Of a stretch of DNA of 64,000 nucleotides, positions 1 to 64,000 are shown piece by piece. Position numbers and translations under genes: made by a program. The stretch lies in the NCBI GenBank assembly GCA_902595855.1, contig CACJRY010000007.1:1-64000 (forward strand), read 5' to 3'. The notes beneath the pieces are model-generated. The model had not been told where the DNA came from and ran no database searches. It saw only the letters and a list, made by a program, of their open reading frames with translations. Origin of the DNA: an uncultured Alphaproteobacteria bacterium (GTDB taxonomy: Bacteria; Pseudomonadota; Alphaproteobacteria; HIMB59; GCA-002718135). Within the stretch, counting starts at the first letter, position 1. Every line of letters starts with the position of its first letter.

Positions 1-599
1 TCATTTTCAAATAAATTTATAATTTTTTTTTCACTATCATTAACTATTATATTATTTATAAAGTTTACAAATGTTTCAATTTTACATAAATTAATTGTTT
101 TATTTAGTCCGTTGGGAACAAATATTAATGGAAAAATTTTAACTATTTTTTCAATTTTACCAAATATACCCATGTTTGTGTCCTTTTCATAAATTAAACC
201 AGGCCTTATTATTGAAGCATCAAAGTCTGCCGCAATACTCTCTAAGGCATATTTAATTTTACCATAATTTGAATATGAATTTGAATTAGCACTTTGAGAG
301 GAAATAAAAATAATCTTTGCATTATTTTCTTTAGCAAGCAGAAAAATATTTTTAGATCCATTTATATTATATTTTTTTTCTTCAGAATATGACCTCCCTT
401 TGAAATAGGCAAGATGTATAAGGATATCAAATTTAGGTATTGTGTGTTTTAAGTTAGATTCATTTTTAAGATCAAAATAAAAAATATCTTTTTTAATTCT
501 AGTAGTACAAAAAACTTTGTAATTTTTATTTTTTAAATAGCTACTTAATTTTTTAGCGATGAAACCATAAGAGCCGGTAATTAATATTTTTTTGGTCAA
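1..599 (-). CDS. NAD-dependent epimerase/dehydratase (partial, C-terminus beyond window)
   Basis: Reading leftward from a TTG at 599 gives an uninterrupted frame to the window edge. The N-terminus (ILITGSYGFIAKKL) is the glycine-rich Rossmann motif of extended short-chain dehydrogenases. About 100 residues in, SSQSANSNSYSNYGKIKYALE carries the catalytic Ser and a Tyr-x3-Lys pair (YGKIK), followed by IIRPGLIYE, the usual substrate-side RPG turn. These proteins act on nucleotide sugars, and the oxidoreductase and glycosyltransferase next door fit a surface-polysaccharide cluster. TTG is chosen because an in-frame stop lies seven codons upstream and no ATG or GTG fits. The substrate cannot be told, and the last part of the protein is missing. 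Confidence 0.8.
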   Translation of the reverse strand, partial: MTKKILITGSYGFIAKKLSSYLKNKNYKVFCTTRIKKDIFYFDLKNESNLKHTIPKFDILIHLAYFKGRSYSEEKKYNINGSKNIFLLAKENNAKIIFISSQSANSNSYSNYGKIKYALESIAADFDASIIRPGLIYEKDTNMGIFGKIEKIVKIFPLIFVPNGLNKTINLCKIETFVNFINNIIVNDSEKKIINLFEN

Positions 600-692
600 G
601 TTCTTAGCATAATATCATTTTTTTCTAAAAATTTAAAAAGGAAATTAATAAATAAATTTTTAACATCTATGAATATGATGTATTAGGTTTAT

Positions 693-1733
693 GTGAAAAA
701 TATTGTTATAATTGGTAGTGGCTTTTCAGCTTTAACAGCATTTCTTAAATTTAAAAAATATAACCCAGTTATTATAACTGCAACTAACAAATCTTATCGA
801 AATTTAAAAATTAACAATAGAAAAGCTTTGAATATAAATAAAATATTTTCAAATAAAAGCGAGTCAGGAGGTGACTTATTTTTTAATTTAAAAAAAAATA
901 CTAAATTACATGATAGGCTTAGTTTGGGAGGCAACTCAAATATTTGGGGTGGTTTTATAAATATTAATTCATTAAACAAAGACGCAATGAAACAATTTAA
1001 AAATATTGGTATAAATTTTCATAAATTAATACAAAATCAAAATGGCTATTTATCAAATAATAATGACATAAGACAACTCAGGGATTCAAAAAATAAAATT
1101 TTAGATACATCTAACTTTCTAAAGAATTTTATATCAGGTTTTGTAGAAACATTTGAATTTAAAAACAATTTAATTAAAATAAATTATTTTACTGACAATT
1201 ATAAGTTAGAAAGTTTAATAACATCTAAATTATTTTTAAGTATAAGTTTTCCTCAACTTATTGATTTATTATACAGATCAAAATTACTTACAAAAAATTT
1301 AATGCTTACACTAAGTGAATTTGATCATAAATTTATTATTAACAGTAATAATTTAATAAAAATCAGATCTGAGAGCGATTTAATAATTAAATATGACTTA
1401 ATTAGAGCTTTTAAACATTTTATTGGATTTCAAAAATCATTGGATAAATTTTCATTTAAACTACCAATATATGTTGATCAAATTTTTTCAAAAAATAAAA
1501 TATATTTAAAATTAACTTTAAATTTAAAAGATAAGATTATTTATCAAAATACATTAGAAAAATTCGGTCACTCAATTCATTACTGTAATCTTTGTATTGA
1601 TGAAAAAAATATAAATCATTACCTAGGCCAAATTTCTTCTAATTTATTTGGAGTTAGTACACCTTTTGTTAATCAAAAAAGGCCAGGACCGATATCTAAC
1701 GATATAATAGAGAATGTTTGGGACAGATTTTGA
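693..1733 (+). CDS. GMC-like FAD-dependent oxidoreductase, polysaccharide-cluster type
   Basis: The N-terminus (NIVIIGSGFSALTAFL) is a dinucleotide-binding GxGxxA motif. Around residue 78, SLGGNSNIWGGF matches the second conserved FAD-contact loop of GMC oxidoreductases. The C-terminus (GHSIHYC, then FGVSTPFVN and IIENVWDRF) looks like a worn version of the GMC C-terminal flavin and active-site segment. At 346 residues it is short for the family. Start is GTG at 693; the ATG at 691 is followed at once by TGA. It diverges from the epimerase and converges on a GT2 gene, suggesting a role in making an oxidised sugar or glycan. Lysine and asparagine content is very high, like other AT-rich surface-glycan genes. 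The exact reaction is unknown. Confidence 0.6.
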   Translation: MKNIVIIGSGFSALTAFLKFKKYNPVIITATNKSYRNLKINNRKALNINKIFSNKSESGGDLFFNLKKNTKLHDRLSLGGNSNIWGGFININSLNKDAMKQFKNIGINFHKLIQNQNGYLSNNNDIRQLRDSKNKILDTSNFLKNFISGFVETFEFKNNLIKINYFTDNYKLESLITSKLFLSISFPQLIDLLYRSKLLTKNLMLTLSEFDHKFIINSNNLIKIRSESDLIIKYDLIRAFKHFIGFQKSLDKFSFKLPIYVDQIFSKNKIYLKLTLNLKDKIIYQNTLEKFGHSIHYCNLCIDEKNINHYLGQISSNLFGVSTPFVNQKRPGPISNDIIENVWDRF

Positions 1734-1738
1734 AAAAT

Positions 1739-2770
1739 TTATAAAAAGAATTTCAAAATTTTCTTAGATTCATTTTTTGTAAAATAATTTGATATTTTTT
1801 TTGATAAATATAAACCAATCAAAAAAAACAAAACTGTTGTGTATATTTTGCCATTTCCTTTGCTAAATAAACTTCCTACATAGGTTAGAAAAAAAACTAC
1901 TGATAATGGTACGATTTTTCTATTTAATGCAATTAATAATCCAATAATCATAAAAGATATTATTACTAAAATTTTACCTTTTCCCATACCAAAAAAGGTG
2001 CCCGCATAGCTCATGAATAGAAAAGAATATATTAGAGAAATTCGCGTTTGTAAGTCATTTTGAATAAATCTCTCTCTAAACAAAAAATAATAACTTTTTA
2101 ATCCATCAATAAATGTAATTTTTTTACCTTGTTCAAACGATCTCTCATAATAACTTATGCCATATTCAAAAATATTTATTTTTCTTTTTGCAATTTCACT
2201 ACTAATTACTATTTCAAGACCAAATCCATTTGTTGAGATATATAGTTCTTTTAATAATGAATTATTAATAATTTTAGAGCCTGTATGAAGATCTGTTAAA
2301 GATTGATTGAAAAGAAAATTGTAAATCCAAGTATTTAATTTAACTGCAATACCGTTCAAAAAGTATCTCCTTAACTGTGTTTTTGCACCTAAATTACGAG
2401 ACCCATATAAAACTTTAATATCCTGATTTTTTAAGACAACATTATACATCTCATACAAATCTTGTGGTTGATACTCAAGATCTGAGTCAATAAACATAGT
2501 GTAAAACCCTTCAATTTTTTTAATCCCTTCTTTAATTGCATAACCTTTGCCGTAGTTTTTATTAAGTAAAATTAATTCATATTTTTTTTTTTGAAAAATT
2601 TTACTTAAATTACCTTGTAGCCACTCTGCACTTCCATCTGTTGATCCATCATCAATAAAAATAAATTTAACTTTTTCAGATTTAAAAGTTTCAAAAAGGT
2701 TATTAACAAAACTTTTAATCAGATTATTTTCATTATATACAGGAATAACTATTGAGGCATTTACATTCAT
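1739..2770 (-). CDS. GT2 family glycosyltransferase, DPM1/polyprenyl-phosphate type, with C-terminal membrane segments
   Basis: The N-terminus SIVIPVYNEN and the following IFIDDGSTDGS are the classic GT-A donor-binding motifs, and MFIDSDLEYQPQD around residue 95 is the metal-binding DxD region. Residues up to about 230 form the transferase domain. The last hundred residues hold about three hydrophobic helices, so the protein is probably bound to the cytoplasmic membrane, where such enzymes load a sugar on undecaprenyl phosphate. Its start codon overlaps the stop of the response regulator by one base, so it may be co-transcribed with that pair, although its function points to the neighbouring polysaccharide genes. 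Sugar specificity cannot be inferred. Confidence 0.8.
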   Translation of the reverse strand: MNVNASIVIPVYNENNLIKSFVNNLFETFKSEKVKFIFIDDGSTDGSAEWLQGNLSKIFQKKKYELILLNKNYGKGYAIKEGIKKIEGFYTMFIDSDLEYQPQDLYEMYNVVLKNQDIKVLYGSRNLGAKTQLRRYFLNGIAVKLNTWIYNFLFNQSLTDLHTGSKIINNSLLKELYISTNGFGLEIVISSEIAKRKINIFEYGISYYERSFEQGKKITFIDGLKSYYFLFRERFIQNDLQTRISLIYSFLFMSYAGTFFGMGKGKILVIISFMIIGLLIALNRKIVPLSVVFFLTYVGSLFSKGNGKIYTTVLFFLIGLYLSKKISNYFTKNESKKILKFFL

Positions 2771-3297
2771 TATTCTCTAGGAGCGTGTTTATTAAGTATT
2801 CTCTGCAATGTTCTTCTGTGCATTCTTAATCTTCTTGCAGTTTCAGATACATTTCTATTACATTGCACAAATACACGTTGTATGTGTTCCCACCTAATTC
2901 TATCTGCAGTCATCGGGTTTTCAGGTGGTGGTGGCAGTACTTCCTTTGAGTTAGTCAATGCATCATAAATTTGATCTATTTCCGCAGGTTTAGGTAAGTA
3001 ATCTATTGCACCAGATTTAATTGCAGCTACCGCTGTGGCAATATTTCCATATCCTGTAAGAAGTAAAGATTTAGTTCCAGGACTTTTACTTTGTATTTTT
3101 TTTATTAATTCCAGTCCTGATCCATCTGTTAATCTCATATCTACAATAGCATAATCATAGTTATTTTTTTTAATTATTTGAGATGCTGATAAAAAAGACT
3201 CAGCTGATTCGACTTCAAAGCCTTTTTTTTCCATAGATCTTGATAATCTTTCTCTAAAAGGCAAATCATCATCCACTACAAGTAATGATTTTTTCAT
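2770..3297 (-). CDS. actR/regA: Redox response regulator of the ActR/RegA family
   Basis: This 175-residue protein has an N-terminal receiver domain (VVDDDLPFRERL acidic pocket, AIVDMRLTDGSGL phospho-acceptor Asp, LLTGYG switch Thr, LPKPA conserved Lys). A proline-rich linker (LPPPPENPM) leads to a Fis-type helix-turn-helix ending VSETARRLRMHRRTLQRIL. That linker and helix are nearly invariant in ActR/RegA/PrrA proteins of Alphaproteobacteria, which control respiration, carbon and nitrogen genes according to redox state. The gene overlaps the sensor kinase by 4 bp (ATGA-type), so both are translated together. Assignment to the family is very secure; target genes here are unknown. Confidence 0.95.
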   Translation of the reverse strand: MKKSLLVVDDDLPFRERLSRSMEKKGFEVESAESFLSASQIIKKNNYDYAIVDMRLTDGSGLELIKKIQSKSPGTKSLLLTGYGNIATAVAAIKSGAIDYLPKPAEIDQIYDALTNSKEVLPPPPENPMTADRIRWEHIQRVFVQCNRNVSETARRLRMHRRTLQRILNKHAPRE

Positions 3298-4520
3298 AAG
3301 CTTAAAATAGTTTCTTTAAATTTTATTTCAACTACTGCTTTTCCATTTATCGAATTATAAAAGAAAATTTTTCCATTAACATTTTCTATCAAGTTTTTAG
3401 CTATAAATATTCCTAACCCCATACCTTTATTATTTTTATTAATATATGGTTCTCCAAGCTTATCAAGAATATCTCTTGAAAAACCTTTACCATCATCAGT
3501 TATTATAATTGATAAATATTTAGAATTTCTAGAAATAGATACATTTACTTCGTTAATTGAGTATTGAATAGCATTTTGAATAATATTGTTGAAAGCATAA
3601 TTAATTTCTTCTTTGTATAAAATTGATATATCTTTATTTGTATTTTTAAAATTTATATTTAGCACTTTGTTTGTATTAAATTTATCAAAACATAATTTTA
3701 TCAAATCTACAATTTTTATATTTTCAAAAAAATTATTTTGTAAAGATTGTGGATTTTTTGAAAGACTTAATAAAATATTACTGCATCTTTCAGCTTGTGA
3801 TTTTAAAAGGGTGATATCTTTAAATAAATTTTTATTATGAATTAAAATTTTTTCTTTTAACAAATCATTTAGTATTAAAAAAATTGTATTTAATGGTGTA
3901 CTTAATTCATGGACAGCAGCTGCACTTAATGATCCGATTTCTGTTATTTTTTTTTGGTTATTTAACTGCAATTTTGTTTCAGATAAAGCTTTAGATATCT
4001 TTCTAGATGAACTAGCAAATAAATACGTATAAACTGCGATAAAAATTATTGTTACTATAAGAGATATTAATAATCCGTTATTATATAAATCAGGTATAAT
4101 AAATTCATTTATCCAATTTAGAGGAATGAAAAAAAATTTAATAATAAAAACAAGAAATATCGAATAAAGAGATAAACAAACTGTCCAGTATGATTTTAAA
4201 TAAGTTGCTGAAATTATAACTGGAGCCAATATAAGTATAGAGAATGGATTCAGAATACCTCCATTTAAAAAAAGTAAAACTCCTAACTGGGTTGTGTCAA
4301 ACAATAAAAATAAAAAAACTATTTCATCAGAAATTTTAAATTTTTTTTGGAAAAAATAAGCACCAAGATTAATACATACAGAGAGCATAATTACTATTAT
4401 GCATTCAAAAAATAATAAATTTATTTCAAGTATTGAATGAACAAAAAAGATTGCAGCAAATTGACCTAATATGGCTATCCACCTTATCTTTATCAAATTT
4501 GTAATTAAGATAGTATTCAC
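3294..4520 (-). CDS. actS/regB: Redox sensor histidine kinase of the ActS/RegB family
   Basis: The 408-residue protein has about six membrane helices up to residue 170. Between helices it carries NGGILNPF (about 86-93), the ubiquinone-binding GGxxNPF heptapeptide diagnostic of RegB. The H-box is SAAAVHELSTPLNTIF with His near 204. The dimerisation region contains QAERCSNIL with Cys near 246, the position of the redox-active cysteine of RegB. A HATPase domain with DDGKGFS and GMGLGIF follows. It phosphorylates the adjacent regulator when the quinone pool is reduced. It lies 12 bp downstream of gyrB. All expected redox elements are present, so it is probably functional. Confidence 0.95.
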   Translation of the reverse strand: MNTILITNLIKIRWIAILGQFAAIFFVHSILEINLLFFECIIVIMLSVCINLGAYFFQKKFKISDEIVFLFLLFDTTQLGVLLFLNGGILNPFSILILAPVIISATYLKSYWTVCLSLYSIFLVFIIKFFFIPLNWINEFIIPDLYNNGLLISLIVTIIFIAVYTYLFASSSRKISKALSETKLQLNNQKKITEIGSLSAAAVHELSTPLNTIFLILNDLLKEKILIHNKNLFKDITLLKSQAERCSNILLSLSKNPQSLQNNFFENIKIVDLIKLCFDKFNTNKVLNINFKNTNKDISILYKEEINYAFNNIIQNAIQYSINEVNVSISRNSKYLSIIITDDGKGFSRDILDKLGEPYINKNNKGMGLGIFIAKNLIENVNGKIFFYNSINGKAVVEIKFKETILSL

Positions 4521-4532
4521 TTGCTATCAAAT

Positions 4533-8080
<3,548 letters not shown>

Positions 8081-8083
8081 TAA

Positions 8084-9199
8084 TTAAACTCTCATTGGCA
8101 TTAAAACATATATTAAGTCAGGATTAGATTTTTCTTTTGCAATAATGGGTGAAGAATTATCCATAAAAGAAATTTCAATTTCACTTTCTTCAAGATTATC
8201 AAGAATATCCATCATATATTTTGCATTAAAACCAATCTCAATCTGTTTACCTTCAAATTTAGCTTCTATATCTTCTGTTGCACTGCTATTGTCATTATTA
8301 AATGTACTTAAGTTCACTAAATCTTTCAAAAGTTTAAACTTAATCACTGGAGACTTTTCATTTACTATTGTGCTCACTCTATCAACTGCAGAAAGGAGAT
8401 TTATTCTATTAACATATAAGATTTCATTATTATTTTTAGGAATTACTCTTTTGTAATCTGGAAAACTTCCATCTATAAGTTTGGAAATAAATATTAATTT
8501 TCCTATGTAAAAAATAATTTTATTTGTGCTAATTGCTATTTCTATATTACCAGAGTTTTCCGAAAGCAGTTTAGATAGTTCATTTATTGTTTTTTTGGGA
8601 ATAATAACCCCATTTACTTCATCAGATTTAGTAGAATTTTTTATAGAAAATTTCGCTAATCTATGACCATCTGTTCCAACAAAAGTTAACATACTTTCGT
8701 TGTCTTCATTATTTATACTAAAATATAAACCGTTAAGAAAATATCTCGTCTCTTCATTTGATATTGCAAATTTAGTTTTATTTATCAAATTAAAAATATT
8801 TTCTGCTTTGGTAACTATCTTATGACCTTCAATTTTTGATTCTATTAATGGGAATTCCTCTTTAGGTAAACATGCTAATGAAAATTTAGATACTCCTGAT
8901 CTTAATGTTAATATTTTACCATTATTTGAAATAACTTCTATTTTACTTTCGTCATTAAGTTTCTTGATTATATCATAAATCAATTGGGCGTTTATTGTTG
9001 TAGTTCCTTCCTCAATTACTTCACAATCAATATTCTCTTTTATTGAAATATCCATATCTGTAGAAGTCATAATCAGCTCGTTATTTTTTGCCTCAATAAG
9101 AATATTTGATAATATGGGTAAGACGTTCCTTTTATCAACTATGCTTTGTAAATGTGTAAGTGATTTAAAAATATTTTTTTTTTGAATTAAGAACTTCAT
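8084..9199 (-). CDS. dnaN: DNA polymerase III sliding clamp (beta subunit)
   Basis: The 371-residue clamp consists of three repeated domains. The N-terminus (LIQKKNIFKSLTHLQSIVDKRN...LPILSNILIEA) and the C-terminus (DLIYVLMPMRV, the LMPMR ending that forms part of the peptide-binding groove) are both canonical. It encircles DNA and tethers polymerase III. It lies 24 bp downstream of dnaA and 3 bp upstream of recF, so it probably shares the dnaA promoter. Nothing unusual beyond AT-driven amino-acid bias. Confidence 0.98.
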   Translation of the reverse strand: MKFLIQKKNIFKSLTHLQSIVDKRNVLPILSNILIEAKNNELIMTSTDMDISIKENIDCEVIEEGTTTINAQLIYDIIKKLNDESKIEVISNNGKILTLRSGVSKFSLACLPKEEFPLIESKIEGHKIVTKAENIFNLINKTKFAISNEETRYFLNGLYFSINNEDNESMLTFVGTDGHRLAKFSIKNSTKSDEVNGVIIPKKTINELSKLLSENSGNIEIAISTNKIIFYIGKLIFISKLIDGSFPDYKRVIPKNNNEILYVNRINLLSAVDRVSTIVNEKSPVIKFKLLKDLVNLSTFNNDNSSATEDIEAKFEGKQIEIGFNAKYMMDILDNLEESEIEISFMDNSSPIIAKEKSNPDLIYVLMPMRV

Positions 9200-9223
9200 G
9201 AGACGAATATAATTAAATTTATA

Positions 9224-10618
9224 TTAAGAGTCTATAAGTCTTTTAAGTAACTCAATGTCTTCATTGAAACTTATGTCTTGATGCTTCAATTCTTCAATTT
9301 TTTTTACAGCATGCATAACTGTTGTGTGATCTCTTCCACCAAATTTTCTGCCAATCTCTGGTAATGATCTTGAAGTAATAGATTTTGCTAAATACATAGC
9401 AATTTGTCTAGGCCTTGCCACTGAGCGGGATCTTCTTGGAGAGTGCATATCAGTAATTCTGATATTAAAATGTTCTGCAACTTTCTTTTGAATCTCTTCA
9501 ATTGTAATCTTTTTGTTTGATGACTTAAGCAAATCTTGCAAAACTACTTGAGCAGTTTCAATTGTTATTTCCGTGCCCACTAGAGTTGCATGGGCTACCA
9601 GTCTATTGAGCGCACCTTCCATTTCTCTTACATTTGAAACTATTCTATGTGATAGAAATTCTAAAATTTTAGGAGGAATGTTAACACCTCTTTTTTGAGC
9701 TTTTTCTATTAAAATACCTAATCTTAATTCATAAGTTGTTGGATGAATATCAGCAACTAGCCCACAACCTAATCTTGATTTTAACCTATCCTGGACACCA
9801 TCTAAATCTGATGGTGATTTATCAGCGGATATAACTATTTGCTTATTTTGTTCAATTAGAGCATTAAATGTGTGAAAGAACTCTTCTTGAGTATTATCTT
9901 TGCCGCTTATAAATTGAACGTCATCTATCATTAAAACATCGATAGATCTGAATTGCTCTTTAAATGCTGATGTATCTTTATATCTTAGCGCTCTAACAAA
10001 CTGATACATAAATTTTTCAGCAGATAAATATATTACTTTTCTTTCTGGTTGTTGCTGTTTAATTTTCCAACCAATCGCATGCATAAGATGAGTTTTGCCT
10101 AGCCCAACACCTCCATATAAAAAAAGTGGGTTAAAAGAAACCTCATCTGCTTCTGCAACTCTTTCAGAAGCTGCAAATGCAAGCTCATTGGGTTTACCAA
10201 CAACAAAGTTTTCAAATGTAAAGCGTGGATCCAAAGGGGCTCCAAATTCATTTGGGTAAGATGACTGCTGGTTAGACCTTATATCCATGGAAGATTTCCA
10301 ATGATTATCATTACTCTTAACTGTTCTAGCGGTACCAGGCACTATCCTTCCTCCGTTAGGCTTAACAACAAACTTAATAACTTCTATCTTCTGAGAATAT
10401 TTTCTTGACTCAATTTTAATTTTATCTGAGTAATTATTTACAATCCAATCCCTTAAAAACTTAGTTGGCAAAGAAAAAGTAACTGTATCACCTTCAACTG
10501 ATACATAATTTAAATGTTTTAACCAATTGTTATATGCACTTTCTCCAACTGTAGTTTTAAGATCTTTTTTTAATGAGGCCCATTTAGTTTCATTAAAGTC
10601 TTCGGTTGGATTTTCCAT
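9224..10618 (-). CDS. dnaA: Chromosomal replication initiator DnaA
   Basis: The 464-residue initiator has an N-terminal DnaB-interaction domain (WASLKKDLKTTVGESAYNNWL), a short linker, and an AAA+ domain with Walker A GGVGLGKTH (about 168-176) and Walker B VLMIDDVQF near 230. Domain IV contains the DnaA-box binding signature RQIAMYLAKSITSRSLPEIGRKFGGRDHTTVMHA at the C-terminus. It heads dnaN-recF-gyrB and is preceded by a 163-bp AT-rich region with three spaced AATTATAA motifs. No canonical TTATCCACA box was seen there, which fits Alphaproteobacteria, whose origin is usually not at dnaA. Confidence 0.98.
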   Translation of the reverse strand: MENPTEDFNETKWASLKKDLKTTVGESAYNNWLKHLNYVSVEGDTVTFSLPTKFLRDWIVNNYSDKIKIESRKYSQKIEVIKFVVKPNGGRIVPGTARTVKSNDNHWKSSMDIRSNQQSSYPNEFGAPLDPRFTFENFVVGKPNELAFAASERVAEADEVSFNPLFLYGGVGLGKTHLMHAIGWKIKQQQPERKVIYLSAEKFMYQFVRALRYKDTSAFKEQFRSIDVLMIDDVQFISGKDNTQEEFFHTFNALIEQNKQIVISADKSPSDLDGVQDRLKSRLGCGLVADIHPTTYELRLGILIEKAQKRGVNIPPKILEFLSHRIVSNVREMEGALNRLVAHATLVGTEITIETAQVVLQDLLKSSNKKITIEEIQKKVAEHFNIRITDMHSPRRSRSVARPRQIAMYLAKSITSRSLPEIGRKFGGRDHTTVMHAVKKIEELKHQDISFNEDIELLKRLIDS

Positions 10619-10781
10619 TGGCCCCCTAATAATAATTGATTTTTTTAAAATTGAATCTTACGTAAAAAAATCAAAGCCGTAAAATTATAACCATAATTAT
10701 AATCACCAATTATAATAAAGATAATGAACACTCTTTACGCATTTTAATCAAGAATAAAAGAGAAAAAATTAAAAAAAAAAA
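10619..10781. promoter_or_regulatory. dnaA upstream region with three spaced AATTATAA repeats
   Basis: This 163-bp gap between rpsT and dnaA is the largest non-coding stretch of the replication block. Three identical AATTATAA octamers start at 10683, 10695 and 10708 (12 and 13 bp apart), so they lie roughly on successive helical turns. Next to rpsT is an A-tract/T-tract palindrome followed by a long T run on the minus strand, a possible weak rpsT terminator. I found no perfect DnaA box and no convincing -35/-10 pair. It must hold the dnaA promoter unless dnaA is read through from rpsT. Confidence 0.45.
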
Positions 10782-11042
10782 TTAATTTTTTTTGATTTGA
10801 TTTGATAACGAGGATAACTTTCGAGACATATATTGTTTTTTTAGAATCCCCTTTTTAACGGCTTTTGCTAAAATTGAGTTGATTTCTTTTAGAGAACTTT
10901 CAGCTTCACTTATATTTTGACCTTTAAGAAAGTTTTGGAATTTGTTTAGATTCGTTCTAATTTTAGTCAAATACTGAGCATTAACAGCATTCTTAGTTTT
11001 GGACTGTATTGATCTCTTTTTTGCTGATTTATGGTTAGCCAT
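10782..11042 (-). CDS. rpsT: 30S ribosomal protein S20
   Basis: An 86-residue basic protein starting MANHKSAKKRSIQSKTKNAVN, the conserved S20 N-terminus that contacts 16S rRNA, and ending KKQYMSRKLSSLSNQIKKN. It forms a three-helix bundle in the bottom of the 30S body. In Alphaproteobacteria it is commonly found immediately upstream of dnaA, as here. A promoter-like sequence (TTGACT, 16 bp, TATAGG) lies just upstream, so it may be transcribed independently of mutM. Confidence 0.97.
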   Translation of the reverse strand: MANHKSAKKRSIQSKTKNAVNAQYLTKIRTNLNKFQNFLKGQNISEAESSLKEINSILAKAVKKGILKKQYMSRKLSSLSNQIKKN

Positions 11043-11051
11043 ATAAAAATC

Positions 11052-11079
11052 CCTATAAATTTAATAAATTTAAAGTCAA
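11052..11079 (-). promoter_or_regulatory. Predicted rpsT promoter (TTGACT-N16-TATAGG)
   Basis: On the minus strand TTGACT occupies 11079-11074 and TATAGG occupies 11057-11052, with a 16-bp spacer, followed by GATTTTT and the rpsT ATG at 11042. The predicted transcript would have a leader of only a few bases. The -10 runs into TATAGGGAT, and the same nine bases with the same spacing occur upstream of nusA. Predicted by eye only. Confidence 0.5.
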
Positions 11080-11093
11080 CTTATATATTCAAT

Positions 11094-11906
11094 TCACTTT
11101 TGAATATCCGGACAAAAAAATGTTGATCTGCCATGTAAAATTATTTTCTTAATCTTGTTACCATCAACAATTCTTCCTTCTTTTCCATATACTTTAAAAT
11201 TATTCTGAAAATTACCTAGAGTCCCATCTGGGGAGACATAATCATTTATGCTTGAGCCACCAAATTTAATTGCTTTCTTTAGAATTTTTTTTATAGATTT
11301 TATAATAGTACCAATTTGAGACTTATTTAACTCTTTACCCTTTAACATAGGGGAAATTCTTGCATCGTATAAAATTTCACTAGCATAAATATTACCAATA
11401 CCAGCTACTATATGTTGATTAAGTAATAGTTGTTTAATTAAAACCTGAGATTTACTAAATCTTTCATAAAGATAGTCTGTATTAAGTTTTTTATCCATAG
11501 CGTCTATACCTAATCTCTTAATATATCTGATATTATTAATTTTATCAGACCGTGTTATATCAATAAATCCAAATTTTCTTGGATCATTAAATATCAATGT
11601 GTAATTATCAACGAACACAAACACAATATGATCATGCTTACTCAACAAGTTTTGATTTTTCAAAATCTTTAAACGTCCAGACATGCCTAAATGAATAATA
11701 ATGCTGTTTGCCGTATTGAGATCTATAATCACATATTTTGCTATTCTCCTCAAATTTATAACTTTAGAATTCACTATTTTTTGTAGCGATTTATTAGGTA
11801 CTAAAAATCTAAGTTTTTTAGTATGTATACTAAGTTTAATGACTTTTTTATTTTTTAATATATTTAAACTTTTAACAGTGGTTTCAACTTCAGGTAATTC
11901 AGGCAT
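11094..11906 (-). CDS. mutM: Formamidopyrimidine-DNA glycosylase, zincless form
   Basis: The base-excision enzyme that removes 8-oxoguanine and nicks the abasic site. The N-terminus MPELPEVETTV holds the catalytic Pro2/Glu3, IHTKKLRF near residue 50 holds the beta-hairpin Lys, and QLLLNQHIVAGIGNIYASEIL is the helix-two-turn-helix. The 270-residue length is normal. The C-terminal finger is degenerate: the loop after VYGKEG is RIVDGNKIKK, without the first two cysteines. The end reads HGRSTFFCPDIQK instead of the usual GGRST-(F/Y)-CPxCQ, so only one of four zinc ligands remains while the DNA-contacting Arg is kept. Its ATG is 3 bp from that of the divergent ubiE. Confidence 0.95.
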   Translation of the reverse strand: MPELPEVETTVKSLNILKNKKVIKLSIHTKKLRFLVPNKSLQKIVNSKVINLRRIAKYVIIDLNTANSIIIHLGMSGRLKILKNQNLLSKHDHIVFVFVDNYTLIFNDPRKFGFIDITRSDKINNIRYIKRLGIDAMDKKLNTDYLYERFSKSQVLIKQLLLNQHIVAGIGNIYASEILYDARISPMLKGKELNKSQIGTIIKSIKKILKKAIKFGGSSINDYVSPDGTLGNFQNNFKVYGKEGRIVDGNKIKKIILHGRSTFFCPDIQK

Positions 11907-11909
11907 AAA

Positions 11910-12638
11910 ATGAGCAAATCATCAAATTTTGGTTATTCAAAAGTAACACCTAAAGAAAAAACAAAGTTAGTTCAAAAAGTTTTTTCAGACGTTGCTTCAA
12001 ATTATGATTTGATGAACGATGTTATGAGTTTTGGGGCTCATAGACTGTGGAAAACAATATTTATAGATTTAGTTAACCCTTCCAAAGAAGATAAAATAAT
12101 TGATGTGGGTTCAGGTTCTGGCGATTTAGTTATAGAAATCCAAAACAAAAATTTAGAGACAAAAATTGATGTTGTTGATCTTAATCAAGAAATGCTTAAC
12201 GAAGGTAAAAAAAGGCTTAACAAAGGTAATGTTAGATTTTATCTCCAAAATGCTGAGAATTTAAATTTTGATAGAAATACTTACGATAAATATTTAATCT
12301 CATTTTGTTTGAGAAATATTACCAATATTGATCAATCTTTAAATGAAGCCTTTAGAATACTTAAGCCAGGAGGCCAATATTATTGTATGGAGTTTAGCAA
12401 ACCAACATCTATCCCTTTATCAAAAATTTATTCTTATTATAAATCAAATTTTATACCCTTTTTTGGTAAAATGTTTTCTAACAATGAAGAAGCTTACAAT
12501 TACTTAAATGAAAGTATCGATATGTTTCCAAACCAAGAAATACTGAAAAAAAAAATTGAACACGTAGGCTTTAGATCAGTTAAATATTTAAATCTATTTG
12601 ACGGGATTGTATCGATACATACGGGGTTTAAATATTAG
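11910..12638 (+). CDS. ubiE: Ubiquinone/menaquinone C-methyltransferase UbiE
   Basis: A class I SAM-dependent methyltransferase of 242 residues that methylates the quinone ring carbon. It starts with the family segment KTKLVQKVFSDVASNYDLMNDVMSFGAHRLWK. The SAM-binding motif I is IIDVGSGSGDLVIEI (about 67-81), and the second family signature is YLISFCLRNITNIDQSLNEAFRILKPGG. Since the quinone-sensing RegB kinase and aerobic genes are nearby, ubiquinone synthesis is the likely role. The gene begins 3 bp after the start codon of the divergent mutM and overlaps coaBC by one base. ubiB, often the next gene in Alphaproteobacteria, is missing here. Confidence 0.95.
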   Translation: MSKSSNFGYSKVTPKEKTKLVQKVFSDVASNYDLMNDVMSFGAHRLWKTIFIDLVNPSKEDKIIDVGSGSGDLVIEIQNKNLETKIDVVDLNQEMLNEGKKRLNKGNVRFYLQNAENLNFDRNTYDKYLISFCLRNITNIDQSLNEAFRILKPGGQYYCMEFSKPTSIPLSKIYSYYKSNFIPFFGKMFSNNEEAYNYLNESIDMFPNQEILKKKIEHVGFRSVKYLNLFDGIVSIHTGFKY

Positions 12639-13816
12639 TGAAAATACTTTTTATAGTTACCGGCTCTATTGCAGCCTCAAGATGTTATGAAATTTTAGAA
12701 AGGCTGAAAGACCATAAGGTAGAAGTTGACTGTATTATTACTAGCGCTGCAAAAAAATTAATAAGTATTTCAAAATTAAGGAATAATATAACAGGAAAAA
12801 TTTATACAGATTTAAGTGAAAATAAACAAAAAATGCTGCATATTAACTTATCACGCAAAAATGATATTATAGCAGTATGTCCAGCCACTGCTAATACAAT
12901 TGCTAAGTTTGCAAATGGTTATGGAGACAATTTAGCTTCAAATACTTTACTTGCATCAAATAAGCCAATTGTTTTCATTCCTGCAATGAATTCTGAAATG
13001 TGGGAGAATAAAATAAATAAAAAAAATATAAGTTATTTAAAATCTGTGGGAGTAGATTTTTTTGGTCCAAAAATTGGTAAGTTAAAATGTGGTGAGTATG
13101 GAATGGGCAGAATTGAAAACACAAAATTAATTTTTAATTATTTAATTTCTAAACTTAAATCAAATAAAAAATTTATTAATAAAAAATGCCTTATTACAGC
13201 AGGCCCAACCATAGAAAATATAGATCCAATTAGATACATTGCTAATCATTCATCAGGCAAGCAAGGATATGAGATTGCAAATGAGCTCTCAAAATCAGGA
13301 GCAGAAGTAATATTAATATCTGGTCCGACTAACATACAACCGCCATCAAATGTAAGACTTTTTAAAGTCAATACAGCTGATGAAATGCTAGGTCGTATAA
13401 AAAAAGTAAATAAGAAAATTGATATTGCTATATTTAGTGCTGCCGTGGCAGATTTTAAAATAAAAAAACGAAATACTAAAAAAGTAAAAAAAGAAAATTT
13501 CAAATCGTTACAATTAAAAAAAAATGTCGACATTTTAAAAACTATTTCAATGCTAAAAACTTATAGACCAAAATATATAGTGGGTTTTTCTGCAGAAACT
13601 GGTGGAAAAATAAATGGACATAAGAAATTAAAAGAAAAAAAATGTGATATGATTATTTATAATCAAATTAGTGATGGGAATAAAGTTTTTGGTTTAGATA
13701 AAAATAAAATATCCATTATTACGAAAAATAAAGTAACAAATTATCCTAAAACTTCTAAAATCAAATGTGCTAAATATATTGTAGATTCAATATATGAACA
13801 AATTAGAATTAAATGA
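12638..13816 (+). CDS. coaBC: Bifunctional phosphopantothenoylcysteine decarboxylase/phosphopantothenate-cysteine ligase
   Basis: A coenzyme A biosynthesis fusion of 392 residues. The N-terminal flavoprotein half (CoaC) shows VTGSIAASR, the active-site His in MLHINLS, the FMN/substrate clamp IPAMNSEMW, and the catalytic Cys in KLKCGEYGMGR near 150. The C-terminal ligase (CoaB) begins LITAGPTIENIDPIRYIANHSSGKQGYEIA and contains KKNVDIL with its conserved Lys. It joins cysteine to 4'-phosphopantothenate and then decarboxylates the product. Start is a GTG overlapping the ubiE stop by one base, and the stop overlaps the next gene by 4 bp, so these genes form a coupled operon. Confidence 0.97.
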   Translation: MKILFIVTGSIAASRCYEILERLKDHKVEVDCIITSAAKKLISISKLRNNITGKIYTDLSENKQKMLHINLSRKNDIIAVCPATANTIAKFANGYGDNLASNTLLASNKPIVFIPAMNSEMWENKINKKNISYLKSVGVDFFGPKIGKLKCGEYGMGRIENTKLIFNYLISKLKSNKKFINKKCLITAGPTIENIDPIRYIANHSSGKQGYEIANELSKSGAEVILISGPTNIQPPSNVRLFKVNTADEMLGRIKKVNKKIDIAIFSAAVADFKIKKRNTKKVKKENFKSLQLKKNVDILKTISMLKTYRPKYIVGFSAETGGKINGHKKLKEKKCDMIIYNQISDGNKVFGLDKNKISIITKNKVTNYPKTSKIKCAKYIVDSIYEQIRIK

Positions 13817-14556
13817 GCTATACAGATTTAGAATATGAGATATTTGCAAGACAATTTATCTTAAAAAATTTTAATGAAATAAATATTCAAAAATTAAGTG
13901 ATGCCAAGATAGCTATAATTGGTCTTGGTGGAATAGGCTGCCCTTTATCTCAATATTTAGTTTCTTCAGGATTAAAAAACATAACTTTTTTTGATGGTGA
14001 TCGTATAGAAAAAACCAATTTAGGAAGACAAATTTTATATAGTTTAGATGATATAGGTGAATACAAAAGTATTAATGCAAAAAATAGACTTTTAAAAACA
14101 AACCCAAACTGCAATATAACTGCATACTCTGAAAATTTAACTAAAAAAAATATTAATGTTTTATCAGATGCTGATATCATTATAGATACTAGTGATGATT
14201 GGCATTTATCTAAACTAATAAATACATTTTGTGTTAAAAATTCATTACAATATATTTTTTCATCAGCAATAAATAACAATATACAAATTTGCCTTTTTAA
14301 GAATCAAGACAATCACACTTGCTTAAACTGTGTATTTCCAAATGATGAAGATGTTGAACTAGCAAGATGTGATACTGTTGGTATTTCTAGTATCTGTGCA
14401 GGTATTGCTGGGTTAGTTACAGCCCAAAAAACTATTAATACAATTTTAAAAATTAATGATGAAAATAATATCTTATCTTTGATTAATAGTGAAAATTTAA
14501 GTATTAGTAATATCAAGATAAAAAATAATGCGGATTGTGCATTAAATAATGGTTAA
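13813..14556 (+). CDS. ThiF/MoeB/HesA-family E1-like adenylyltransferase
   Basis: The protein adenylates the C-terminus of a ubiquitin-like sulfur carrier (MoaD- or ThiS-like). The nucleotide-binding loop is IIGLGGIGCPLSQYL (about 35-49), followed by FDGDRIEKTNLGRQILY with the Asp and Arg that contact ATP. The first zinc CxxC is in HTCLNCVFP near 173. The expected second C-terminal CxxC is reduced: the protein ends NADCALNNG, with one Cys and an Asn where the last Cys normally sits. At 247 residues it matches MoeB/ThiF without a rhodanese domain. No moaD or thiS gene is beside it, so I leave the choice between molybdopterin and thiamine open. Confidence 0.85.
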   Translation: MSYTDLEYEIFARQFILKNFNEINIQKLSDAKIAIIGLGGIGCPLSQYLVSSGLKNITFFDGDRIEKTNLGRQILYSLDDIGEYKSINAKNRLLKTNPNCNITAYSENLTKKNINVLSDADIIIDTSDDWHLSKLINTFCVKNSLQYIFSSAINNNIQICLFKNQDNHTCLNCVFPNDEDVELARCDTVGISSICAGIAGLVTAQKTINTILKINDENNILSLINSENLSISNIKIKNNADCALNNG

Positions 14557-14565
14557 CTTATAGTA

Positions 14566-14571
14566 TATAAT
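14566..14571 (+). promoter_or_regulatory. Possible -10 element of the fab operon
   Basis: A perfect TATAAT lies 27 bp before the fabA ATG in the 41-bp gap after the ThiF-like gene. No good -35 hexamer could be matched at 16-18 bp, so it may be coincidental in such AT-rich sequence. The gap itself suggests that the fab genes have their own promoter. Confidence 0.3.
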
Positions 14572-14597
14572 CATTTAATAACTTATTTTTAATCATT

Positions 14598-15107
14598 ATG
14601 AGACAAAATTCCTTTTCATATCAAGAATTATTAGACTGTGCGAATGGTATTCTCTTTGGCAAAGGTAACGCACAACTCCCAGCTCCACCAATGCTAATGT
14701 TTGATAGAGTTACGAACATAAATGAAACAGGTGGATTGTTTGAAAAAGGAGAAATTGTTGCTGAATTAGATATTAAACCAGAGTTATGGTTTTTTGATTG
14801 TCATTTTAAGGGAGATCCAGTAATGCCTGGATGTTTAGGTCTCGATGCTATGTGGCAACTTGTTGGCTTTTATCTTGGTTGGCTAGGTCAACCAGGGAAG
14901 GGAAGGGCGCTTGGTGTTGGAGAAGTTAAATTTACCGGTCAAGTATTGAATACTGTAAAAAAAGTAACTTATCACATCTCTCTAAAAAGATTAATTCTGA
15001 GAAAATTAATCTTAGGTGTTGCTGATGGCATTCTCAAAGCTGATGGAAGCCCTATTTATGAAGCAAAGGATATGAAGGTTGGTCTTTTTCAATCTACAGA
15101 AAAATAA
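14598..15107 (+). CDS. fabA: 3-hydroxydecanoyl-ACP dehydratase/isomerase
   Basis: FabA makes cis-3-decenoyl-ACP, the branch point of anaerobic-type unsaturated fatty acid synthesis. The 169-residue sequence carries the active-site helix segment [27 protein letters not shown], with catalytic His near 69 and Asp in [20 protein letters not shown] near the N-terminus is also conserved. It heads fabA-fabB-fabI, spaced 5 bp from fabB. Presence of FabA with FabB indicates that membrane unsaturation is made by this pathway and not only by desaturases. Confidence 0.97.
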
Positions 15108-15112
15108 ATAAC

Positions 15113-16330
15113 ATGAGGCGAGTAGTAGTAACTGGGCTTGGTATAGTTTCATGCATAGGTAACAATGCTGAAACAGTTACTGATAATCTAAAAAATTTAA
15201 ACTCTGGAATATCTGCAGCTCCTGAATATGAAGAATTTTCATTTAGAAGTCTTGTTCATGGGAAGCCAGAAATAAATTTAGAAGAAAATATTGATCGTCG
15301 CCTTTTGCGTTTTATGGGTGATGGTGCAGCATTTAACTACATAGCTATGAAAAATGCTATTGAAGACTCAGGTTTAGAAGAAACAGATATATCAAATGAA
15401 ATGACAGGTATTATTGTAGGATCAGGTGGACCCTCCACAATGAATTTATATAAAGCATCAGAATTGGGCAAAAATAGTGGATCAAAAAAAGTTGGTCCCT
15501 TTATGGTTCCAAGAAGTATGTCTAGTACAAATTCTGCCACTCTAGCCACACCATTTAAAATAAAAGGTGTCAACTATTCTATAACATCTGCCTGTTCTAC
15601 AAGCTCACATTGTATAGGAAATGCATATGAGTTAATTCAAATGGGAAAACAAAATATTATTTTCGCTGGTGGAGGTGAAGAGCTACATTGGACTTTATCA
15701 ATATTATTTGATGCTATGGGAGCTTTATCATCAAAGTATAATGATAATCCTAAGATAGCATCAAGAGCATATGACTCTGATAGAGATGGTTTTGTAATCT
15801 CTGGTGGTGGTGGAACTTTAGTTCTTGAAGAGCTTGAACATGCTAAAGCTAGGGGAGCTAAAATATACGGTGAAATAACTGGATATGGTGCCACTTCAGA
15901 TGGATTTGATATGGTTCAACCTTCAGGTGAAGGAGCTGAAAGATGTATGAAAATGGCAATAAAAGATATTAACGGAAAAGTTGATTATATTAACTCACAT
16001 GGAACTAGTACACCAATAGGTGATATCAAAGAATTAGAAGCAATTAAAAATGTGTTTGGAAACAATGTTCCAAAAATTAGCTCAACAAAATCTTTAACGG
16101 GACACTCTTTAGGCGCTACTGGTGTTCATGAGGCAATATACTGTCTTTTAATGTTAAATAATAACTTTCTTTGTGGTTCTGCTAACATTAAAAATTTAGA
16201 TGAAAGTGCTCAAAATCACAATATTCTTTTAGCAACAGAGGATAACCATAAAATTGAGAACGTGCTATCAAACAGTTTTGGTTTTGGCGGGACAAATGCA
16301 ACTTTATTGATGTCTAGATATAATGCTTAA
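15113..16330 (+). CDS. fabB: Beta-ketoacyl-ACP synthase I
   Basis: The 405-residue condensing enzyme elongates cis-3-decenoyl-ACP from FabA and saturated chains. The thiolase fold shows the nucleophile Cys in [20 protein letters not shown] near 163, the two catalytic His in [10 protein letters not shown] near 298 and [12 protein letters not shown] near 333, and the glycine-rich end [17 protein letters not shown]. FabB rather than FabF is favoured by the fabA neighbour and by the usual fabA-fabB order in Alphaproteobacteria. It overlaps fabI by 8 bp. Confidence 0.96.
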
Positions 16331-17093
16331 AGGTAAAAAAGGTATAATTTTTGGTATTGCAAATGATCATTCAATAGCTTGGGGTATTGCTGAAAAATTT
16401 CACGAACATGGTGCTGACTTAGCCATTACTTATCAAAACAACACATTATTAAAAAGGGTTAAACCTCTTGCTGATAAAGTAAACTGTGATTGTTTAATTG
16501 AATGTGATGTAAGTAAAGAGGAGGATTTAAATAAAACTCTACAAGTAATTAAAAATAAGTTTGGAAATATTGACTTTATAATTCATGCTGTAGCATATTC
16601 AGATAAAAATGAATTAAATGGACGCTATATCGAAACTTCAAAAAATAATTTTATTAATAGTCTTTCTATCTCCTGCTATTCTTTCACAAAAATAGCTAAA
16701 GTTTTTCAACCTATTCTCAATGAAAATGGAAGCTTAGTAACATTAAGCTTTTATGGAGCAAACAAAGTAATGCCAAATTACAATGTTATGGGAGTTGCCA
16801 AAGCTGCCCTAGAAACTAGTGTAAAATATTTAAGTGTTGATTTAGGAGAACAAAACATAAGAGTAAATGCCATTTCTGCAGGACCTATGAGAACATTAGC
16901 TGGAGCTGCCATAGCGAATGCTAGAGAAGTTTTTAAATACACTAATGATAATTCGTCTTTAAAAAGAAATGTAAACCTTGAAGAATTAGGAAATTCTGCT
17001 TTATATTTAGTTAGTGAAATGTCATCCGCAGTAACGGGAGAAATACATTATGTTGACTGTGGTTTTAATATTGTAGGAATGCCTAAGGCTTAA
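16323..17093 (+). CDS. fabI: Enoyl-ACP reductase (NADH)
   Basis: The last reductase of the fatty acid elongation cycle, 256 residues. The N-terminus [25 protein letters not shown] is the FabI-type nucleotide motif (GxxxxxSIAxG). The active-site region is [24 protein letters not shown], with Tyr in NYNVMGVAK, then Lys. [18 protein letters not shown] is the substrate loop characteristic of FabI. Its stop codon shares bases with the stop of the convergent GDPD gene (4-bp overlap), leaving no room for a separate terminator. Confidence 0.96.
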
Positions 17094-17821
17094 AAATACT
17101 CTAAATAGTTAGTAGGATCATCCACAAAAACACTCATAACTTTTTTTTTCCACAAATTTTGTGCTTCTTTTATTGGAATATTTTTTCCTGAATAAACAGT
17201 TACTAATATGTCACGATTTGTTAATTCATTTACAACTGCATCTGAAAATGAATCGAGATCTATACCACAACTAAAAAAATCATACTTTTTGCATATATCA
17301 ATTGTATCCTTTAGAGTAATTTTACTAAAATCATGATTTAAAAAACCACAAAGAGCATTTGGTAATTTTTCTTTTAAATGTATACAGCTTTCAAGATCAA
17401 AACTTGAAAAGAAAATATTTTCTAAAGAAAAATTATTAATCTCATCTACTATTTTGTCTACATTAATTTTTTCAAGTCCCTTGTTAGGCTTCAGCTCGAT
17501 ATTAATAGATTTATTTTTATTATTTATTTCTTCTAATACCTTATTGAGACTTGGTACTCTTACAGTTGATTTCGACTTATAAAAAAAATATCCAGCGTCT
17601 AAATGTGAGATTTCATCAAATGTAAAGTTAGATACTAAACCGGAACCACTTGTTGTTCTATCTAGAGTATCATCATGAATCAGCAAAGGAATATTATCTT
17701 TACTAACTTTTACATCTATCTCAACGCACTCCAAACCAAGTTCAAATGCTTTTGAGATAGATTCTATACTATTTTCAGGTGCCAAGTTTTTTACACCTCT
17801 ATGACCAATTATTTTGGGTAA
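17090..17821 (-). CDS. Glycerophosphodiester phosphodiesterase with unresolved non-canonical start
   Basis: A GDPD TIM-barrel enzyme that hydrolyses deacylated phospholipids to glycerol-3-phosphate and an alcohol. The catalytic set is intact: GHRGVKNLAPENS holds the first His, Arg and Glu, and ECVEIDVKVSKDNIPLLIHDDTLDRTTSG holds Glu, Asp and the second His. The first canonical start (TTG at 17785) lies after GHRG, so an enzyme begun there would lack its catalytic His. In-frame codons before it, back to a TAG at 17845-17843, include only CTG, ATC, ATA and ATT as rare starts. Coordinates here begin at the TTA codon giving LPKIIGHRG, because homologues often begin MPK-like. It begins beside the pnp stop. 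Confidence 0.75.
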   Translation of the reverse strand, partial: LPKIIGHRGVKNLAPENSIESISKAFELGLECVEIDVKVSKDNIPLLIHDDTLDRTTSGSGLVSNFTFDEISHLDAGYFFYKSKSTVRVPSLNKVLEEINNKNKSINIELKPNKGLEKINVDKIVDEINNFSLENIFFSSFDLESCIHLKEKLPNALCGFLNHDFSKITLKDTIDICKKYDFFSCGIDLDSFSDAVVNELTNRDILVTVYSGKNIPIKEAQNLWKKKVMSVFVDDPTNYLEYF

Positions 17822-17828
17822 TGAAGAT

Positions 17829-19916
17829 CTACTGATCAGCCTCTACTTCTTTCATTGAAAGTTTTACTTTACCTCTTGAGTCGATATCTAAAACTTTTAC
17901 TTTAACTACATCGCCTTCATTAATAACATCACTTACTTTTTCAACTCTTTCGTTTTTTAGTTGACTAATATGTACCAAGCCATCTTTTGAGCCCATGAAA
18001 TTAACGAAAGCCCCAAAATCCATTAGCTTTACTACTTTTCCCTCATAGATTTTTCCGATTTCAGGTTCTTCTACAATTCCTTTTATCCACTCTATTGCAT
18101 CATTTCCTGACTTTGCATCAACAGCAGCTACACTAACTAATCCTTCGTCATCTATTTCAATTTTAGCGCCAGTAGTTTCACTTATCTCTCTAATTACAGC
18201 TCCACCTTTACCTATAACTTCTCTTATTTTATCTTTATGAACATGGAATGTAGTGATTGTAGGTGCATAATCAGAAATCTTTTCTTTTGGCTCTTCAATT
18301 GCTTTTGCCATTTCTCCTAAAATATGGATTCTTCCGTCTTTAGCTTGAGCCAAAGCCTCTTTCATTATTTCAGAAGTTATGCTCGTAATTTTAATATCCA
18401 TCTGTAAAGATGTTATTCCATCTTTAGTACCAGCAACTTTGAAATCCATATCGCCTAAATGATCCTCGTCTCCAAGAATATCTGATAATACAACGTATTT
18501 ATCATTTTCCTTTATCAATCCCATAGCTATTCCAGCAATTGGTTTTTCAATAGGAACACCTGCATCCATCAAAGACATAGATGTTCCACATACTGTTGCC
18601 ATTGAACTAGATCCATTAGATTCAGTTATTTCAGATACCACTCTATAAGTATAAGGAAACTTATCATTAGATGGAAGCATAGGGTGTATAGCTCTCCATG
18701 CAAGTTTTCCATGCCCAATTTCTCTTCTGCTTGTAGAGCCTGCTCTGCCAACTTCTCCTACAGAGTAAGGTGGAAAATTATAATGTAACATAAAGTTTTC
18801 TTTATATTCACCTTCAATAGCATCGATCCTTTGTTCATCCATTCCAGTACCAAGAGTTGTTACAACTAAAGCTTGTGTCTCTCCTCTGGTAAATAAAGCT
18901 GATCCATGTGTTCGCTCTAAAATTCCTGTTTCACAAACAATAGGTCTAACAGTTTTTGTATCTCTACCGTCTATTCTATTGCCAGTTTTTAGTAGATCTC
19001 CTCTAACTATATCTTTCTCTACAGATTTAATTGCATCAGATACGATTACTGAAGTAAGAATTTCACTTAAGTGTTTTTCTTCTATCTCAGATCTTAATGC
19101 ATTTAATTTTTCAACTCTTTGTTGTTTTTCAGTTAATTTATAAGCCTCGCTAAACTTAGAACCATATTCATCTTCAATTAATTTTGGAAGATTACTAATT
19201 TCATTATCTTTTTCAGGTATGTCCCAAGGGTCTTTTGCTGCTTGTTTAGCTAATGAAATAATAGCATCAATTACAGGGAGATAAGAATCTTGACCAAGCA
19301 CAACAGCTTCAAGCATTTTTTCTTCACTTAATTGTTGTGCTTCAGATTCTACCATTAAAACACCATTTTTAGTTCCTGCTACTACCAAATCCAATTTAGA
19401 GTTTTTTAATTCTTGTATTGTAGGGTTTACAACCAGCTGTTCGTCTATCATTCCAATTTTAGTTGCTCCTAAAGGTCCCATAAAAGGAAGGCCCGATAGT
19501 GTAACCGCTGCACTTGTAGCGATCATCGCAACAATATCTGAATCATTTTCAAGGTCATGTGATAAAACAGTGCAAGTGACCTGTGTTTCATTTTTAAAAT
19601 CTTTATGAAACAAAGGCCTTATTGGTCTATCAATTAATCTACAAATTAATGTTTCTTTTTCAGTTGGTCTTGCTTCTCTTTTGAAAAAACCTCCGGGTAT
19701 TTTGCCTACAGAATAAAATTTTTCTTGATAATTTACTGTTAACGGAAAAAAATCCATATCAGGCTTTACTTGTTTAGCAGCTACAACATTTGCCATAACT
19801 GTTGTCCCACCATATGTTACAATTACTGATGAGTCTGCTTGTCTTGCAATTTTTCCTGTTTCAATTTGTAATTTCTTTCCTGCCCATTCTAATTCTACTT
19901 TTTTTACATCAAACAT
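17829..19916 (-). CDS. pnp: Polyribonucleotide nucleotidyltransferase (PNPase)
   Basis: A phosphorolytic 3'-to-5' exoribonuclease of the degradosome, 695 residues. Two RNase PH domains are visible: first near residues 10-230 ([33 protein letters not shown]), then the catalytic second ([57 protein letters not shown]). A KH domain follows ([15 protein letters not shown]), then an S1 domain ([28 protein letters not shown]). rpsO-pnp adjacency is one of the best conserved gene pairs in bacteria. The 17-bp gap suggests co-transcription. Confidence 0.98.
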
Positions 19917-19933
19917 TTTTTTTCTCTTTCAAA

Positions 19934-20203
19934 TTAACCTCTTATTTTAAGGTCTTTAATTAACTTATTATATTTTTCATTATCTTTTCTAGAAAGATAG
20001 GATAACAATTTTTTTCGATTATTTACTAAAGCTACCAGTCCTCTTTTTGAGTGATTATCATGTTTGTGATTTTTAAAATGCTCTATCAAGTTGTTTATTC
20101 TTTCAGTTAAAACTGCAACTTGAACTTCTGCAGAACCTGTATCTTTATCGTTTATTGAATATTTACTTATTAAGTCTTTTTTTACTTCTTTGTTTATCGA
20201 CAT
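19934..20203 (-). CDS. rpsO: 30S ribosomal protein S15
   Basis: The 89-residue S15 begins [36 protein letters not shown] and contains [25 protein letters not shown], the segments that bind the 16S central-domain three-way junction. It lies between truB (9 bp) and pnp (17 bp) in the nusA-infB-rbfA-truB-rpsO-pnp operon. S15 often represses its own mRNA, but the leader here is too short to show a recognisable pseudoknot. Confidence 0.98.
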
Positions 20204-20211
20204 CGTAACTC

Positions 20212-21120
20212 CTATGTTAAAACTTTATGTGGTTGAAACAAATCCCCAACCAACTTTCCAAACGAAACAATATTTCCTTTGTTAGATAAGAAAACAAAAG
20301 TTTCGTTATCTGGATTTAATGAAATTTTTACTAATTTTTTTTTATCAATAAAAATTTTTTTACCTAATGAAAGATCACGTAAATCACTTTCTTCTTCAAT
20401 TTCATAAGCCAAGATGTCGTCCAGCATTGAAATTGATGAGGATATATATTTAAATCCGAACTCGCTTTGCCCTATTTTTAGTAAATCGTCCAGTAAAATT
20501 GATGTTTTGATATCAAAATTACCTACTTTTACCCTTTTAATTTCTATTGCATGGCCAAATGTGCCTAATTTAAAAGCAATATCTCTTGCAAGACTTCTTA
20601 CATAAAAGCCTTTGCCACATTCAATTAAAAATTTTGTAGTGTTATTTTCAGTACCAAGAAATTTGATTGTTTTCAAAAACACTTTTTTTTCACTCAGACT
20701 AAAAATTTTTTTTTCTCTCAAAATTGTATAAGCTCTTTTACCGTCTACTTTTATAGCAGAGGCCTTTGGTGGTATTTGATAGGTGTAGCCAATAAAGTTA
20801 TTAATTATTTCTTTTATATTTTCATTACTTGGAATATTAGAACTATAATTGATAACTTCTCCCTCAGCATCATCAGTTGTGGTTTGTTCACCCCATTTAA
20901 TTTTAAAATAATATTTTTTTGAATTATGATTTATAAAAGATATAAGTTTAGTTGCCTTGTTAATTGCAATTGGAAGAATACCTTCAGCATTTGGATCCAA
21001 TGTACCTGCATGTCCTAATTTTTTTATATTAAATTTTTTTTTTACTTTATATAATGCAGAAAAAGAACTTATACCAATTGGTTTATACAAGTTTAACCAA
21101 CCTTGTAAATTTTCATTCAT
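20212..21120 (-). CDS. truB: tRNA pseudouridine(55) synthase
   Basis: The 302-residue enzyme isomerises U55 in the T-loop of tRNAs. The catalytic motif [20 protein letters not shown] has the nucleophile Asp at about residue 42. [18 protein letters not shown] and [15 protein letters not shown] are further TruB signatures. It overlaps rbfA by 8 bp and precedes rpsO, as in most Proteobacteria. The C-terminus has only a short extension where a PUA domain would be. Confidence 0.96.
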
Positions 21121-21493
21121 TTAAATCTCTTTTAACATTTTTATTTAAAAGTAATTTTTCAATTTTTTCTGCTTCATCAAAAGTATCATCCAAAAAAAAA
21201 TGTATTTTGGGAGTAAATTTAGAATTGAGTTTTGCTTTAGATAAAAACTTTTGAAAAACAAATTTATTTTCATTTAATTTTTCAATAATATTACTTTTAT
21301 TATAACCTCCTAGTGGCATGATATATACATTTGCAATTCTTAGATCTTTGCTCATTTTCACAAAAGATACTGTGATTGAATCAATTGAAATTTCTAAATT
21401 ATAAAAATCTTCAACAAGCAAACATTCGCTAATTAGTGATCTTATTAATTCACTAAATCTCATTTGTCTTTGAGAAGACATCTGATTATTCAT
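21113..21493 (-). CDS. rbfA: 30S ribosome-binding factor A
   Basis: A 126-residue type II KH protein that helps mature the 16S 5' end. Recognisable segments are SSQRQMRFSELIRSLISECL at the N-terminus, SIDSITVSFVKMSKDLRIANVYIMPLGG in the beta-sheet, and the C-terminal KIHFFLDDTFDEAEKIEKLL with the family DDTFDEA-type helix. It sits between infB and truB, which are its standard neighbours. Confidence 0.93.
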   Translation of the reverse strand: MNNQMSSQRQMRFSELIRSLISECLLVEDFYNLEISIDSITVSFVKMSKDLRIANVYIMPLGGYNKSNIIEKLNENKFVFQKFLSKAKLNSKFTPKIHFFLDDTFDEAEKIEKLLLNKNVKRDLNE

Positions 21494-21505
21494 TTTTATA
21501 AAATT

Positions 21506-23761
21506 CTACAGCTTTCTTTCTGTTTTTACCTCTTCAAATGTTTCAATTATATCACCAATTTTTATATCAGAATAATTTTCTAACATCACTCCACACTCAA
21601 AGCCATTCTTAACTTCTTTAACTTCTTCCTTAAATCTTTTTAAACTCGTCAGGTTACCTGTATGTATAACTACGTTGTCTCTTAGTAGTCTTATTTTCGA
21701 ATTTCTTCCGATTATCCCTTCTTTAACCATACATCCTGCAATATTACCTATTTTTGAAATACTGAAAACTTCCCTAATTTCAACATTACCAGTAATATTT
21801 TCTGATACATCAGGTGAGAGTAATCCAGATAGAAGATTTTTTACATCATCGATTAACTCATAAATTATGGAATAGTACTTAATATCAACACCGTCTCTTT
21901 TTGCTGCATCTCTAGCATGTGGTAAGGCTCTTACGTTAAATCCTATTATAAATCCTTTACTAGAATTTGCTAATGCAACATCACTCTCTGTAATTGCTCC
22001 TACACCTTTATGAATAACAGAGACTTGAACCTCATTTGTAGACAATTTTATGACTGAATTTTCAATAGCTTCTGCTGATCCTTGCACATCAGCCTTAATA
22101 ATAATAGGTAAAGATGATATTTTGCCTTGATTAATTTGCTCAAACATCTCTTCAACATTTGATTTAACTACTTTGTTTTTTTGTATTTGTAGTTTGTTAA
22201 ATCGATATTCAGCAATTTTTCTTGCAACACTCTCACTTTCAACTACTATAAAATCATCTCCCGCAAGAGGGTTTGAATCAAAACCTAATACTTCTACAGG
22301 ACTTGAAGGAAGTGCTGATTTAAGATTGTTTCCCTTATCATCTAATAAAGCCTTAACTTTGCCCCACTCTGATCCAGAAACAAATATGTCACTAACTTTT
22401 AGAGTTCCTTTTTGAACAAGAACAGTTGCAACTGATCCTCTTCCTTTTTCTAATTTAGATTCTATTATAGATCCTCTTGCATTTCTATTTGGATTTGCTT
22501 TTAAATTTAAAATATCAGCCTGCAAAAGAATTGCTTCTTCAAGTTTTTCTAAATTCAATTTTTTTAAAGCTGAAACCTCAACATCTAAAATTTCCCCACT
22601 TAACTTTTCAACAATTATTTCTTGCCCAAGAAGGTCATTTCTTACTTTGTCAGCATCAGCGCTAGGTAAATCGATTTTATTAATTGCAACAATTATTGGC
22701 ACTTTTGCTGCTTTTGCATGAGCTATAGACTCTATTGTCTGAGGTTTTAAACTATCATCCGCTGCAACTACTAAAATAATTATATCAGTTGTCATTGCGC
22801 CCCTCGCACGCATATTTGAAAATGCTGCGTGTCCAGGAGTATCTATAAATGTTATTTTTTTATCTCCTGATCCAATTTGATATGCCCCAATATGTTGGGT
22901 TATACCTCCAGACTCACCTGCAACAACATTTGAACTTCTAAAAGCATCTAATATACTTGTCTTTCCATGATCTACGTGCCCCATAATTGTAACAACTGGA
23001 GCTCTTTTTTCTAAAGAAGATATATCATCATCAAAATCTTCAATTTCCTTTAAAATGTCATCATCATTAACTCTAACTCCCTTATGCCCAAGTTCTGCGA
23101 CAGCTAATTCAGCAGTATCAGCATCAAGTGATTGAGTAGCATTAGCCAAAACACCAAGTTTCATTAATGCCTTAACAACATCAGCGGTTTTTTCGGCCAT
23201 TCGATTGGCTAGATCTTGCACAGTAATAATTTCGGGTATTTGAACTTCTCTTGAAATTTTTACTTCATCATCTTTACTTTGTGATTGCAGTTTTTCTTTC
23301 TCTCTTGCTCTTTTAATTTTTGCCAAACTTGGAAATCTATCGTACTCCTGCTCTTCCTGCTCAAGAATTTTTTTTGCATCTAATTTATTAAATTCGTCAT
23401 CGATGGGTTTTAGAGTAGATTTTTTTGGTTGTTGTTTTTTTGTGTCTGCAGTTTTTTTATTTTTATTTTCAAAATTTTTATTTTTATTTACATTAGAAAA
23501 ATTAGGATTTATTTGACTAGTAGTTGGTCTATTATTTTGGTTTGGAGAAGATCTAAAAGATGAAGAGCCTCTAAAATTTGATTGAGATGTTGATGAGCTT
23601 TTTTGTTGGTTATTTTTATTTCTAAAAACTATTTGTATTGTTTTTTTATTCCCAGTTGATTTCGCTTTATCTCCACTTGGACCTAAATTTTTTCTAATTT
23701 GCATTCTGCCACTAGAAGATAGTTTTAGTGGTTTTTTTTTATTATCTTTTCCTTTTTCCAA
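21506..23761 (-). CDS. infB: Translation initiation factor IF-2
   Basis: The GTPase that brings initiator tRNA to the 30S subunit, 751 residues. The first ~150 residues are basic, low-complexity linker (Lys, Asn, Ser, Gln rich). An IF2_N domain near 175 (ITVQDLANRMAEKTADVVKALMKLG) follows. The GTPase has VTIMGHVDHGKTSIL (G1, near 256-270), FIDTPGHAAFSNMRARG (G3) and AINKIDLPSAD (G4). Domains II-IV follow to the end. It lies 24 bp after nusA. The ylxR gene that often separates nusA and infB is absent. Confidence 0.98.
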   Translation of the reverse strand: MEKGKDNKKKPLKLSSSGRMQIRKNLGPSGDKAKSTGNKKTIQIVFRNKNNQQKSSSTSQSNFRGSSSFRSSPNQNNRPTTSQINPNFSNVNKNKNFENKNKKTADTKKQQPKKSTLKPIDDEFNKLDAKKILEQEEQEYDRFPSLAKIKRAREKEKLQSQSKDDEVKISREVQIPEIITVQDLANRMAEKTADVVKALMKLGVLANATQSLDADTAELAVAELGHKGVRVNDDDILKEIEDFDDDISSLEKRAPVVTIMGHVDHGKTSILDAFRSSNVVAGESGGITQHIGAYQIGSGDKKITFIDTPGHAAFSNMRARGAMTTDIIILVVAADDSLKPQTIESIAHAKAAKVPIIVAINKIDLPSADADKVRNDLLGQEIIVEKLSGEILDVEVSALKKLNLEKLEEAILLQADILNLKANPNRNARGSIIESKLEKGRGSVATVLVQKGTLKVSDIFVSGSEWGKVKALLDDKGNNLKSALPSSPVEVLGFDSNPLAGDDFIVVESESVARKIAEYRFNKLQIQKNKVVKSNVEEMFEQINQGKISSLPIIIKADVQGSAEAIENSVIKLSTNEVQVSVIHKGVGAITESDVALANSSKGFIIGFNVRALPHARDAAKRDGVDIKYYSIIYELIDDVKNLLSGLLSPDVSENITGNVEIREVFSISKIGNIAGCMVKEGIIGRNSKIRLLRDNVVIHTGNLTSLKRFKEEVKEVKNGFECGVMLENYSDIKIGDIIETFEEVKTERKL

Positions 23762-23785
23762 TTTATGCTCTTATGTTTTTGTAGA

Positions 23786-25306
23786 TTAATCAAACCAGTT
23801 TTTTCTAGCTTCCATAATCATTTTGTTTGCTAATTCCTCTTCTATCTCAAGTGATCTAAGAATACCTTCTTCTTTGTCAATTAACTCAAATGTTGCTAAT
23901 TCTGCAAAGTCATTTAAATTTAATATATTTTCTTTGGCTAAAAGAGCAAGCATTGGAATTGTCATTCCTTCAATATTTTTTAGATCTTCATCAAGTATTT
24001 TTTCATTTACAAGCTTTATGTTGCTTTCTTCTAATTCTTCAAGATAATTTTTTGCTCTTGAAAGAATTTCGCTTGCAAGATCTGCATCAAAACCCTCAAT
24101 TTTTTCTAAATTTTCTAGATTTTCATTTGCAATTGAATCTACCGAAACATAACCTTCTGTAACTAACAATTGCGCTATGACATCTTCAACATCTAATATC
24201 TCTGCAAGCATTGTGCTTTTATCTTTGAATTCTTGTTGCCTTCTTTCTGACTCTTCTTCTTCAGTAAGTATATCTATTTCTAAATTTGTTAACCCTGAAG
24301 CAAGTTTAACGTTTTGACCTTTTCTTCCAATAGCTAGACTTAGTTGTTCATCAGGAATTACAACTTCAACTTTATTTTTTTCTTCATATAAGAAAATTTT
24401 ACTAACCTCAGCGGGGGCAAGAGCGTTAGCTAAAAAAGTTGCTTGATTTTCTGACCAGGTAACAATATCTATTTTTTCACCTTGCAGTTCGTTAACAACA
24501 GCCTGGACTCTTGAACCTCTCATTCCAACACAGGCTCCAACAGGATCGATTGTCGAATCTTCAGTATGAATACTTATTTTTGCCCTAGAGCCAGGATCTC
24601 TAGCAACACTTTTAACTTTAATTACTCCTTCATAAATTTCTGGAACTTCTTGGGTGAATAGCTTTGCAACAAACTGAGGGTGGGTTCTTGATAGAAAAAC
24701 TTGATAGCCTTTTAAATCATTTTTAACTTCATATATGTAAGATCTTACTCTATCACCATTTTTAAATGTTTCTCTTGGAATTAGCTCTTCTCTTTTAATA
24801 ATTGCTTCACTCTTACCTAGATCAACAATTAAGTTTCCAAATTCAATCCTTTTGACTATTCCAACTGCTATTTCACCTATTTTATCTTTATATTCTTCAT
24901 ATTGATTTGATTTGTCAGCTTCACGAACTTTTTGAATTATAACGCCTTTTGCGTTTTGAGCTGCTACACGTCCCAACTCAATAGGTGGTAATTCTTTTAT
25001 TATATAGTCACCAACCAAAACATCAGACTTAATTTTTTTTGCATCATCAAGTAAAATTTCTTTTGATTGATCCTCAGAATAAGTTTCAACAACTGTTAAA
25101 TAAGATTTTAAATGTATGTCACCCGTATCTCTATCTATCTGAACTCTTATATCTCTTTCATTACCATATTTTACTCTTGCAGATTTTTCTAATGCCTGCT
25201 CCATTGCTAAAAAAACTGACTCTTGATCTATATTTTTTTCTTGAGCAACGTTATTTGCTACTTGAAGCATTTCTTCTCTTATTACTTTAATTTTTTGTTT
25301 TGCCAT
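23786..25306 (-). CDS. nusA: Transcription termination/antitermination protein NusA
   Basis: The 506-residue elongation factor binds RNA polymerase and modulates pausing and termination. The N-terminal domain starts MAKQKIKVIREEMLQVANNVAQEKNIDQESVFLAMEQAL. An S1 domain lies near 130-200 (GEIAVGIVKRIEFGNLIVDLGKSEAII). KH1 and KH2 follow (ACVGMRGSRVQAVVNELQGEKIDIV; LAIGRKGQNVKLASGLTNL). Two C-terminal helix-hairpin acidic repeats follow. I use the ATG at 25306: an upstream GTG would translate the leader terminator hairpin. Its own leader carries an intrinsic-terminator structure, and rimP, the normal upstream gene, is missing. Confidence 0.97.
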   Translation of the reverse strand: MAKQKIKVIREEMLQVANNVAQEKNIDQESVFLAMEQALEKSARVKYGNERDIRVQIDRDTGDIHLKSYLTVVETYSEDQSKEILLDDAKKIKSDVLVGDYIIKELPPIELGRVAAQNAKGVIIQKVREADKSNQYEEYKDKIGEIAVGIVKRIEFGNLIVDLGKSEAIIKREELIPRETFKNGDRVRSYIYEVKNDLKGYQVFLSRTHPQFVAKLFTQEVPEIYEGVIKVKSVARDPGSRAKISIHTEDSTIDPVGACVGMRGSRVQAVVNELQGEKIDIVTWSENQATFLANALAPAEVSKIFLYEEKNKVEVVIPDEQLSLAIGRKGQNVKLASGLTNLEIDILTEEEESERRQQEFKDKSTMLAEILDVEDVIAQLLVTEGYVSVDSIANENLENLEKIEGFDADLASEILSRAKNYLEELEESNIKLVNEKILDEDLKNIEGMTIPMLALLAKENILNLNDFAELATFELIDKEEGILRSLEIEEELANKMIMEARKNWFD

Positions 25307-25316
25307 AATATTCACC

Positions 25317-25340
25317 AAAAAAAAGGCGGGAAATCCCACC
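25317..25340 (-). terminator. Intrinsic-terminator hairpin in the nusA leader (possible attenuator)
   Basis: Read on the minus strand, GGTGGG (25340-25335), loop ATTT and CCCGCC (25330-25325) form a six-pair stem with one G-T wobble, directly followed by eight T (25324-25317). The nusA ATG is only 10 bases further on. A terminator here cannot serve nusA's own 3' end, and no promoter fits between it and nusA, so all nusA transcription must read through it. Confidence 0.75.
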
Positions 25341-25363
25341 TCTTAAACGTTAACTTTTTTATC

Positions 25364-25391
25364 CCTATATTGCAAATTATACAAAACTCAA
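25364..25391 (-). promoter_or_regulatory. Predicted nusA promoter (TTGAGT-N16-TATAGG)
   Basis: On the minus strand TTGAGT is at 25391-25386 and TATAGG at 25369-25364, 16 bp apart. An alternative perfect TATAAT lies within the spacer at 25381-25376. Either way a transcript would start about 10-30 bases before the terminator hairpin. The element matches the rpsT promoter in both hexamers, spacing and the TATAGGGAT extension. Confidence 0.45.
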
Positions 25392-25393
25392 GC

Positions 25394-26032
25394 TTATATT
25401 TTCATAAGTTTTGCATAGAATGGATTGAGTCCATTTTTCTTAGCTTTTTTATAGTATTTAGTTGTAGGTAATATTTCTGAGTTATAATCCCATTCAGATT
25501 TACTTTGATTTAACCATAAAAAATCATCTTTAATTAAATAAATAGTTTTAAGAATTTGAGAAATGTACGATTTTGAGTCTGAGGCTAAATTAATTGTACC
25601 TCCGGTTTTAAGATATTTATAAATTTTATCAAAAAAAAATTTATTTATTAAACGCCTTTTGAAGTGTCTTTTCTTTGGCCAGGGGTCTGGGAAAAGTATC
25701 CAAATTTCAGAAATTGATTCTTCTTCACAATACTCGTCAAGCATTTGATGAACATTGCCTTGATATATATAAATATTTTTAAGAAATTCAATTTGTGCTT
25801 TGTTAAATAAACTATTGAGTCCATCTATATATTTTTCACAACAAACAACTATTTTTCTTTTGTTTTCTTTAGCAAGCTTAATTGTACTTTCTCCAAAACC
25901 AGCGCCTATATCTATAATATTATATTTTGTCTTATCTATTTCTTTTAATCTTATTTTTGAAAATGAATTATTTTTTTTATTTTTTCTGCCTTTAGTTCTG
26001 CCATATAATCTGTAACTTGAGCTATCTATCAT
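25394..26032 (-). CDS. trmB: tRNA (guanine-N7)-methyltransferase
   Basis: TrmB methylates G46 of tRNA using SAM. The 212-residue sequence starts SYRLYGRTKGRK, the usual N-terminal RxxGR segment. Motif I is IIDIGAGFGESTIKLA (about 40-55), and the family signature is IWILFPDPWPKKRHFKRRLI near 132, with the PDPWPKKRH catalytic and binding residues. It overlaps lnt by 11 bp. In related genomes metK and rimP are often near; neither is here. Confidence 0.95.
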   Translation of the reverse strand: MIDSSSYRLYGRTKGRKNKKNNSFSKIRLKEIDKTKYNIIDIGAGFGESTIKLAKENKRKIVVCCEKYIDGLNSLFNKAQIEFLKNIYIYQGNVHQMLDEYCEEESISEIWILFPDPWPKKRHFKRRLINKFFFDKIYKYLKTGGTINLASDSKSYISQILKTIYLIKDDFLWLNQSKSEWDYNSEILPTTKYYKKAKKNGLNPFYAKLMKI

Positions 26033-27473
26033 TTTTAAATCTGTATTTTGTTAAAATAAAATAGATTAAAATAATGAATACTAAATAAAATTGGAATAAC
26101 TTATGCACAAAACCAAAATAAGTTGAATTTTTAATTTGTAATAATTTTTTAAAACTTGTTTTTTTGTTAAGATCTGTAGACTCAATAATTTTTCCATTGT
26201 TATCAATTATTGCAGAAATCCCATTATTAGAAACTCTTATTAAATATTTGTTTGAAATCAAAGCTCTCATTCTTGAGTGATAGAAATGTTGATAAGGACC
26301 AATTTGATCACCAAACCAAGAGTCATTTGTAATATTTACTAAAATATCAATTTTTAGCTCATTTATATTATTTAAGATTTTGTTAAAAATAATCTCATAA
26401 CAAACAATAGGTAGAATATTGATATTATATGAATTAATTAATCTTGTTTTTTTACCTTTAGTAAAATCTTCATCCCCAGTAATTATTTCCATAAATTTTA
26501 AATATTTACGAAAAGGTAAAAATTCTCCAAATGGAACAAGTATTTTTTTATCAAAAATCTGAATATTATTTTTTTCTAAAAATAGAAAAGAATTATAAAA
26601 TTTATTGTTATTGAAAGTTGTAGAGCCAATTATAACTTTCTGATTATCTTTAATGTAATTTTTAATACTAATAGAATTTATATCTGAAATTAAATAAGGG
26701 TAATTATTTTCTGCAAATAATAAATATTCTGATTCTGAATTAACTATTTTGTTAATTATATCTTTCTCAATTATTTCTTTATTAATATTATTAATAGGTG
26801 AAAAAATTTGAAAAACCTCAATGCTAATTTCTTTAGTTATGTTTTTATTATCTTGATTGAAAATATATAATAAAACAAATACTATTAAAAATGGAGCGTG
26901 AATAATAAAAATTAGTGTTTTGCTGTATTCTAATTTTCTCATATAAATAAATATAAAAGGCATAATAAAAATTAATAAAGTAAGATAACTGGAAACATAA
27001 GTCCCAAAGAATTTTAAAAAATAAAATCCTAAAAAATTATTTGATAAAACCAATGAATAAGTCAACCAAGGAAAGCCGTATAAAATATTTGATATTATGA
27101 ATTCAATAAATAAAAGAATAAAGGGTGTAAAAACTATTATATAATAAAATTTTTTTATATGTTTAAAAATAGAAAAGCCTAGTCCAAAAAATATAGACAA
27201 AAAGATTGGTAAAGAAATCGCAAGAAAAGCAAAATTTTTTGTTTGTTCATTTGCATAAAATGGATTTTTGATCCAAGATAACATAATCAATAAAAAACCT
27301 AATCCATAAAAGAAACCTACATTAAAATAATTTAAAAAATTTTTATTAGCTGGGATTTTTAATAGTAACTTAATTAAATAAGGAAAAATAACAAACCCTA
27401 GAGGTAACATAAAGAATGGCGGGAATATTAATGCAGTAGATGCACCTAAAATAAAAAATTTAAGTAAAATCAA
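26022..27473 (-). CDS. lnt: Apolipoprotein N-acyltransferase
   Basis: Lnt adds the third acyl chain to lipoproteins in the inner membrane. The 483-residue protein has about seven to eight hydrophobic helices, with the nitrilase-like domain from about residue 210 to 440. The catalytic triad is visible as Glu in LLFAENNYPYL, the region VPFGEFLPFRKYL with its active-site Glu and nearby Lys, and Cys in ILPIVCYEIIF. VNITNDSWFGDQIGPYQHF is the diagnostic family segment. The start is TTG at 27473, overlapping the corC stop. Its gene order with corC and ybeY is standard. Confidence 0.95.
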   Translation of the reverse strand: MILLKFFILGASTALIFPPFFMLPLGFVIFPYLIKLLLKIPANKNFLNYFNVGFFYGLGFLLIMLSWIKNPFYANEQTKNFAFLAISLPIFLSIFFGLGFSIFKHIKKFYYIIVFTPFILLFIEFIISNILYGFPWLTYSLVLSNNFLGFYFLKFFGTYVSSYLTLLIFIMPFIFIYMRKLEYSKTLIFIIHAPFLIVFVLLYIFNQDNKNITKEISIEVFQIFSPINNINKEIIEKDIINKIVNSESEYLLFAENNYPYLISDINSISIKNYIKDNQKVIIGSTTFNNNKFYNSFLFLEKNNIQIFDKKILVPFGEFLPFRKYLKFMEIITGDEDFTKGKKTRLINSYNINILPIVCYEIIFNKILNNINELKIDILVNITNDSWFGDQIGPYQHFYHSRMRALISNKYLIRVSNNGISAIIDNNGKIIESTDLNKKTSFKKLLQIKNSTYFGFVHKLFQFYLVFIILIYFILTKYRFKNDR

Positions 27474-28324
27474 TTAAGTATTTTTCTAATTTGTACGGTT
27501 AAAATTTTTCTTTCATTCGCTCTCAACACTTTAATATTAACTAAATCATCAATATTAAATTCTTCATTACTTTTTGGTATTCTGTTTATTTTTGAAAAAA
27601 CAAGTCCACCAACAGTCTCTACTTCATCTTCATCAGCAAAATCTAAATTTAAACTAAAATATTTTTCTAAATCATCAACTCTATAAGAAGCACTTACCTC
27701 AAGCAAATTTTTTTCTTTTTTGATTATCTCTTCATCAACATCCTCAGCATCGTGCTCATCTTCAATTTCACCAACTATTTCTTCAACCAAGTCTTCAATA
27801 GTAACCAAACCATCAACTCCGCCAACACCATCAACTACAAGAGCAATATGAATTCTTGAAGATCTCATTCGTTTCAAAAGTTCTAAAATTGGTGATTTTG
27901 GGGCTACATATAAAACTTCTCTAAGAATAGAACTGATATTGAAATTACTTTTATCAATTGTAATAAAATCTTTTACATGAAAAAAACCAATTATATTATC
28001 AAGGTTCTTCTCACATACAGGCAATCTTGAGTGTGATTCCTCCTTGATAATATTAAAAATTTGTTCATAGCTTTGTTTGTTATCAATTGATATAATTTCT
28101 CCTCTTGGGACCATTACATCTTCAACACTTTTATTTTCTAATTGTAGGATATTTTTTATTAAGTTTTTTTCATTATTATCGTCATCACTGTCTAATGTAT
28201 CATCATCTGTGTTTTCACTAGCAATAATATTTAAAATCTCCTCCTTAGAAGAGTCATTGTTTAATAATTTTTTAATTAACCAGCTTTTCCAAGCACTAAG
28301 TTTTTCTTGGCTCTCTTCACTCAT
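27470..28324 (-). CDS. corC: CBS-domain protein of the CorC/TlyC (hemolysin-related) family
   Basis: The 284-residue soluble protein has two CBS motifs (KSVEDVMVPRGEIISID near 77; VLYVAPKSPILELLKRMRSSRIHIALVVDGVGGVDGLVTIEDLVEEIVGEI near 140-190) and a C-terminal transporter-associated FAD-like domain (FADEDEVETVGGLVFSKINRIP). In E. coli CorC is linked to magnesium/cobalt efflux, but the molecular activity is uncertain. The gene overlaps ybeY and lnt by a few bases each. The membrane DUF21 half found in longer relatives is absent. Confidence 0.9.
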   Translation of the reverse strand: MSEESQEKLSAWKSWLIKKLLNNDSSKEEILNIIASENTDDDTLDSDDDNNEKNLIKNILQLENKSVEDVMVPRGEIISIDNKQSYEQIFNIIKEESHSRLPVCEKNLDNIIGFFHVKDFITIDKSNFNISSILREVLYVAPKSPILELLKRMRSSRIHIALVVDGVGGVDGLVTIEDLVEEIVGEIEDEHDAEDVDEEIIKKEKNLLEVSASYRVDDLEKYFSLNLDFADEDEVETVGGLVFSKINRIPKSNEEFNIDDLVNIKVLRANERKILTVQIRKILN

Positions 28325-28796
28325 ATAAATAAGGATCTTTTATATTAAAACTATTTAAAATTTTTTTTTCTAAACTTTTCATTTTTAAGAATTCTGAATT
28401 AATTTTATGATCATATCCATTAACATGTAAAAAACAATGGATTATTAAATGTGTTAAATGATCATAAAAATTTATTAAATTTTTTTTTGAGTCTCTTTTG
28501 ATTACTTCAGCAGAAAAGAAAATATCACAATACGCTTCAGTTTTTGATTGATTGTTATCGATAGTATTAACAAATGTTAAAACATCAGTAGAAATGTTTT
28601 TTTTTCTGAATGTCTTATTTATAGTTTTAATTTTTTTTTCATCAACAAAAATTAAATTTAAAAAATAATATGTGTTTTTTCTAAAACCACATTTATCATT
28701 TAAAACCACCTTCGATACAATTTGTTTTATTTTTTTCATTCTTCTTGACCATTTATTTGATTTACAAAAAAAATTAATTTCTATTTTTTTCTTCAT
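28317..28796 (-). CDS. ybeY: Endoribonuclease YbeY
   Basis: A metal-dependent RNase needed for 16S 3'-end maturation and ribosome quality control, 159 residues. The zinc motif H-x3-H-x5-H is in DHLTHLIIHCFLHVNGYDHK near 120-139. The preceding ISTDVLTFV and YCDIFFSAEVI segments are family-typical. It overlaps phoH upstream by 23 bp and corC downstream by 8 bp. Start is ATG at 28796. Confidence 0.94.
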   Translation of the reverse strand: MKKKIEINFFCKSNKWSRRMKKIKQIVSKVVLNDKCGFRKNTYYFLNLIFVDEKKIKTINKTFRKKNISTDVLTFVNTIDNNQSKTEAYCDIFFSAEVIKRDSKKNLINFYDHLTHLIIHCFLHVNGYDHKINSEFLKMKSLEKKILNSFNIKDPYLYE

Positions 28797-29727
28797 AAGC
28801 GTTAATTATTTTTCTCACAACCTCATGTCTAACAACATCTCTTTTGTCTAGTTCGATAAAACCTATATCCTCAATATTTTTTAGTTTTTTGGACGCATCT
28901 ATCAAACCTGAGTCATTTTTAGAAATTAAATCTATTTGAGTATTATCCCCGACTATTACCATTTTGCTATTTTTACCTAATCTTGTAAGAAACATTTTCA
29001 TTTGAATCTTTGTAGTATTTTGTGCTTCATCTAGAATTATATAACAATTTTCAAGAGTTCTTCCTCGCATAAAAGCTATTGGTGCAATTTCTATAATATT
29101 ATTTGCTATTTTCTTTTCAACCTGATCATAAGGCATCATTTCATACAAGGCATCATATATGGGTCGTAAAAATGGATCAACTTTTTCTTTCAAATCGCCT
29201 GGTAAAAAACCGAGTTTCTCTCCAGCTTCAACTGCTGGTCTTGATAAAATAATTTTATTTACTAAACCTTGCTGAAGAGATGTTACAGCTTTTGCAACTG
29301 CCAAAAATGTCTTTCCTGTTCCTGCTGGACCGTAAGCAAATACTATATCTTTAGTATTAAGTAAATGAAAGTAACTCTTTTGGTTATTAGTGCGTGGAAG
29401 TATTTTTCTTTTTTTTGTTTGAAAAAAAAGGTTCATTTGTTCATCTTTATTTATTTCTAAAATTTTCAAACTTTTATTTTCCATAATTTTATCTTCATCT
29501 ATATCTACTCCCTTTTTAGCTTCTTCAAATAATTGTAATATTTCATCTCTTGTGTTCTTAATAGATAATTTAGATCCTATAATTTTTACTTTATTTCCTC
29601 TATATTTTATTTTTACATTGTTAATCTTTTCTATTATTTGAATATTTTTATCATCAACTCCAAAAAGATTTGAGAGAAAATTATTATCATTAAGTTCAAA
29701 ATCTATTGAATAGTTTATATTATTCAA
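28774..29727 (-). CDS. ybeZ/phoH: PhoH-family ATPase (YbeZ)
   Basis: The 317-residue P-loop NTPase has Walker A in VFAYGPAGTGKTFLAVAKAVTSL near 130, Walker B in CYIILDEAQNTTKIQMKMFLTRLG near 225, and the sensor MVIVGDNTQIDL. An N-terminal KH-like segment precedes it. It is thought to work with YbeY in RNA metabolism. The neighbours miaB and ybeY are the standard ones. The start is TTG at 29727, overlapping the miaB end by 4 bp. Confidence 0.95.
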   Translation of the reverse strand: MNNINYSIDFELNDNNFLSNLFGVDDKNIQIIEKINNVKIKYRGNKVKIIGSKLSIKNTRDEILQLFEEAKKGVDIDEDKIMENKSLKILEINKDEQMNLFFQTKKRKILPRTNNQKSYFHLLNTKDIVFAYGPAGTGKTFLAVAKAVTSLQQGLVNKIILSRPAVEAGEKLGFLPGDLKEKVDPFLRPIYDALYEMMPYDQVEKKIANNIIEIAPIAFMRGRTLENCYIILDEAQNTTKIQMKMFLTRLGKNSKMVIVGDNTQIDLISKNDSGLIDASKKLKNIEDIGFIELDKRDVVRHEVVRKIINAYEEKNRN

Positions 29728-31031
29728 ACAGAACTCTCCAAAGCAAAGTCAGTAGAGTTAATAATTTTAGCATCTATAATTTTGTTTATAAGGTTAGATT
29801 CACTTTTTATAAAAACACTCTGATTATAAATAGATCTTCCTATAAATTGATTGGTATGTCTACCTTTTTTTTCAAACAAAATTTCCATTTTTTTTCCCAC
29901 AAATGATTTATTATAATTTTTTTGTTGTTCCCTTAAAAGAGATTGCAGTGCACTCAATCTTGCCTTTTTTTCTGCTAAAGGGATATTATCTTTTTTTTGG
30001 GCAGGCGTTCCTGGTCTTTGACTATATATAAATGAGTATGCAATTACAAAATTAATATCATTTACAAATTTCATTGTATCATCAAAATCTTTATCACTTT
30101 CACCAGGATACCCAACAATAAAATCTGATGATAATGCTATATCTGATCTTTCATCTCTCAATTTTTCAACTATTTTTTTATAAAAATCCACATTATGCTT
30201 TCTATTCATCTCCTTTAAAATTTTATTTGAACCAGATTGAATTGGTAAATGCAAGAATGGCATTAATTTGTGATTTGATTTATGCACTTTTATTAAGGAG
30301 TCTGTCATATCAATTGGATGTGAAGTCATATATCTAATCCTTTTCAAATTTTCTAATTCACTCACTTTATCAATTAAATATGATAGATCTTTTGATTTGC
30401 CATCCCCTCCAATACCATGATAAGCATTTACGTTTTGACCCAAAAATATAATTTCCTTAGCACCTTTTTTTAAATATTTTTCTATTTCAATTACTATCTC
30501 ATTTACAGGTCGTGAAAATTCTGGCCCCCTAGTATAGGGAACTACACAAAATGAACAAAATTTATCACATCCTTCTTGAATAGAAACAAACTCAGAAACA
30601 CCTCCTGATGAGTTGTAAATTAAGTTCTTAAATTTTTCGTTTTGAGTAAATTCATCACTAAGAATTGAGTCGTTAGTTTTTAACATATTAGGTAAGTTAT
30701 GATAAGACTGGGGCCCAACAATAAAATCAACTGAAGGCGCTCTTAATTTTATTTCCTCTCCTTCAGCTTGTGCAACACAACCTGCGATCACTAGTTTAAA
30801 GTTTTTTGTTGCTGATTCTCTTTTTAATTTATTAATTCTTCCAATATCAGAGTACATTTTTTCAGCCGCTTTCTCTCTAATATGACATGTGTTTAAAACT
30901 ACTAAATTTGCTTCTTTAGGATCATCAGCAATTTCATAATTTTGGTTTTTGAATAAATCTAATATTCGATTAGAATCATAGACATTCATCTGACAACCAT
31001 AAGATTTAATATAAATTTTGTTTTTTTGCAT
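29724..31031 (-). CDS. miaB: tRNA-2-methylthio-N6-dimethylallyladenosine synthase
   Basis: A radical-SAM methylthiotransferase modifying A37 of tRNAs, 435 residues. The N-terminal UPF0004 domain has its cluster cysteines in SYGCQMNVYDS, LNTCHIREKA and IAGCVAQAEG. The radical-SAM CxxxCxxC is in VSIQEGCDKFCSFCVVPYTRG near 155. The C-terminal TRAM domain binds tRNA. All six cysteines are intact. It starts 3 bp after rimI. Confidence 0.97.
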   Translation of the reverse strand: MQKNKIYIKSYGCQMNVYDSNRILDLFKNQNYEIADDPKEANLVVLNTCHIREKAAEKMYSDIGRINKLKRESATKNFKLVIAGCVAQAEGEEIKLRAPSVDFIVGPQSYHNLPNMLKTNDSILSDEFTQNEKFKNLIYNSSGGVSEFVSIQEGCDKFCSFCVVPYTRGPEFSRPVNEIVIEIEKYLKKGAKEIIFLGQNVNAYHGIGGDGKSKDLSYLIDKVSELENLKRIRYMTSHPIDMTDSLIKVHKSNHKLMPFLHLPIQSGSNKILKEMNRKHNVDFYKKIVEKLRDERSDIALSSDFIVGYPGESDKDFDDTMKFVNDINFVIAYSFIYSQRPGTPAQKKDNIPLAEKKARLSALQSLLREQQKNYNKSFVGKKMEILFEKKGRHTNQFIGRSIYNQSVFIKSESNLINKIIDAKIINSTDFALESSV

Positions 31032-31033
31032 AA

Positions 31034-31504
31034 TTAATAATTTTTTAACATTACAAGTGCATCGCTTTTATTGTTTCCAACTAAAAAATATTCTTTTCTA
31101 GTATGTATTTGTTTAAAACCCATTTTTTTATAAAACGCTATTCCCTCTAGATTATTTTTTGAAACTTCAAGATATATTCTGTTTAAACTATTTTTGTTTT
31201 CTTCTATCTTTTTTAAAAGTTTTGTTCCTAAGCCTTTTTTTCTAAAATTTTTTGAAACATAAATTAATAGTATCTCATATTCTGATTTTTTTTCAATATT
31301 TATTGAGTCTCCAAAAATGAAAGATATCATCAAATCATTATTAAAAGCGCCATAGGAAAAGTTGGTAATTTTGTTAAGTTGGTTATTAATTTGTTTTAAT
31401 GACCAGCCCATATCAATAAATTCTTTATAATTCAAAAAATCTTGGCGAATTAAATTATCAAAATATTTAAGGTCTTTTTTTGAAAGTTGTCGAATTTTTA
31501 TCAA
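31034..31504 (-). CDS. rimI: GNAT acetyltransferase, RimI-like (S18 alanine N-acetyltransferase)
   Basis: The 156-residue GNAT has the acetyl-CoA loop in YVSKNFRKKGLGTKLLKKIEE near 90 (RxxGxG/A) and RIYLEVSKNNLEGIAFYKKMGFK, the beta5-helix segment typical of RimI. It follows tsaB with a 4-bp overlap, the tsaB-rimI order found in many bacteria. A broader protein N-acetylation role is possible. Start is TTG at 31504. Confidence 0.85.
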   Translation of the reverse strand: MIKIRQLSKKDLKYFDNLIRQDFLNYKEFIDMGWSLKQINNQLNKITNFSYGAFNNDLMISFIFGDSINIEKKSEYEILLIYVSKNFRKKGLGTKLLKKIEENKNSLNRIYLEVSKNNLEGIAFYKKMGFKQIHTRKEYFLVGNNKSDALVMLKNY

Positions 31505-32106
31505 TTTAAAATAATGTTGTTAGAAATATATATAGGTTTAATAATTAGTTCTTTTTTGAATTCTAAATTATCTACATTTTTTATAACAAAATCAATAATA
31601 GAAAAAGGTATTGAGATTAATTTGTCTTTGCAGAATTCAGGATATTTAGAATTATAAAATAAATTTTTAATGTGTTTTGGAATAGAAAATTTTTTATTTT
31701 CAATTTTTTGGTGAATAAATCTTTTACCTTCTTTAAATGTAAGAAAATTTTGATTGTTTGAAGACTGAAAATATAATCCATTGTCCATATTTCTATTGTC
31801 TAAAAATTCAAAAATATTTTCACTTGATAAAATTGCAACAGGTAAGCTCAATGATTGACTTAATCCTGCAATAAAAGATGCGCCTACCCTTAAAGCTGTA
31901 TATGAGCCTGGACCAGTTGTTATTATTAAGTGTGTAATTTTCTTATTAAGTTTATACCTTTCATTAGCTTCTAAATATTTAGGAACTATAGAATCGCTTA
32001 GCTTTTCGTTAGGATTGTCTAAAATTTTAATTGAAACTATAATTTTTTTGTCATTAATTAAGTGAAATTCTGGTATTGGTGATACTACATCTAAAAAAAG
32101 GAACAT
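31501..32106 (-). CDS. tsaB: tRNA threonylcarbamoyladenosine biosynthesis protein TsaB
   Basis: A 201-residue partner of TsaD in making t6A37 of tRNA. The ASKHA-fold N-terminus is reduced, but the family core HLIITTGPGSYTALRVGASFIAGLSQSLSLPVAILSS near 65-100 is clear. The rest is diverged and lysine-rich. It is the first gene of a long minus-strand run (tsaB-rimI-miaB-phoH-ybeY-corC-lnt-trmB). Its ATG is just 3 bp from the GTG of the divergent deacetylase gene, so the promoters must overlap the opposite coding regions. Confidence 0.88.
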   Translation of the reverse strand: MFLFLDVVSPIPEFHLINDKKIIVSIKILDNPNEKLSDSIVPKYLEANERYKLNKKITHLIITTGPGSYTALRVGASFIAGLSQSLSLPVAILSSENIFEFLDNRNMDNGLYFQSSNNQNFLTFKEGKRFIHQKIENKKFSIPKHIKNLFYNSKYPEFCKDKLISIPFSIIDFVIKNVDNLEFKKELIIKPIYISNNIILN

Positions 32107-32109
32107 AAG

Positions 32110-33123
32110 GTGTTTATATTAAAGGTAGCATTTATTTTTTTCTTATTTTTAAACATATCTTCTGCCTATGCAAGTAACATTAAAAATTCAGCTGTTGTCT
32201 TTATGTACCATAAATTTGGAATTGATAAATATCCTACAACCAGTGTAACCCTAAATCAATTTGAGTCTCACCTAAATGAATTTTCAAAAGAAAAATACTC
32301 AGTACAATCAATTGAGTTTATTATCGATACTATTATTAATGATGGAGAGCTAGCTGATAATACAATTGGAATTAGCATTGATGATGCTGATAAATCTTTT
32401 TTTGAAGTTGGTTGGCCAAAATTCAAAGAAAAAAATATGCCTGTAACATTGTTTGTTAATACATCAACAATTCATAAAAATAATAAAAACTATCTAAACT
32501 GGGATCAGATTAGAGAATTAAAGAATGAAGGTGTGTCAATTGGTGCTCATTCTCACAGTCATTATCACATGTCTGATTTAACAATCGAAGAAGTTAGAAA
32601 TGAAATTGAAATTTCTAATAATATTTTCTTAAAAGAATTAGGAGAGATTCCATCATTATTCGCCTTTCCTTATGGCGAAACAAATGAAAAAATTATTAAT
32701 TTATTAAAAGAATATAAATTTAAAGTCGCATTTGGTCAGCACTCTGGAGTAATAAATGAAACTTCTAATTTTTATTATTTGCCAAGATTCTCTCTTAATG
32801 AAAAATATGGTGAAATCGATAGAGTAAAATTTGCTGCGAATGCAAAAGGGCTTGGCATTTATGATTTTATTCCAAATGATCCTACAATTTATGATAATCC
32901 TCCATTTATAGGTTTTTCATTGCTAGATGAAAAACTAGTGCCGTCAATAGATTGTTTCGTTTTTGATAGTAAAGGTGAGGTTGAAAAAGAAATATTTAAA
33001 TTTAACGAACGAATTGAAATAAGATTAAGTAGAAAATTAACTGACGGTAGATCTAGGATGAATTGTACTGCAAAAGGCAAAGATGGTCTTTGGCGATGGT
33101 TTGGTCATCAGTTTTATTTATGA
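32110..33123 (+). CDS. Secreted polysaccharide deacetylase (NodB homology)
   Basis: A 337-residue exported carbohydrate esterase family 4 protein. The N-terminus MFILKVAFIFFLFLNISSAYAS is a signal peptide. The NodB motifs are AVVFMYHKFG, the metal Asp pair in IGISIDDADKSF near 96, the H-x3-H in GAHSHSHYHMSD near 145, and FAFPYGETNEKI. The last ~120 residues are not a known domain to me. It probably deacetylates an envelope or exopolysaccharide glycan. GTG at 32110 is the only start that gives the full signal peptide. Its 3' end overlaps the convergent glucosaminidase gene by 6 bp. Confidence 0.85.
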   Translation: MFILKVAFIFFLFLNISSAYASNIKNSAVVFMYHKFGIDKYPTTSVTLNQFESHLNEFSKEKYSVQSIEFIIDTIINDGELADNTIGISIDDADKSFFEVGWPKFKEKNMPVTLFVNTSTIHKNNKNYLNWDQIRELKNEGVSIGAHSHSHYHMSDLTIEEVRNEIEISNNIFLKELGEIPSLFAFPYGETNEKIINLLKEYKFKVAFGQHSGVINETSNFYYLPRFSLNEKYGEIDRVKFAANAKGLGIYDFIPNDPTIYDNPPFIGFSLLDEKLVPSIDCFVFDSKGEVEKEIFKFNERIEIRLSRKLTDGRSRMNCTAKGKDGLWRWFGHQFYL

Positions 33124-34125
33124 GTTATTTATAGAATAAATAAATTTATCAAACTTATTAAGCTTATTAGTGTCAATAATTGCATTAATTGTTTTAATGT
33201 AATTTTTATCAGAGGCATAAGAGTCTAGTTGTTCAACTAGCAACTTTATATTATTGAAGTTATTTTTTTCTCTCATAATTTTTCTAACTTTTCTAAAATC
33301 GTTATAGGCGTTATGAGAATTAAGATTGATAAAATAAGATTGAACACTTTTGTCAAAAGAATCAAAAGCTTTAACTAGATGTTTTTCACCTTCTTCTCTT
33401 AAAAGTGGAACAACACCATCTGAATAATTGTAAGTATATTCACCAAATAAGGCATTATATTCAGTTGCAAACCTTGATGTTCCCCAACCACTTTCATTTG
33501 CTGCTTGAGCTAAAACAATTGAGTTGGGTATAATGTCTACACGTTGCAATAAATCAATAACTAGATCATATTTATGTTTGTCATTAGTGTTTGTTCTATA
33601 TTTTTTTGATATCTTTTCTAAAAAATTTAAATCTGATTTAGAAAGAGTGTTATTGTTTTCCAAATATTCCTTAATATTTTCAAGTTTAGATCTTTCAACT
33701 AAAATATTTTGATTTTCATATGAAATCAAAGGAAGCAAAGTTTTTACAAAGTTCTTTTTAGACTTTGAAAGAAAGTCTAAATTAATTTCATTTATATTTT
33801 GGTTTAGGTTCTGCAGAGCAGCTGGTTTATCAATTAGCTTAATTATATTAGGATTCAAAGGTTTCTTCTTGAGAGAAACAACAAAAATATTTTTTGAACT
33901 AGAATTTTTATTTTCTTCTAAAATTTTCTTTTGTGAATATAATCTGTTAACAGTATAAGAATCATAAGTACTACAATAATTTAAAACATAGTCATCAAGA
34001 ATAGTGTTGATTGAGTAAACAATATTATTTTTTGAAACTATTTTATTTTCATAAGCGATAGATGCAATGGAGCTTAGCATAAGTATAAAACCTGATAAAA
34101 TAGTAAAAAATGAAAAATTACGCAT
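33118..34125 (-). CDS. Bax-like glucosaminidase-family protein, exported
   Basis: The N-terminus has a hydrophobic signal or anchor (FFTILSGFILMLSSIASIAYENK). The C-terminal half carries the Bax/mannosyl-glycoprotein endo-beta-N-acetylglucosaminidase signature SIVLAQAANESGWGTSRFATEYNALFGEYTY, with the catalytic-type Glu in NESGWG near 211. It is followed by AFDSFDKSVQSYFINLNSHNAY. Such proteins cut peptidoglycan glycan chains or related polymers. The middle region is unassigned. I use the ATG at 34125 rather than a TTG one codon earlier. It overlaps the nfu gene by 8 bp. Confidence 0.85.
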   Translation of the reverse strand: MRNFSFFTILSGFILMLSSIASIAYENKIVSKNNIVYSINTILDDYVLNYCSTYDSYTVNRLYSQKKILEENKNSSSKNIFVVSLKKKPLNPNIIKLIDKPAALQNLNQNINEINLDFLSKSKKNFVKTLLPLISYENQNILVERSKLENIKEYLENNNTLSKSDLNFLEKISKKYRTNTNDKHKYDLVIDLLQRVDIIPNSIVLAQAANESGWGTSRFATEYNALFGEYTYNYSDGVVPLLREEGEKHLVKAFDSFDKSVQSYFINLNSHNAYNDFRKVRKIMREKNNFNNIKLLVEQLDSYASDKNYIKTINAIIDTNKLNKFDKFIYSINNS

Positions 34126-34684
34126 CAACTGGCCTTACTTCTCTAACTTCAGGTATGTAATGCTTAAGCATATTTTCAATACCCATTTTAAGTGTAGCTG
34201 TTGAACTTGGACAACCTGAACAAGCGCCTTGCATCTTTAAATATACAATACCATCTTCAAAATCATTATAGATTATATCTCCACCATCCATGGCAACTGC
34301 TGGTCTTACGCGAGTATCAAGCAATTCTTTAATTTGTTTTACAATTTCAGAGTCATCTTCATTTTTTTCAAAACTTTGTTGAGATTCTTTTGAGTTATCT
34401 TTTTCAACTGTCTTATCGTTTGAATTAAAATGATCAATTATTCCACCTAAAACAGATGGTTTCATTACTTGCCATTCAAACTTTTCATTTTTTGTTATTG
34501 TAATGAAATCACTTCCAAAAAATACCCCTTCAACACCGTCTATATCAAATAGACGTCTTGCAAATGGAGAGTCTCCAGCTTCATCAATTTTTTGGTAAAA
34601 AGCAGTGCCTTCTTCCATTACCACTTTCCCTGGTAGAAATTTTAAGGTTTGAGGGTTAGGTGTTTGTTCAGTTTGTATAAACAT
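34118..34684 (-). CDS. Nfu-type iron-sulfur cluster carrier (NfuA/NifU C-terminal family)
   Basis: The 188-residue protein has an Nfu_N domain starting MFIQTEQTPNPQTLKFLPGKVV. A Ser/Glu/Asp-rich linker follows near 95-115, then a NifU C-terminal domain with the cluster-binding CxxC in KMQGACSGCPSSTATLKMGIENML near 155. It passes [4Fe-4S] clusters to client enzymes such as MiaB or radical-SAM proteins. Domain order and length match alphaproteobacterial and mitochondrial NFU1 proteins. A 71-bp gap separates it from trpS. Confidence 0.94.
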   Translation of the reverse strand: MFIQTEQTPNPQTLKFLPGKVVMEEGTAFYQKIDEAGDSPFARRLFDIDGVEGVFFGSDFITITKNEKFEWQVMKPSVLGGIIDHFNSNDKTVEKDNSKESQQSFEKNEDDSEIVKQIKELLDTRVRPAVAMDGGDIIYNDFEDGIVYLKMQGACSGCPSSTATLKMGIENMLKHYIPEVREVRPVDA

Positions 34685-34755
34685 ATGCTTCTTATATAGT
34701 TATTAATATGACTTTCGTATGAAAAATGGAGAAAAAAATTGAAAAATTTGAGATT

Positions 34756-35766
34756 TTATCCCCTAAATAAGCCAATTATTTCATAAATTTTATTTAATAC
34801 TGGATCAGCAACATTTATTGCTCTTTCCTTACCTTTAATAATTACCGAGTCTAAGTAATTTTCATCTTTCATCAATTTATTCATCTCAAGTGAAATAGGT
34901 GATAATTTAGCAGCTGCTAGTTCTCCTAAATCATTTTTAAATTGTGAAAATTCTTTGCCGCGATATTCAGAAATTACTGTTCCTATTTCTTGATCACTTA
35001 GAGCAGCATAAATAGTCAATAAATTTATAGCTTCGGGTCTATTTTTAGCATCATCTAAATTATCAGGCAAAGGAAGAGGATCAGTTTTTGCTTTTTTAAT
35101 TTTTTTAACTATTTCATCCTCATTATCAGATAACATTATTCTTGAGTAATCAGATGGATCAGATTTACTCATTTTCTTAAGGCCGTCTCTGAGGCTCATT
35201 ACTCTTGTTGCCTCACCTAAAATCAGAGGTTCCGGTATTGGAAAAATATCAGTTTTAAAATCATTATTAAATTTTTGAGCAATATCTCTAGTTAACTCTA
35301 AATGTTGTTTTTGATCTTCTCCAACTGGGACATGTGTAGCTAAATATATTAAAATATCAGCAGCCATTAAAGTTGGATATGAAAATAATCCAACAGATAC
35401 ATTTTCACTATTTTTTCCAGCCTTGTCCTTAAATTGAGTCATACGATTAAGCCATCCCATACGAGCAACACAATTAAAAATCCAAGCTAATTGAGCATGC
35501 TGAGGTACTTGAGATTGAACAAACAGAGTGTTTTTATCCGGATCAATTCCTGATGCAATAAAGGCAGCTGCTACTTCTCTTGTTTTTTGTTTTAAAATTT
35601 TTGGATCTTGCCAAACGGTAATTGCGTGCAAATCAACAACACAAAAAAAGCATTCAAATTCTTTTTGTAGGGAGACAAAATTTTTAATTGCACCAAGATA
35701 ATTTCCTAGATGTAAATCACCTGAGGGTTGAACACCTGATAAAATTCTTTTTGTAATTTTTTCCAT
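34756..35766 (-). CDS. trpS: Tryptophanyl-tRNA synthetase
   Basis: A class I aminoacyl-tRNA synthetase of 336 residues. The HIGH-type motif is [21 protein letters not shown] (about 10-30) and the KMSKS loop is [18 protein letters not shown] near 195. [30 protein letters not shown] is a strong TrpRS segment. It lies directly after murJ with a one-base gap, a pairing common in Alphaproteobacteria. Confidence 0.97.
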
Positions 35767-35767
35767 T

Positions 35768-37315
35768 TTATTTTCTTAAGTAAGTTTTAATATCAGCAAT
35801 AGTGACTATTTTTAATATTAAAATGAATACCACATAAAAAGCAGCAGTAATTATAATAGTAAGCACCAAATAGATGATATTTTTCATGATTTCTACTAAA
35901 TATAACTCCGCAAAAAAGAAACTGTTCAAATAACGAGTAATCAAAACAAGTCCTAATAAACATCCAATTAATTTAAAAACGTTGCTTATAAATTGACGGT
36001 CTAAATTTAATAATCTTTTACTTATAAGTATTATTAAAAGCAGAATTGCATTGACCCAAGCGCTGATAGCAGTTGCCAAAGCAATACCCATTTCTCTCAT
36101 CGTGCTTATTAATAAGAGGGATAGAATTATGTTAATAAGTACGCTCACAATCGATACGTACAGTGGTGTTTTTGTATCTTCTCTGGCAAAAAAACAAACA
36201 ATTAAAACCTTAATCAACACATAAGCTGGTAGTCCTAAAGCAAAGTAACTAAGAACCTGAGAAGTAAAGATTGTATCTTCTTGAGTAAAGGCACCTCGCT
36301 CAAATAAAATATGTACAATAGGTAATGCTAAAATATATAAACCAATTGCTGAGGGAATAGATATTAGTAAGGCAAATTCTAAAGAATTATTTTGGAGCTT
36401 TTTTGTAATTTCATTGTCATTAGACTTAATTGATTTTGATAGACTGGGAAGTAAAACTACTCCTAAAGCAATACCAAATATTGCTAAAGGTAATTGATTT
36501 AATCTATCAGCGTAATAAAGGTGACTAATTGCACCTACAGGGAGAAATGAAGCAATAACAGTTCCTATAATAATATTTAATTGAATAACACCAGATCCAA
36601 TTACACCGGGAAAAAATAATTTAAAAAACTTTTTTATTTTGTCATTCAATTCTGGAATTTTAATTTTAGGTTTATAAAATTGAAATAAAGATCGGTACAA
36701 AAATAAAAATTGTGCAACCCCTCCAATCAAAACACCAATGGACAAAGCATGACCCGCTGAACTTACGTGGGGGGTAATAACAAAAAGTGAGAGAATAAAA
36801 CTAATATTTAATATAGCAGGAGCAAATGCACCTGCAGCAAATTTTTCATGTACATTTAAAATTGACGTGAAATGAGCAGCTAAGGAAATAAAAATTAAAT
36901 AAGGGAATATAATTTTTCCGTAATAGACTGCTAAATCAAATGACTCACTGTTAGTTGAAAAGCCAGGTGCCAGTATTTGAATAATATACGGCATTCCAAA
37001 GAAAAAAATGATGGTTAATAAAAAGGTAACTAAAAGTAACAATGACATTGTATTTTCAACAAAGTCAGCAGCTTCATGATCATCTTTAGAGTTGATAACA
37101 ATACCTGAAAAAACTGGAATAAGAGCAGCACTATACGCACCTTCTGCCAAAACACGTCGAAAGAAATTAGGAATTCGAAAAGCCACAAAGAAGGCATCTG
37201 ATGTTACGGTAGATCCAAGAAAGCGAGCTATTAATATGTCGCGAATAAATCCTAATATTCTGCTCAGTATTGTATAAAAACTAACAGTAAAAAAGGATCT
37301 AAATATAGTCTGCAT
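35768..37315 (-). CDS. murJ: Lipid II flippase MurJ
   Basis: The 515-residue MOP-superfamily protein has about 14 membrane helices. It flips lipid II across the cytoplasmic membrane for peptidoglycan synthesis. The N-terminus [24 protein letters not shown] and [22 protein letters not shown]-type segment (here [29 protein letters not shown]) are hallmark MurJ residues, including the central-cavity Arg. It is the first gene before the intergenic region that holds the cysteine-rich mini-gene, and the two are divergent. Confidence 0.96.
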
Positions 37316-37425
37316 TAGCTAATTTTATATTGTGATGAGTGATTTGTATAAATTTTATTTGTGTCTCAATTTAGTTGAAAAGCACTAAATCTATTGTTTT
37401 TTTAAAAACTCATTCAAATATATCC

Positions 37426-37453
37426 TTGAAAATATAGATTTGATTAGTATTAA
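37426..37453 (+). promoter_or_regulatory. Candidate promoter of the cysteine-rich mini-gene (TTGAAA-N16-TATTAA)
   Basis: TTGAAA at 37426-37431 and TATTAA at 37448-37453 are 16 bp apart, the same spacing as the predicted rpsT and nusA promoters. Transcription would begin at about 37460, right at the ATG of the small open frame, so the mRNA would be leaderless or nearly so. Weak on its own because the region is AT-rich. Confidence 0.35.
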
Positions 37454-37460
37454 GAATGCT

Positions 37461-37544
37461 ATGAAAAATGAAAATCCTAACCCACCTAAGTGTGGCTGCA
37501 GCTGTAGCTGCTGTTGTACTTGTGAAGGTGGAGGGTGTTGTTAG
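37461..37544 (+). CDS. Cysteine-rich 27-residue protein beside the zinc uptake locus
   Basis: The frame ATG 37461 to TAG 37544 encodes 27 residues with nine Cys, at positions 11, 13, 15, 17, 18, 19, 21, 26 and 27 (core CGCSCSCCCTC, then EGGGCC). The hydrophilic head is MKNENPNPPK. In DNA where most codons are AT-rich, this stretch is strikingly GC-rich (TGT/TGC, GGA/GGG). The stop codon sits inside the loop of a strong terminator hairpin, and a promoter-like sequence ends a few bases before the ATG. The layout resembles a metallothionein or metal-chaperone peptide, and the neighbours are znuA and the Zur regulon, but I do not recognise a named family. A modified (RiPP-like) peptide or a dual mRNA/sRNA is also possible. 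Confidence 0.6.
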   Translation: MKNENPNPPKCGCSCSCCCTCEGGGCC

Positions 37545-37571
37545 ATTAACACCCTAAAATTCCACCTTTTT
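37527..37571 (+). terminator. Two-stem intrinsic terminator of the mini-gene
   Basis: GGTGGA (37527-37532) pairs with TCCACC (37561-37566) and, inside it, GGGTGTT (37533-37539) pairs perfectly with AACACCC (37548-37554). The 3' side has a TAAAAT bulge, and five T follow at 37567-37571. The T tract is only on the plus strand, so it ends plus-strand transcripts (the mini-gene) rather than znuA. The 5' arm encodes the last residues of the peptide and the stop lies in the loop. Confidence 0.75.
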
Positions 37572-37584
37572 AAATTATTTAATA

Positions 37585-38703
37585 TTAACAACCTTTAAGT
37601 TCATTACCTAAATTACTTATCAATTTAAAGTAAAGGTCTTTATCAGAAGTAATATTTGCTCCAAGAGGATCAAACACACCTGTTTTTATATTAGTGTCTT
37701 CTGCAATAGTTGAAATAATTTTTGGATTAAATTGTGGTTCAGAAAATATACAATTAATTCCTTTATCCTTAATTACATCCTGAATATCTGCAACCTGTTT
37801 AGCACCAGGGAGAACATCCGTATTTAATGTTAAGGCCCCTGCTGCTCTCACCCCAAATCTTTCTTCAAAATATTGGTAAGCATCATGAAACACTACAAAT
37901 TTTGCATCCTTATTAATATCTTTACCGACATCTTTAATTAGTTGATCAAGTGCAATAATAGTTGCCTCAGCATTAGCTTCATATTTATCCTTATTCGCAG
38001 GATCTAAATCACCTAATTCGTGAGCAATTTCATGAACCATTTCTTTTGCATTGCTAGGGTCTAACCATATGTGAGCATCAAACTCTCCATGAGCATGACC
38101 GTGGTGATCGTGATCGTCGTGGTCATCATGATCATCGTGATCGTCGTGATCATCATGGTCATCATGATCATCGTGATCGTCATGGTCGTCATGGTCGTCA
38201 TGGTCGTCATGATCGTCGTGGTCATCGTGATCATCGTGGTCGTCATGATCATCGTGGTCATCATGGTCATCATGGTCATCGTGGTCATCATGGTCATCAT
38301 GGTCATCATGGTCATCATGGTCACCAAAAATAGACTCTTCTCTAAATTTTAATTTTTCAATACTTTCAACTTCCATGAACTCAACAACTTCCGCATTTTT
38401 TGCTATAGATTCAAGTGGTCCTTCCATGAACGTTTCTATTCCTTCTCCAACCCAAAAAATTAAGTCAGCTTCTTCAAGAAGTTTTGCATGTGATGGTTTA
38501 AGCGTAAAACTATGAGGTGATGTACTGCCCTCAATTATTAATGATGGTCCACCAACGCCATCCATTACGTTTGCAATAAGTGAGTAAAGAGGTTTAATTG
38601 TTGTAACAACTTTTAATTCTGCTCGTGCAGAAGAAGTTGTAACAATAATCATAGAAAAAAATAAAGCTTTAAAAAGCGTTATAAAATAATTGTTTTGTCT
38701 CAT
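37585..38703 (-). CDS. znuA: Zinc ABC transporter substrate-binding protein with (His-Asp-Asp)23 repeat
   Basis: The periplasmic zinc receptor, 372 residues. The N-terminus up to SSARA is a signal peptide. Metal-site segments are the His in TSPHSFTLKPSHAKLL, FDAHIWLDPSNAKEM and FHDAYQYFEERFG, with an Asp near FDPLGAN. Between residues about 127 and 205 lies the His-rich loop common to ZnuA. Here it is extraordinarily regular: 23 consecutive HDD tripeptides, then HDHHGHAHG. The DNA units are 9 bp with mixed GAT/GAC and CAT/CAC codons. The gene diverges from znuC across a Zur box and ends with a Cys (LKGC). It should load zinc for ZnuB/ZnuC. Confidence 0.95.
   Translation of the reverse strand: MRQNNYFITLFKALFFSMIIVTTSSARAELKVVTTIKPLYSLIANVMDGVGGPSLIIEGSTSPHSFTLKPSHAKLLEEADLIFWVGEGIETFMEGPLESIAKNAEVVEFMEVESIEKLKFREESIFGDHDDHDDHDDHDDHDDHDDHDDHDDHDDHDDHDDHDDHDDHDDHDDHDDHDDHDDHDDHDDHDDHDDHDDHDHHGHAHGEFDAHIWLDPSNAKEMVHEIAHELGDLDPANKDKYEANAEATIIALDQLIKDVGKDINKDAKFVVFHDAYQYFEERFGVRAAGALTLNTDVLPGAKQVADIQDVIKDKGINCIFSEPQFNPKIISTIAEDTNIKTGVFDPLGANITSDKDLYFKLISNLGNELKGC
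38110..38322 (-). repeat. Tandem 9-bp repeat encoding (His-Asp-Asp)n in znuA
   Basis: His codons recur every 9 bp from 38317 down to 38110, giving 24 His separated by 23 Asp-Asp pairs without a single deviation in amino-acid sequence. Codons vary (CAT/CAC, GAT/GAC) among units, though a run of identical units near 38270-38320 hints at recent slippage there. It is a protein-coding microsatellite, not a CRISPR array or intergenic repeat. Confidence 0.95.
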
Positions 38704-38761
38704 AAAAAAATGTTCCTATAATTAGTTAAGTCTGTTAGATAGTCTTCTGTTATAAAACGTA

Positions 38762-38778
38762 ATGTTATAATATAACAT
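38762..38778. promoter_or_regulatory. Zur operator between znuA and znuCB-zur
   Basis: ATGTTATAATATAACAT is a perfect inverted repeat about one central base and matches the published gammaproteobacterial Zur box core (ATGTTATAnTATAACAT). It lies 21 bp before the znuC start and 59 bp before znuA. It contains TATAAT, so bound Zur would block RNA polymerase. A degenerate second copy (TGTTATA then AAACGTAA) starts 15 bp upstream, at 38748. Together with zur as the last gene of the operon this predicts autoregulated, zinc-repressed expression on both sides. Confidence 0.88.
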
Positions 38779-38798
38779 ATTTTAAAGTAAATAGTAAA

Positions 38799-39542
38799 AT
38801 GGCTGAAAAAAACAACTTATTAGTAAAATTAGATAACGGTGGCGTCTATAAATCATCAAAGTGGTTGGTAAGAGGAGTATCTTTAGAGTTATACAAAGGT
38901 CAAATCGTAACTCTAATTGGTCCCAACGGTTCAGGTAAAACCACTACAGCAAAAATGATTCTAAATATCCTTAAGTCAGATGAAGGAAAAATGGAGAGCT
39001 ACACTTCTAAGATGGCTTATGTTCCTCAAAAAATTAGTATTGATTGGACAATGCCACTTAGAGTTATAGATTTTATGAAATTAACTAATCATATTAATAA
39101 TGCTGATATAACTGAAGCTTTAAAATTAACTGGCGTAGAAGATTTACTTTACAATCAAATTAATAACTTATCAGGTGGAGAATTTCAGCGCGTTCTTATA
39201 GCTAGAGCTATTGCAAAAAAACCAGAATTACTTGTTTTAGATGAACCTGTTCAGGGAGTAGATTTTAACGGTGAAATAGCACTTTATAATTTAATAAAAA
39301 AAATTGCATCAACATTAAATTGTGGCATCTTATTAATTTCACATGATATGCACTTTGTTATGTCAGCAACGGATCATGTAATTTGCTTGAATGGCCACAT
39401 TTGTTGCTCAGGCTCTCCTAGTGCAGTTATTAAAGATTCTGCATATATAGAATTATTTGGTGAGCATACGGCGGCAACCTTATCTTTATATAAACATCAT
39501 CATGATCACTCGCATGAAACGGATGGGAGTGTTGCTAAATAA
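38799..39542 (+). CDS. znuC: Zinc ABC transporter ATP-binding protein
   Basis: The 247-residue ATPase has Walker A in LIGPNGSGKTTTAKMIL near 37-50, the ABC signature LSGGEFQRVLIARAI near 125, Walker B LLVLDEPVQGVD, and the switch His in ILLISHDMHFVM. The C-terminus is His-rich (LYKHHHDHSHETDG), as in many zinc-uptake ATPases. It follows the Zur operator, and its stop overlaps the znuB start by one base. Confidence 0.96.
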   Translation: MAEKNNLLVKLDNGGVYKSSKWLVRGVSLELYKGQIVTLIGPNGSGKTTTAKMILNILKSDEGKMESYTSKMAYVPQKISIDWTMPLRVIDFMKLTNHINNADITEALKLTGVEDLLYNQINNLSGGEFQRVLIARAIAKKPELLVLDEPVQGVDFNGEIALYNLIKKIASTLNCGILLISHDMHFVMSATDHVICLNGHICCSGSPSAVIKDSAYIELFGEHTAATLSLYKHHHDHSHETDGSVAK

Positions 39543-40345
39543 TGTTTGATGATTTTTTTACTCGAGCTTTAATAGCAGGTGTTGGGATTGCAATTATTGC
39601 AGGACCACTTGGCTGTTTAGTTATATGGAGACGTTTATCATACTTTGGAGATACATTATCACACTCAGCTTTACTCGGCGTTACTCTTGCGTATGCATTT
39701 AGTATGAATATTACTCTGTCTGTTTTCATTATCTCTTCAGTTGTTGCTATACTTCTTATTAATTTACAAAAAAGAACAAAATTAGCCGGAGACTCCCTGC
39801 TTGGTCTTCTTGCGCATTCTACGCTTGCAATTGGATTAGTATTAATTGGTTTTCTCTCTTCAATACGTTTTGATCTAATGGGCTTGTTATTTGGTGACAT
39901 ACTTGCAGTAACAACAGATGATATTGCGATGGTTTGGATTGGCGGAATAATTATTTTAGGTATCTTATATTTTATTTGGAAATCTCTTTTCTCCGCAACC
40001 GTTAATTATGATTTAGCGGCCGCTGAAGGAATGAGACCTGAAATTTCTAATTTAATTTTTACACTATTATTAGCGGGCGTAATTGCGTTATCGATAAAAA
40101 TGATAGGCGCCTTATTAATAACAGGACTGCTTTTAATTCCTGCAGCCATAGCGCGTAATCTAAGTAATAGCCCTAAACAGATGATAATAATAGCCATTTT
40201 AGCTGGTATTGCTTCTGTAGTTCTTGGATTATTTACATCTTTAGAGCTTAACACTTCCTCAGGACCTTCTATAGTAGTAGTATCACTGGCATTATTTATT
40301 CTTTCACTCATCCCACTTGAGATAAGGGGTCAGTTGCAAAAATGA
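39542..40345 (+). CDS. znuB: Zinc ABC transporter permease
   Basis: The 267-residue ABC-3 family permease has about eight membrane helices. GPLGCLVIWRRLSYFGDTLSHSALLGVTLAY near residues 22-52 is the diagnostic ZnuB/MntB segment that contains the metal-path His. MIGALLITGLLLIPAAIARN later is the coupling-helix region. It works as a homodimer with ZnuC. It is followed after 22 bp by zur in the same operon. Confidence 0.96.
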   Translation: MFDDFFTRALIAGVGIAIIAGPLGCLVIWRRLSYFGDTLSHSALLGVTLAYAFSMNITLSVFIISSVVAILLINLQKRTKLAGDSLLGLLAHSTLAIGLVLIGFLSSIRFDLMGLLFGDILAVTTDDIAMVWIGGIIILGILYFIWKSLFSATVNYDLAAAEGMRPEISNLIFTLLLAGVIALSIKMIGALLITGLLLIPAAIARNLSNSPKQMIIIAILAGIASVVLGLFTSLELNTSSGPSIVVVSLALFILSLIPLEIRGQLQK

Positions 40346-40367
40346 AAACAATTTGATAATTTAAAAT

Positions 40368-40769
40368 ATGAGCGAAGCACTAGATAGCCTAACAAAAAAT
40401 CAGCAAACAGTACTTGATATTTTAGAGAGTGCTAAAGAGCCTCTCAAGGCATATGCTATTCTTTTTGATACACAAAAAAAAGGAATCAAAGCACCTCTGC
40501 AAGTATACCGCGCTTTGGATAAATTAATTGAAATTGGTAAGGTACATAAAATAGAGAGTAAAAATTCATACATTGCTTGTAAGCATAAAAGTTGTGATGC
40601 AGGTACATCGACTTCTTTTTTAATTTGTGAAATGTGTGACCTTGTTACAGAACTTAAAAAAAATATATCTTCTTATTTTTCAAAACAAAGTGCAGATGTA
40701 AATTTTTCATACTCAAAACACAATTTAGAAATTTATGGAATTTGCAATAATTGCAAAAGAGAAAACTAG
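40368..40769 (+). CDS. zur: Fur-family zinc uptake regulator Zur
   Basis: A 133-residue Fur-superfamily repressor. The winged helix is recognisable in LTKNQQTVLDILESAKEPLKAYAIL and APLQVYRALDKLIEIGKVHKIESKNSYIAC. The C-terminal dimer domain has CEMC near 85 and CNNC near the end, the structural zinc pairs. The SKHNLEIYGICNNC ending matches Zur rather than Fur or PerR. Position after znuCB and the Zur box upstream of the operon support the name. Confidence 0.93.
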   Translation: MSEALDSLTKNQQTVLDILESAKEPLKAYAILFDTQKKGIKAPLQVYRALDKLIEIGKVHKIESKNSYIACKHKSCDAGTSTSFLICEMCDLVTELKKNISSYFSKQSADVNFSYSKHNLEIYGICNNCKREN

Positions 40770-40842
40770 TAAATTTCAATTATATCTCTTTTATTTCTTT
40801 AAGAATCTATCAAAATAATTAATAAACCTAAATTATAAATAT

Positions 40843-41802
40843 ATGGAATTAACACTTCTTTATACTATAGTTGGTTTTAGTCTCGCAGCTTATTCAGTTA
40901 TTGCAAATGACTCCGTTCAAACACTGGGAACTTTTATGGCCTCTAACCAGAGGTTTAAATGGTACTGGTTAGCAACTGCGGCATCTCTTGTCTTAAGCTT
41001 TACTTTAATCTACGGTTGGAATGTTAACGATGGAGATATTACCTTTGGGCGGTTAAATAAAATACCTTACCAAACAATTCAGTGGTATCACGCAGCAGCT
41101 CCGTTGATCCTTGTATTATTAACTAGAGGAGGAATACCAGTTTCAACAACATTTTTAGTTTTATCAGCTTTTGCCTCAACAGTTGTTTTAGAAAAAGTAC
41201 TTTTGAAATCAGTGGTTGGATACGGGTTGGCTGCCGTTGTTGCGTATCTTGTGTGGATTGGGATAAGTTATTTTATCAATGAAAAGTTTGATAAAGTACA
41301 AGACAAACATAGACGTGCTTGGGTAATTGGTCAGTGGTGTACTACTGGTTTTCTTTGGTACACATGGCTAAGCCATGATCTTGCAAATATTGCAGTGTTC
41401 CTCCCTCGTGCAGTTCCTGTAAATTTATTAATTGTAATTATTATTTTATTGAGTTCTCTTTTATTTTATATTTTTTGGGATCGTGGTGGGCGTATACAGA
41501 AAGTAGTCTATTCCAAAACAGGGACTCGTTACACTAGATCAGCAACAATAATTGATTTTGTTTATGCGATTATTTTACTTTATTTCAAACAATACAATGA
41601 CATACCAATGTCAACAACTTGGGTCTTTGTTGGTTTATTATGCGGTAGAGAACTTGCAATTTCTACAATGAATAAAGATTACAAACTTCGTTATGTTTTT
41701 CCAATAATTGGTAAAGATTTTCTTAAGATGATTTTTGGATTATCCGTATCGGTTGGAATAGTGCTGTCTATTCACTATATATTTATTCCTAACGGCTTTT
41801 AG
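40843..41802 (+). CDS. Divergent PiT-like membrane transporter
   Basis: A 319-residue polytopic membrane protein with about eight to nine helices. Both halves keep worn PiT (inorganic phosphate transporter) signatures. The first has SVIANDSVQTLGTF near residue 20 (compare GANDAANVF) and GGIPVSTTFLVLSAF near 97. The second has LSHDLANIAVFLP near 178 and NDIPMSTTWVFVGLLCGRELAI near 255. The duplicated ND/HD and PxSTT motifs argue for the PiT fold with altered substrate. It begins the phosphate/phosphonate island, so phosphate or a phosphonate is a reasonable cargo guess. Its 3' end overlaps the convergent SET-domain gene by 14 bp. Confidence 0.7.
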   Translation: MELTLLYTIVGFSLAAYSVIANDSVQTLGTFMASNQRFKWYWLATAASLVLSFTLIYGWNVNDGDITFGRLNKIPYQTIQWYHAAAPLILVLLTRGGIPVSTTFLVLSAFASTVVLEKVLLKSVVGYGLAAVVAYLVWIGISYFINEKFDKVQDKHRRAWVIGQWCTTGFLWYTWLSHDLANIAVFLPRAVPVNLLIVIIILLSSLLFYIFWDRGGRIQKVVYSKTGTRYTRSATIIDFVYAIILLYFKQYNDIPMSTTWVFVGLLCGRELAISTMNKDYKLRYVFPIIGKDFLKMIFGLSVSVGIVLSIHYIFIPNGF

Positions 41803-42289
41803 TATTTTTTTGTTTTTTTAATTCTTTTTTTAATTTAGGCCAATCATCATCACTTAAGATATAGCCAACACATTTTTTTGTTCCACATTTACAAATGTGA
41901 TCTTCAAAATCACTATCAAATGGATAACCATAGTTATACGTTAATTCTGCATCTTTTTTAATATTCTTTATAGCTGATATCCAAATTTCATTATTAGTAA
42001 TTTCCACTTCACAATTAGGATCACAAGAATGATTAATAAATCTAGCATGATTGCGCAGAACACCTCCATCGATGTCGTATTTTTTATTTAGTTCAAACAC
42101 ATACACCATTCCATTTTTTTTATTTTTTTCTGCTTTTTTTAATTGGATGTCAGCGCGTCTATCGCCTTCTTTTTTGGTTACTTTATCTCCAATGTATTGA
42201 ATAACCTGATCGCCTTTTTTAATATTTGATACAGCAAACAACCCAGAGCCATGTAATGAAGATTTCTTTTTGTACCAAAGTTTTTTCAT
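41789..42289 (-). CDS. SET-domain protein (putative protein lysine methyltransferase)
   Basis: The 166-residue protein is a complete small SET domain: SSLHGSGLFAVSNIKKGDQVIQYIGDKV at the N-terminus, RFINHSCDPNCEVEI near 93 (the NHSC pseudoknot), ELTYNYGYPFD near 127 (catalytic Tyr), and a post-SET cysteine cluster CKCGTKKCVG. SET enzymes transfer methyl from SAM to protein lysines. They are mainly eukaryotic, but free-standing versions occur in many bacteria. The target here is unknown. The highly basic tail (KKELKKQKNTKSR) may bind nucleic acid or ribosomes. Confidence 0.88.
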   Translation of the reverse strand: MKKLWYKKKSSLHGSGLFAVSNIKKGDQVIQYIGDKVTKKEGDRRADIQLKKAEKNKKNGMVYVFELNKKYDIDGGVLRNHARFINHSCDPNCEVEITNNEIWISAIKNIKKDAELTYNYGYPFDSDFEDHICKCGTKKCVGYILSDDDWPKLKKELKKQKNTKSR

Positions 42290-42332
42290 GCTGTTTGTTT
42301 AGATATATTTAATTGATTATCAAGTTGTAAAA

Positions 42333-42560
42333 TTAGATAAACCAATAAAAATAACCCAAAGCAAAAATTGGAATTTGTAATCCAAAATTAGTCATCAATG
42401 CCCTGTCTTTTGTTATTAAGCCAGCAACCGTCCACCCAATTGCCCCTAAACCATGAATAAATATATTGATGGGATAATTATTTAAGTTGGTAAGAAGTAT
42501 GCCAGTTAAAATTAAAACTGTGCTTGCCCACTTCAAATTATTTGTAGAAATAAAATTCAT
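42333..42560 (-). CDS. Small membrane protein (75 aa), DUF6552-like
   Basis: The 75-residue protein has two to three hydrophobic helices. Characteristic polar motifs are NYPINIFIHGLGAIGWTVAGL in the centre and ITKDRALMTNFGLQIPIFALGYFY at the end. I recall similar short proteins, named DUF6552, being common in marine Alphaproteobacteria, but no function is known to me. It follows the SET-domain gene by 43 bp in the opposite reading direction to the PiT genes and may have its own promoter. Confidence 0.65.
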   Translation of the reverse strand: MNFISTNNLKWASTVLILTGILLTNLNNYPINIFIHGLGAIGWTVAGLITKDRALMTNFGLQIPIFALGYFYWFI

Positions 42561-42686
42561 CTAAACTCCTGATGTTTAATTAATTAATTATTTTTTTTTA
42601 TATTACTGATATTAGAAATTACTCTTTAATTGTAAGAAAAATACAACATTCCTTTATTTTTTTATTAAAAGTTCTATAAGCGCCCG

Positions 42687-43349
42687 ATGTTTGGATTAAA
42701 TAAAAGCTCATTATTTAGTGATACAAAAAAACTGGAGCGAGAAATTGATGGATTTGTTGATATTCTCTCTGAAGTTGGTTTGGTATTTAAAAGTATTGTT
42801 CCAACCTATCTAAACCATTCTGCAAATGGTAAATTTGAGGAAATGGTTGAAAAAGTGAAGGAAATGGAGAGCAAAGCTGATAAGATTACAAAGGAAGTTG
42901 AGCACACATTATATGAGGAAACGCTCATCCCTGATGCACGAAGTGATGTGTTACGCCTCCTCGAACATATGGATGAATTAATTGGTATGTACCAAGGTAA
43001 TTGTTATCACTTTTCAATACAAAAACCTAACTTTCCAAAAGAGTTTCATGAAGATCTTATCGAATTAACAGAAACAGTTGTTAATTGTGTTGAAGCATTA
43101 TGCTTAACCGTTCGTTCGTTCTTTCGTGACATTAAAACAGTTAGAGACAACGCGCATAAAGTTACATTTTATGAAAAAGAATCAGATATAAAATTTAGTT
43201 CCCTTGCACGACGAATTTTTGATTCAGAGATGCCTTTAGATCAAAAAATGCATCTAAGATATTTTGTTGAAAAAATTGATCGCATTTGTGATCAAGCAGA
43301 AGATATAGCTGACGAAGTTCAGATATATGCAATCAAACGATCTGTTTAA
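42687..43349 (+). CDS. DUF47 (PhoU-like) phosphate transport accessory protein
   Basis: A 220-residue all-helical protein of the TIGR00153/DUF47 family. The helices carry acidic metal-cluster motifs such as EKVKEMESKADKITKEVEHTLYEETLIPDARSDVLRLLEHMDELIG, and at the end KMHLRYFVEKIDRICDQAEDIADEVQI. These proteins resemble PhoU and are almost always encoded just before a PiT permease, whose activity they are thought to modulate. Here the PiT gene follows after 6 bp. Confidence 0.93.
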   Translation: MFGLNKSSLFSDTKKLEREIDGFVDILSEVGLVFKSIVPTYLNHSANGKFEEMVEKVKEMESKADKITKEVEHTLYEETLIPDARSDVLRLLEHMDELIGMYQGNCYHFSIQKPNFPKEFHEDLIELTETVVNCVEALCLTVRSFFRDIKTVRDNAHKVTFYEKESDIKFSSLARRIFDSEMPLDQKMHLRYFVEKIDRICDQAEDIADEVQIYAIKRSV

Positions 43350-43355
43350 TCTTTA

Positions 43356-44408
43356 ATGGACATCTCCATCATAATTTTTCTCTTAGGTGGATTATTTCTT
43401 GGGTGGTCTTTAGGTGCAAATGATGCGGCGAATGTTTTTGGAACAGCTGTTGGAACACGCATGGTGCGTTTTAAAACGGCGGCTATTGTGTGTAGCATTT
43501 TTGTAATTTTAGGTGCCATCATTAGTGGGTCAGGTACAACAGAAACATTAGGTAAACTTGGTGCCATCAATGCGCTTCCCGGTGCCTTTGCTGCTTGTGT
43601 TGCTGCTGGTGTATCCGTTTATCTAATGACGAAAGCAGGGCTTCCTGTTTCTACAACGCAGGCTATTGTTGGCGCCATTGTAGGATGGAATTTGTATACC
43701 GGATCAGACACAAATATTAGAGTACTTATTACGATACTTGGAACATGGGTGCTATGCCCTGTCATTGCTGGCGTTATAGCAATGGGATTTTTTACAATTA
43801 CAAAAAATTATCTTTTAAGAAGAAAACTACATATTCTACGATTAGATGCTTATACAAGAACAGCACTACTTTTAGCAGGAGCTTTTGGTGCCTATAGTTT
43901 AGGAGCTAACAATATTGCCAACGTCATGGGTGTGTTTGTTCCTATCTCTCCCTTTACGGATGTTTCAATTTCTAATTTTTTTGTTTTTAGTTCCAAAGAA
44001 CAATTATTTTTACTGGGCGGATTAGCGATTGCCGTTGGTGTTTTTACCTACTCAAAAAAAGTGATGTTTACAGTTGGTAATGATCTATTAAAAATGTCAC
44101 CGGTTGCCGCTTTTATTGTTGTTATCTCTCATTCTATTGTTTTATTTTTATTTGCCTCTCAAGGTATTAGCAATTTTTTACAATCAATAAATTTACCCTC
44201 AATTCCTCTTGTTCCTGTCTCCAGTTCACAAGCAGTTGTTGGGGCTGTGATTGGAATAGGATTATTAAAGGGAGGGAAAGAAGTGCAATGGTCAGTTGCT
44301 GGTAGAATTACAATTGGCTGGTTTACGCTTCCTGTAATTGCAGCTTTAATATCAATGATATTATTATTTATTCTCTCTAATATTTTTAATTTAACCGTAT
44401 CGTTTTAA
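43356..44408 (+). CDS. pit: Inorganic phosphate transporter, PiT family
   Basis: The 350-residue low-affinity phosphate permease has about ten helices and two canonical signatures. First copy: LGWSLGANDAANVFGTAVG near 20 and AGLPVSTTQAIVGAIVGW near 108. Second copy: SLGANNIANVMGVF near 181 and PLVPVSSSQAVVGAVIGIGL near 285. It is driven by protons or sodium. It forms a two-gene operon with DUF47. Codon use has more GCC, GTG and CGT than the first 35 kb, in line with a different history for this island. The stop overlaps the convergent phosphatase gene by 4 bp. Confidence 0.95.
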   Translation: MDISIIIFLLGGLFLGWSLGANDAANVFGTAVGTRMVRFKTAAIVCSIFVILGAIISGSGTTETLGKLGAINALPGAFAACVAAGVSVYLMTKAGLPVSTTQAIVGAIVGWNLYTGSDTNIRVLITILGTWVLCPVIAGVIAMGFFTITKNYLLRRKLHILRLDAYTRTALLLAGAFGAYSLGANNIANVMGVFVPISPFTDVSISNFFVFSSKEQLFLLGGLAIAVGVFTYSKKVMFTVGNDLLKMSPVAAFIVVISHSIVLFLFASQGISNFLQSINLPSIPLVPVSSSQAVVGAVIGIGLLKGGKEVQWSVAGRITIGWFTLPVIAALISMILLFILSNIFNLTVSF

Positions 44409-44926
44409 TTTACTGCTCGGTACGCAGTGATAAAATCTTCTTGAACTTTCGTTTCTATTGCCCCTTTTCTTCTCTCTCTAACAAGTTCAATAGCATCTTT
44501 TTTTTCATAGCCAAAATCAACTAATAATATTGCGGCAATTGTTCCTGCTCGTCCTTTGCCACCTCTGCAATGAAATACAACATTCGATCCCTCAATAAGT
44601 TCATTTTTAAGTAATACTTTTGTTGTCTCCCATTTAAATTTAAAATCCTGATTGGGCGCTCCTAAATCTTGAATGGGTAAGTGATACCATTTTAAATGTT
44701 GTCGATAAATTTTCTCAACAAATAATTTTTTATCACATAACTTTTCAAATTCTTTATCTTCCACAAAAGAAGTAATCGAACTACATTGGTGTTTTGAAAA
44801 GAGTTCCAGTTGTGATGCTAGAATATTTTCATCAAATTTTCCTTCATCATTTAAACCTGGAAAAGAAGTTAAAACTATGTTGCCAGCAAATTTATTTGAA
44901 TCGACAAAATCATATGAATCAAACAT
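44405..44926 (-). CDS. Dual-specificity/tyrosine phosphatase-like protein
   Basis: The 173-residue protein has the Cys-phosphatase P-loop VVFHCRGGKGRAGTIAAILL near residue 120 (HCx5R with nucleophile Cys and Arg), preceded by WYHLPIQDLGAPNQDF, where the general-acid Asp is expected. It resembles the CDKN3/KAP and bacterial dual-specificity group. It is 2 bp downstream of the PhnZ-like gene in the same operon and sits in a phosphonate cluster, so the substrate may be a small phospho-compound and not a protein. The substrate is unknown. Confidence 0.8.
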   Translation of the reverse strand: MFDSYDFVDSNKFAGNIVLTSFPGLNDEGKFDENILASQLELFSKHQCSSITSFVEDKEFEKLCDKKLFVEKIYRQHLKWYHLPIQDLGAPNQDFKFKWETTKVLLKNELIEGSNVVFHCRGGKGRAGTIAAILLVDFGYEKKDAIELVRERRKGAIETKVQEDFITAYRAVN

Positions 44927-44928
44927 TA

Positions 44929-45489
44929 TTAGTTTGCAGATGCTTGAAATGAATTTTCTACGTATTGTCTAAAATGCTCTACTGATGGTGTTGCTTTATT
45001 AAGTATTTTTGCCTGATCATCATACCGTCGCATTTCAACAGCTTCTTTCATTTGTGGTTTGTTGATAAATTCCTCTGCTTCCTCTTTTGTGAAAATGCCA
45101 CCCTGTACTTTAAGTGACTCTTTGGATGCTTCAGATAATTGATCATAGTACCCGTCTTCTATCGCAGCAAGATATCTCTTTGACGCCACGTGAGCTCTGA
45201 TGGGAAGTGTTACTTCTTCACTAAAATATTTTGCTAAATAATCAGCTCCTAAATCTTCATGGACACCGTCTTTACCTTCATGAATTGGATCTTTATCTTC
45301 GTATAAAAGGTGACCAATATCATGTAGCAGTGCTGCTGTAATAAAAGCATCAGATTTGTTATTTTGTTCAGCTAGTTCGGCACACTGAAGAGCATGCTCT
45401 AATTGCGTGACATCCTCATTACCATACTGAATGTCCGACCCTTTTTTTTCTAGTAATTCGAGCAAATAATCAACGACATTCTCAGACAT
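44929..45489 (-). CDS. phnZ-like: PhnZ-like HD-domain mixed-valent diiron oxygenase
   Basis: PhnZ cleaves the C-P bond of (R)-1-hydroxy-2-aminoethylphosphonate to glycine and phosphate. The 186-residue protein has IQYGNEDVTQLEHALQCAELAE near 20-41, with Tyr22 and Glu25 placed like the gating Tyr24/Glu27 pair of PhnZ. AALLHDIGHLL (His56, Asp57, His60), later His residues near 77 and 100, and RRYDDQAKI near 155 complete the HD metal site. It matches the phosphonate-operon HD protein family. The partner 2-oxoglutarate hydroxylase (PhnY*) is not in this window. It is divergent from phnW across a clear inverted repeat. Confidence 0.85.
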   Translation of the reverse strand: MSENVVDYLLELLEKKGSDIQYGNEDVTQLEHALQCAELAEQNNKSDAFITAALLHDIGHLLYEDKDPIHEGKDGVHEDLGADYLAKYFSEEVTLPIRAHVASKRYLAAIEDGYYDQLSEASKESLKVQGGIFTKEEAEEFINKPQMKEAVEMRRYDDQAKILNKATPSVEHFRQYVENSFQASAN

Positions 45490-45495
45490 ACTTGT

Positions 45496-45537
45496 GTTTT
45501 AACTTATTAGGATTTTTTTTTCAAATATAAGTTAAAC
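45496..45537. promoter_or_regulatory. Inverted repeat between phnZ-like gene and phnW
   Basis: GTTTTAACTTAT (45496-45507) and ATAAGTTAAAC (45527-45537) are reverse complements apart from one extra T, separated by 19 bp that include a run of nine T. The location in the short divergent gap between two phosphonate-degradation genes suggests an operator for a dimeric regulator or an mRNA hairpin at the phnW leader. No regulator gene is adjacent. Confidence 0.5.
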
Positions 45538-45585
45538 CATTTGATAACACTCTTAGAAAGATTTAAGAAGAATAGAAAAAATTTC

Positions 45586-46689
45586 ATGGACAAAAAACTT
45601 TTAACTCCAGGACCTTTAACAACTTCCATAAGCACAAAAGAGGCAATGCTTCATGACTGGGGTTCACGCGATCAAAAATTTATAGACTTAAATCAATCCA
45701 TCAGAGACTCTTTAATCAAGTTGATTGATGGAGAGGGAAACTATCAATGTGTGCCTATGCAGGGAAGCGGGACGTTTGCTGTTGAGTCCATGATAAGTTC
45801 GTTAACCTCAAAAGATGCACATATTCTAATCTTAATTAACGGTGCCTACGGGCAACGCATGAAAAAAATGTGCTCTTATTTGGGTCGAAACATAATTGAA
45901 TACGAGGTTGCTGAACATGAACCTCATGATATAAAAAAATTAGAAGAAATCATTGATGCGAACCCGCAATTAACCCATGTTTTTGCTGTTTATTGTGAAA
46001 CAACATCAGGTATTCTTAATCCTATTGAAGATATTGCAAGTTTGGTTGAGAAAAAAAACTTGTCCTTGTTTATTGATGCTATGAGTGCATTTGGGGCTCT
46101 ACCGCTTAGTAGTAAAAATGTTACGTTTGATGCTGTTGCAGCCTCATCCAATAAGTGCTTAGAGGGCGTGCCGGGCGTTGGATTCATTTTAATGAAAAAC
46201 CAAGTCATAGAAAATGCAAAAGGAAATTGTCATTCACTGAGTTTAGATTTGTATGATCAATGGACAGCCATGGAAAAAAATAAACAATGGCGTTTTACCC
46301 CGCCAACACATGTCTTAGCAGCATTTAACCAGGCAATTACTGAGCATGAAAAAGAGGGCGGTGTTGCAGGAAGACATCAACGATATAAAAATAATTGTAA
46401 AATTATATGCGATGGAATGAAAGACATTGGTTTTGAACAATTGCTACCCGATGCACTACAGGCACCAATTATCATTACGTTCAAACAACCAAACGATCCT
46501 AATTTTAATTTCCAACAATTTTATAATGCGCTCAGTGATAAAGATTTTTTAATTTACCCTGGAAAATTAACCGTGGCTGATACCTTTCGTATTGGGTGCA
46601 TAGGTAATTTACACGAACAAGATATGAAAGATACAATTGCTGCTGTTAAAGAAGTAGTCAGTGAATTAAATATTAACGTTAAAAATTAA
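45586..46689 (+). CDS. phnW: 2-aminoethylphosphonate:pyruvate aminotransferase
   Basis: A PLP-dependent class V aminotransferase converting 2-aminoethylphosphonate and pyruvate to phosphonoacetaldehyde and alanine. The N-terminus KLLTPGPLTTSISTKEAMLHDWGSRDQ is the PhnW signature. GSGTFAVESMI binds cofactor phosphate, FIDAMSAFGALPL has the PLP-ring Asp, and AAASSNKCLEGVPGVGFI contains the Schiff-base Lys near 194. I use ATG 45586 (367 aa), the typical PhnW length, rather than a TTG 15 codons earlier. It starts the plus-strand part of the phosphonate cluster. Confidence 0.95.
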   Translation: MDKKLLTPGPLTTSISTKEAMLHDWGSRDQKFIDLNQSIRDSLIKLIDGEGNYQCVPMQGSGTFAVESMISSLTSKDAHILILINGAYGQRMKKMCSYLGRNIIEYEVAEHEPHDIKKLEEIIDANPQLTHVFAVYCETTSGILNPIEDIASLVEKKNLSLFIDAMSAFGALPLSSKNVTFDAVAASSNKCLEGVPGVGFILMKNQVIENAKGNCHSLSLDLYDQWTAMEKNKQWRFTPPTHVLAAFNQAITEHEKEGGVAGRHQRYKNNCKIICDGMKDIGFEQLLPDALQAPIIITFKQPNDPNFNFQQFYNALSDKDFLIYPGKLTVADTFRIGCIGNLHEQDMKDTIAAVKEVVSELNINVKN

Positions 46690-46695
46690 TTGCCG

Positions 46696-47325
46696 ATGAG
46701 CGATGCTGTTGAAATACCTCTAGTTAAAGCGACCAATGAAACACTTAAAGGATATGGGTACTTAATTGATTCCTATGAAAATAGTGACATAGAAATTGTT
46801 ACCTGGCCAAAACAGGGTTGGCGGGAAATTGATGAAGGAACAGGAAATGAGGGAGGTAGCACGGAGGGATCTTTTGATGCTTGGTGGGAAGGAAGCACTT
46901 TATACGGACAAAATAATGCAGTCCAACACAATAGTGATTACGAAGTGGATGGAAAATACATACTAGGACATGCTTTGCCTCCAACGAGTGAACCAGCAAC
47001 AGAATATAAAAAACCTGACCACATTTATATTTGGCATGTTAATTACCACCCTGATGGTGGACAACTCTTTTACCCCTCCATTAAAAGTCCTTTCATTTCA
47101 CCCTTAGCCTTACCCGGGGATGACGTTCAAGTTGGTGATTTTAAGGCGTTTTTTTTTGATGGATCGCAGGGACTTTATATACACCCAAATGTTTGGCATG
47201 AAGGCGTCTTTCCAATTGAAGAGAAAAGTTCCTTCCAAGGGCGTCAAGGCAAAGTACACGCAAGAGTAAGTATTGACTTACAAAAAGAATTCAAAAAATA
47301 TATTTATTTTAAAACCACATTATAA
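46696..47325 (+). CDS. AllA/ureidoglycolate lyase-like cupin in phosphonate cluster
   Basis: The 209-residue protein from ATG 46696 resembles ureidoglycolate lyase family cupins. IYIWHVNYHPDGGQLFYPS near 118 corresponds to the His-rich (H-x-x-GxQ-x-F-x-P) motif, and FKAFFFDGSQGLYIHPNVWHEGVF near 150-175 to the second cupin motif with GxYxHxxxWHxxxF. Known members act on ureidoglycolate, but no purine or allantoin gene is nearby. The gene lies 6 bp after phnW. A role in phosphonate metabolism, for example on an unstable amino or hydroxy intermediate, is only an inference. Confidence 0.7.
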   Translation: MSDAVEIPLVKATNETLKGYGYLIDSYENSDIEIVTWPKQGWREIDEGTGNEGGSTEGSFDAWWEGSTLYGQNNAVQHNSDYEVDGKYILGHALPPTSEPATEYKKPDHIYIWHVNYHPDGGQLFYPSIKSPFISPLALPGDDVQVGDFKAFFFDGSQGLYIHPNVWHEGVFPIEEKSSFQGRQGKVHARVSIDLQKEFKKYIYFKTTL

Positions 47326-47341
47326 AACTTAAATAATTAAA

Positions 47342-48160
47342 ATGAAAATAATTCATTTATCTGATATTCATATTCACTCATCGTCAATCCTAGGGCATAA
47401 TCCCATTGAGCGTTTTAGCTTAGCACTTGATCATATTAAAAATAATCATCTTGACTCAGATATGCTGATAATAACAGGAGACATTACCCATCAAGGCGAT
47501 TTAGCTTCCTATAAAAAGTTTGATGAAATTTTTACAAAAGCTAATTTACCAGATCATCTTAATCCAAAATTATTAATAGGTAATCATGATGACCGTAAAA
47601 TCTTTAAAAATTATTTTACTAAAATACCCAATGATAAAAATGGATTTGTCCAATATGATATTGAAATTGATGACATGCGATTTCTTTTTTTAGATACAAT
47701 ACAAGAAAACTCTCATGCAGGTCACTATTGTGAAAAAAGGCTATTATGGTTAAAAAATAAATTAGATGAAAGTCTAAAAAAGAATCAAAACGTGTTTATG
47801 TTCATGCATCACAATCCTTTTCCGCTTGTAAAGCTGAAAAGTGATTTGATAGGCTTAGTAGATAGAGATCAATTTAAGTCTATTATTGATAACTATAAAA
47901 TTGTTATAAAACATATTTTTTTTGGACATCAACACATCACTGTTTCTGGTACTTTTCTTGGTATTCCCTTTTCTTCACCAAGAAGTATCAGTCATCCTTT
48001 AGTACCTAATTTTTCCAATGAATATAGATTAGGATATGCCAACACAGATCCTAGTTATAACATTGTACTTTTAAATAATGACTCTGTTATAATTCACAGT
48101 GAAGATTTTCTTAAGACTGATATAAGCTGGTTTGAAACAACAGAGCCGGGGTCTTTATAA
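47342..48160 (+). CDS. Calcineurin-like metallophosphoesterase (CpdA/GpdQ type)
   Basis: The 272-residue protein shows all five metallophosphoesterase blocks: HLSDIHIHSS (D-x-H), ITGDITHQGD (GD), LIGNHDDRKIF (GNHD), MFMHHNPFPL (H) and FFGHQHITVSG (GHxH). Class III relatives include cyclic-nucleotide and glycerophosphodiester phosphodiesterases. It is co-directional with phnW and the cupin (17 bp gap), so a phosphonate mono- or diester is a plausible substrate. The gene ends convergently with the methyltransferase-like gene. Confidence 0.85.
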   Translation: MKIIHLSDIHIHSSSILGHNPIERFSLALDHIKNNHLDSDMLIITGDITHQGDLASYKKFDEIFTKANLPDHLNPKLLIGNHDDRKIFKNYFTKIPNDKNGFVQYDIEIDDMRFLFLDTIQENSHAGHYCEKRLLWLKNKLDESLKKNQNVFMFMHHNPFPLVKLKSDLIGLVDRDQFKSIIDNYKIVIKHIFFGHQHITVSGTFLGIPFSSPRSISHPLVPNFSNEYRLGYANTDPSYNIVLLNNDSVIIHSEDFLKTDISWFETTEPGSL

Positions 48161-48188
48161 TAAATTACTGTTTCAGAGAATAGTAAAT

Positions 48189-49295
48189 TCAATTTTTGGT
48201 TATTACAAATAACTCATTTTTAAAATACAGGCCTTTGTTTTGATTTATTATTTTCGCGACTACTTGTTGATATTTTGTTGTTTTTTCAGCTTCTATCACT
48301 TTAAAATCATCAATTTGATTTACGTATACAGCTACATTCCAAGCAGAAAATATTATTGATGTTGCTATACCACCCTGAATCTCAGTTGGTAATGCTCGCA
48401 AATTACATTTTATAATTTTCTTATCTAAGAATTTTATTTTTTTTAAGTCCTCTTTAGGGAAAGATGTTTTAATATATTGAATAATCTGTTTCGCTAAAGA
48501 TGAAAAAGGTTTTTCATTTGGCCAGATTTTTTTTATGATTTGATTTGCTGGATCCTTGCCAGCTGCATGAACGATAATCAACTTTCCTTTCTTTGCTAAT
48601 GCATTTATCATAGGAGCAATGACATATTTAACTTTTTTTTCAGCAGGAATTCTTGAACGATAAGGTTGTGATGCTATGATAAGATCAAATTTATTTTTTG
48701 GTCTTAATTTAGTTGGTATAATATCACTTAAAACAAATTCTTGATCTCTCCTATAAATAACAAGCACTGATGGTATTTTATAAGTAGGATTACCAGTCCT
48801 TGAGTCTGTCTCAATCTCCCAATTTTTTTCTAAGAACTTATTAATATCTCTTAATTGTTTTGCATAATCAATTGAGGTGCTTCCCTTAAGTTTAATATTT
48901 TTCCAATTTATTTTTTTTTGTTTAGTTGGATTATTGGATTGTAAATTTGCAGCCTCTGAATAATGCATGTTTGAAATAATAAATACTGTATTTTTATGTT
49001 CAACAAATCTATCTGGTAATTTTTCAAGTCCAAGCCTAACATCTTCCATGCTGATTTCTTTTGTAGATACTAAGTGGGGAATATTTGGATGTTCTTGATG
49101 AGCTTGTCGCATTAAATTCATTAATAATGAACCATCACCCATACCTGCATCAAAAATCTTTAAAGCTGGCTTAGTTGGTTTAATTTTTTTTATATGTGGA
49201 TGTATATTGTCAGCGATAATATTTTTTTCATTTGTTGTGGTAACAAATAATAAATATTTTTGTCTATTATCAAAAAATCTAAAATTCTTTTTCAT
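48189..49295 (-). CDS. SAM-dependent methyltransferase-like protein, phosphonate-cluster associated
   Basis: A 368-residue protein with a class I methyltransferase core. ALKIFDAGMGDGSLLMNLM near residue 45 is SAM motif I. The DLIIASQPYRSR (motif IV-like) and KKGKLIIVHAAGKDP (motif V-like) follow near 208-250. The rest is not a family I can name. It is the last gene of a minus-strand operon with an iron alcohol dehydrogenase, phnY and phnA, with zero bases between it and the dehydrogenase. Context suggests it acts on a phosphonate or its head group, but the substrate is unknown. Confidence 0.6.
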   Translation of the reverse strand: MKKNFRFFDNRQKYLLFVTTTNEKNIIADNIHPHIKKIKPTKPALKIFDAGMGDGSLLMNLMRQAHQEHPNIPHLVSTKEISMEDVRLGLEKLPDRFVEHKNTVFIISNMHYSEAANLQSNNPTKQKKINWKNIKLKGSTSIDYAKQLRDINKFLEKNWEIETDSRTGNPTYKIPSVLVIYRRDQEFVLSDIIPTKLRPKNKFDLIIASQPYRSRIPAEKKVKYVIAPMINALAKKGKLIIVHAAGKDPANQIIKKIWPNEKPFSSLAKQIIQYIKTSFPKEDLKKIKFLDKKIIKCNLRALPTEIQGGIATSIIFSAWNVAVYVNQIDDFKVIEAEKTTKYQQVVAKIINQNKGLYFKNELFVITKN

Positions 49296-50408
49296 TTAAA
49301 AAACACTCATCTCCTTACATGCTTTGTCGAAAGCTTCTTTATTTCCTAAAAAATTTTTACCCCTTTCTCCATCAAAAGACTCAGAAACAATTAGGTCCCA
49401 TTTTTGCTTTGTAATATTTAACTCATTTAAATTAAGAGGTACACCAAGACTTCTAAGTTTGTTTAAAAGCAAAACTGAGGATACATCTAAATCATTATTA
49501 AATATTTTTTTTAACCTTTGCTCAGCTATTTCATTAATTCCTTTCATACTACGCATAATGAAAGGGAGACTAAATGAACATGCTATTCCATGTTGAATTC
49601 CAAACTCAAGTGTAATCGGATAAGATATATTATGCGATATTGCCGTTTTTGTGTTTGAAAAAGCTAGGCCTGCATGAATACATGCTAAGGCTAAATTAGT
49701 TCTCAATTCTAAATTATTTAAATCATTTGCTAACATTGGCAAATTTTCTAGCACTAGTCTTGCTCCTTGAATACCATGGAATGCAGATATCGGGTTGGCA
49801 TTAATATTCCATATACTTTCCATAGAATGAGAAAGTGCGTCTAGACCCGTTGATATTGTTAGTTGTTTTGGTTTATTTAATAATAATGTTGGGTCAATTA
49901 TTGCTGTTTTTGGATATAATTTTGTGTGAGAAAGAGAAAATTTTTTGTTACTTGCTTTATCCCATATTGTTGCCCAACAAGTTAATTCACTGGAAGAGCC
50001 TGATGTTGTAGGTACAGTTATTAAATCAATTGGGTCATATATTAATGGCGGTTTATTTCTTTTGATAAAGTCAGTTAAAAGTTTTTTATTATCTTTAAAT
50101 GCAGCAATAACTTTTGCTGAGTCCATCACTGAACCTCCACCAATTGCTAAAATAAAATCTATATTGTGAAAATTTATTTTAGATAAGAAATCCATTAATA
50201 AAATTAAATCTTCATAATCTGGATTTGGATTTATTTTACTATAGATTAATTGTGGTGCATTGATTGAATTTAATATTTCATTTAAATATTCTTTAAAAAT
50301 AAAATCTGAAGTTATAAGAATATATTTTTTTTTCTCTGTAATCTTTTGAATTTCATTTATTTTTTTTTCACCAAAAATAATATTTACAGGATTGTTGTAT
50401 TGCCACAT
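49296..50408 (-). CDS. Iron-containing alcohol dehydrogenase, phosphonoacetaldehyde reductase-like
   Basis: The 370-residue group III alcohol dehydrogenase starts MWQYNNPVNIIFGEKKI. NAD-binding GGGSVMDSAKVIA is near 92, and the metal-site region is TGLDALSHSMESIW near 200 and THNISYPITLEFGIQHGIACSFSLPF near 258 with the iron His residues. In phosphonate biosynthesis such enzymes reduce phosphonoacetaldehyde to 2-hydroxyethylphosphonate. In this degradative setting the reverse reaction would feed hydroxyethylphosphonate into PhnY/PhnA. Specificity is inferred from neighbours only. Confidence 0.8.
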   Translation of the reverse strand: MWQYNNPVNIIFGEKKINEIQKITEKKKYILITSDFIFKEYLNEILNSINAPQLIYSKINPNPDYEDLILLMDFLSKINFHNIDFILAIGGGSVMDSAKVIAAFKDNKKLLTDFIKRNKPPLIYDPIDLITVPTTSGSSSELTCWATIWDKASNKKFSLSHTKLYPKTAIIDPTLLLNKPKQLTISTGLDALSHSMESIWNINANPISAFHGIQGARLVLENLPMLANDLNNLELRTNLALACIHAGLAFSNTKTAISHNISYPITLEFGIQHGIACSFSLPFIMRSMKGINEIAEQRLKKIFNNDLDVSSVLLLNKLRSLGVPLNLNELNITKQKWDLIVSESFDGERGKNFLGNKEAFDKACKEMSVF

Positions 50409-50420
50409 AAATTTATAAAT

Positions 50421-51860
50421 TTACCAAGGTAAAGAAAAAGTTTTTACATTAGTAAAACTTTTCATTGCTTCAATAACTCCCTCTTTATACCCTAATCCCG
50501 AGTCTTTAATTCCACCAAAAGGTGACATTTCAATACGGTAGCCTGGAACCTCCCAAATATTTACAGTTCCAACATTTAGTTCCTGAATATAATTTTTAGC
50601 CCTATTAAAATTATTAGTACACACACCTGAAGATAATCCAAAAGCTGTTGAGTTAGATATTTTTATGACTTGTTCATCTTCATCCGGAACTCTAATAATT
50701 GGTATCACAGGTCCAAAAGTTTCTTCCCTAACAAGTTCACTTTTATAATTTACATTATCAACAACTATAGGGGGAAGTAGTGCGCCATTTCTTCCTGGGT
50801 GATATAATACTTTAGCACCATCTTCTTCTGCCATTGATACTCTTTTATCAAATAGTTCAGCGGCTTCAGCATTAACAACTGTTCCTAAATCTGTTTGCAT
50901 ATCCATAGGATCACCAAACTTTATTTTTTTTGCTCTCTCTAATGCCATTTCAACAAATTTATCAGCGACTTTATCTTGGCATAAAATTCTCTTTACTGCT
51001 GTACAACGTTGTCCTGAATTTTTCGTTGCACCAGTTACAGCGAGCTCAACAGCTTTTTTTAGATCATCATCATTTAGGTCGTTCAAAACAATTAAAGGGT
51101 CATTTCCCCCTAATTCTAAAACAGTTCGTTTGTACCCAGCTTGTTCAGCAATATATTTACCTACCCCAACGCTACCGGTAAAAGTAATAAGATCTATATT
51201 AGGATTTTTAATCATTTCTAATCCAATATCTTCAGGCCAACCGGTAACAACCGAAAACATTTCTGGTGGAAGACCAGCTTCGTATAAAACATCTGCTAAA
51301 ATCATCGCTGTCATAGGTGTTAACTCTGTTTGTTTACAAACCGTACAATTATTTGTTGCAATTGATGGCGCAATTTTGTGCGCAACCATATTAAGAGGAT
51401 GATTAAAAGGAGTAATGGCTGAAATTGCTGTTAATGGTTCTCTTATTGTAAATATTTTTCTAGCTTTCCCGTGAGGTGTTAAATCACAAGAAAAAATTTC
51501 ACCGTCATCCAGAATACACAGCTGAGCAGTTAAGGAAAAGACATCAAAAGCCCTTCCTACTTCATAAAGTGAATCTTGTTTTGAAATACCAAGTTCATAA
51601 GTGATGACATCTGATATCTCCTCTTTTCTTCTGACTAATTCTTCAGCAGTCTTCTGAAGTATTTGCTGGCGTTCATATCTTGTAAGTTTTGGTTTAAAAT
51701 TAGCAGCTATGTCAAGAGCTTGCTTAGCATGCTCTGCAGTTCCAGCAGGCACTGTTCCAATTACTTGATTGCTATAAGGATAATAAACCTCAATATTTTT
51801 TTCAGCATCAACTTTTTTTCCAGCAATACGCATAGATTGATGATCAATATTTTTTGTCAT
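50421..51860 (-). CDS. phnY: Phosphonoacetaldehyde dehydrogenase
   Basis: An aldehyde dehydrogenase of 479 residues that oxidises phosphonoacetaldehyde to phosphonoacetate with NAD. Landmarks are [23 protein letters not shown] (substrate and NAD region), [32 protein letters not shown] with the general-base Glu near 255, and [15 protein letters not shown] with the catalytic Cys near 290. The PhnY name rests on adjacency to phnA (one-base overlap) and the presence of phnW in the same cluster. It should complete the PhnW-PhnY-PhnA pathway. Confidence 0.92.
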
Positions 51861-53101
51861 TACATAGCTCCTGATATTGCGTAATAAAATGCATCATAAT
51901 TATTTAGCTTCACATTAGCATCATTTAAATTAATTTTTTTATTAGAAATAAATGGAACTTCTCTTTCATGAAGACCTCCGTGAGAGCGAAGAGGTTCTTT
52001 TAATTTACTAAGATCATGGGCTTTTTCTGCCGATCCAATTGTTGAGTTTTTTGAAGACATACAAATAATATCACCCATTCTATCTGTGGGTAAATCATAC
52101 TGAGCACAACCCTCTTCATTAGTAAGCACAACCTCAATATCGTCTATTTTTTGAATTTCCACAATCGCATCATGGATTCGAGATTTATCATCCAAATACA
52201 CTGTTGCAAAAGAACCAAGAGCGCCGTGATGAACAACGTATGGATCGGTTATTGGAAGAATTACTTTAGAAATATCCTTACCTAATGTTTCATCGAGTAT
52301 ATCTTGAAGAAAGATCGCATTTGGTGAGCCATCAGATCTAGATTTTGGTTGCATGCCATGATCTGCTGTCACAATAATTGAATTATTATTAACATTTAAT
52401 TGTCCTATGTACCTGTCAAACATAGAGTAAAAAGCATTAGCCGCTTCATCACCTGGGGCATACTTATGTTGGATAAAATCTGTTGTCGATAAATACATAA
52501 TATCGGGATTGAACTCATTTAATATTTTTACACCAGCCGCCATGACAAATTCTGATAAACCTTGCGAGTAAACATTTGGTACCTCCATGTCTAACCATTT
52601 GTTTACCTCCTCTATTCCATTTTCATTTAAATTGGCTTGATCAGATTTTTCAGAAGAGAAACAAATAGCTCTAGACTCATTGAATTTCAGACCATGGGAT
52701 AAAAGTTTTCTCAGCTTATCTTTTGCAGTCACAATAGCAATTTTAGCACCTTGCTCGTAATATTTTTGAAAAATTGAAGGTGCTCTTAAAAATTGAGGGT
52801 CATTCATCATCACCTCTTCTCCTGTTGAAGGAGTATAAAAAAAGTTTCCGCAAATGCCATGTATAGAACTAGGTCTTCCTGTTACGATAGATATATTATT
52901 AGGGTTAGTAAAACTTGGGATAGCACTATTTACTAATAAATCTTCTCCATTCTTTTTAAATGAATCAATATTGGGAGTGAGGTTTAATTTTGAAGCTTCT
53001 TCAAAATATTCTTTTTGACTTCCATCTAAACATATCACAATTGCAGTTGAAGATGGTATCCCTGGATATGTTCTTTGGTTAATCTCTATTGGTGATGACA
53101 T
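51860..53101 (-). CDS. phnA: Phosphonoacetate hydrolase
   Basis: An alkaline-phosphatase superfamily enzyme of 413 residues that splits phosphonoacetate into acetate and phosphate. The N-terminus is [15 protein letters not shown] (first metal Asp near 27). [31 protein letters not shown] near 58-88 carries the nucleophile Thr. [17 protein letters not shown] near 203, [10 protein letters not shown] near 245 and [13 protein letters not shown] near 375 provide the remaining Asp and His ligands. It is the first gene of the phnA-phnY-Fe-ADH-methyltransferase operon. Confidence 0.94.
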
Positions 53102-53335
53102 GAACTTAATTTTTTTTATAATCTCAAAAGTGGTATCTATAATGATTTAGATGTAAATCCAACAAGATTTGTCTTTAAACTTCGTTTTTATTTACGAGCA
53201 TTTGTATTTTCCATGGCGTTAATTGCGACCATTAACTATTCTTTTAATTGTTGGGCTCACAATTTCTTAAAAAAGATTTATTGAAGGAATTACACTTACT
53301 GGTAAGGAGTAAACTAGTTTATCTGGTTTTATTTG
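53102..53335. promoter_or_regulatory. Divergent control region between phnA and the EamA transporter
   Basis: This 234-bp gap is one of the two longest in the window. It contains GTTAAT (53218-53223), seven bases, then ATTAAC (53231-53236), a 19-bp perfect inverted repeat suited to a dimeric regulator. An AAGGAG at 53304-53309 lies too far from any start. A 23-codon frame from ATG 53214 and an open frame before it show no recognisable protein. Promoters for both genes are presumably here, but I could not fix them. Confidence 0.45.
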
Positions 53336-54178
53336 ATGTCTAGCTATTTCTTATTTTTACTATTATTAATTGCAGCATTATCACACGCAGTTTGTCACAG
53401 CATTCTTAAATATAATAAAAACCCTTTAGGTGTATTAGGTATCACGTCAATTATTGAAATAATTATTTTTACTCCACTTGTAATTAGTGTGCCTTTTCCA
53501 ACTCCATATATTTGGTTGCTTATAATAACATCAGCTCTTCTTCATGGATTTTATAGATTGCTTGTAATTTTTTCATACAAATTTGGAGATTTATCTTTTA
53601 TTTATCCTATAGCACGAGGAAGCTCCTCTCTATTACTTGCATTAATAAGTTTAATTTATTTAACAGATAAAATTTCTTTAGTTGGCTTCATTGCTATTTT
53701 GATAGTCTGCTCAGGTTTGTTTTTAATTTCATACTCAGACAAATTGAAGTTTAATTATTCAGCGTTTGGTTTGGGTTTTTTAACAGCAATAATGATAACT
53801 ACTTATACTTTAGTGGATGGTATTGGTGTAAGACATTCTGAAAATCCTTACTCTTATATTTATTGGATGCTTTTGCTAAATGGTATTCCTACATTAATTG
53901 CTGCATTTTTTTTTAAAAATATAGGATTGCGCAAGATCAAAAAGGAAATTTTCTTACCTGGAATTGCATTTGGACTCTTAGCTCCTTTAGCTTACGGATT
54001 AGTAGTTTGGTGTATGCAATTCTTACCAATAGCTTATGTATCTTCTATAAGAGAAACTAGTATCATATTTGCAACTATAATAGGCTTGATTATTTTAAAA
54101 GAAAATACTGCCTCAAAAAGAATCATACCTTCAATATTCATAGTCATAGGCATATCTCTGTTATATTTTCAAATTTAA
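53336..54178 (+). CDS. EamA/DMT-family transporter of the phosphonate cluster
   Basis: A 280-residue ten-helix drug/metabolite transporter-type protein with two EamA halves. The halves are visible as FIYPIARGSSSLLLALISLIYLTDKISLVGFIAILIVCSGLFLI (end of the first) and the matching LPIAYVSSIRETSIIFATIIGLIILKENTASKRIIPSIFIVIGISLLY (end of the second). EamA proteins move amino acids, amines and other metabolites, commonly as exporters. Divergent from phnA with a shared control region, it may move a phosphonate or an aminophosphonate; no PhnCDE transporter is seen. ATG 53336 is preferred over the preceding TTG. Confidence 0.85.
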   Translation: MSSYFLFLLLLIAALSHAVCHSILKYNKNPLGVLGITSIIEIIIFTPLVISVPFPTPYIWLLIITSALLHGFYRLLVIFSYKFGDLSFIYPIARGSSSLLLALISLIYLTDKISLVGFIAILIVCSGLFLISYSDKLKFNYSAFGLGFLTAIMITTYTLVDGIGVRHSENPYSYIYWMLLLNGIPTLIAAFFFKNIGLRKIKKEIFLPGIAFGLLAPLAYGLVVWCMQFLPIAYVSSIRETSIIFATIIGLIILKENTASKRIIPSIFIVIGISLLYFQI

Positions 54179-54237
54179 CCCTGAAAACTAAAATATTATT
54201 GGACATCAAATCATAAATTTTCTATACCATCAGCGAT

Positions 54238-54396
54238 ATGGAGGATATCGAAAGAGTTCCAGCAAATACTGAAACTATTTGTTGCGATGGTGGCCAAGAT
54301 GGTTTAGGACACCCGGCAGTTTATTATAGCTTTGACAATCAGGATAAGATTGTATGTGGCTATTGTGGTAAAATTTTTATTAAAGAAAAAGAGTAA
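54238..54396 (+). CDS. Zinc-finger CHCC miniprotein (NDUFS6-like)
   Basis: A 52-residue protein from ATG 54238 to TAA 54396. ICCDGGQDGLGHPAVYYSF contains the first Cys and the GHP-VY motif with a zinc His, and IVCGYCGKIF has the CxxC. This is the zf-CHCC domain, the bacterial counterpart of the complex I subunit NDUFS6, typical of Alphaproteobacteria. It likely binds zinc and helps complex I assembly. It is followed 5 bp later by the FYDLN gene. Confidence 0.9.
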   Translation: MEDIERVPANTETICCDGGQDGLGHPAVYYSFDNQDKIVCGYCGKIFIKEKE

Positions 54397-54401
54397 GTAA
54401 T

Positions 54402-54758
54402 ATGTACAAAGAATCGTGGGGAGAGAAACGAATATGCCCAATGTGTAGTAAACAATACTACGACCTTGGTAGATCAGAATTGGAATGTCCAGAATGTGGT
54501 AAAGAAATAGAAGTTACTACAATGTCACGACCAAGACGTGGAAGAAAACCGGGTAGTACAAATGCCGCTCCTCTTACAAATCCTATACCACCTAAACCTA
54601 AAGAAAAAGATGATGAGCTTGATATTGAAAATTTAGATTTAGATAATAATGAAGATAATTTAGAGGATGATACTGTTCTTCTTGAAGATGAAACAGACAT
54701 TGATCCAGCTGCAGATGTAGGCATTAGACCTCCTGAAGACGGCGAAGAAGAATATTAA
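54402..54758 (+). CDS. FYDLN-acid zinc-ribbon protein (TIGR02300)
   Basis: The 118-residue protein starts with a zinc ribbon, WGEKRICPMCSKQYYDLGRSELECPECGKEI, where the family motif FYDL(N) appears as YYDLG between two CxxC knuckles. A basic RPRRGRKPG linker follows, then a strongly acidic tail (DDELDIENLDLDNNEDNLEDD...). This family is nearly universal in Alphaproteobacteria and of unknown function. Neighbouring zf-CHCC and MFS genes are close, so they may share a transcript. Confidence 0.9.
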   Translation: MYKESWGEKRICPMCSKQYYDLGRSELECPECGKEIEVTTMSRPRRGRKPGSTNAAPLTNPIPPKPKEKDDELDIENLDLDNNEDNLEDDTVLLEDETDIDPAADVGIRPPEDGEEEY

Positions 54759-54779
54759 ATTAATTAAATAAATTTTTAA

Positions 54780-56018
54780 ATGTTAACTGTTTTGCGCAAC
54801 ACTTGGGCTCTTTTTTTTGGTTTTGGTATTATTTGTCTAGCTCATGGTCTTCAAGGCACACTAATTGGTGTTCGATCTGTTCTTGAAGGATTTAGTTATA
54901 TCTCCACAGGATTAATTGTTGCAGGATATTATGTTGGATATTTAACTGGATCAGTTGTTATACCAATTTTTTTAAAACGAGTGGGGCATATACGCGTCTT
55001 TGCTGCTCTTGCTTCTCTGGCATCTATAGCTATTTTGTTACACACAGTATTCCTCAATCCTTATTCTTGGTTTTTTATAAGAATTTTAACAGGAGTAAGT
55101 TTGTCTGGGATCTATATTATAATGGAAAGTTGGTTAAATGATAAATCCACAAATGAAACGCGTGGAAAGCTCTTATCTATATACATGATAATCACTTTTG
55201 TATTTGTTGGTCTTGGTCAACTACTTCTTAATATTAGTGACCCTGCTAAAGTTGACTTATTTATTTTAGTTTCAATACTTTTATCTTTTGCATTACTACC
55301 TATACTCCTTACCAATACTGAACAACCTAACACCACTGATACAAAAAGTTTTTCTCTTGCCGAGTTTTATGCCATTTCTCCTTTAGGTTTTGTAGGTGCT
55401 CTTTTTACTGGTCTAGCACACAGTGCGGTCTTTGGATACGGAGCTGTATATGCTACTGCTAAAGGATTAAGTGTCTTGGAAGTATCCATCTTTATGATTA
55501 TTATTACTTCTTTTGGTGCATTATCTCAATGGCCTGTTGGTTATTTATCAGATCGCATGGACAGAAGGTTAATCTTAATTGGCGTTACTTTTGTTGCATC
55601 TGGACTATGTTTGTTGATTGTCGGATCTTCTTATATATCACTTACTTTATTTTTTATTCTTACCGCCATTTACTCTTGCATGTCTTTGCCTATGTATTCA
55701 TTGGCAATTGCACACACAAATGATTTTCTTCAACAAAATGAGATTGTTGCAGCAAGTTCTGCATTTGCAAAGCTCATGGGAATTGGCTCAATTCTTGGAC
55801 CTCTTATGGTCTCTGGTATGATGAGTATAATCGGCCCTAACGGATACCATATTTATCTTCTTCTAATACATGGATTACTTGGTTTATTTGGTCTATATCG
55901 TATGACGAAAAGAGCCATCCCAGCAGACAGTGAATCTCAATACGTTCCACTTCCGCGCAACATTACGCCTGCAGGAATGGAGCTGAACCCAGTCACTGAG
56001 CCAATCGAGGAACAATAA
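54780..56018 (+). CDS. MFS transporter (YcaD-like)
   Basis: A 412-residue major facilitator with twelve helices. The YcaD-like N-terminus is ALFFGFGIICLAHGLQGTLIGVR. The loop 2-3 region (FLKRVGHIRVFAALAS) and a weak second copy (YLSDRMDRRLILIGVTF) are present. FSYISTGLIVAGYYVGYLTGSVVIP is typical of the sugar-efflux-like MFS branch. The substrate is unknown. Its last 26 bp overlap the convergent msrQ gene. Confidence 0.88.
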   Translation: MLTVLRNTWALFFGFGIICLAHGLQGTLIGVRSVLEGFSYISTGLIVAGYYVGYLTGSVVIPIFLKRVGHIRVFAALASLASIAILLHTVFLNPYSWFFIRILTGVSLSGIYIIMESWLNDKSTNETRGKLLSIYMIITFVFVGLGQLLLNISDPAKVDLFILVSILLSFALLPILLTNTEQPNTTDTKSFSLAEFYAISPLGFVGALFTGLAHSAVFGYGAVYATAKGLSVLEVSIFMIIITSFGALSQWPVGYLSDRMDRRLILIGVTFVASGLCLLIVGSSYISLTLFFILTAIYSCMSLPMYSLAIAHTNDFLQQNEIVAASSAFAKLMGIGSILGPLMVSGMMSIIGPNGYHIYLLLIHGLLGLFGLYRMTKRAIPADSESQYVPLPRNITPAGMELNPVTEPIEEQ

Positions 56019-56598
56019 CTTTGTAATAAAATCTATAGAGCAGCAATACTAAAATAATAAAAATATATATCGCAGGCTCTATTTTATTTGCTCTGACGAG
56101 CATAAAAAAATGAACGCTCGAAAGCAAAGCTGCGGGATATATTAAATAGTGAATTTTTTTCCAAACATTGTAGCCTAATTTTTTTAATATTTTTTTTGGC
56201 GATGTAATAACCAAGGGAATTAAGAAAACAAAACTAAGGAAACCAAAGGTTATGAAAGGTCTTTTTAAAATATCTTTAATAATAAAACTAATATCAAAAA
56301 AATGATCTAAAGCGATATATGTCAAAAAATGACATGTAACATAAAAGAAAGCAAACAATCCTATCATGCGCCGAATATCAATTAAGAATCGTAATTTTTT
56401 AAATTCGCTTAGAGAAGAAATCAATAGAGTTGCAATTATGAGGCGCAAGCCCATCTCACCTAAATTATCCATTAGTTTTTCTATAGGGTTAACACCCAAA
56501 GAACCATTAATAAGCTGAAACGACCATAGAAAACTAGGTGCTATTATTGCTAAAAAAATTATGGGCTTAATTTTTCGAAAAGTGTTGGTTGATATCAT
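55993..56598 (-). CDS. msrQ: MsrQ heme-binding membrane subunit of methionine sulfoxide reductase
   Basis: The 201-residue membrane protein of the YedZ/ferric-reductase-like family has about six helices. His residues for heme b lie in FFYVTCHFLTYIALDHFFD and KKIHYLIYPAALLSSVHFFM. LGEMGLRLIIATLLISSL and LIDIRRMIGLFAFFY are family segments. It passes electrons from the quinone pool to MsrP in the periplasm. It is 3 bp downstream of msrP in the same operon. Confidence 0.93.
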   Translation of the reverse strand: MISTNTFRKIKPIIFLAIIAPSFLWSFQLINGSLGVNPIEKLMDNLGEMGLRLIIATLLISSLSEFKKLRFLIDIRRMIGLFAFFYVTCHFLTYIALDHFFDISFIIKDILKRPFITFGFLSFVFLIPLVITSPKKILKKLGYNVWKKIHYLIYPAALLSSVHFFMLVRANKIEPAIYIFIILVLLLYRFYYKVIVPRLAQ

Positions 56599-56601
56599 TA
56601 A

Positions 56602-57519
56602 TTAATAATATTTTTTTAAATCCATTCCCTCATACATATAACTAACTTCTTCTTCATATCCATTGAACATTAAAGTTTTGCGTCTCTTAAATTCCCCAAT
56701 ACGCCTTTCAGTGCCCTGACTCCATCTTGGATGATCAACATTATTATTTACATTTGAATAAAAACCATATTCACTAGGTGCTAACATCGACCATGTTGCA
56801 TCAGGCTGTTTATCAACAAACTTAATTGTTGTTACAGATTTGATTGACTTAAAACCATACTTCCATGGTACAACTAATCTTATTGGTGCACCACTCTGAT
56901 TAAGTAGATCATGCCCATACAAGCCTGTAGATAAAATAGTTAGAGGGTGCATTGCTTCATCCATCCTTAAACCTTCAACATATGGCCATGGTAACAATCT
57001 TCTTTTTTGGCCAGGCATTTCCTCGGGACGAAAAACTGTGACAAATTGAATATACTTTGCCGAAGATAAAGGATCTGCTATTTTAATAATTTCAGCCAGA
57101 GGAAATCCTTGCCAAGGAATGACCATGGACCAAGCCTCGACACATCGGAGTCTGTACACCCTGTCTTCAATAGTAACTTTATTTAAAATTTTTTCTAAAT
57201 CTAAAACTTGCGGATAATTTATTAAACCTTCTAATGAAATAGACCAGGGTTTAGGATTAAAGTTACTAGAATTTTCAGAAGGGTCAGTTTTTCCCATACC
57301 AAATTCATAAAAATTATTATACGTTGTTATATCTTCAAAAGTATTAAGCGTATCACTTTCATCAAGTTGGCTGTTAAAAGGGTTATCCTCCGCTAAATGA
57401 CTTGCTTTCAAGGTTGTCGAGGCTCCTATAAAAACACCGGCAGCAATAGATGATTTTATAAATTTTCTTCTATTTATGTAATTTTTGTAAGGAGTAATCT
57501 CTGAAGGTAAAATTTTCAT
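56602..57519 (-). CDS. msrP: MsrP molybdopterin-containing methionine sulfoxide reductase
   Basis: A sulfite-oxidase fold enzyme of 305 residues that repairs oxidised methionine in periplasmic proteins. The N-terminus has a Tat-type motif (NRRKFIKSSIAAGVFIGAS). The molybdenum ligand Cys is in YRLRCVEAWSMVIPWQGFPLAEI near 140, and NQSGAPIRLVVPWKYGFKSIKS near 222 binds the cofactor. The signal predicts export of the folded cofactor-loaded enzyme. ATG 57519 is preferred over a GTG two codons upstream. A ThiF/MoeB-like protein in this window could serve its cofactor synthesis. Confidence 0.95.
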   Translation of the reverse strand: MKILPSEITPYKNYINRRKFIKSSIAAGVFIGASTTLKASHLAEDNPFNSQLDESDTLNTFEDITTYNNFYEFGMGKTDPSENSSNFNPKPWSISLEGLINYPQVLDLEKILNKVTIEDRVYRLRCVEAWSMVIPWQGFPLAEIIKIADPLSSAKYIQFVTVFRPEEMPGQKRRLLPWPYVEGLRMDEAMHPLTILSTGLYGHDLLNQSGAPIRLVVPWKYGFKSIKSVTTIKFVDKQPDATWSMLAPSEYGFYSNVNNNVDHPRWSQGTERRIGEFKRRKTLMFNGYEEEVSYMYEGMDLKKYY

Positions 57520-57607
57520 TATCACTTATATATATAGTAATTGTAAAAAAAGTAGCTTCATTAAACTTACTCTTCAAAATACCATATTTAGTTGATAGAT
57601 AGACTTA

Positions 57608-59410
57608 ATGATACTTAAGCCTCTCTTGTTTCTAGGAGTTTTGCTAATTTTTTTTAATTCTTCTTCGTATGCTCAAAAAACGCATGGAATTGCAATGCAC
57701 GGCAAACCAAAATATGAAGAAGGTTTTACCCATCTCGATTACATTAATCCAGATGCCCCCAAAGGGGGAACTGTTCGCTTTGGTGCTTACGGAGCATTTG
57801 ATAATTTAAACAGAGTTGCATTCAAAGGATCAAAAGCAGCAGGTCTTGGTTATATCAATGATACACTAATGAGAAGAGTGTGGGATGAGGCTTTTACTTT
57901 ATATGGACTGATTGCAGAGCATGTCGATATGCCTGATGACAGATCATCGATTACTTTTTATATTAATCCTAAGGCAAAATTTCATGATGGATCTCCCATC
58001 ACAAGAGAAGATGTGCTGTTTAGCTTAGAGACTTTTCAAACCAAAGGAACACCAAATCAAAAAAAGACTTATGGGAAAGTTTCTTCAACAGAAATGGTTG
58101 GTGAAAATGGAATTAAAATGAACTTTATTAATAATGAAGACAAAGAACTTCCCCTTATTGTAGCAGGCTTCTTACCTATCATCCCAAAAAAATATTATTC
58201 AAATATTGATGTAACAAAAACTTTTTTAGATATTCCCCTTGGAAGTGGGCCGTATAAAATTGAAAGCTTAGAGCCTGGGCGTCAAATTAAATATCAACGT
58301 GTCAAAGATTACTGGGCAAAAGATTTACCTGTGCACAAGGGCCAGTATAACTTTGATGAAATAATTTATGATTATTATAAAGACTCAAATGTGCTTGTAG
58401 AAGCTTTCAAGGTTGGAGAATATGATTACCGACGTGAATATAATGCTAAACGATGGTTTTCTGAATATGAATTTGGTGCAGTCTCAAAAGGAGATGTTAT
58501 TTTAAATGAAATGAAAAATGACAGACCTTCTGGAATGAATGCTCTTGTCTTTAACTCGAGAAAAGATATTTTTAGTAATCCGCGTGTTCGATATGCTTTG
58601 TCATATGCTTATGATCACGAATGGATAAATAAGGTTTTATATAATAATGCTTATGTAAGAACGGATAGTTACTTTGATAATTCTCCACTAGCATCTACCG
58701 GTCTACCTTCAGAAGAAGAGTTAGTGTTATTGGAGCCATTTAAGAATCAACTGCCTGCGGAGATTTTTACTACCACTTATTCACCTCCAAAAACAGATGG
58801 AAGTGGAAATCCTCGAGAGAACTTAAGAGTTGCAAAACAAATATTAGAGGAAGAAGGATGGACTATTAATGATGGTAAATTAATGAAAGATGGAAAGCAT
58901 TTTGAATTTGAATTTTTAATTGTTAGTCCTTCGGTAGAAAAAATAGCACTAGCTTTTCAAAAAACATTAGAAGTACTGGGCATAACTATGAATGTGAGAA
59001 CAGTGGATTCATCACAATATCAAGGAAGATTATTAAATTATGATTTTGATATGATTAAAGCTTCTTGGAATGTGAGTTTAAGCCCCGGAAATGAACAGCA
59101 ATTCTATTATGGCTCCGAAGTTGGTAAAAAAGAAGGCAGTAGAAATTATGCCGGTGTAGAGAGTGAAGTAGTAGACTTTTTAATTGAGCAACTAATAGGA
59201 GCACAAACAAGAGAAGAGTTAACTACTGCTATCCATGCCTTAGATAGAGTTCTTTTGTGGAGTCATTATGTTATTCCTTTATATCATAGTAATACGGATA
59301 GAATTGCTTATTGGAATATGTTTGATTTCCCTGAAACCATACCCTTGTACGGAATTGTCATTGAGTCATGGTGGATAGATCAAGAAAAAGTAAAAAAACT
59401 TAATCGATAA
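57608..59410 (+). CDS. Family 5 extracellular solute-binding protein, YejA-like
   Basis: The 600-residue protein has a signal peptide (LLFLGVLLIFFNSSSYAQ) and the SBP_bac_5 fold. HGIAMHGKPKYEEGFTHLDYINPDAPKGGTVRFGAYG at the mature N-terminus and LIAEHVDMPDDRSSITFYINPKAKFHDGSPITREDVLFSLETF are characteristic of YejA, which binds peptides for the YejABEF importer. The usual permeases yejB/yejE and ATPase yejF do not follow; the next gene is an EamA transporter. The permease may be elsewhere or the protein may have another partner. Confidence 0.9.
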   Translation: MILKPLLFLGVLLIFFNSSSYAQKTHGIAMHGKPKYEEGFTHLDYINPDAPKGGTVRFGAYGAFDNLNRVAFKGSKAAGLGYINDTLMRRVWDEAFTLYGLIAEHVDMPDDRSSITFYINPKAKFHDGSPITREDVLFSLETFQTKGTPNQKKTYGKVSSTEMVGENGIKMNFINNEDKELPLIVAGFLPIIPKKYYSNIDVTKTFLDIPLGSGPYKIESLEPGRQIKYQRVKDYWAKDLPVHKGQYNFDEIIYDYYKDSNVLVEAFKVGEYDYRREYNAKRWFSEYEFGAVSKGDVILNEMKNDRPSGMNALVFNSRKDIFSNPRVRYALSYAYDHEWINKVLYNNAYVRTDSYFDNSPLASTGLPSEEELVLLEPFKNQLPAEIFTTTYSPPKTDGSGNPRENLRVAKQILEEEGWTINDGKLMKDGKHFEFEFLIVSPSVEKIALAFQKTLEVLGITMNVRTVDSSQYQGRLLNYDFDMIKASWNVSLSPGNEQQFYYGSEVGKKEGSRNYAGVESEVVDFLIEQLIGAQTREELTTAIHALDRVLLWSHYVIPLYHSNTDRIAYWNMFDFPETIPLYGIVIESWWIDQEKVKKLNR

Positions 59411-59418
59411 TTTTTCAA

Positions 59419-60309
59419 ATGTCTCAAACGCGTGCAAATCTTTTGATGCTTATTGCGAGTTTTATTTGGGGCACAGCATTTGTATCTCAAACAACAGGTA
59501 TGGGAACTATTGGGCCTTTTACATTTAGTTTTTCGAGATTTTTTTTTGCAACAATTGCAGTATTGCCGGTGGCTCTATATTTTGAGGCAAATAATTTTAT
59601 AAAAATTTTTTCAAACTCAAAATTATTAAAACTATCAATTGCGACTGGGGTTTTTCTTTTTTTAGGAATGGGTTTACAGCAATACGCTCTGCAAGTTTCT
59701 CAAGTATCAAACGTAGCTTTTATTACTACTCTCTATGTTCCAATCGTAGGTATAATTTCACGTTTTATTTTTAAATCTCAATTACATTGGATAATTTGGA
59801 TTGCTATATTGTTGTGTGTGTACGGATCCTATTTGCTGTCTTCAAATCAAAGCATAGAAATTCAAAAATCTGATGCGTTAATTTTTATTTCTGCATTTTG
59901 TTTTGCATTGCACATTATCTTGATTGACGTTTTTATGAAGCAATTTAATTCCCCCTTTACATATGGAGCCATTCAATACTTTGTTGTATTTATTTTATCA
60001 CTAATCTTAGCCTTAACTTTTGAAGAGCCAACTTTAAAAAATATTAGCTTTGAGTGGTTTGAAATTTTGTATACGGGGATTTTATCAGCCGGTCTAGGAT
60101 ATACCCTCCAAATTATTGCCCAACATAAAGCAAGTCCTGCACCTGCCGCTATCATATTATCGATGGAAGGTGTTTTTGCAACAATAGCAGCATGGCTGCT
60201 AATTAATCAAACATTAGACTTAAATAAAATTATTGGATGTATTGCAATTTTTTTAGGGGTCATTATAGTACAACTTATACCTATAATGAAAAAAACTTAT
60301 GACAGATAA
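59419..60309 (+). CDS. EamA/DMT-family transporter
   Basis: A 296-residue ten-helix EamA permease. ANLLMLIASFIWGTAFVSQTTGM at the N-terminus is typical of the family (ALLLLAALLWGSSFV-like), and the two repeated halves end GIISRFIFKSQLHWIIWIAILLCVYGSYL and SMEGVFATIAAWLLINQTLDLNKIIGCIAIFLGVIIVQL. It starts 8 bp after the YejA-like gene and overlaps the kinase gene by 11 bp, so the three may be one operon. The substrate is unknown. Confidence 0.88.
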   Translation: MSQTRANLLMLIASFIWGTAFVSQTTGMGTIGPFTFSFSRFFFATIAVLPVALYFEANNFIKIFSNSKLLKLSIATGVFLFLGMGLQQYALQVSQVSNVAFITTLYVPIVGIISRFIFKSQLHWIIWIAILLCVYGSYLLSSNQSIEIQKSDALIFISAFCFALHIILIDVFMKQFNSPFTYGAIQYFVVFILSLILALTFEEPTLKNISFEWFEILYTGILSAGLGYTLQIIAQHKASPAPAAIILSMEGVFATIAAWLLINQTLDLNKIIGCIAIFLGVIIVQLIPIMKKTYDR

Positions 60310-61273
60310 GCTTGATGTTGTTGGCATAGGAAATGCCATGGTTGATGCAATGATCCCCTCTAATAAAGAAGAGGTAGAAAAAAATAATTTAAATCGAGAC
60401 TCAATGAATTTAATCGATGAAGATTTAAAAAACGCTCTTCACAAAAATTATTCTATAAAAGAAATGATTGGGGGAGGCTCTCTTGGAAACTCCATGTTTG
60501 GTATTACCTCTTTTGGAGGAAATGGGAGTTTTATTGGTAAAATTAAAAATGATGAAATTGGAATATTTCTTCAAAAAGATATGGTTAGGGAAGGTTTGCA
60601 GTTTCCACTTGGTTTTACTTCGCCTGATATTTCAACTGGTTGTTGCACTATTTTTGTAGAAGATGATGGAACAAGAACGATGTGCACTTTTTTAGGAGCT
60701 GGAACGTTAATTAGCCCTGAGGATATTCATCCTGAACATATAACGAGCCACAAAATTGCTTATTTAGAAGGGTACCTCTGGGATAATCAAAATGCCAAAA
60801 TGGCAATGAAAAAAATGGTCGATATATGCAAATCAGATAATCAACAAATAGCTTTTACTTTGTCTGATTTATTTTGTGTAGATAGACATCGAGACTCATT
60901 TAAAGAATTAATTGAAAATGATGTTGATGTTTTGTTTGCTAACGAAGATGAAATTAAAGCACAATGCCAAACTGATAGTTTTGATAATGCTGTCAACTAT
61001 GCAAAATCGCTTAACATGATAGTTGCAATAACAAGATCAGAAAATGGTTCAGTTGTTGTCAATAAAAATGAAGTGATAGAAATCAATCCAGTACAAGTTG
61101 ATAAAGTCGTTGATACAACAGGTGCTGGCGATTTATATGCAGCTGGTTTTTTATTTGGTATTGCAAAAAATAAAGACTTAGCAACCTGTGGTCACTATGC
61201 ATCAATTGCAGCTGCCGAAATAATTTCTCATTATGGCGCAAGACCTTTAGTAAAATTATCTAATTTAATTTAG
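60299..61273 (+). CDS. PfkB-family carbohydrate/adenosine kinase
   Basis: The 324-residue ribokinase-fold protein has the N-terminal GIGNAMVDAMI and the substrate loop MIGGGSLGNSMFGITSFGG near 58-76. The ATP-side signature is VDTTGAGDLYAAGFLFGIA near 272, with the catalytic Asp. Adenosine kinase-like proteins of this type are common in Alphaproteobacteria. The convergent neighbour is adenosine deaminase, supporting adenosine as substrate, with fructose or ribose as the alternative. The 3' ends overlap by 14 bp. Confidence 0.82.
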   Translation: MTDKLDVVGIGNAMVDAMIPSNKEEVEKNNLNRDSMNLIDEDLKNALHKNYSIKEMIGGGSLGNSMFGITSFGGNGSFIGKIKNDEIGIFLQKDMVREGLQFPLGFTSPDISTGCCTIFVEDDGTRTMCTFLGAGTLISPEDIHPEHITSHKIAYLEGYLWDNQNAKMAMKKMVDICKSDNQQIAFTLSDLFCVDRHRDSFKELIENDVDVLFANEDEIKAQCQTDSFDNAVNYAKSLNMIVAITRSENGSVVVNKNEVIEINPVQVDKVVDTTGAGDLYAAGFLFGIAKNKDLATCGHYASIAAAEIISHYGARPLVKLSNLI

Positions 61274-62240
61274 TTAAAACTTCTTTTTTCTTTTGATTAT
61301 CTAGAAATGAATATTCTATAGCATTTCTTGTCATAGATATAAGGACATCATCAGCAAAACCTATCTTGCTCATTGCTTCATATTCCCCTTGAATTGTAGC
61401 ATTAAAGAATGGAGGGTCATCAGAGTTAACAGTTACTTTGGCGCCTAACTCGTGCAATTTTTTTACAGGATGATTTTCATAATTTTCGTATATTTTTGTA
61501 GCAATATTACTTGTAGGACATGTCTCTAAGACAATATCTTTTTCGATAATTTCTTTTACTAAGTCTAAATCTTCAATCGATCTCACACCGTGTCCTAATC
61601 GTGTTGGGTGCAATAAATTAATAGCTTTACGAATATTCTCTGGGCCATCCCATTCTCCTGCATGGACTGTGATGGGAAAATTTTCTTCTTTTAGCATATC
61701 AAAAGTTTTTGAAAATAAATGTGGAGGAAAGTGTAACTCATCTCCTGCTAATCCAAAACCCACAATAGCAGGATGAGGATTTTTAAGAACTTCCTCAGCT
61801 GTTCCTTGAACAGACTCGGGACCTAAGTGTCTAATACCATTCATTAAATATCGTGAAACAATTCCAAAATCTCTCTCCGCATTTAGCGATGCCTCTTGAA
61901 TACTGTCCAAAAAAGATTGGTAAGTCATCCCCTTAGCTTTTGCATGTGTTGAAGAAACCATCGCTTCTAAATACAATACATTGTGAGAAGCACATTCTTT
62001 TAGATATGCATATGTTAATTCATAATAATCTTCTGGTGTATGAATGACAGACGTTACAATGTCATATTTTTTTAAAAAATCGTAAAAATCTTCCCACTGA
62101 TACGCATACTCAGAACCAAAAAAATCATCTGAAAGGATCACTTTATTACGTTTGGCAAATTTTCTACATAAAGATGGTGTTATTGTTGCCTCAAGATGGA
62201 CATGAATTTCTGCTTTTGGTATATGAGATATTGAGTTCAT
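61260..62240 (-). CDS. add: Adenosine deaminase
   Basis: Converts adenosine to inosine. From ATG 62240 (326 residues) it begins HIPKAEIHVHLEATITPSL (zinc His pair). It contains FPITVHAGEWDGPENIR near 200 (zinc His and catalytic Glu region), RLGHGVRSIED, and TVNSDDPPFF near 280 (zinc Asp pair). An ATG 11 codons earlier exists but would overlap the divergent peptidase gene; the shorter form fits the family. The convergent adenosine kinase gene suggests a small purine-salvage module. Confidence 0.93.
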   Translation of the reverse strand: MNSISHIPKAEIHVHLEATITPSLCRKFAKRNKVILSDDFFGSEYAYQWEDFYDFLKKYDIVTSVIHTPEDYYELTYAYLKECASHNVLYLEAMVSSTHAKAKGMTYQSFLDSIQEASLNAERDFGIVSRYLMNGIRHLGPESVQGTAEEVLKNPHPAIVGFGLAGDELHFPPHLFSKTFDMLKEENFPITVHAGEWDGPENIRKAINLLHPTRLGHGVRSIEDLDLVKEIIEKDIVLETCPTSNIATKIYENYENHPVKKLHELGAKVTVNSDDPPFFNATIQGEYEAMSKIGFADDVLISMTRNAIEYSFLDNQKKKEVLTKLN

Positions 62241-62266
62241 GAAATTTATTTTATATTTATAGATTA

Positions 62267-63088
62267 ATGTCAATTTTTAATAACATATCAAGGAGAAAGT
62301 TTATTTATGGATCGACTTGTTTTTGTGCATCAAGCTTAGTTTTACCATCCTGTACTGAGGTTGCGTTATCGGAACGACAACAGTTTAATATTTTATCAGA
62401 TGATTTTTTGTATTCTAAAACTTTTCCTGCATACAACAATTTTAAATCTCAATCTAAACTCATCACCGGGACATCAGAATATAATGAAATAGTTGATATT
62501 GGTTTTAGAATCCGTGATGCAATAAATGTGTATTACAATACAAAGGGACAAGAAGATCCAACTTCTAATTTTCAGTGGGAATTTATTCTTGTTGATGATG
62601 ATCAAACCAAAAATGCTTGGTGTATGCCAGGTGGTAAAATTGCATTTTATTCTGGAATTCTTCCCATAGCTAAAAATAAAGACGGGATTGCATCTATAAT
62701 GGGACATGAAATAGCCCATGCTGTAGCAAGACACTCTGCAGAAAGGGCTAGTACGGCAATGCTAACTGATTTTGGAATAATGGCTTTAGAAAAATTTGTT
62801 TTAGGGCAACGATTACCGCAGGCATCTGGATATGTTCGACAATTTGGTCTTGATTTACCTTTTAATAGAAAACAAGAATCCGAAGCAGATTATTTAGGAA
62901 TAATCTTTTCAAGCTTAGCAGGTTATAACATTGAAGAGTCTTATAAAGTTTGGGAGCGAATGAAAGAAGAGGCAGGTTCTGGTCCTGCAGAATTTTGGAG
63001 CACCCATCCATCACCAGATAATAGAATTAAAAAATTAAAGGAATGGATACCGATTGTATCAAGACAGTATCCTGCTATAAGTGTTTAA
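62267..63088 (+). CDS. M48-family metallopeptidase, exported
   Basis: The 273-residue protease has a Tat-like twin-arginine start (ISRRKFIYGSTCFCASSLVLPSC), where LVLPSC also resembles a lipobox. The zinc site is IMGHEIAHAVARHSAERAST near 143 (HExxH), with the third ligand Glu in KQESEADYLGIIF near 204. STHPSPDNRIKKL near the end is typical of M48 periplasmic quality-control proteases such as LoiP/BepA. The stop overlaps the ABC ATPase start (TAATG), implying one operon. Confidence 0.9.
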   Translation: MSIFNNISRRKFIYGSTCFCASSLVLPSCTEVALSERQQFNILSDDFLYSKTFPAYNNFKSQSKLITGTSEYNEIVDIGFRIRDAINVYYNTKGQEDPTSNFQWEFILVDDDQTKNAWCMPGGKIAFYSGILPIAKNKDGIASIMGHEIAHAVARHSAERASTAMLTDFGIMALEKFVLGQRLPQASGYVRQFGLDLPFNRKQESEADYLGIIFSSLAGYNIEESYKVWERMKEEAGSGPAEFWSTHPSPDNRIKKLKEWIPIVSRQYPAISV

Positions 63089-64000
63089 TGCTAGCAGTTA
63101 GTATAAAAAACCTTAGCCATAAAATTAATAATAAACCTATTTTAAACAATGTTAATTTTGAATTAAAAAAAGATTCTATTGCGTGCATTCTTGGGCCTTC
63201 CGGTAGTGGTAAAACAACATTATTAAAATTAATAGCAGGTTTAGATAAAGTCCAAAATGGTGAAATCTTTATAAATGAACAAGAAGTAAGTTCTGCTAAC
63301 AAACATCTAGCAACTGAGAAAAGAAAAATTGGTTATCTTTTTCAAGACTACGCGCTCTTTCCTCACTTAACAGTCAAAGAAAATCTTAAATATCCTATTA
63401 ATTTTAAAAACTCTATTTATACGATTAATGATATTATTGATGTTATTAAATTACCAAATTCTCTTGATAAATATCCACATGAATTAAGTGGTGGGGAGCA
63501 ACAACGAGTTGCTTTAGCAAGATCTATAATTTCTCATCCAGATTTGTTATTATTAGACGAACCATTTTCTAGTCTTGATTTAAATTTAAGAGAAGAAATA
63601 CGTGATGATACACTTCACTTACTGCAAAAATCTAATGTATCAACCATTATAGTTACGCATGATCCGTTTGAGGCAATGTTTATTTCAAATCAAATAAACA
63701 TCATGGATGATAATGGTAGTATTATTCAATCTGGCTCTCCAGCAGATTTATACAATACCCCTAAGAATGAATATGTTACAAGATTTTTTGGAGAGACAAA
63801 TGTTTTTCATGGTAACGCAATAGACTCTATAGTTTCTACTCCTGTTGGCAACGTAAGAGTAGATCCTAAGTATAAAAACAAAAATGTTACAGTTCACATA
63901 AGGCCTCAAGGCATAAAATTAAGTGAACAACCAACACCTGTTAACGGAATCAAGGGCACAGTTATGGCTTCAAAATTAATGGGCTCATTTAGTTTTATTC
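63088..64000 (+). CDS. ABC transporter ATP-binding protein (FbpC/PotA type), partial at right edge
   Basis: Reading from ATG 63088 (overlapping the peptidase stop) the frame stays open to the window end, about 304 residues. Walker A is ILGPSGSGKTTLLKLIAG near 35, the Q-loop YLFQDYALFPHLTVKENL near 83, signature LSGGEQQRVALARSI near 133, Walker B LLLLDEPFSSLD near 155, and switch His VTHDPFEAMF. A TOBE-like segment begins near 230 (VHIRPQGIKLSEQ). This set is typical of iron(III) or polyamine importers. The permease and binding-protein genes would lie beyond 64,000. Confidence 0.88.
   Translation, partial: MLAVSIKNLSHKINNKPILNNVNFELKKDSIACILGPSGSGKTTLLKLIAGLDKVQNGEIFINEQEVSSANKHLATEKRKIGYLFQDYALFPHLTVKENLKYPINFKNSIYTINDIIDVIKLPNSLDKYPHELSGGEQQRVALARSIISHPDLLLLDEPFSSLDLNLREEIRDDTLHLLQKSNVSTIIVTHDPFEAMFISNQINIMDDNGSIIQSGSPADLYNTPKNEYVTRFFGETNVFHGNAIDSIVSTPVGNVRVDPKYKNKNVTVHIRPQGIKLSEQPTPVNGIKGTVMASKLMGSFSFI

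Follow-up and report, generated by a model that had tools for sequence, protein, structure and literature searches.

The iron alcohol dehydrogenase (Fe-ADH) encoded behind phnA and phnY in this DNA probably feeds 2-hydroxyethylphosphonate (HEP) into a carbon-phosphorus degradation operon, and the methyltransferase (MT) encoded next to it would have a separate function linked to methionine and SAM, with the four genes likely forming one transcription unit. We give this reading as a whole a probability of roughly 0.6. The window, i.e. the whole stretch of 64,000 nucleotides that was analysed, comes from an uncultured alphaproteobacterium (contig CACJRY010000007.1). In the proposed pathway, Fe-ADH would act as a PsrA-type, NAD(P)-dependent enzyme oxidising HEP to phosphonoacetaldehyde, which PhnY would convert to phosphonoacetate and PhnA would split into acetate and phosphate. 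An alcohol could then enter through this operon, in addition to the amine entry located a few kb away on the other strand, where PhnW would bring aminophosphonates to the same phosphonoacetaldehyde. We infer the substrate, direction and cofactor of Fe-ADH from the gene order, its family placement, its metal ligands and the genes around its kin.

PhnA, PhnY, Fe-ADH and MT follow one another in that order, all on the minus strand (Table 1). PhnA and PhnY share 1 base, 12 bases separate PhnY from Fe-ADH, and the TAA stop of Fe-ADH abuts the ATG start of MT. The initial annotation had reported no bases between the last two genes and a position close behind phnA-phnY, which the open reading frames bear out exactly; its wording that they are fused into the operon holds for gene adjacency but not for the proteins, among which no fusion exists. 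A promoter scan of the locus gave 26 matches against 30.0 ± 5.4 in shuffled sequences, i.e. no excess, so that spacing alone is what suggests co-transcription. PhnA and PhnY are adjacent and both exceed their curated cut-offs, as in the known PhnA-PhnY hydrolytic pathway, and PhnW is nearby; the window differs in having an alcohol dehydrogenase as a putative second entry.

Table 1. Genes of the phosphonate locus in the window, with profile scores in bits.
Feature	Position	Strand	Length	Profile scores
PhnZ-type HD-domain oxygenase	44929-45489	-		TIGR03276 206.5, just under cut-off 214.6
PhnW-type 2-AEP:pyruvate transaminase	45586-46689	+		NF010006 523.7, cut-off 296
SpdA-like calcineurin-type phosphodiesterase, convergent neighbour	47342-48160	+		PF00149 55.2; NF050112 195.7, below cut-off 400
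MT, uncharacterised SAM-dependent methyltransferase, HNMT/SABATH-like predicted fold	48189-49295	-	368 aa	
Fe-ADH, iron alcohol dehydrogenase resembling PsrA, putative 2-hydroxyethylphosphonate dehydrogenase	49296-50408	-	370 aa	
PhnY, phosphonoacetaldehyde dehydrogenase	50421-51860	-	479 aa	TIGR03250 784.4, cut-off 635.65
PhnA, phosphonoacetate hydrolase	51860-53101	-	413 aa	TIGR02335 464.3, cut-off 407.55
EamA-type membrane protein, phn_DUF6 kind	53336-54178	+		TIGR03340 119.8, below cut-off 288.15

A second phosphonate block (44405-47325) holds PhnW, a ureidoglycolate-lyase-like protein, the PhnZ-type HD oxygenase and a dual-specificity-phosphatase-like neighbour. The lyase-like protein matches PF04115 (40.2 bits) in its C-terminal part only, and adjoins PhnW in relatives too. 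In one related locus (L063:12020-20653), about 6 kb of other genes separate PhnW from the HD gene. There, identity to the window is 91-95% for PhnW, HD and the lyase-like gene and 68-87% for PhnA, PhnY and MT, a contrast that suggests recombination.

The best curated family of Fe-ADH is TIGR03405, the phosphonate-associated iron alcohol dehydrogenases that NCBI names PsrA. Its score of 334.8 bits is 89 bits under the cut-off of 423.7, so that by score alone it falls outside PsrA. Its domains match PF00465 (120.9 bits) and PF25137 (104 bits), the metal ligands D190, H194, H259 and H273 and the GGGSxxD motif are kept in all 19 aligned relatives, and identity to PsrA-type proteins outside its own order is 38-47%. 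In a tree of 19 proteins, Fe-ADH falls in a clade of nine with its own genus and family f2 (support 99/99), and the 17 phn-type sequences split from two distant outgroups (branch 100/100), within the limits set by the root and the choice of outgroup. Hence, Fe-ADH groups among the TIGR03405/PsrA phosphonate-linked dehydrogenases, with which it shares the PhnA and PhnY context, the conserved metal ligands and the nucleotide motif. It differs from these systems in its lower score, in its third position in phnA-phnY-FeADH-MT, and in lacking a PhnCDE transporter alongside.

The kin of Fe-ADH keep similar company. With TIGR03405 at 1e-80, 12 of the 385 genomes of the class match, 6 of them above cut-off. 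Five of these six loci have PhnD- and PhnE-type genes alongside; no phn gene was detected beside Fe-ADH in L211, which also exceeds the cut-off. PhnD, PhnE, PhnA and PhnY are all beside Fe-ADH in L207, another of the six, and L214 has the order PhnA-aldehyde dehydrogenase-Fe-ADH-EamA with PhnD and PhnE types further along. Two loci (L213, L218) show PhnA-PhnY-binding protein-MetE-like-Fe-ADH. The two weakest matches (L215, L216) have no phn neighbour, showing that more distant dehydrogenases match the model outside a phn context. Nine plasmid records carry relatives, of which six were examined for context. Phn genes were seen in five, and the Burkholderia stretch carries no annotation. The annotated orders are psrA-substrate-binding protein-phnC-phnE-permease-phnA-phnY (Leisingera), psrA-phnA-phnY (Ensifer), phnDCE-psrA-phnX (Comamonas), phnX-LysR-psrA (Agrobacterium), and Fe-ADH-binding protein-phnC-phnE (Vibrio). 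Together with the best family and the tree, this context upholds the proposal that the dehydrogenase is tied to phosphonates. PhnW-like matches were found in none of the 19 Fe-ADH-bearing stretches examined, which means that phosphonoacetaldehyde must come from a different enzyme in these loci; production of the aldehyde from HEP by Fe-ADH would explain such PhnW-less operons.

Could Fe-ADH oxidise another alcohol, for example a short-chain one, and sit here by chance? Its best PDB sequence match is a methanol dehydrogenase, and a SAR11 Fe-ADH near formate-THF ligase has been proposed, in passages of PMC3160333, to act on methanol and further short primary alcohols. Its grouping away from the two outgroups, with dehydrogenases that stay beside phn genes in several lineages, speaks against this, and we regard it as unlikely. 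The initial annotation also left room for the opposite direction, reduction of phosphonoacetaldehyde for biosynthesis, in which Fe-ADH would be a reductase of the PhpC kind. PhpC-type reductases are indeed iron alcohol dehydrogenases (from excerpts of PMC9381506), and the Vibrio homologue is annotated as a phosphonoacetaldehyde reductase, but the latter stands with phosphonate uptake genes. In the own genome, which is 84% complete, we found no match to PEP mutase (PF13714), no PhnD-type binding protein, and only below-cut-off matches to phosphonopyruvate decarboxylase, the best pair being two short open reading frames on C8; 13 of 14 control genomes also give such matches. These results make phosphonate biosynthesis unlikely, and the lack of PEP mutase matches favours the catabolic direction. 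The initial annotation had called for such a search (pepM, ppd). We consider a biosynthetic reductase highly improbable. Alternatively, Fe-ADH may be a phosphonoacetaldehyde reductase run in reverse, or serve detoxification. Direct formation of phosphonoacetaldehyde by HEP oxidation is raised in part of PMC12366243 for another enzyme, where it was thought less likely; in the open-access literature searched, we found nothing on PsrA with phosphonates or on an HEP dehydrogenase.

A survey of 41 loci, many from near-identical single-cell genomes, indicates that Fe-ADH is a variable element of the operon. Fe-ADH and MT occur together in 31 loci, and in all 31 the gap is between -2 and +2 bases, a tightness that is not due to chance. 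Eight rows have PhnY followed directly by MT (two of them, L225 and L032, look like the same contig), and close relatives (L030-L033, L065, L110, L223) keep phnA-phnY-MT without Fe-ADH. Among the others, L047 starts too near a contig end to judge Fe-ADH, and L064, which belongs to SAR11, has no phn genes. Between the window and genome G444, PhnY is 97%, PhnA 95% and MT 91% identical, whereas Fe-ADH (counterpart at L217:8956-10065) is only 64-65% identical. Given this low identity relative to its neighbours and its patchy presence, Fe-ADH seems to have been gained, lost or exchanged more often than they were, pointing to single-gene replacement or rapid turnover at the locus. In most sampled strains, two more genes, one for a sugar-type binding protein and one MetE-like, come between PhnY and Fe-ADH; both are absent from the window. 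The MetE-like protein, which matches Meth_synt_2 only, lies between the binding protein and Fe-ADH at L034:7802-8881 and L213:8472-9554; most related strains, and family f2 as well, have such a gene inside their phnA-phnY operon.

The initial annotation could not name a family for MT, and neither could we. Searches of Pfam, NCBIfam and PDB sequences, with the single protein and with its members or their profile, gave no convincing match or match above cut-off, and sequence searches of viral contigs and plasmids gave nothing. Weak matches to UPF0020 and Hen1 (E 0.05-0.09) were dropped. An AlphaFold2 model built from 58 sequences reached a pLDDT of 81.1 and a pTM of 0.82 (four other models averaged 64-68), with residues 1-18 and 302-311 poorly modelled. 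Foldseek matched it to 224 PDB chains at E <= 0.001, and the best 50 comprise only methyltransferases and cyclopropane fatty acid synthase, a related enzyme. In VIA-align, histamine N-methyltransferase (HNMT, 1jqe) scored Z 16.9 (rmsd 3.9 over 255 residues), and SABATH enzymes came out level with one another at about Z 16. Residues D49, G51, G53 and D54 of motif I, together with E80 and D204, are invariant in 21 of 21 sequences. By its predicted fold, MT is thus a class I SAM methyltransferase, with a Rossmann SAM fold, a glycine-rich motif I and an acidic residue after strand 2, in agreement with the SAM-dependent chemistry first suggested for it; a fold lacking a SAM pocket would have spoken against that chemistry, and the motif is intact. 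MT resembles HNMT and the plant SABATH methyltransferases in predicted fold along almost its entire length (rmsd 3.8-4.2), but identity is 8-14%, no sequence profile matches, and MT is bacterial, has methionine-cycle neighbours and carries its own invariant N-terminal motif. The open-access literature searched yielded nothing on bacterial relatives of SABATH or HNMT enzymes. In some alphaproteobacterial loci (L115:8288-9763, L120:7993-9357, L231:8751-10226, L239:8040-9623), the open frame is about 80-150 residues longer at the N-terminus, an extension that has no Pfam match and is absent from the MT of the window.

MT is frequent in the order (82 of 100 genomes) and found in 27 of 385 genomes of the class, two of these being very weak matches (G108, E 3.5e-4; G013, E 8.8e-4) that were left out of the counts. 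The phylum-wide search found it in 18 of 398 genomes, 17 of them in its own class; the sole match outside (G491) spans 43 residues and was not counted. Species genomes were also scanned, with 555 relatives confirmed; the best 80 of these 555, which were kept, belong to SAR11-type or related marine genomes. MT is a well-defined methyltransferase lacking a named sequence family, present in many SAR11-type genomes from one of the most numerous groups in the ocean.

Its neighbours argue for a methionine-linked role. The window's clade has phn genes (PhnA, PhnW, HD) within 3 kb of MT in 29 of its 35 loci, but none of 45 SAR11, 23 class and 16 further loci has any at this distance; one class locus (L129) has PhnA within 5 kb. 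Methionine or one-carbon genes lie within 3 kb in all 45 SAR11 loci (formate-THF ligase in 18, MetY in 27), 12 of 23 class loci (MTHFR-like in 11) and 10 of 16 further loci (MetK in 10, MetE-like in 9), although close relatives among these loci are not independent counts. The remaining 11 class loci, some on short contigs, have no such neighbour within 3 kb. As a control, MTHFR matches were counted across the 23 class genomes: with only 1-4 per genome of 1.4-8 Mb, finding one beside MT in 11 of them is far above chance. These 11 copies are divergent (about 45-122 bits); those scoring 230-333 bits, in 12 of these genomes, are others. Weaker MTHFR-like neighbours occur in L231 and L234 (16.9 and 22.2 bits, cut-off 24). 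The SAR11 one-carbon gene set (fhs, metF) is a known system that MT adjoins through formate-THF ligase; MT is not named in the parts of PMC3160333 consulted.

The initial annotation had suggested that MT may methylate a phosphonate oxygen or nitrogen, a proposal that our results do not support: outside the genus, the family was not found beside phosphonate genes and has methionine, SAM and folate genes there instead. More likely than a phosphonate methyltransferase, MT is an enzyme of the SAM/methionine cycle that methylates a small molecule. It would draw on SAM that the methionine-cycle genes usually alongside produce and recycle, and in the window's genus it would have come to lie behind phnA-phnY. 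We infer this substrate type and the link to the methyl cycle from the predicted fold, the SAM motif, the distribution and the neighbours. In the MT tree, the phn-adjacent sequences form one clade (97/95) nested within non-phn sequences, which gives the phosphonate link the look of a late, local event. The sister group of the window's genus is SAR11, with same-family genera branching outside both, a topology that does not demonstrate strict vertical descent. One may still suppose that, within this genus, MT transfers a methyl group to a nitrogen or oxygen of a phosphonate or its ester, with Fe-ADH as partner: the single phn-adjacent clade and the rows with PhnY directly before MT fit this, and the constant spacing from Fe-ADH could mean a shared function. 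Yet the SAR11 orthologues are 65-70% identical and nowhere near phn genes, family f2 keeps a Fe-ADH-phnA-phnY unit apart from MT (Fe-ADH is about 10 kb away in G337), and genera of the same family (L219-L222) keep MT with no PhnA, PhnW or Fe-ADH in the examined stretches. We consider phosphonate methylation quite unlikely, and favour the methionine-linked role.

HEP is a main marine phosphonate, ester-bound in dissolved polysaccharides, and its degradation is described as proceeding by C-P lyase with ethylene release (both from sections of PMC9381506 and PMC5649143). A hydrolytic route in ocean bacteria, if true, would mean a different fate for the phosphorus and carbon of HEP. In L212, Fe-ADH comes after genes for UgpB (568.9 bits, cut-off 411), for permeases, for an ATPase and for an SpdA-like protein. 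Speculatively, such a UgpB-type transporter and SpdA-like phosphodiesterase could point to ester-bound phosphonates as a source, and the SpdA-like enzyme of the window could release them. A still wider picture, somewhat unlikely as a whole and offered tentatively, is that SAR11-related marine bacteria mineralise HEP, including that ester-bound in dissolved polysaccharides or lipids, without releasing ethylene via PsrA-PhnY-PhnA, a route supplied by an ABC transporter of the sugar/glycerol-phosphate type together with an SpdA-like phosphodiesterase, and that the neighbouring MT is an unrecognised SAM-dependent family which, in SAR11 and other Alphaproteobacteria, serves a dedicated methyl cycle with MTHFR-like and MetE-like partners of its own.

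Two other arrangements around MT were observed. An M24 protein resembling DddP follows MT in family f2 (L129:9611-10927, L130:9760-11046); that of L129 scores 369 bits against the DddP cut-off of 600 and was not called DddP. At L128:7312-11743, MT is the last gene behind an apparent sugar-type ABC transporter that shares its strand.
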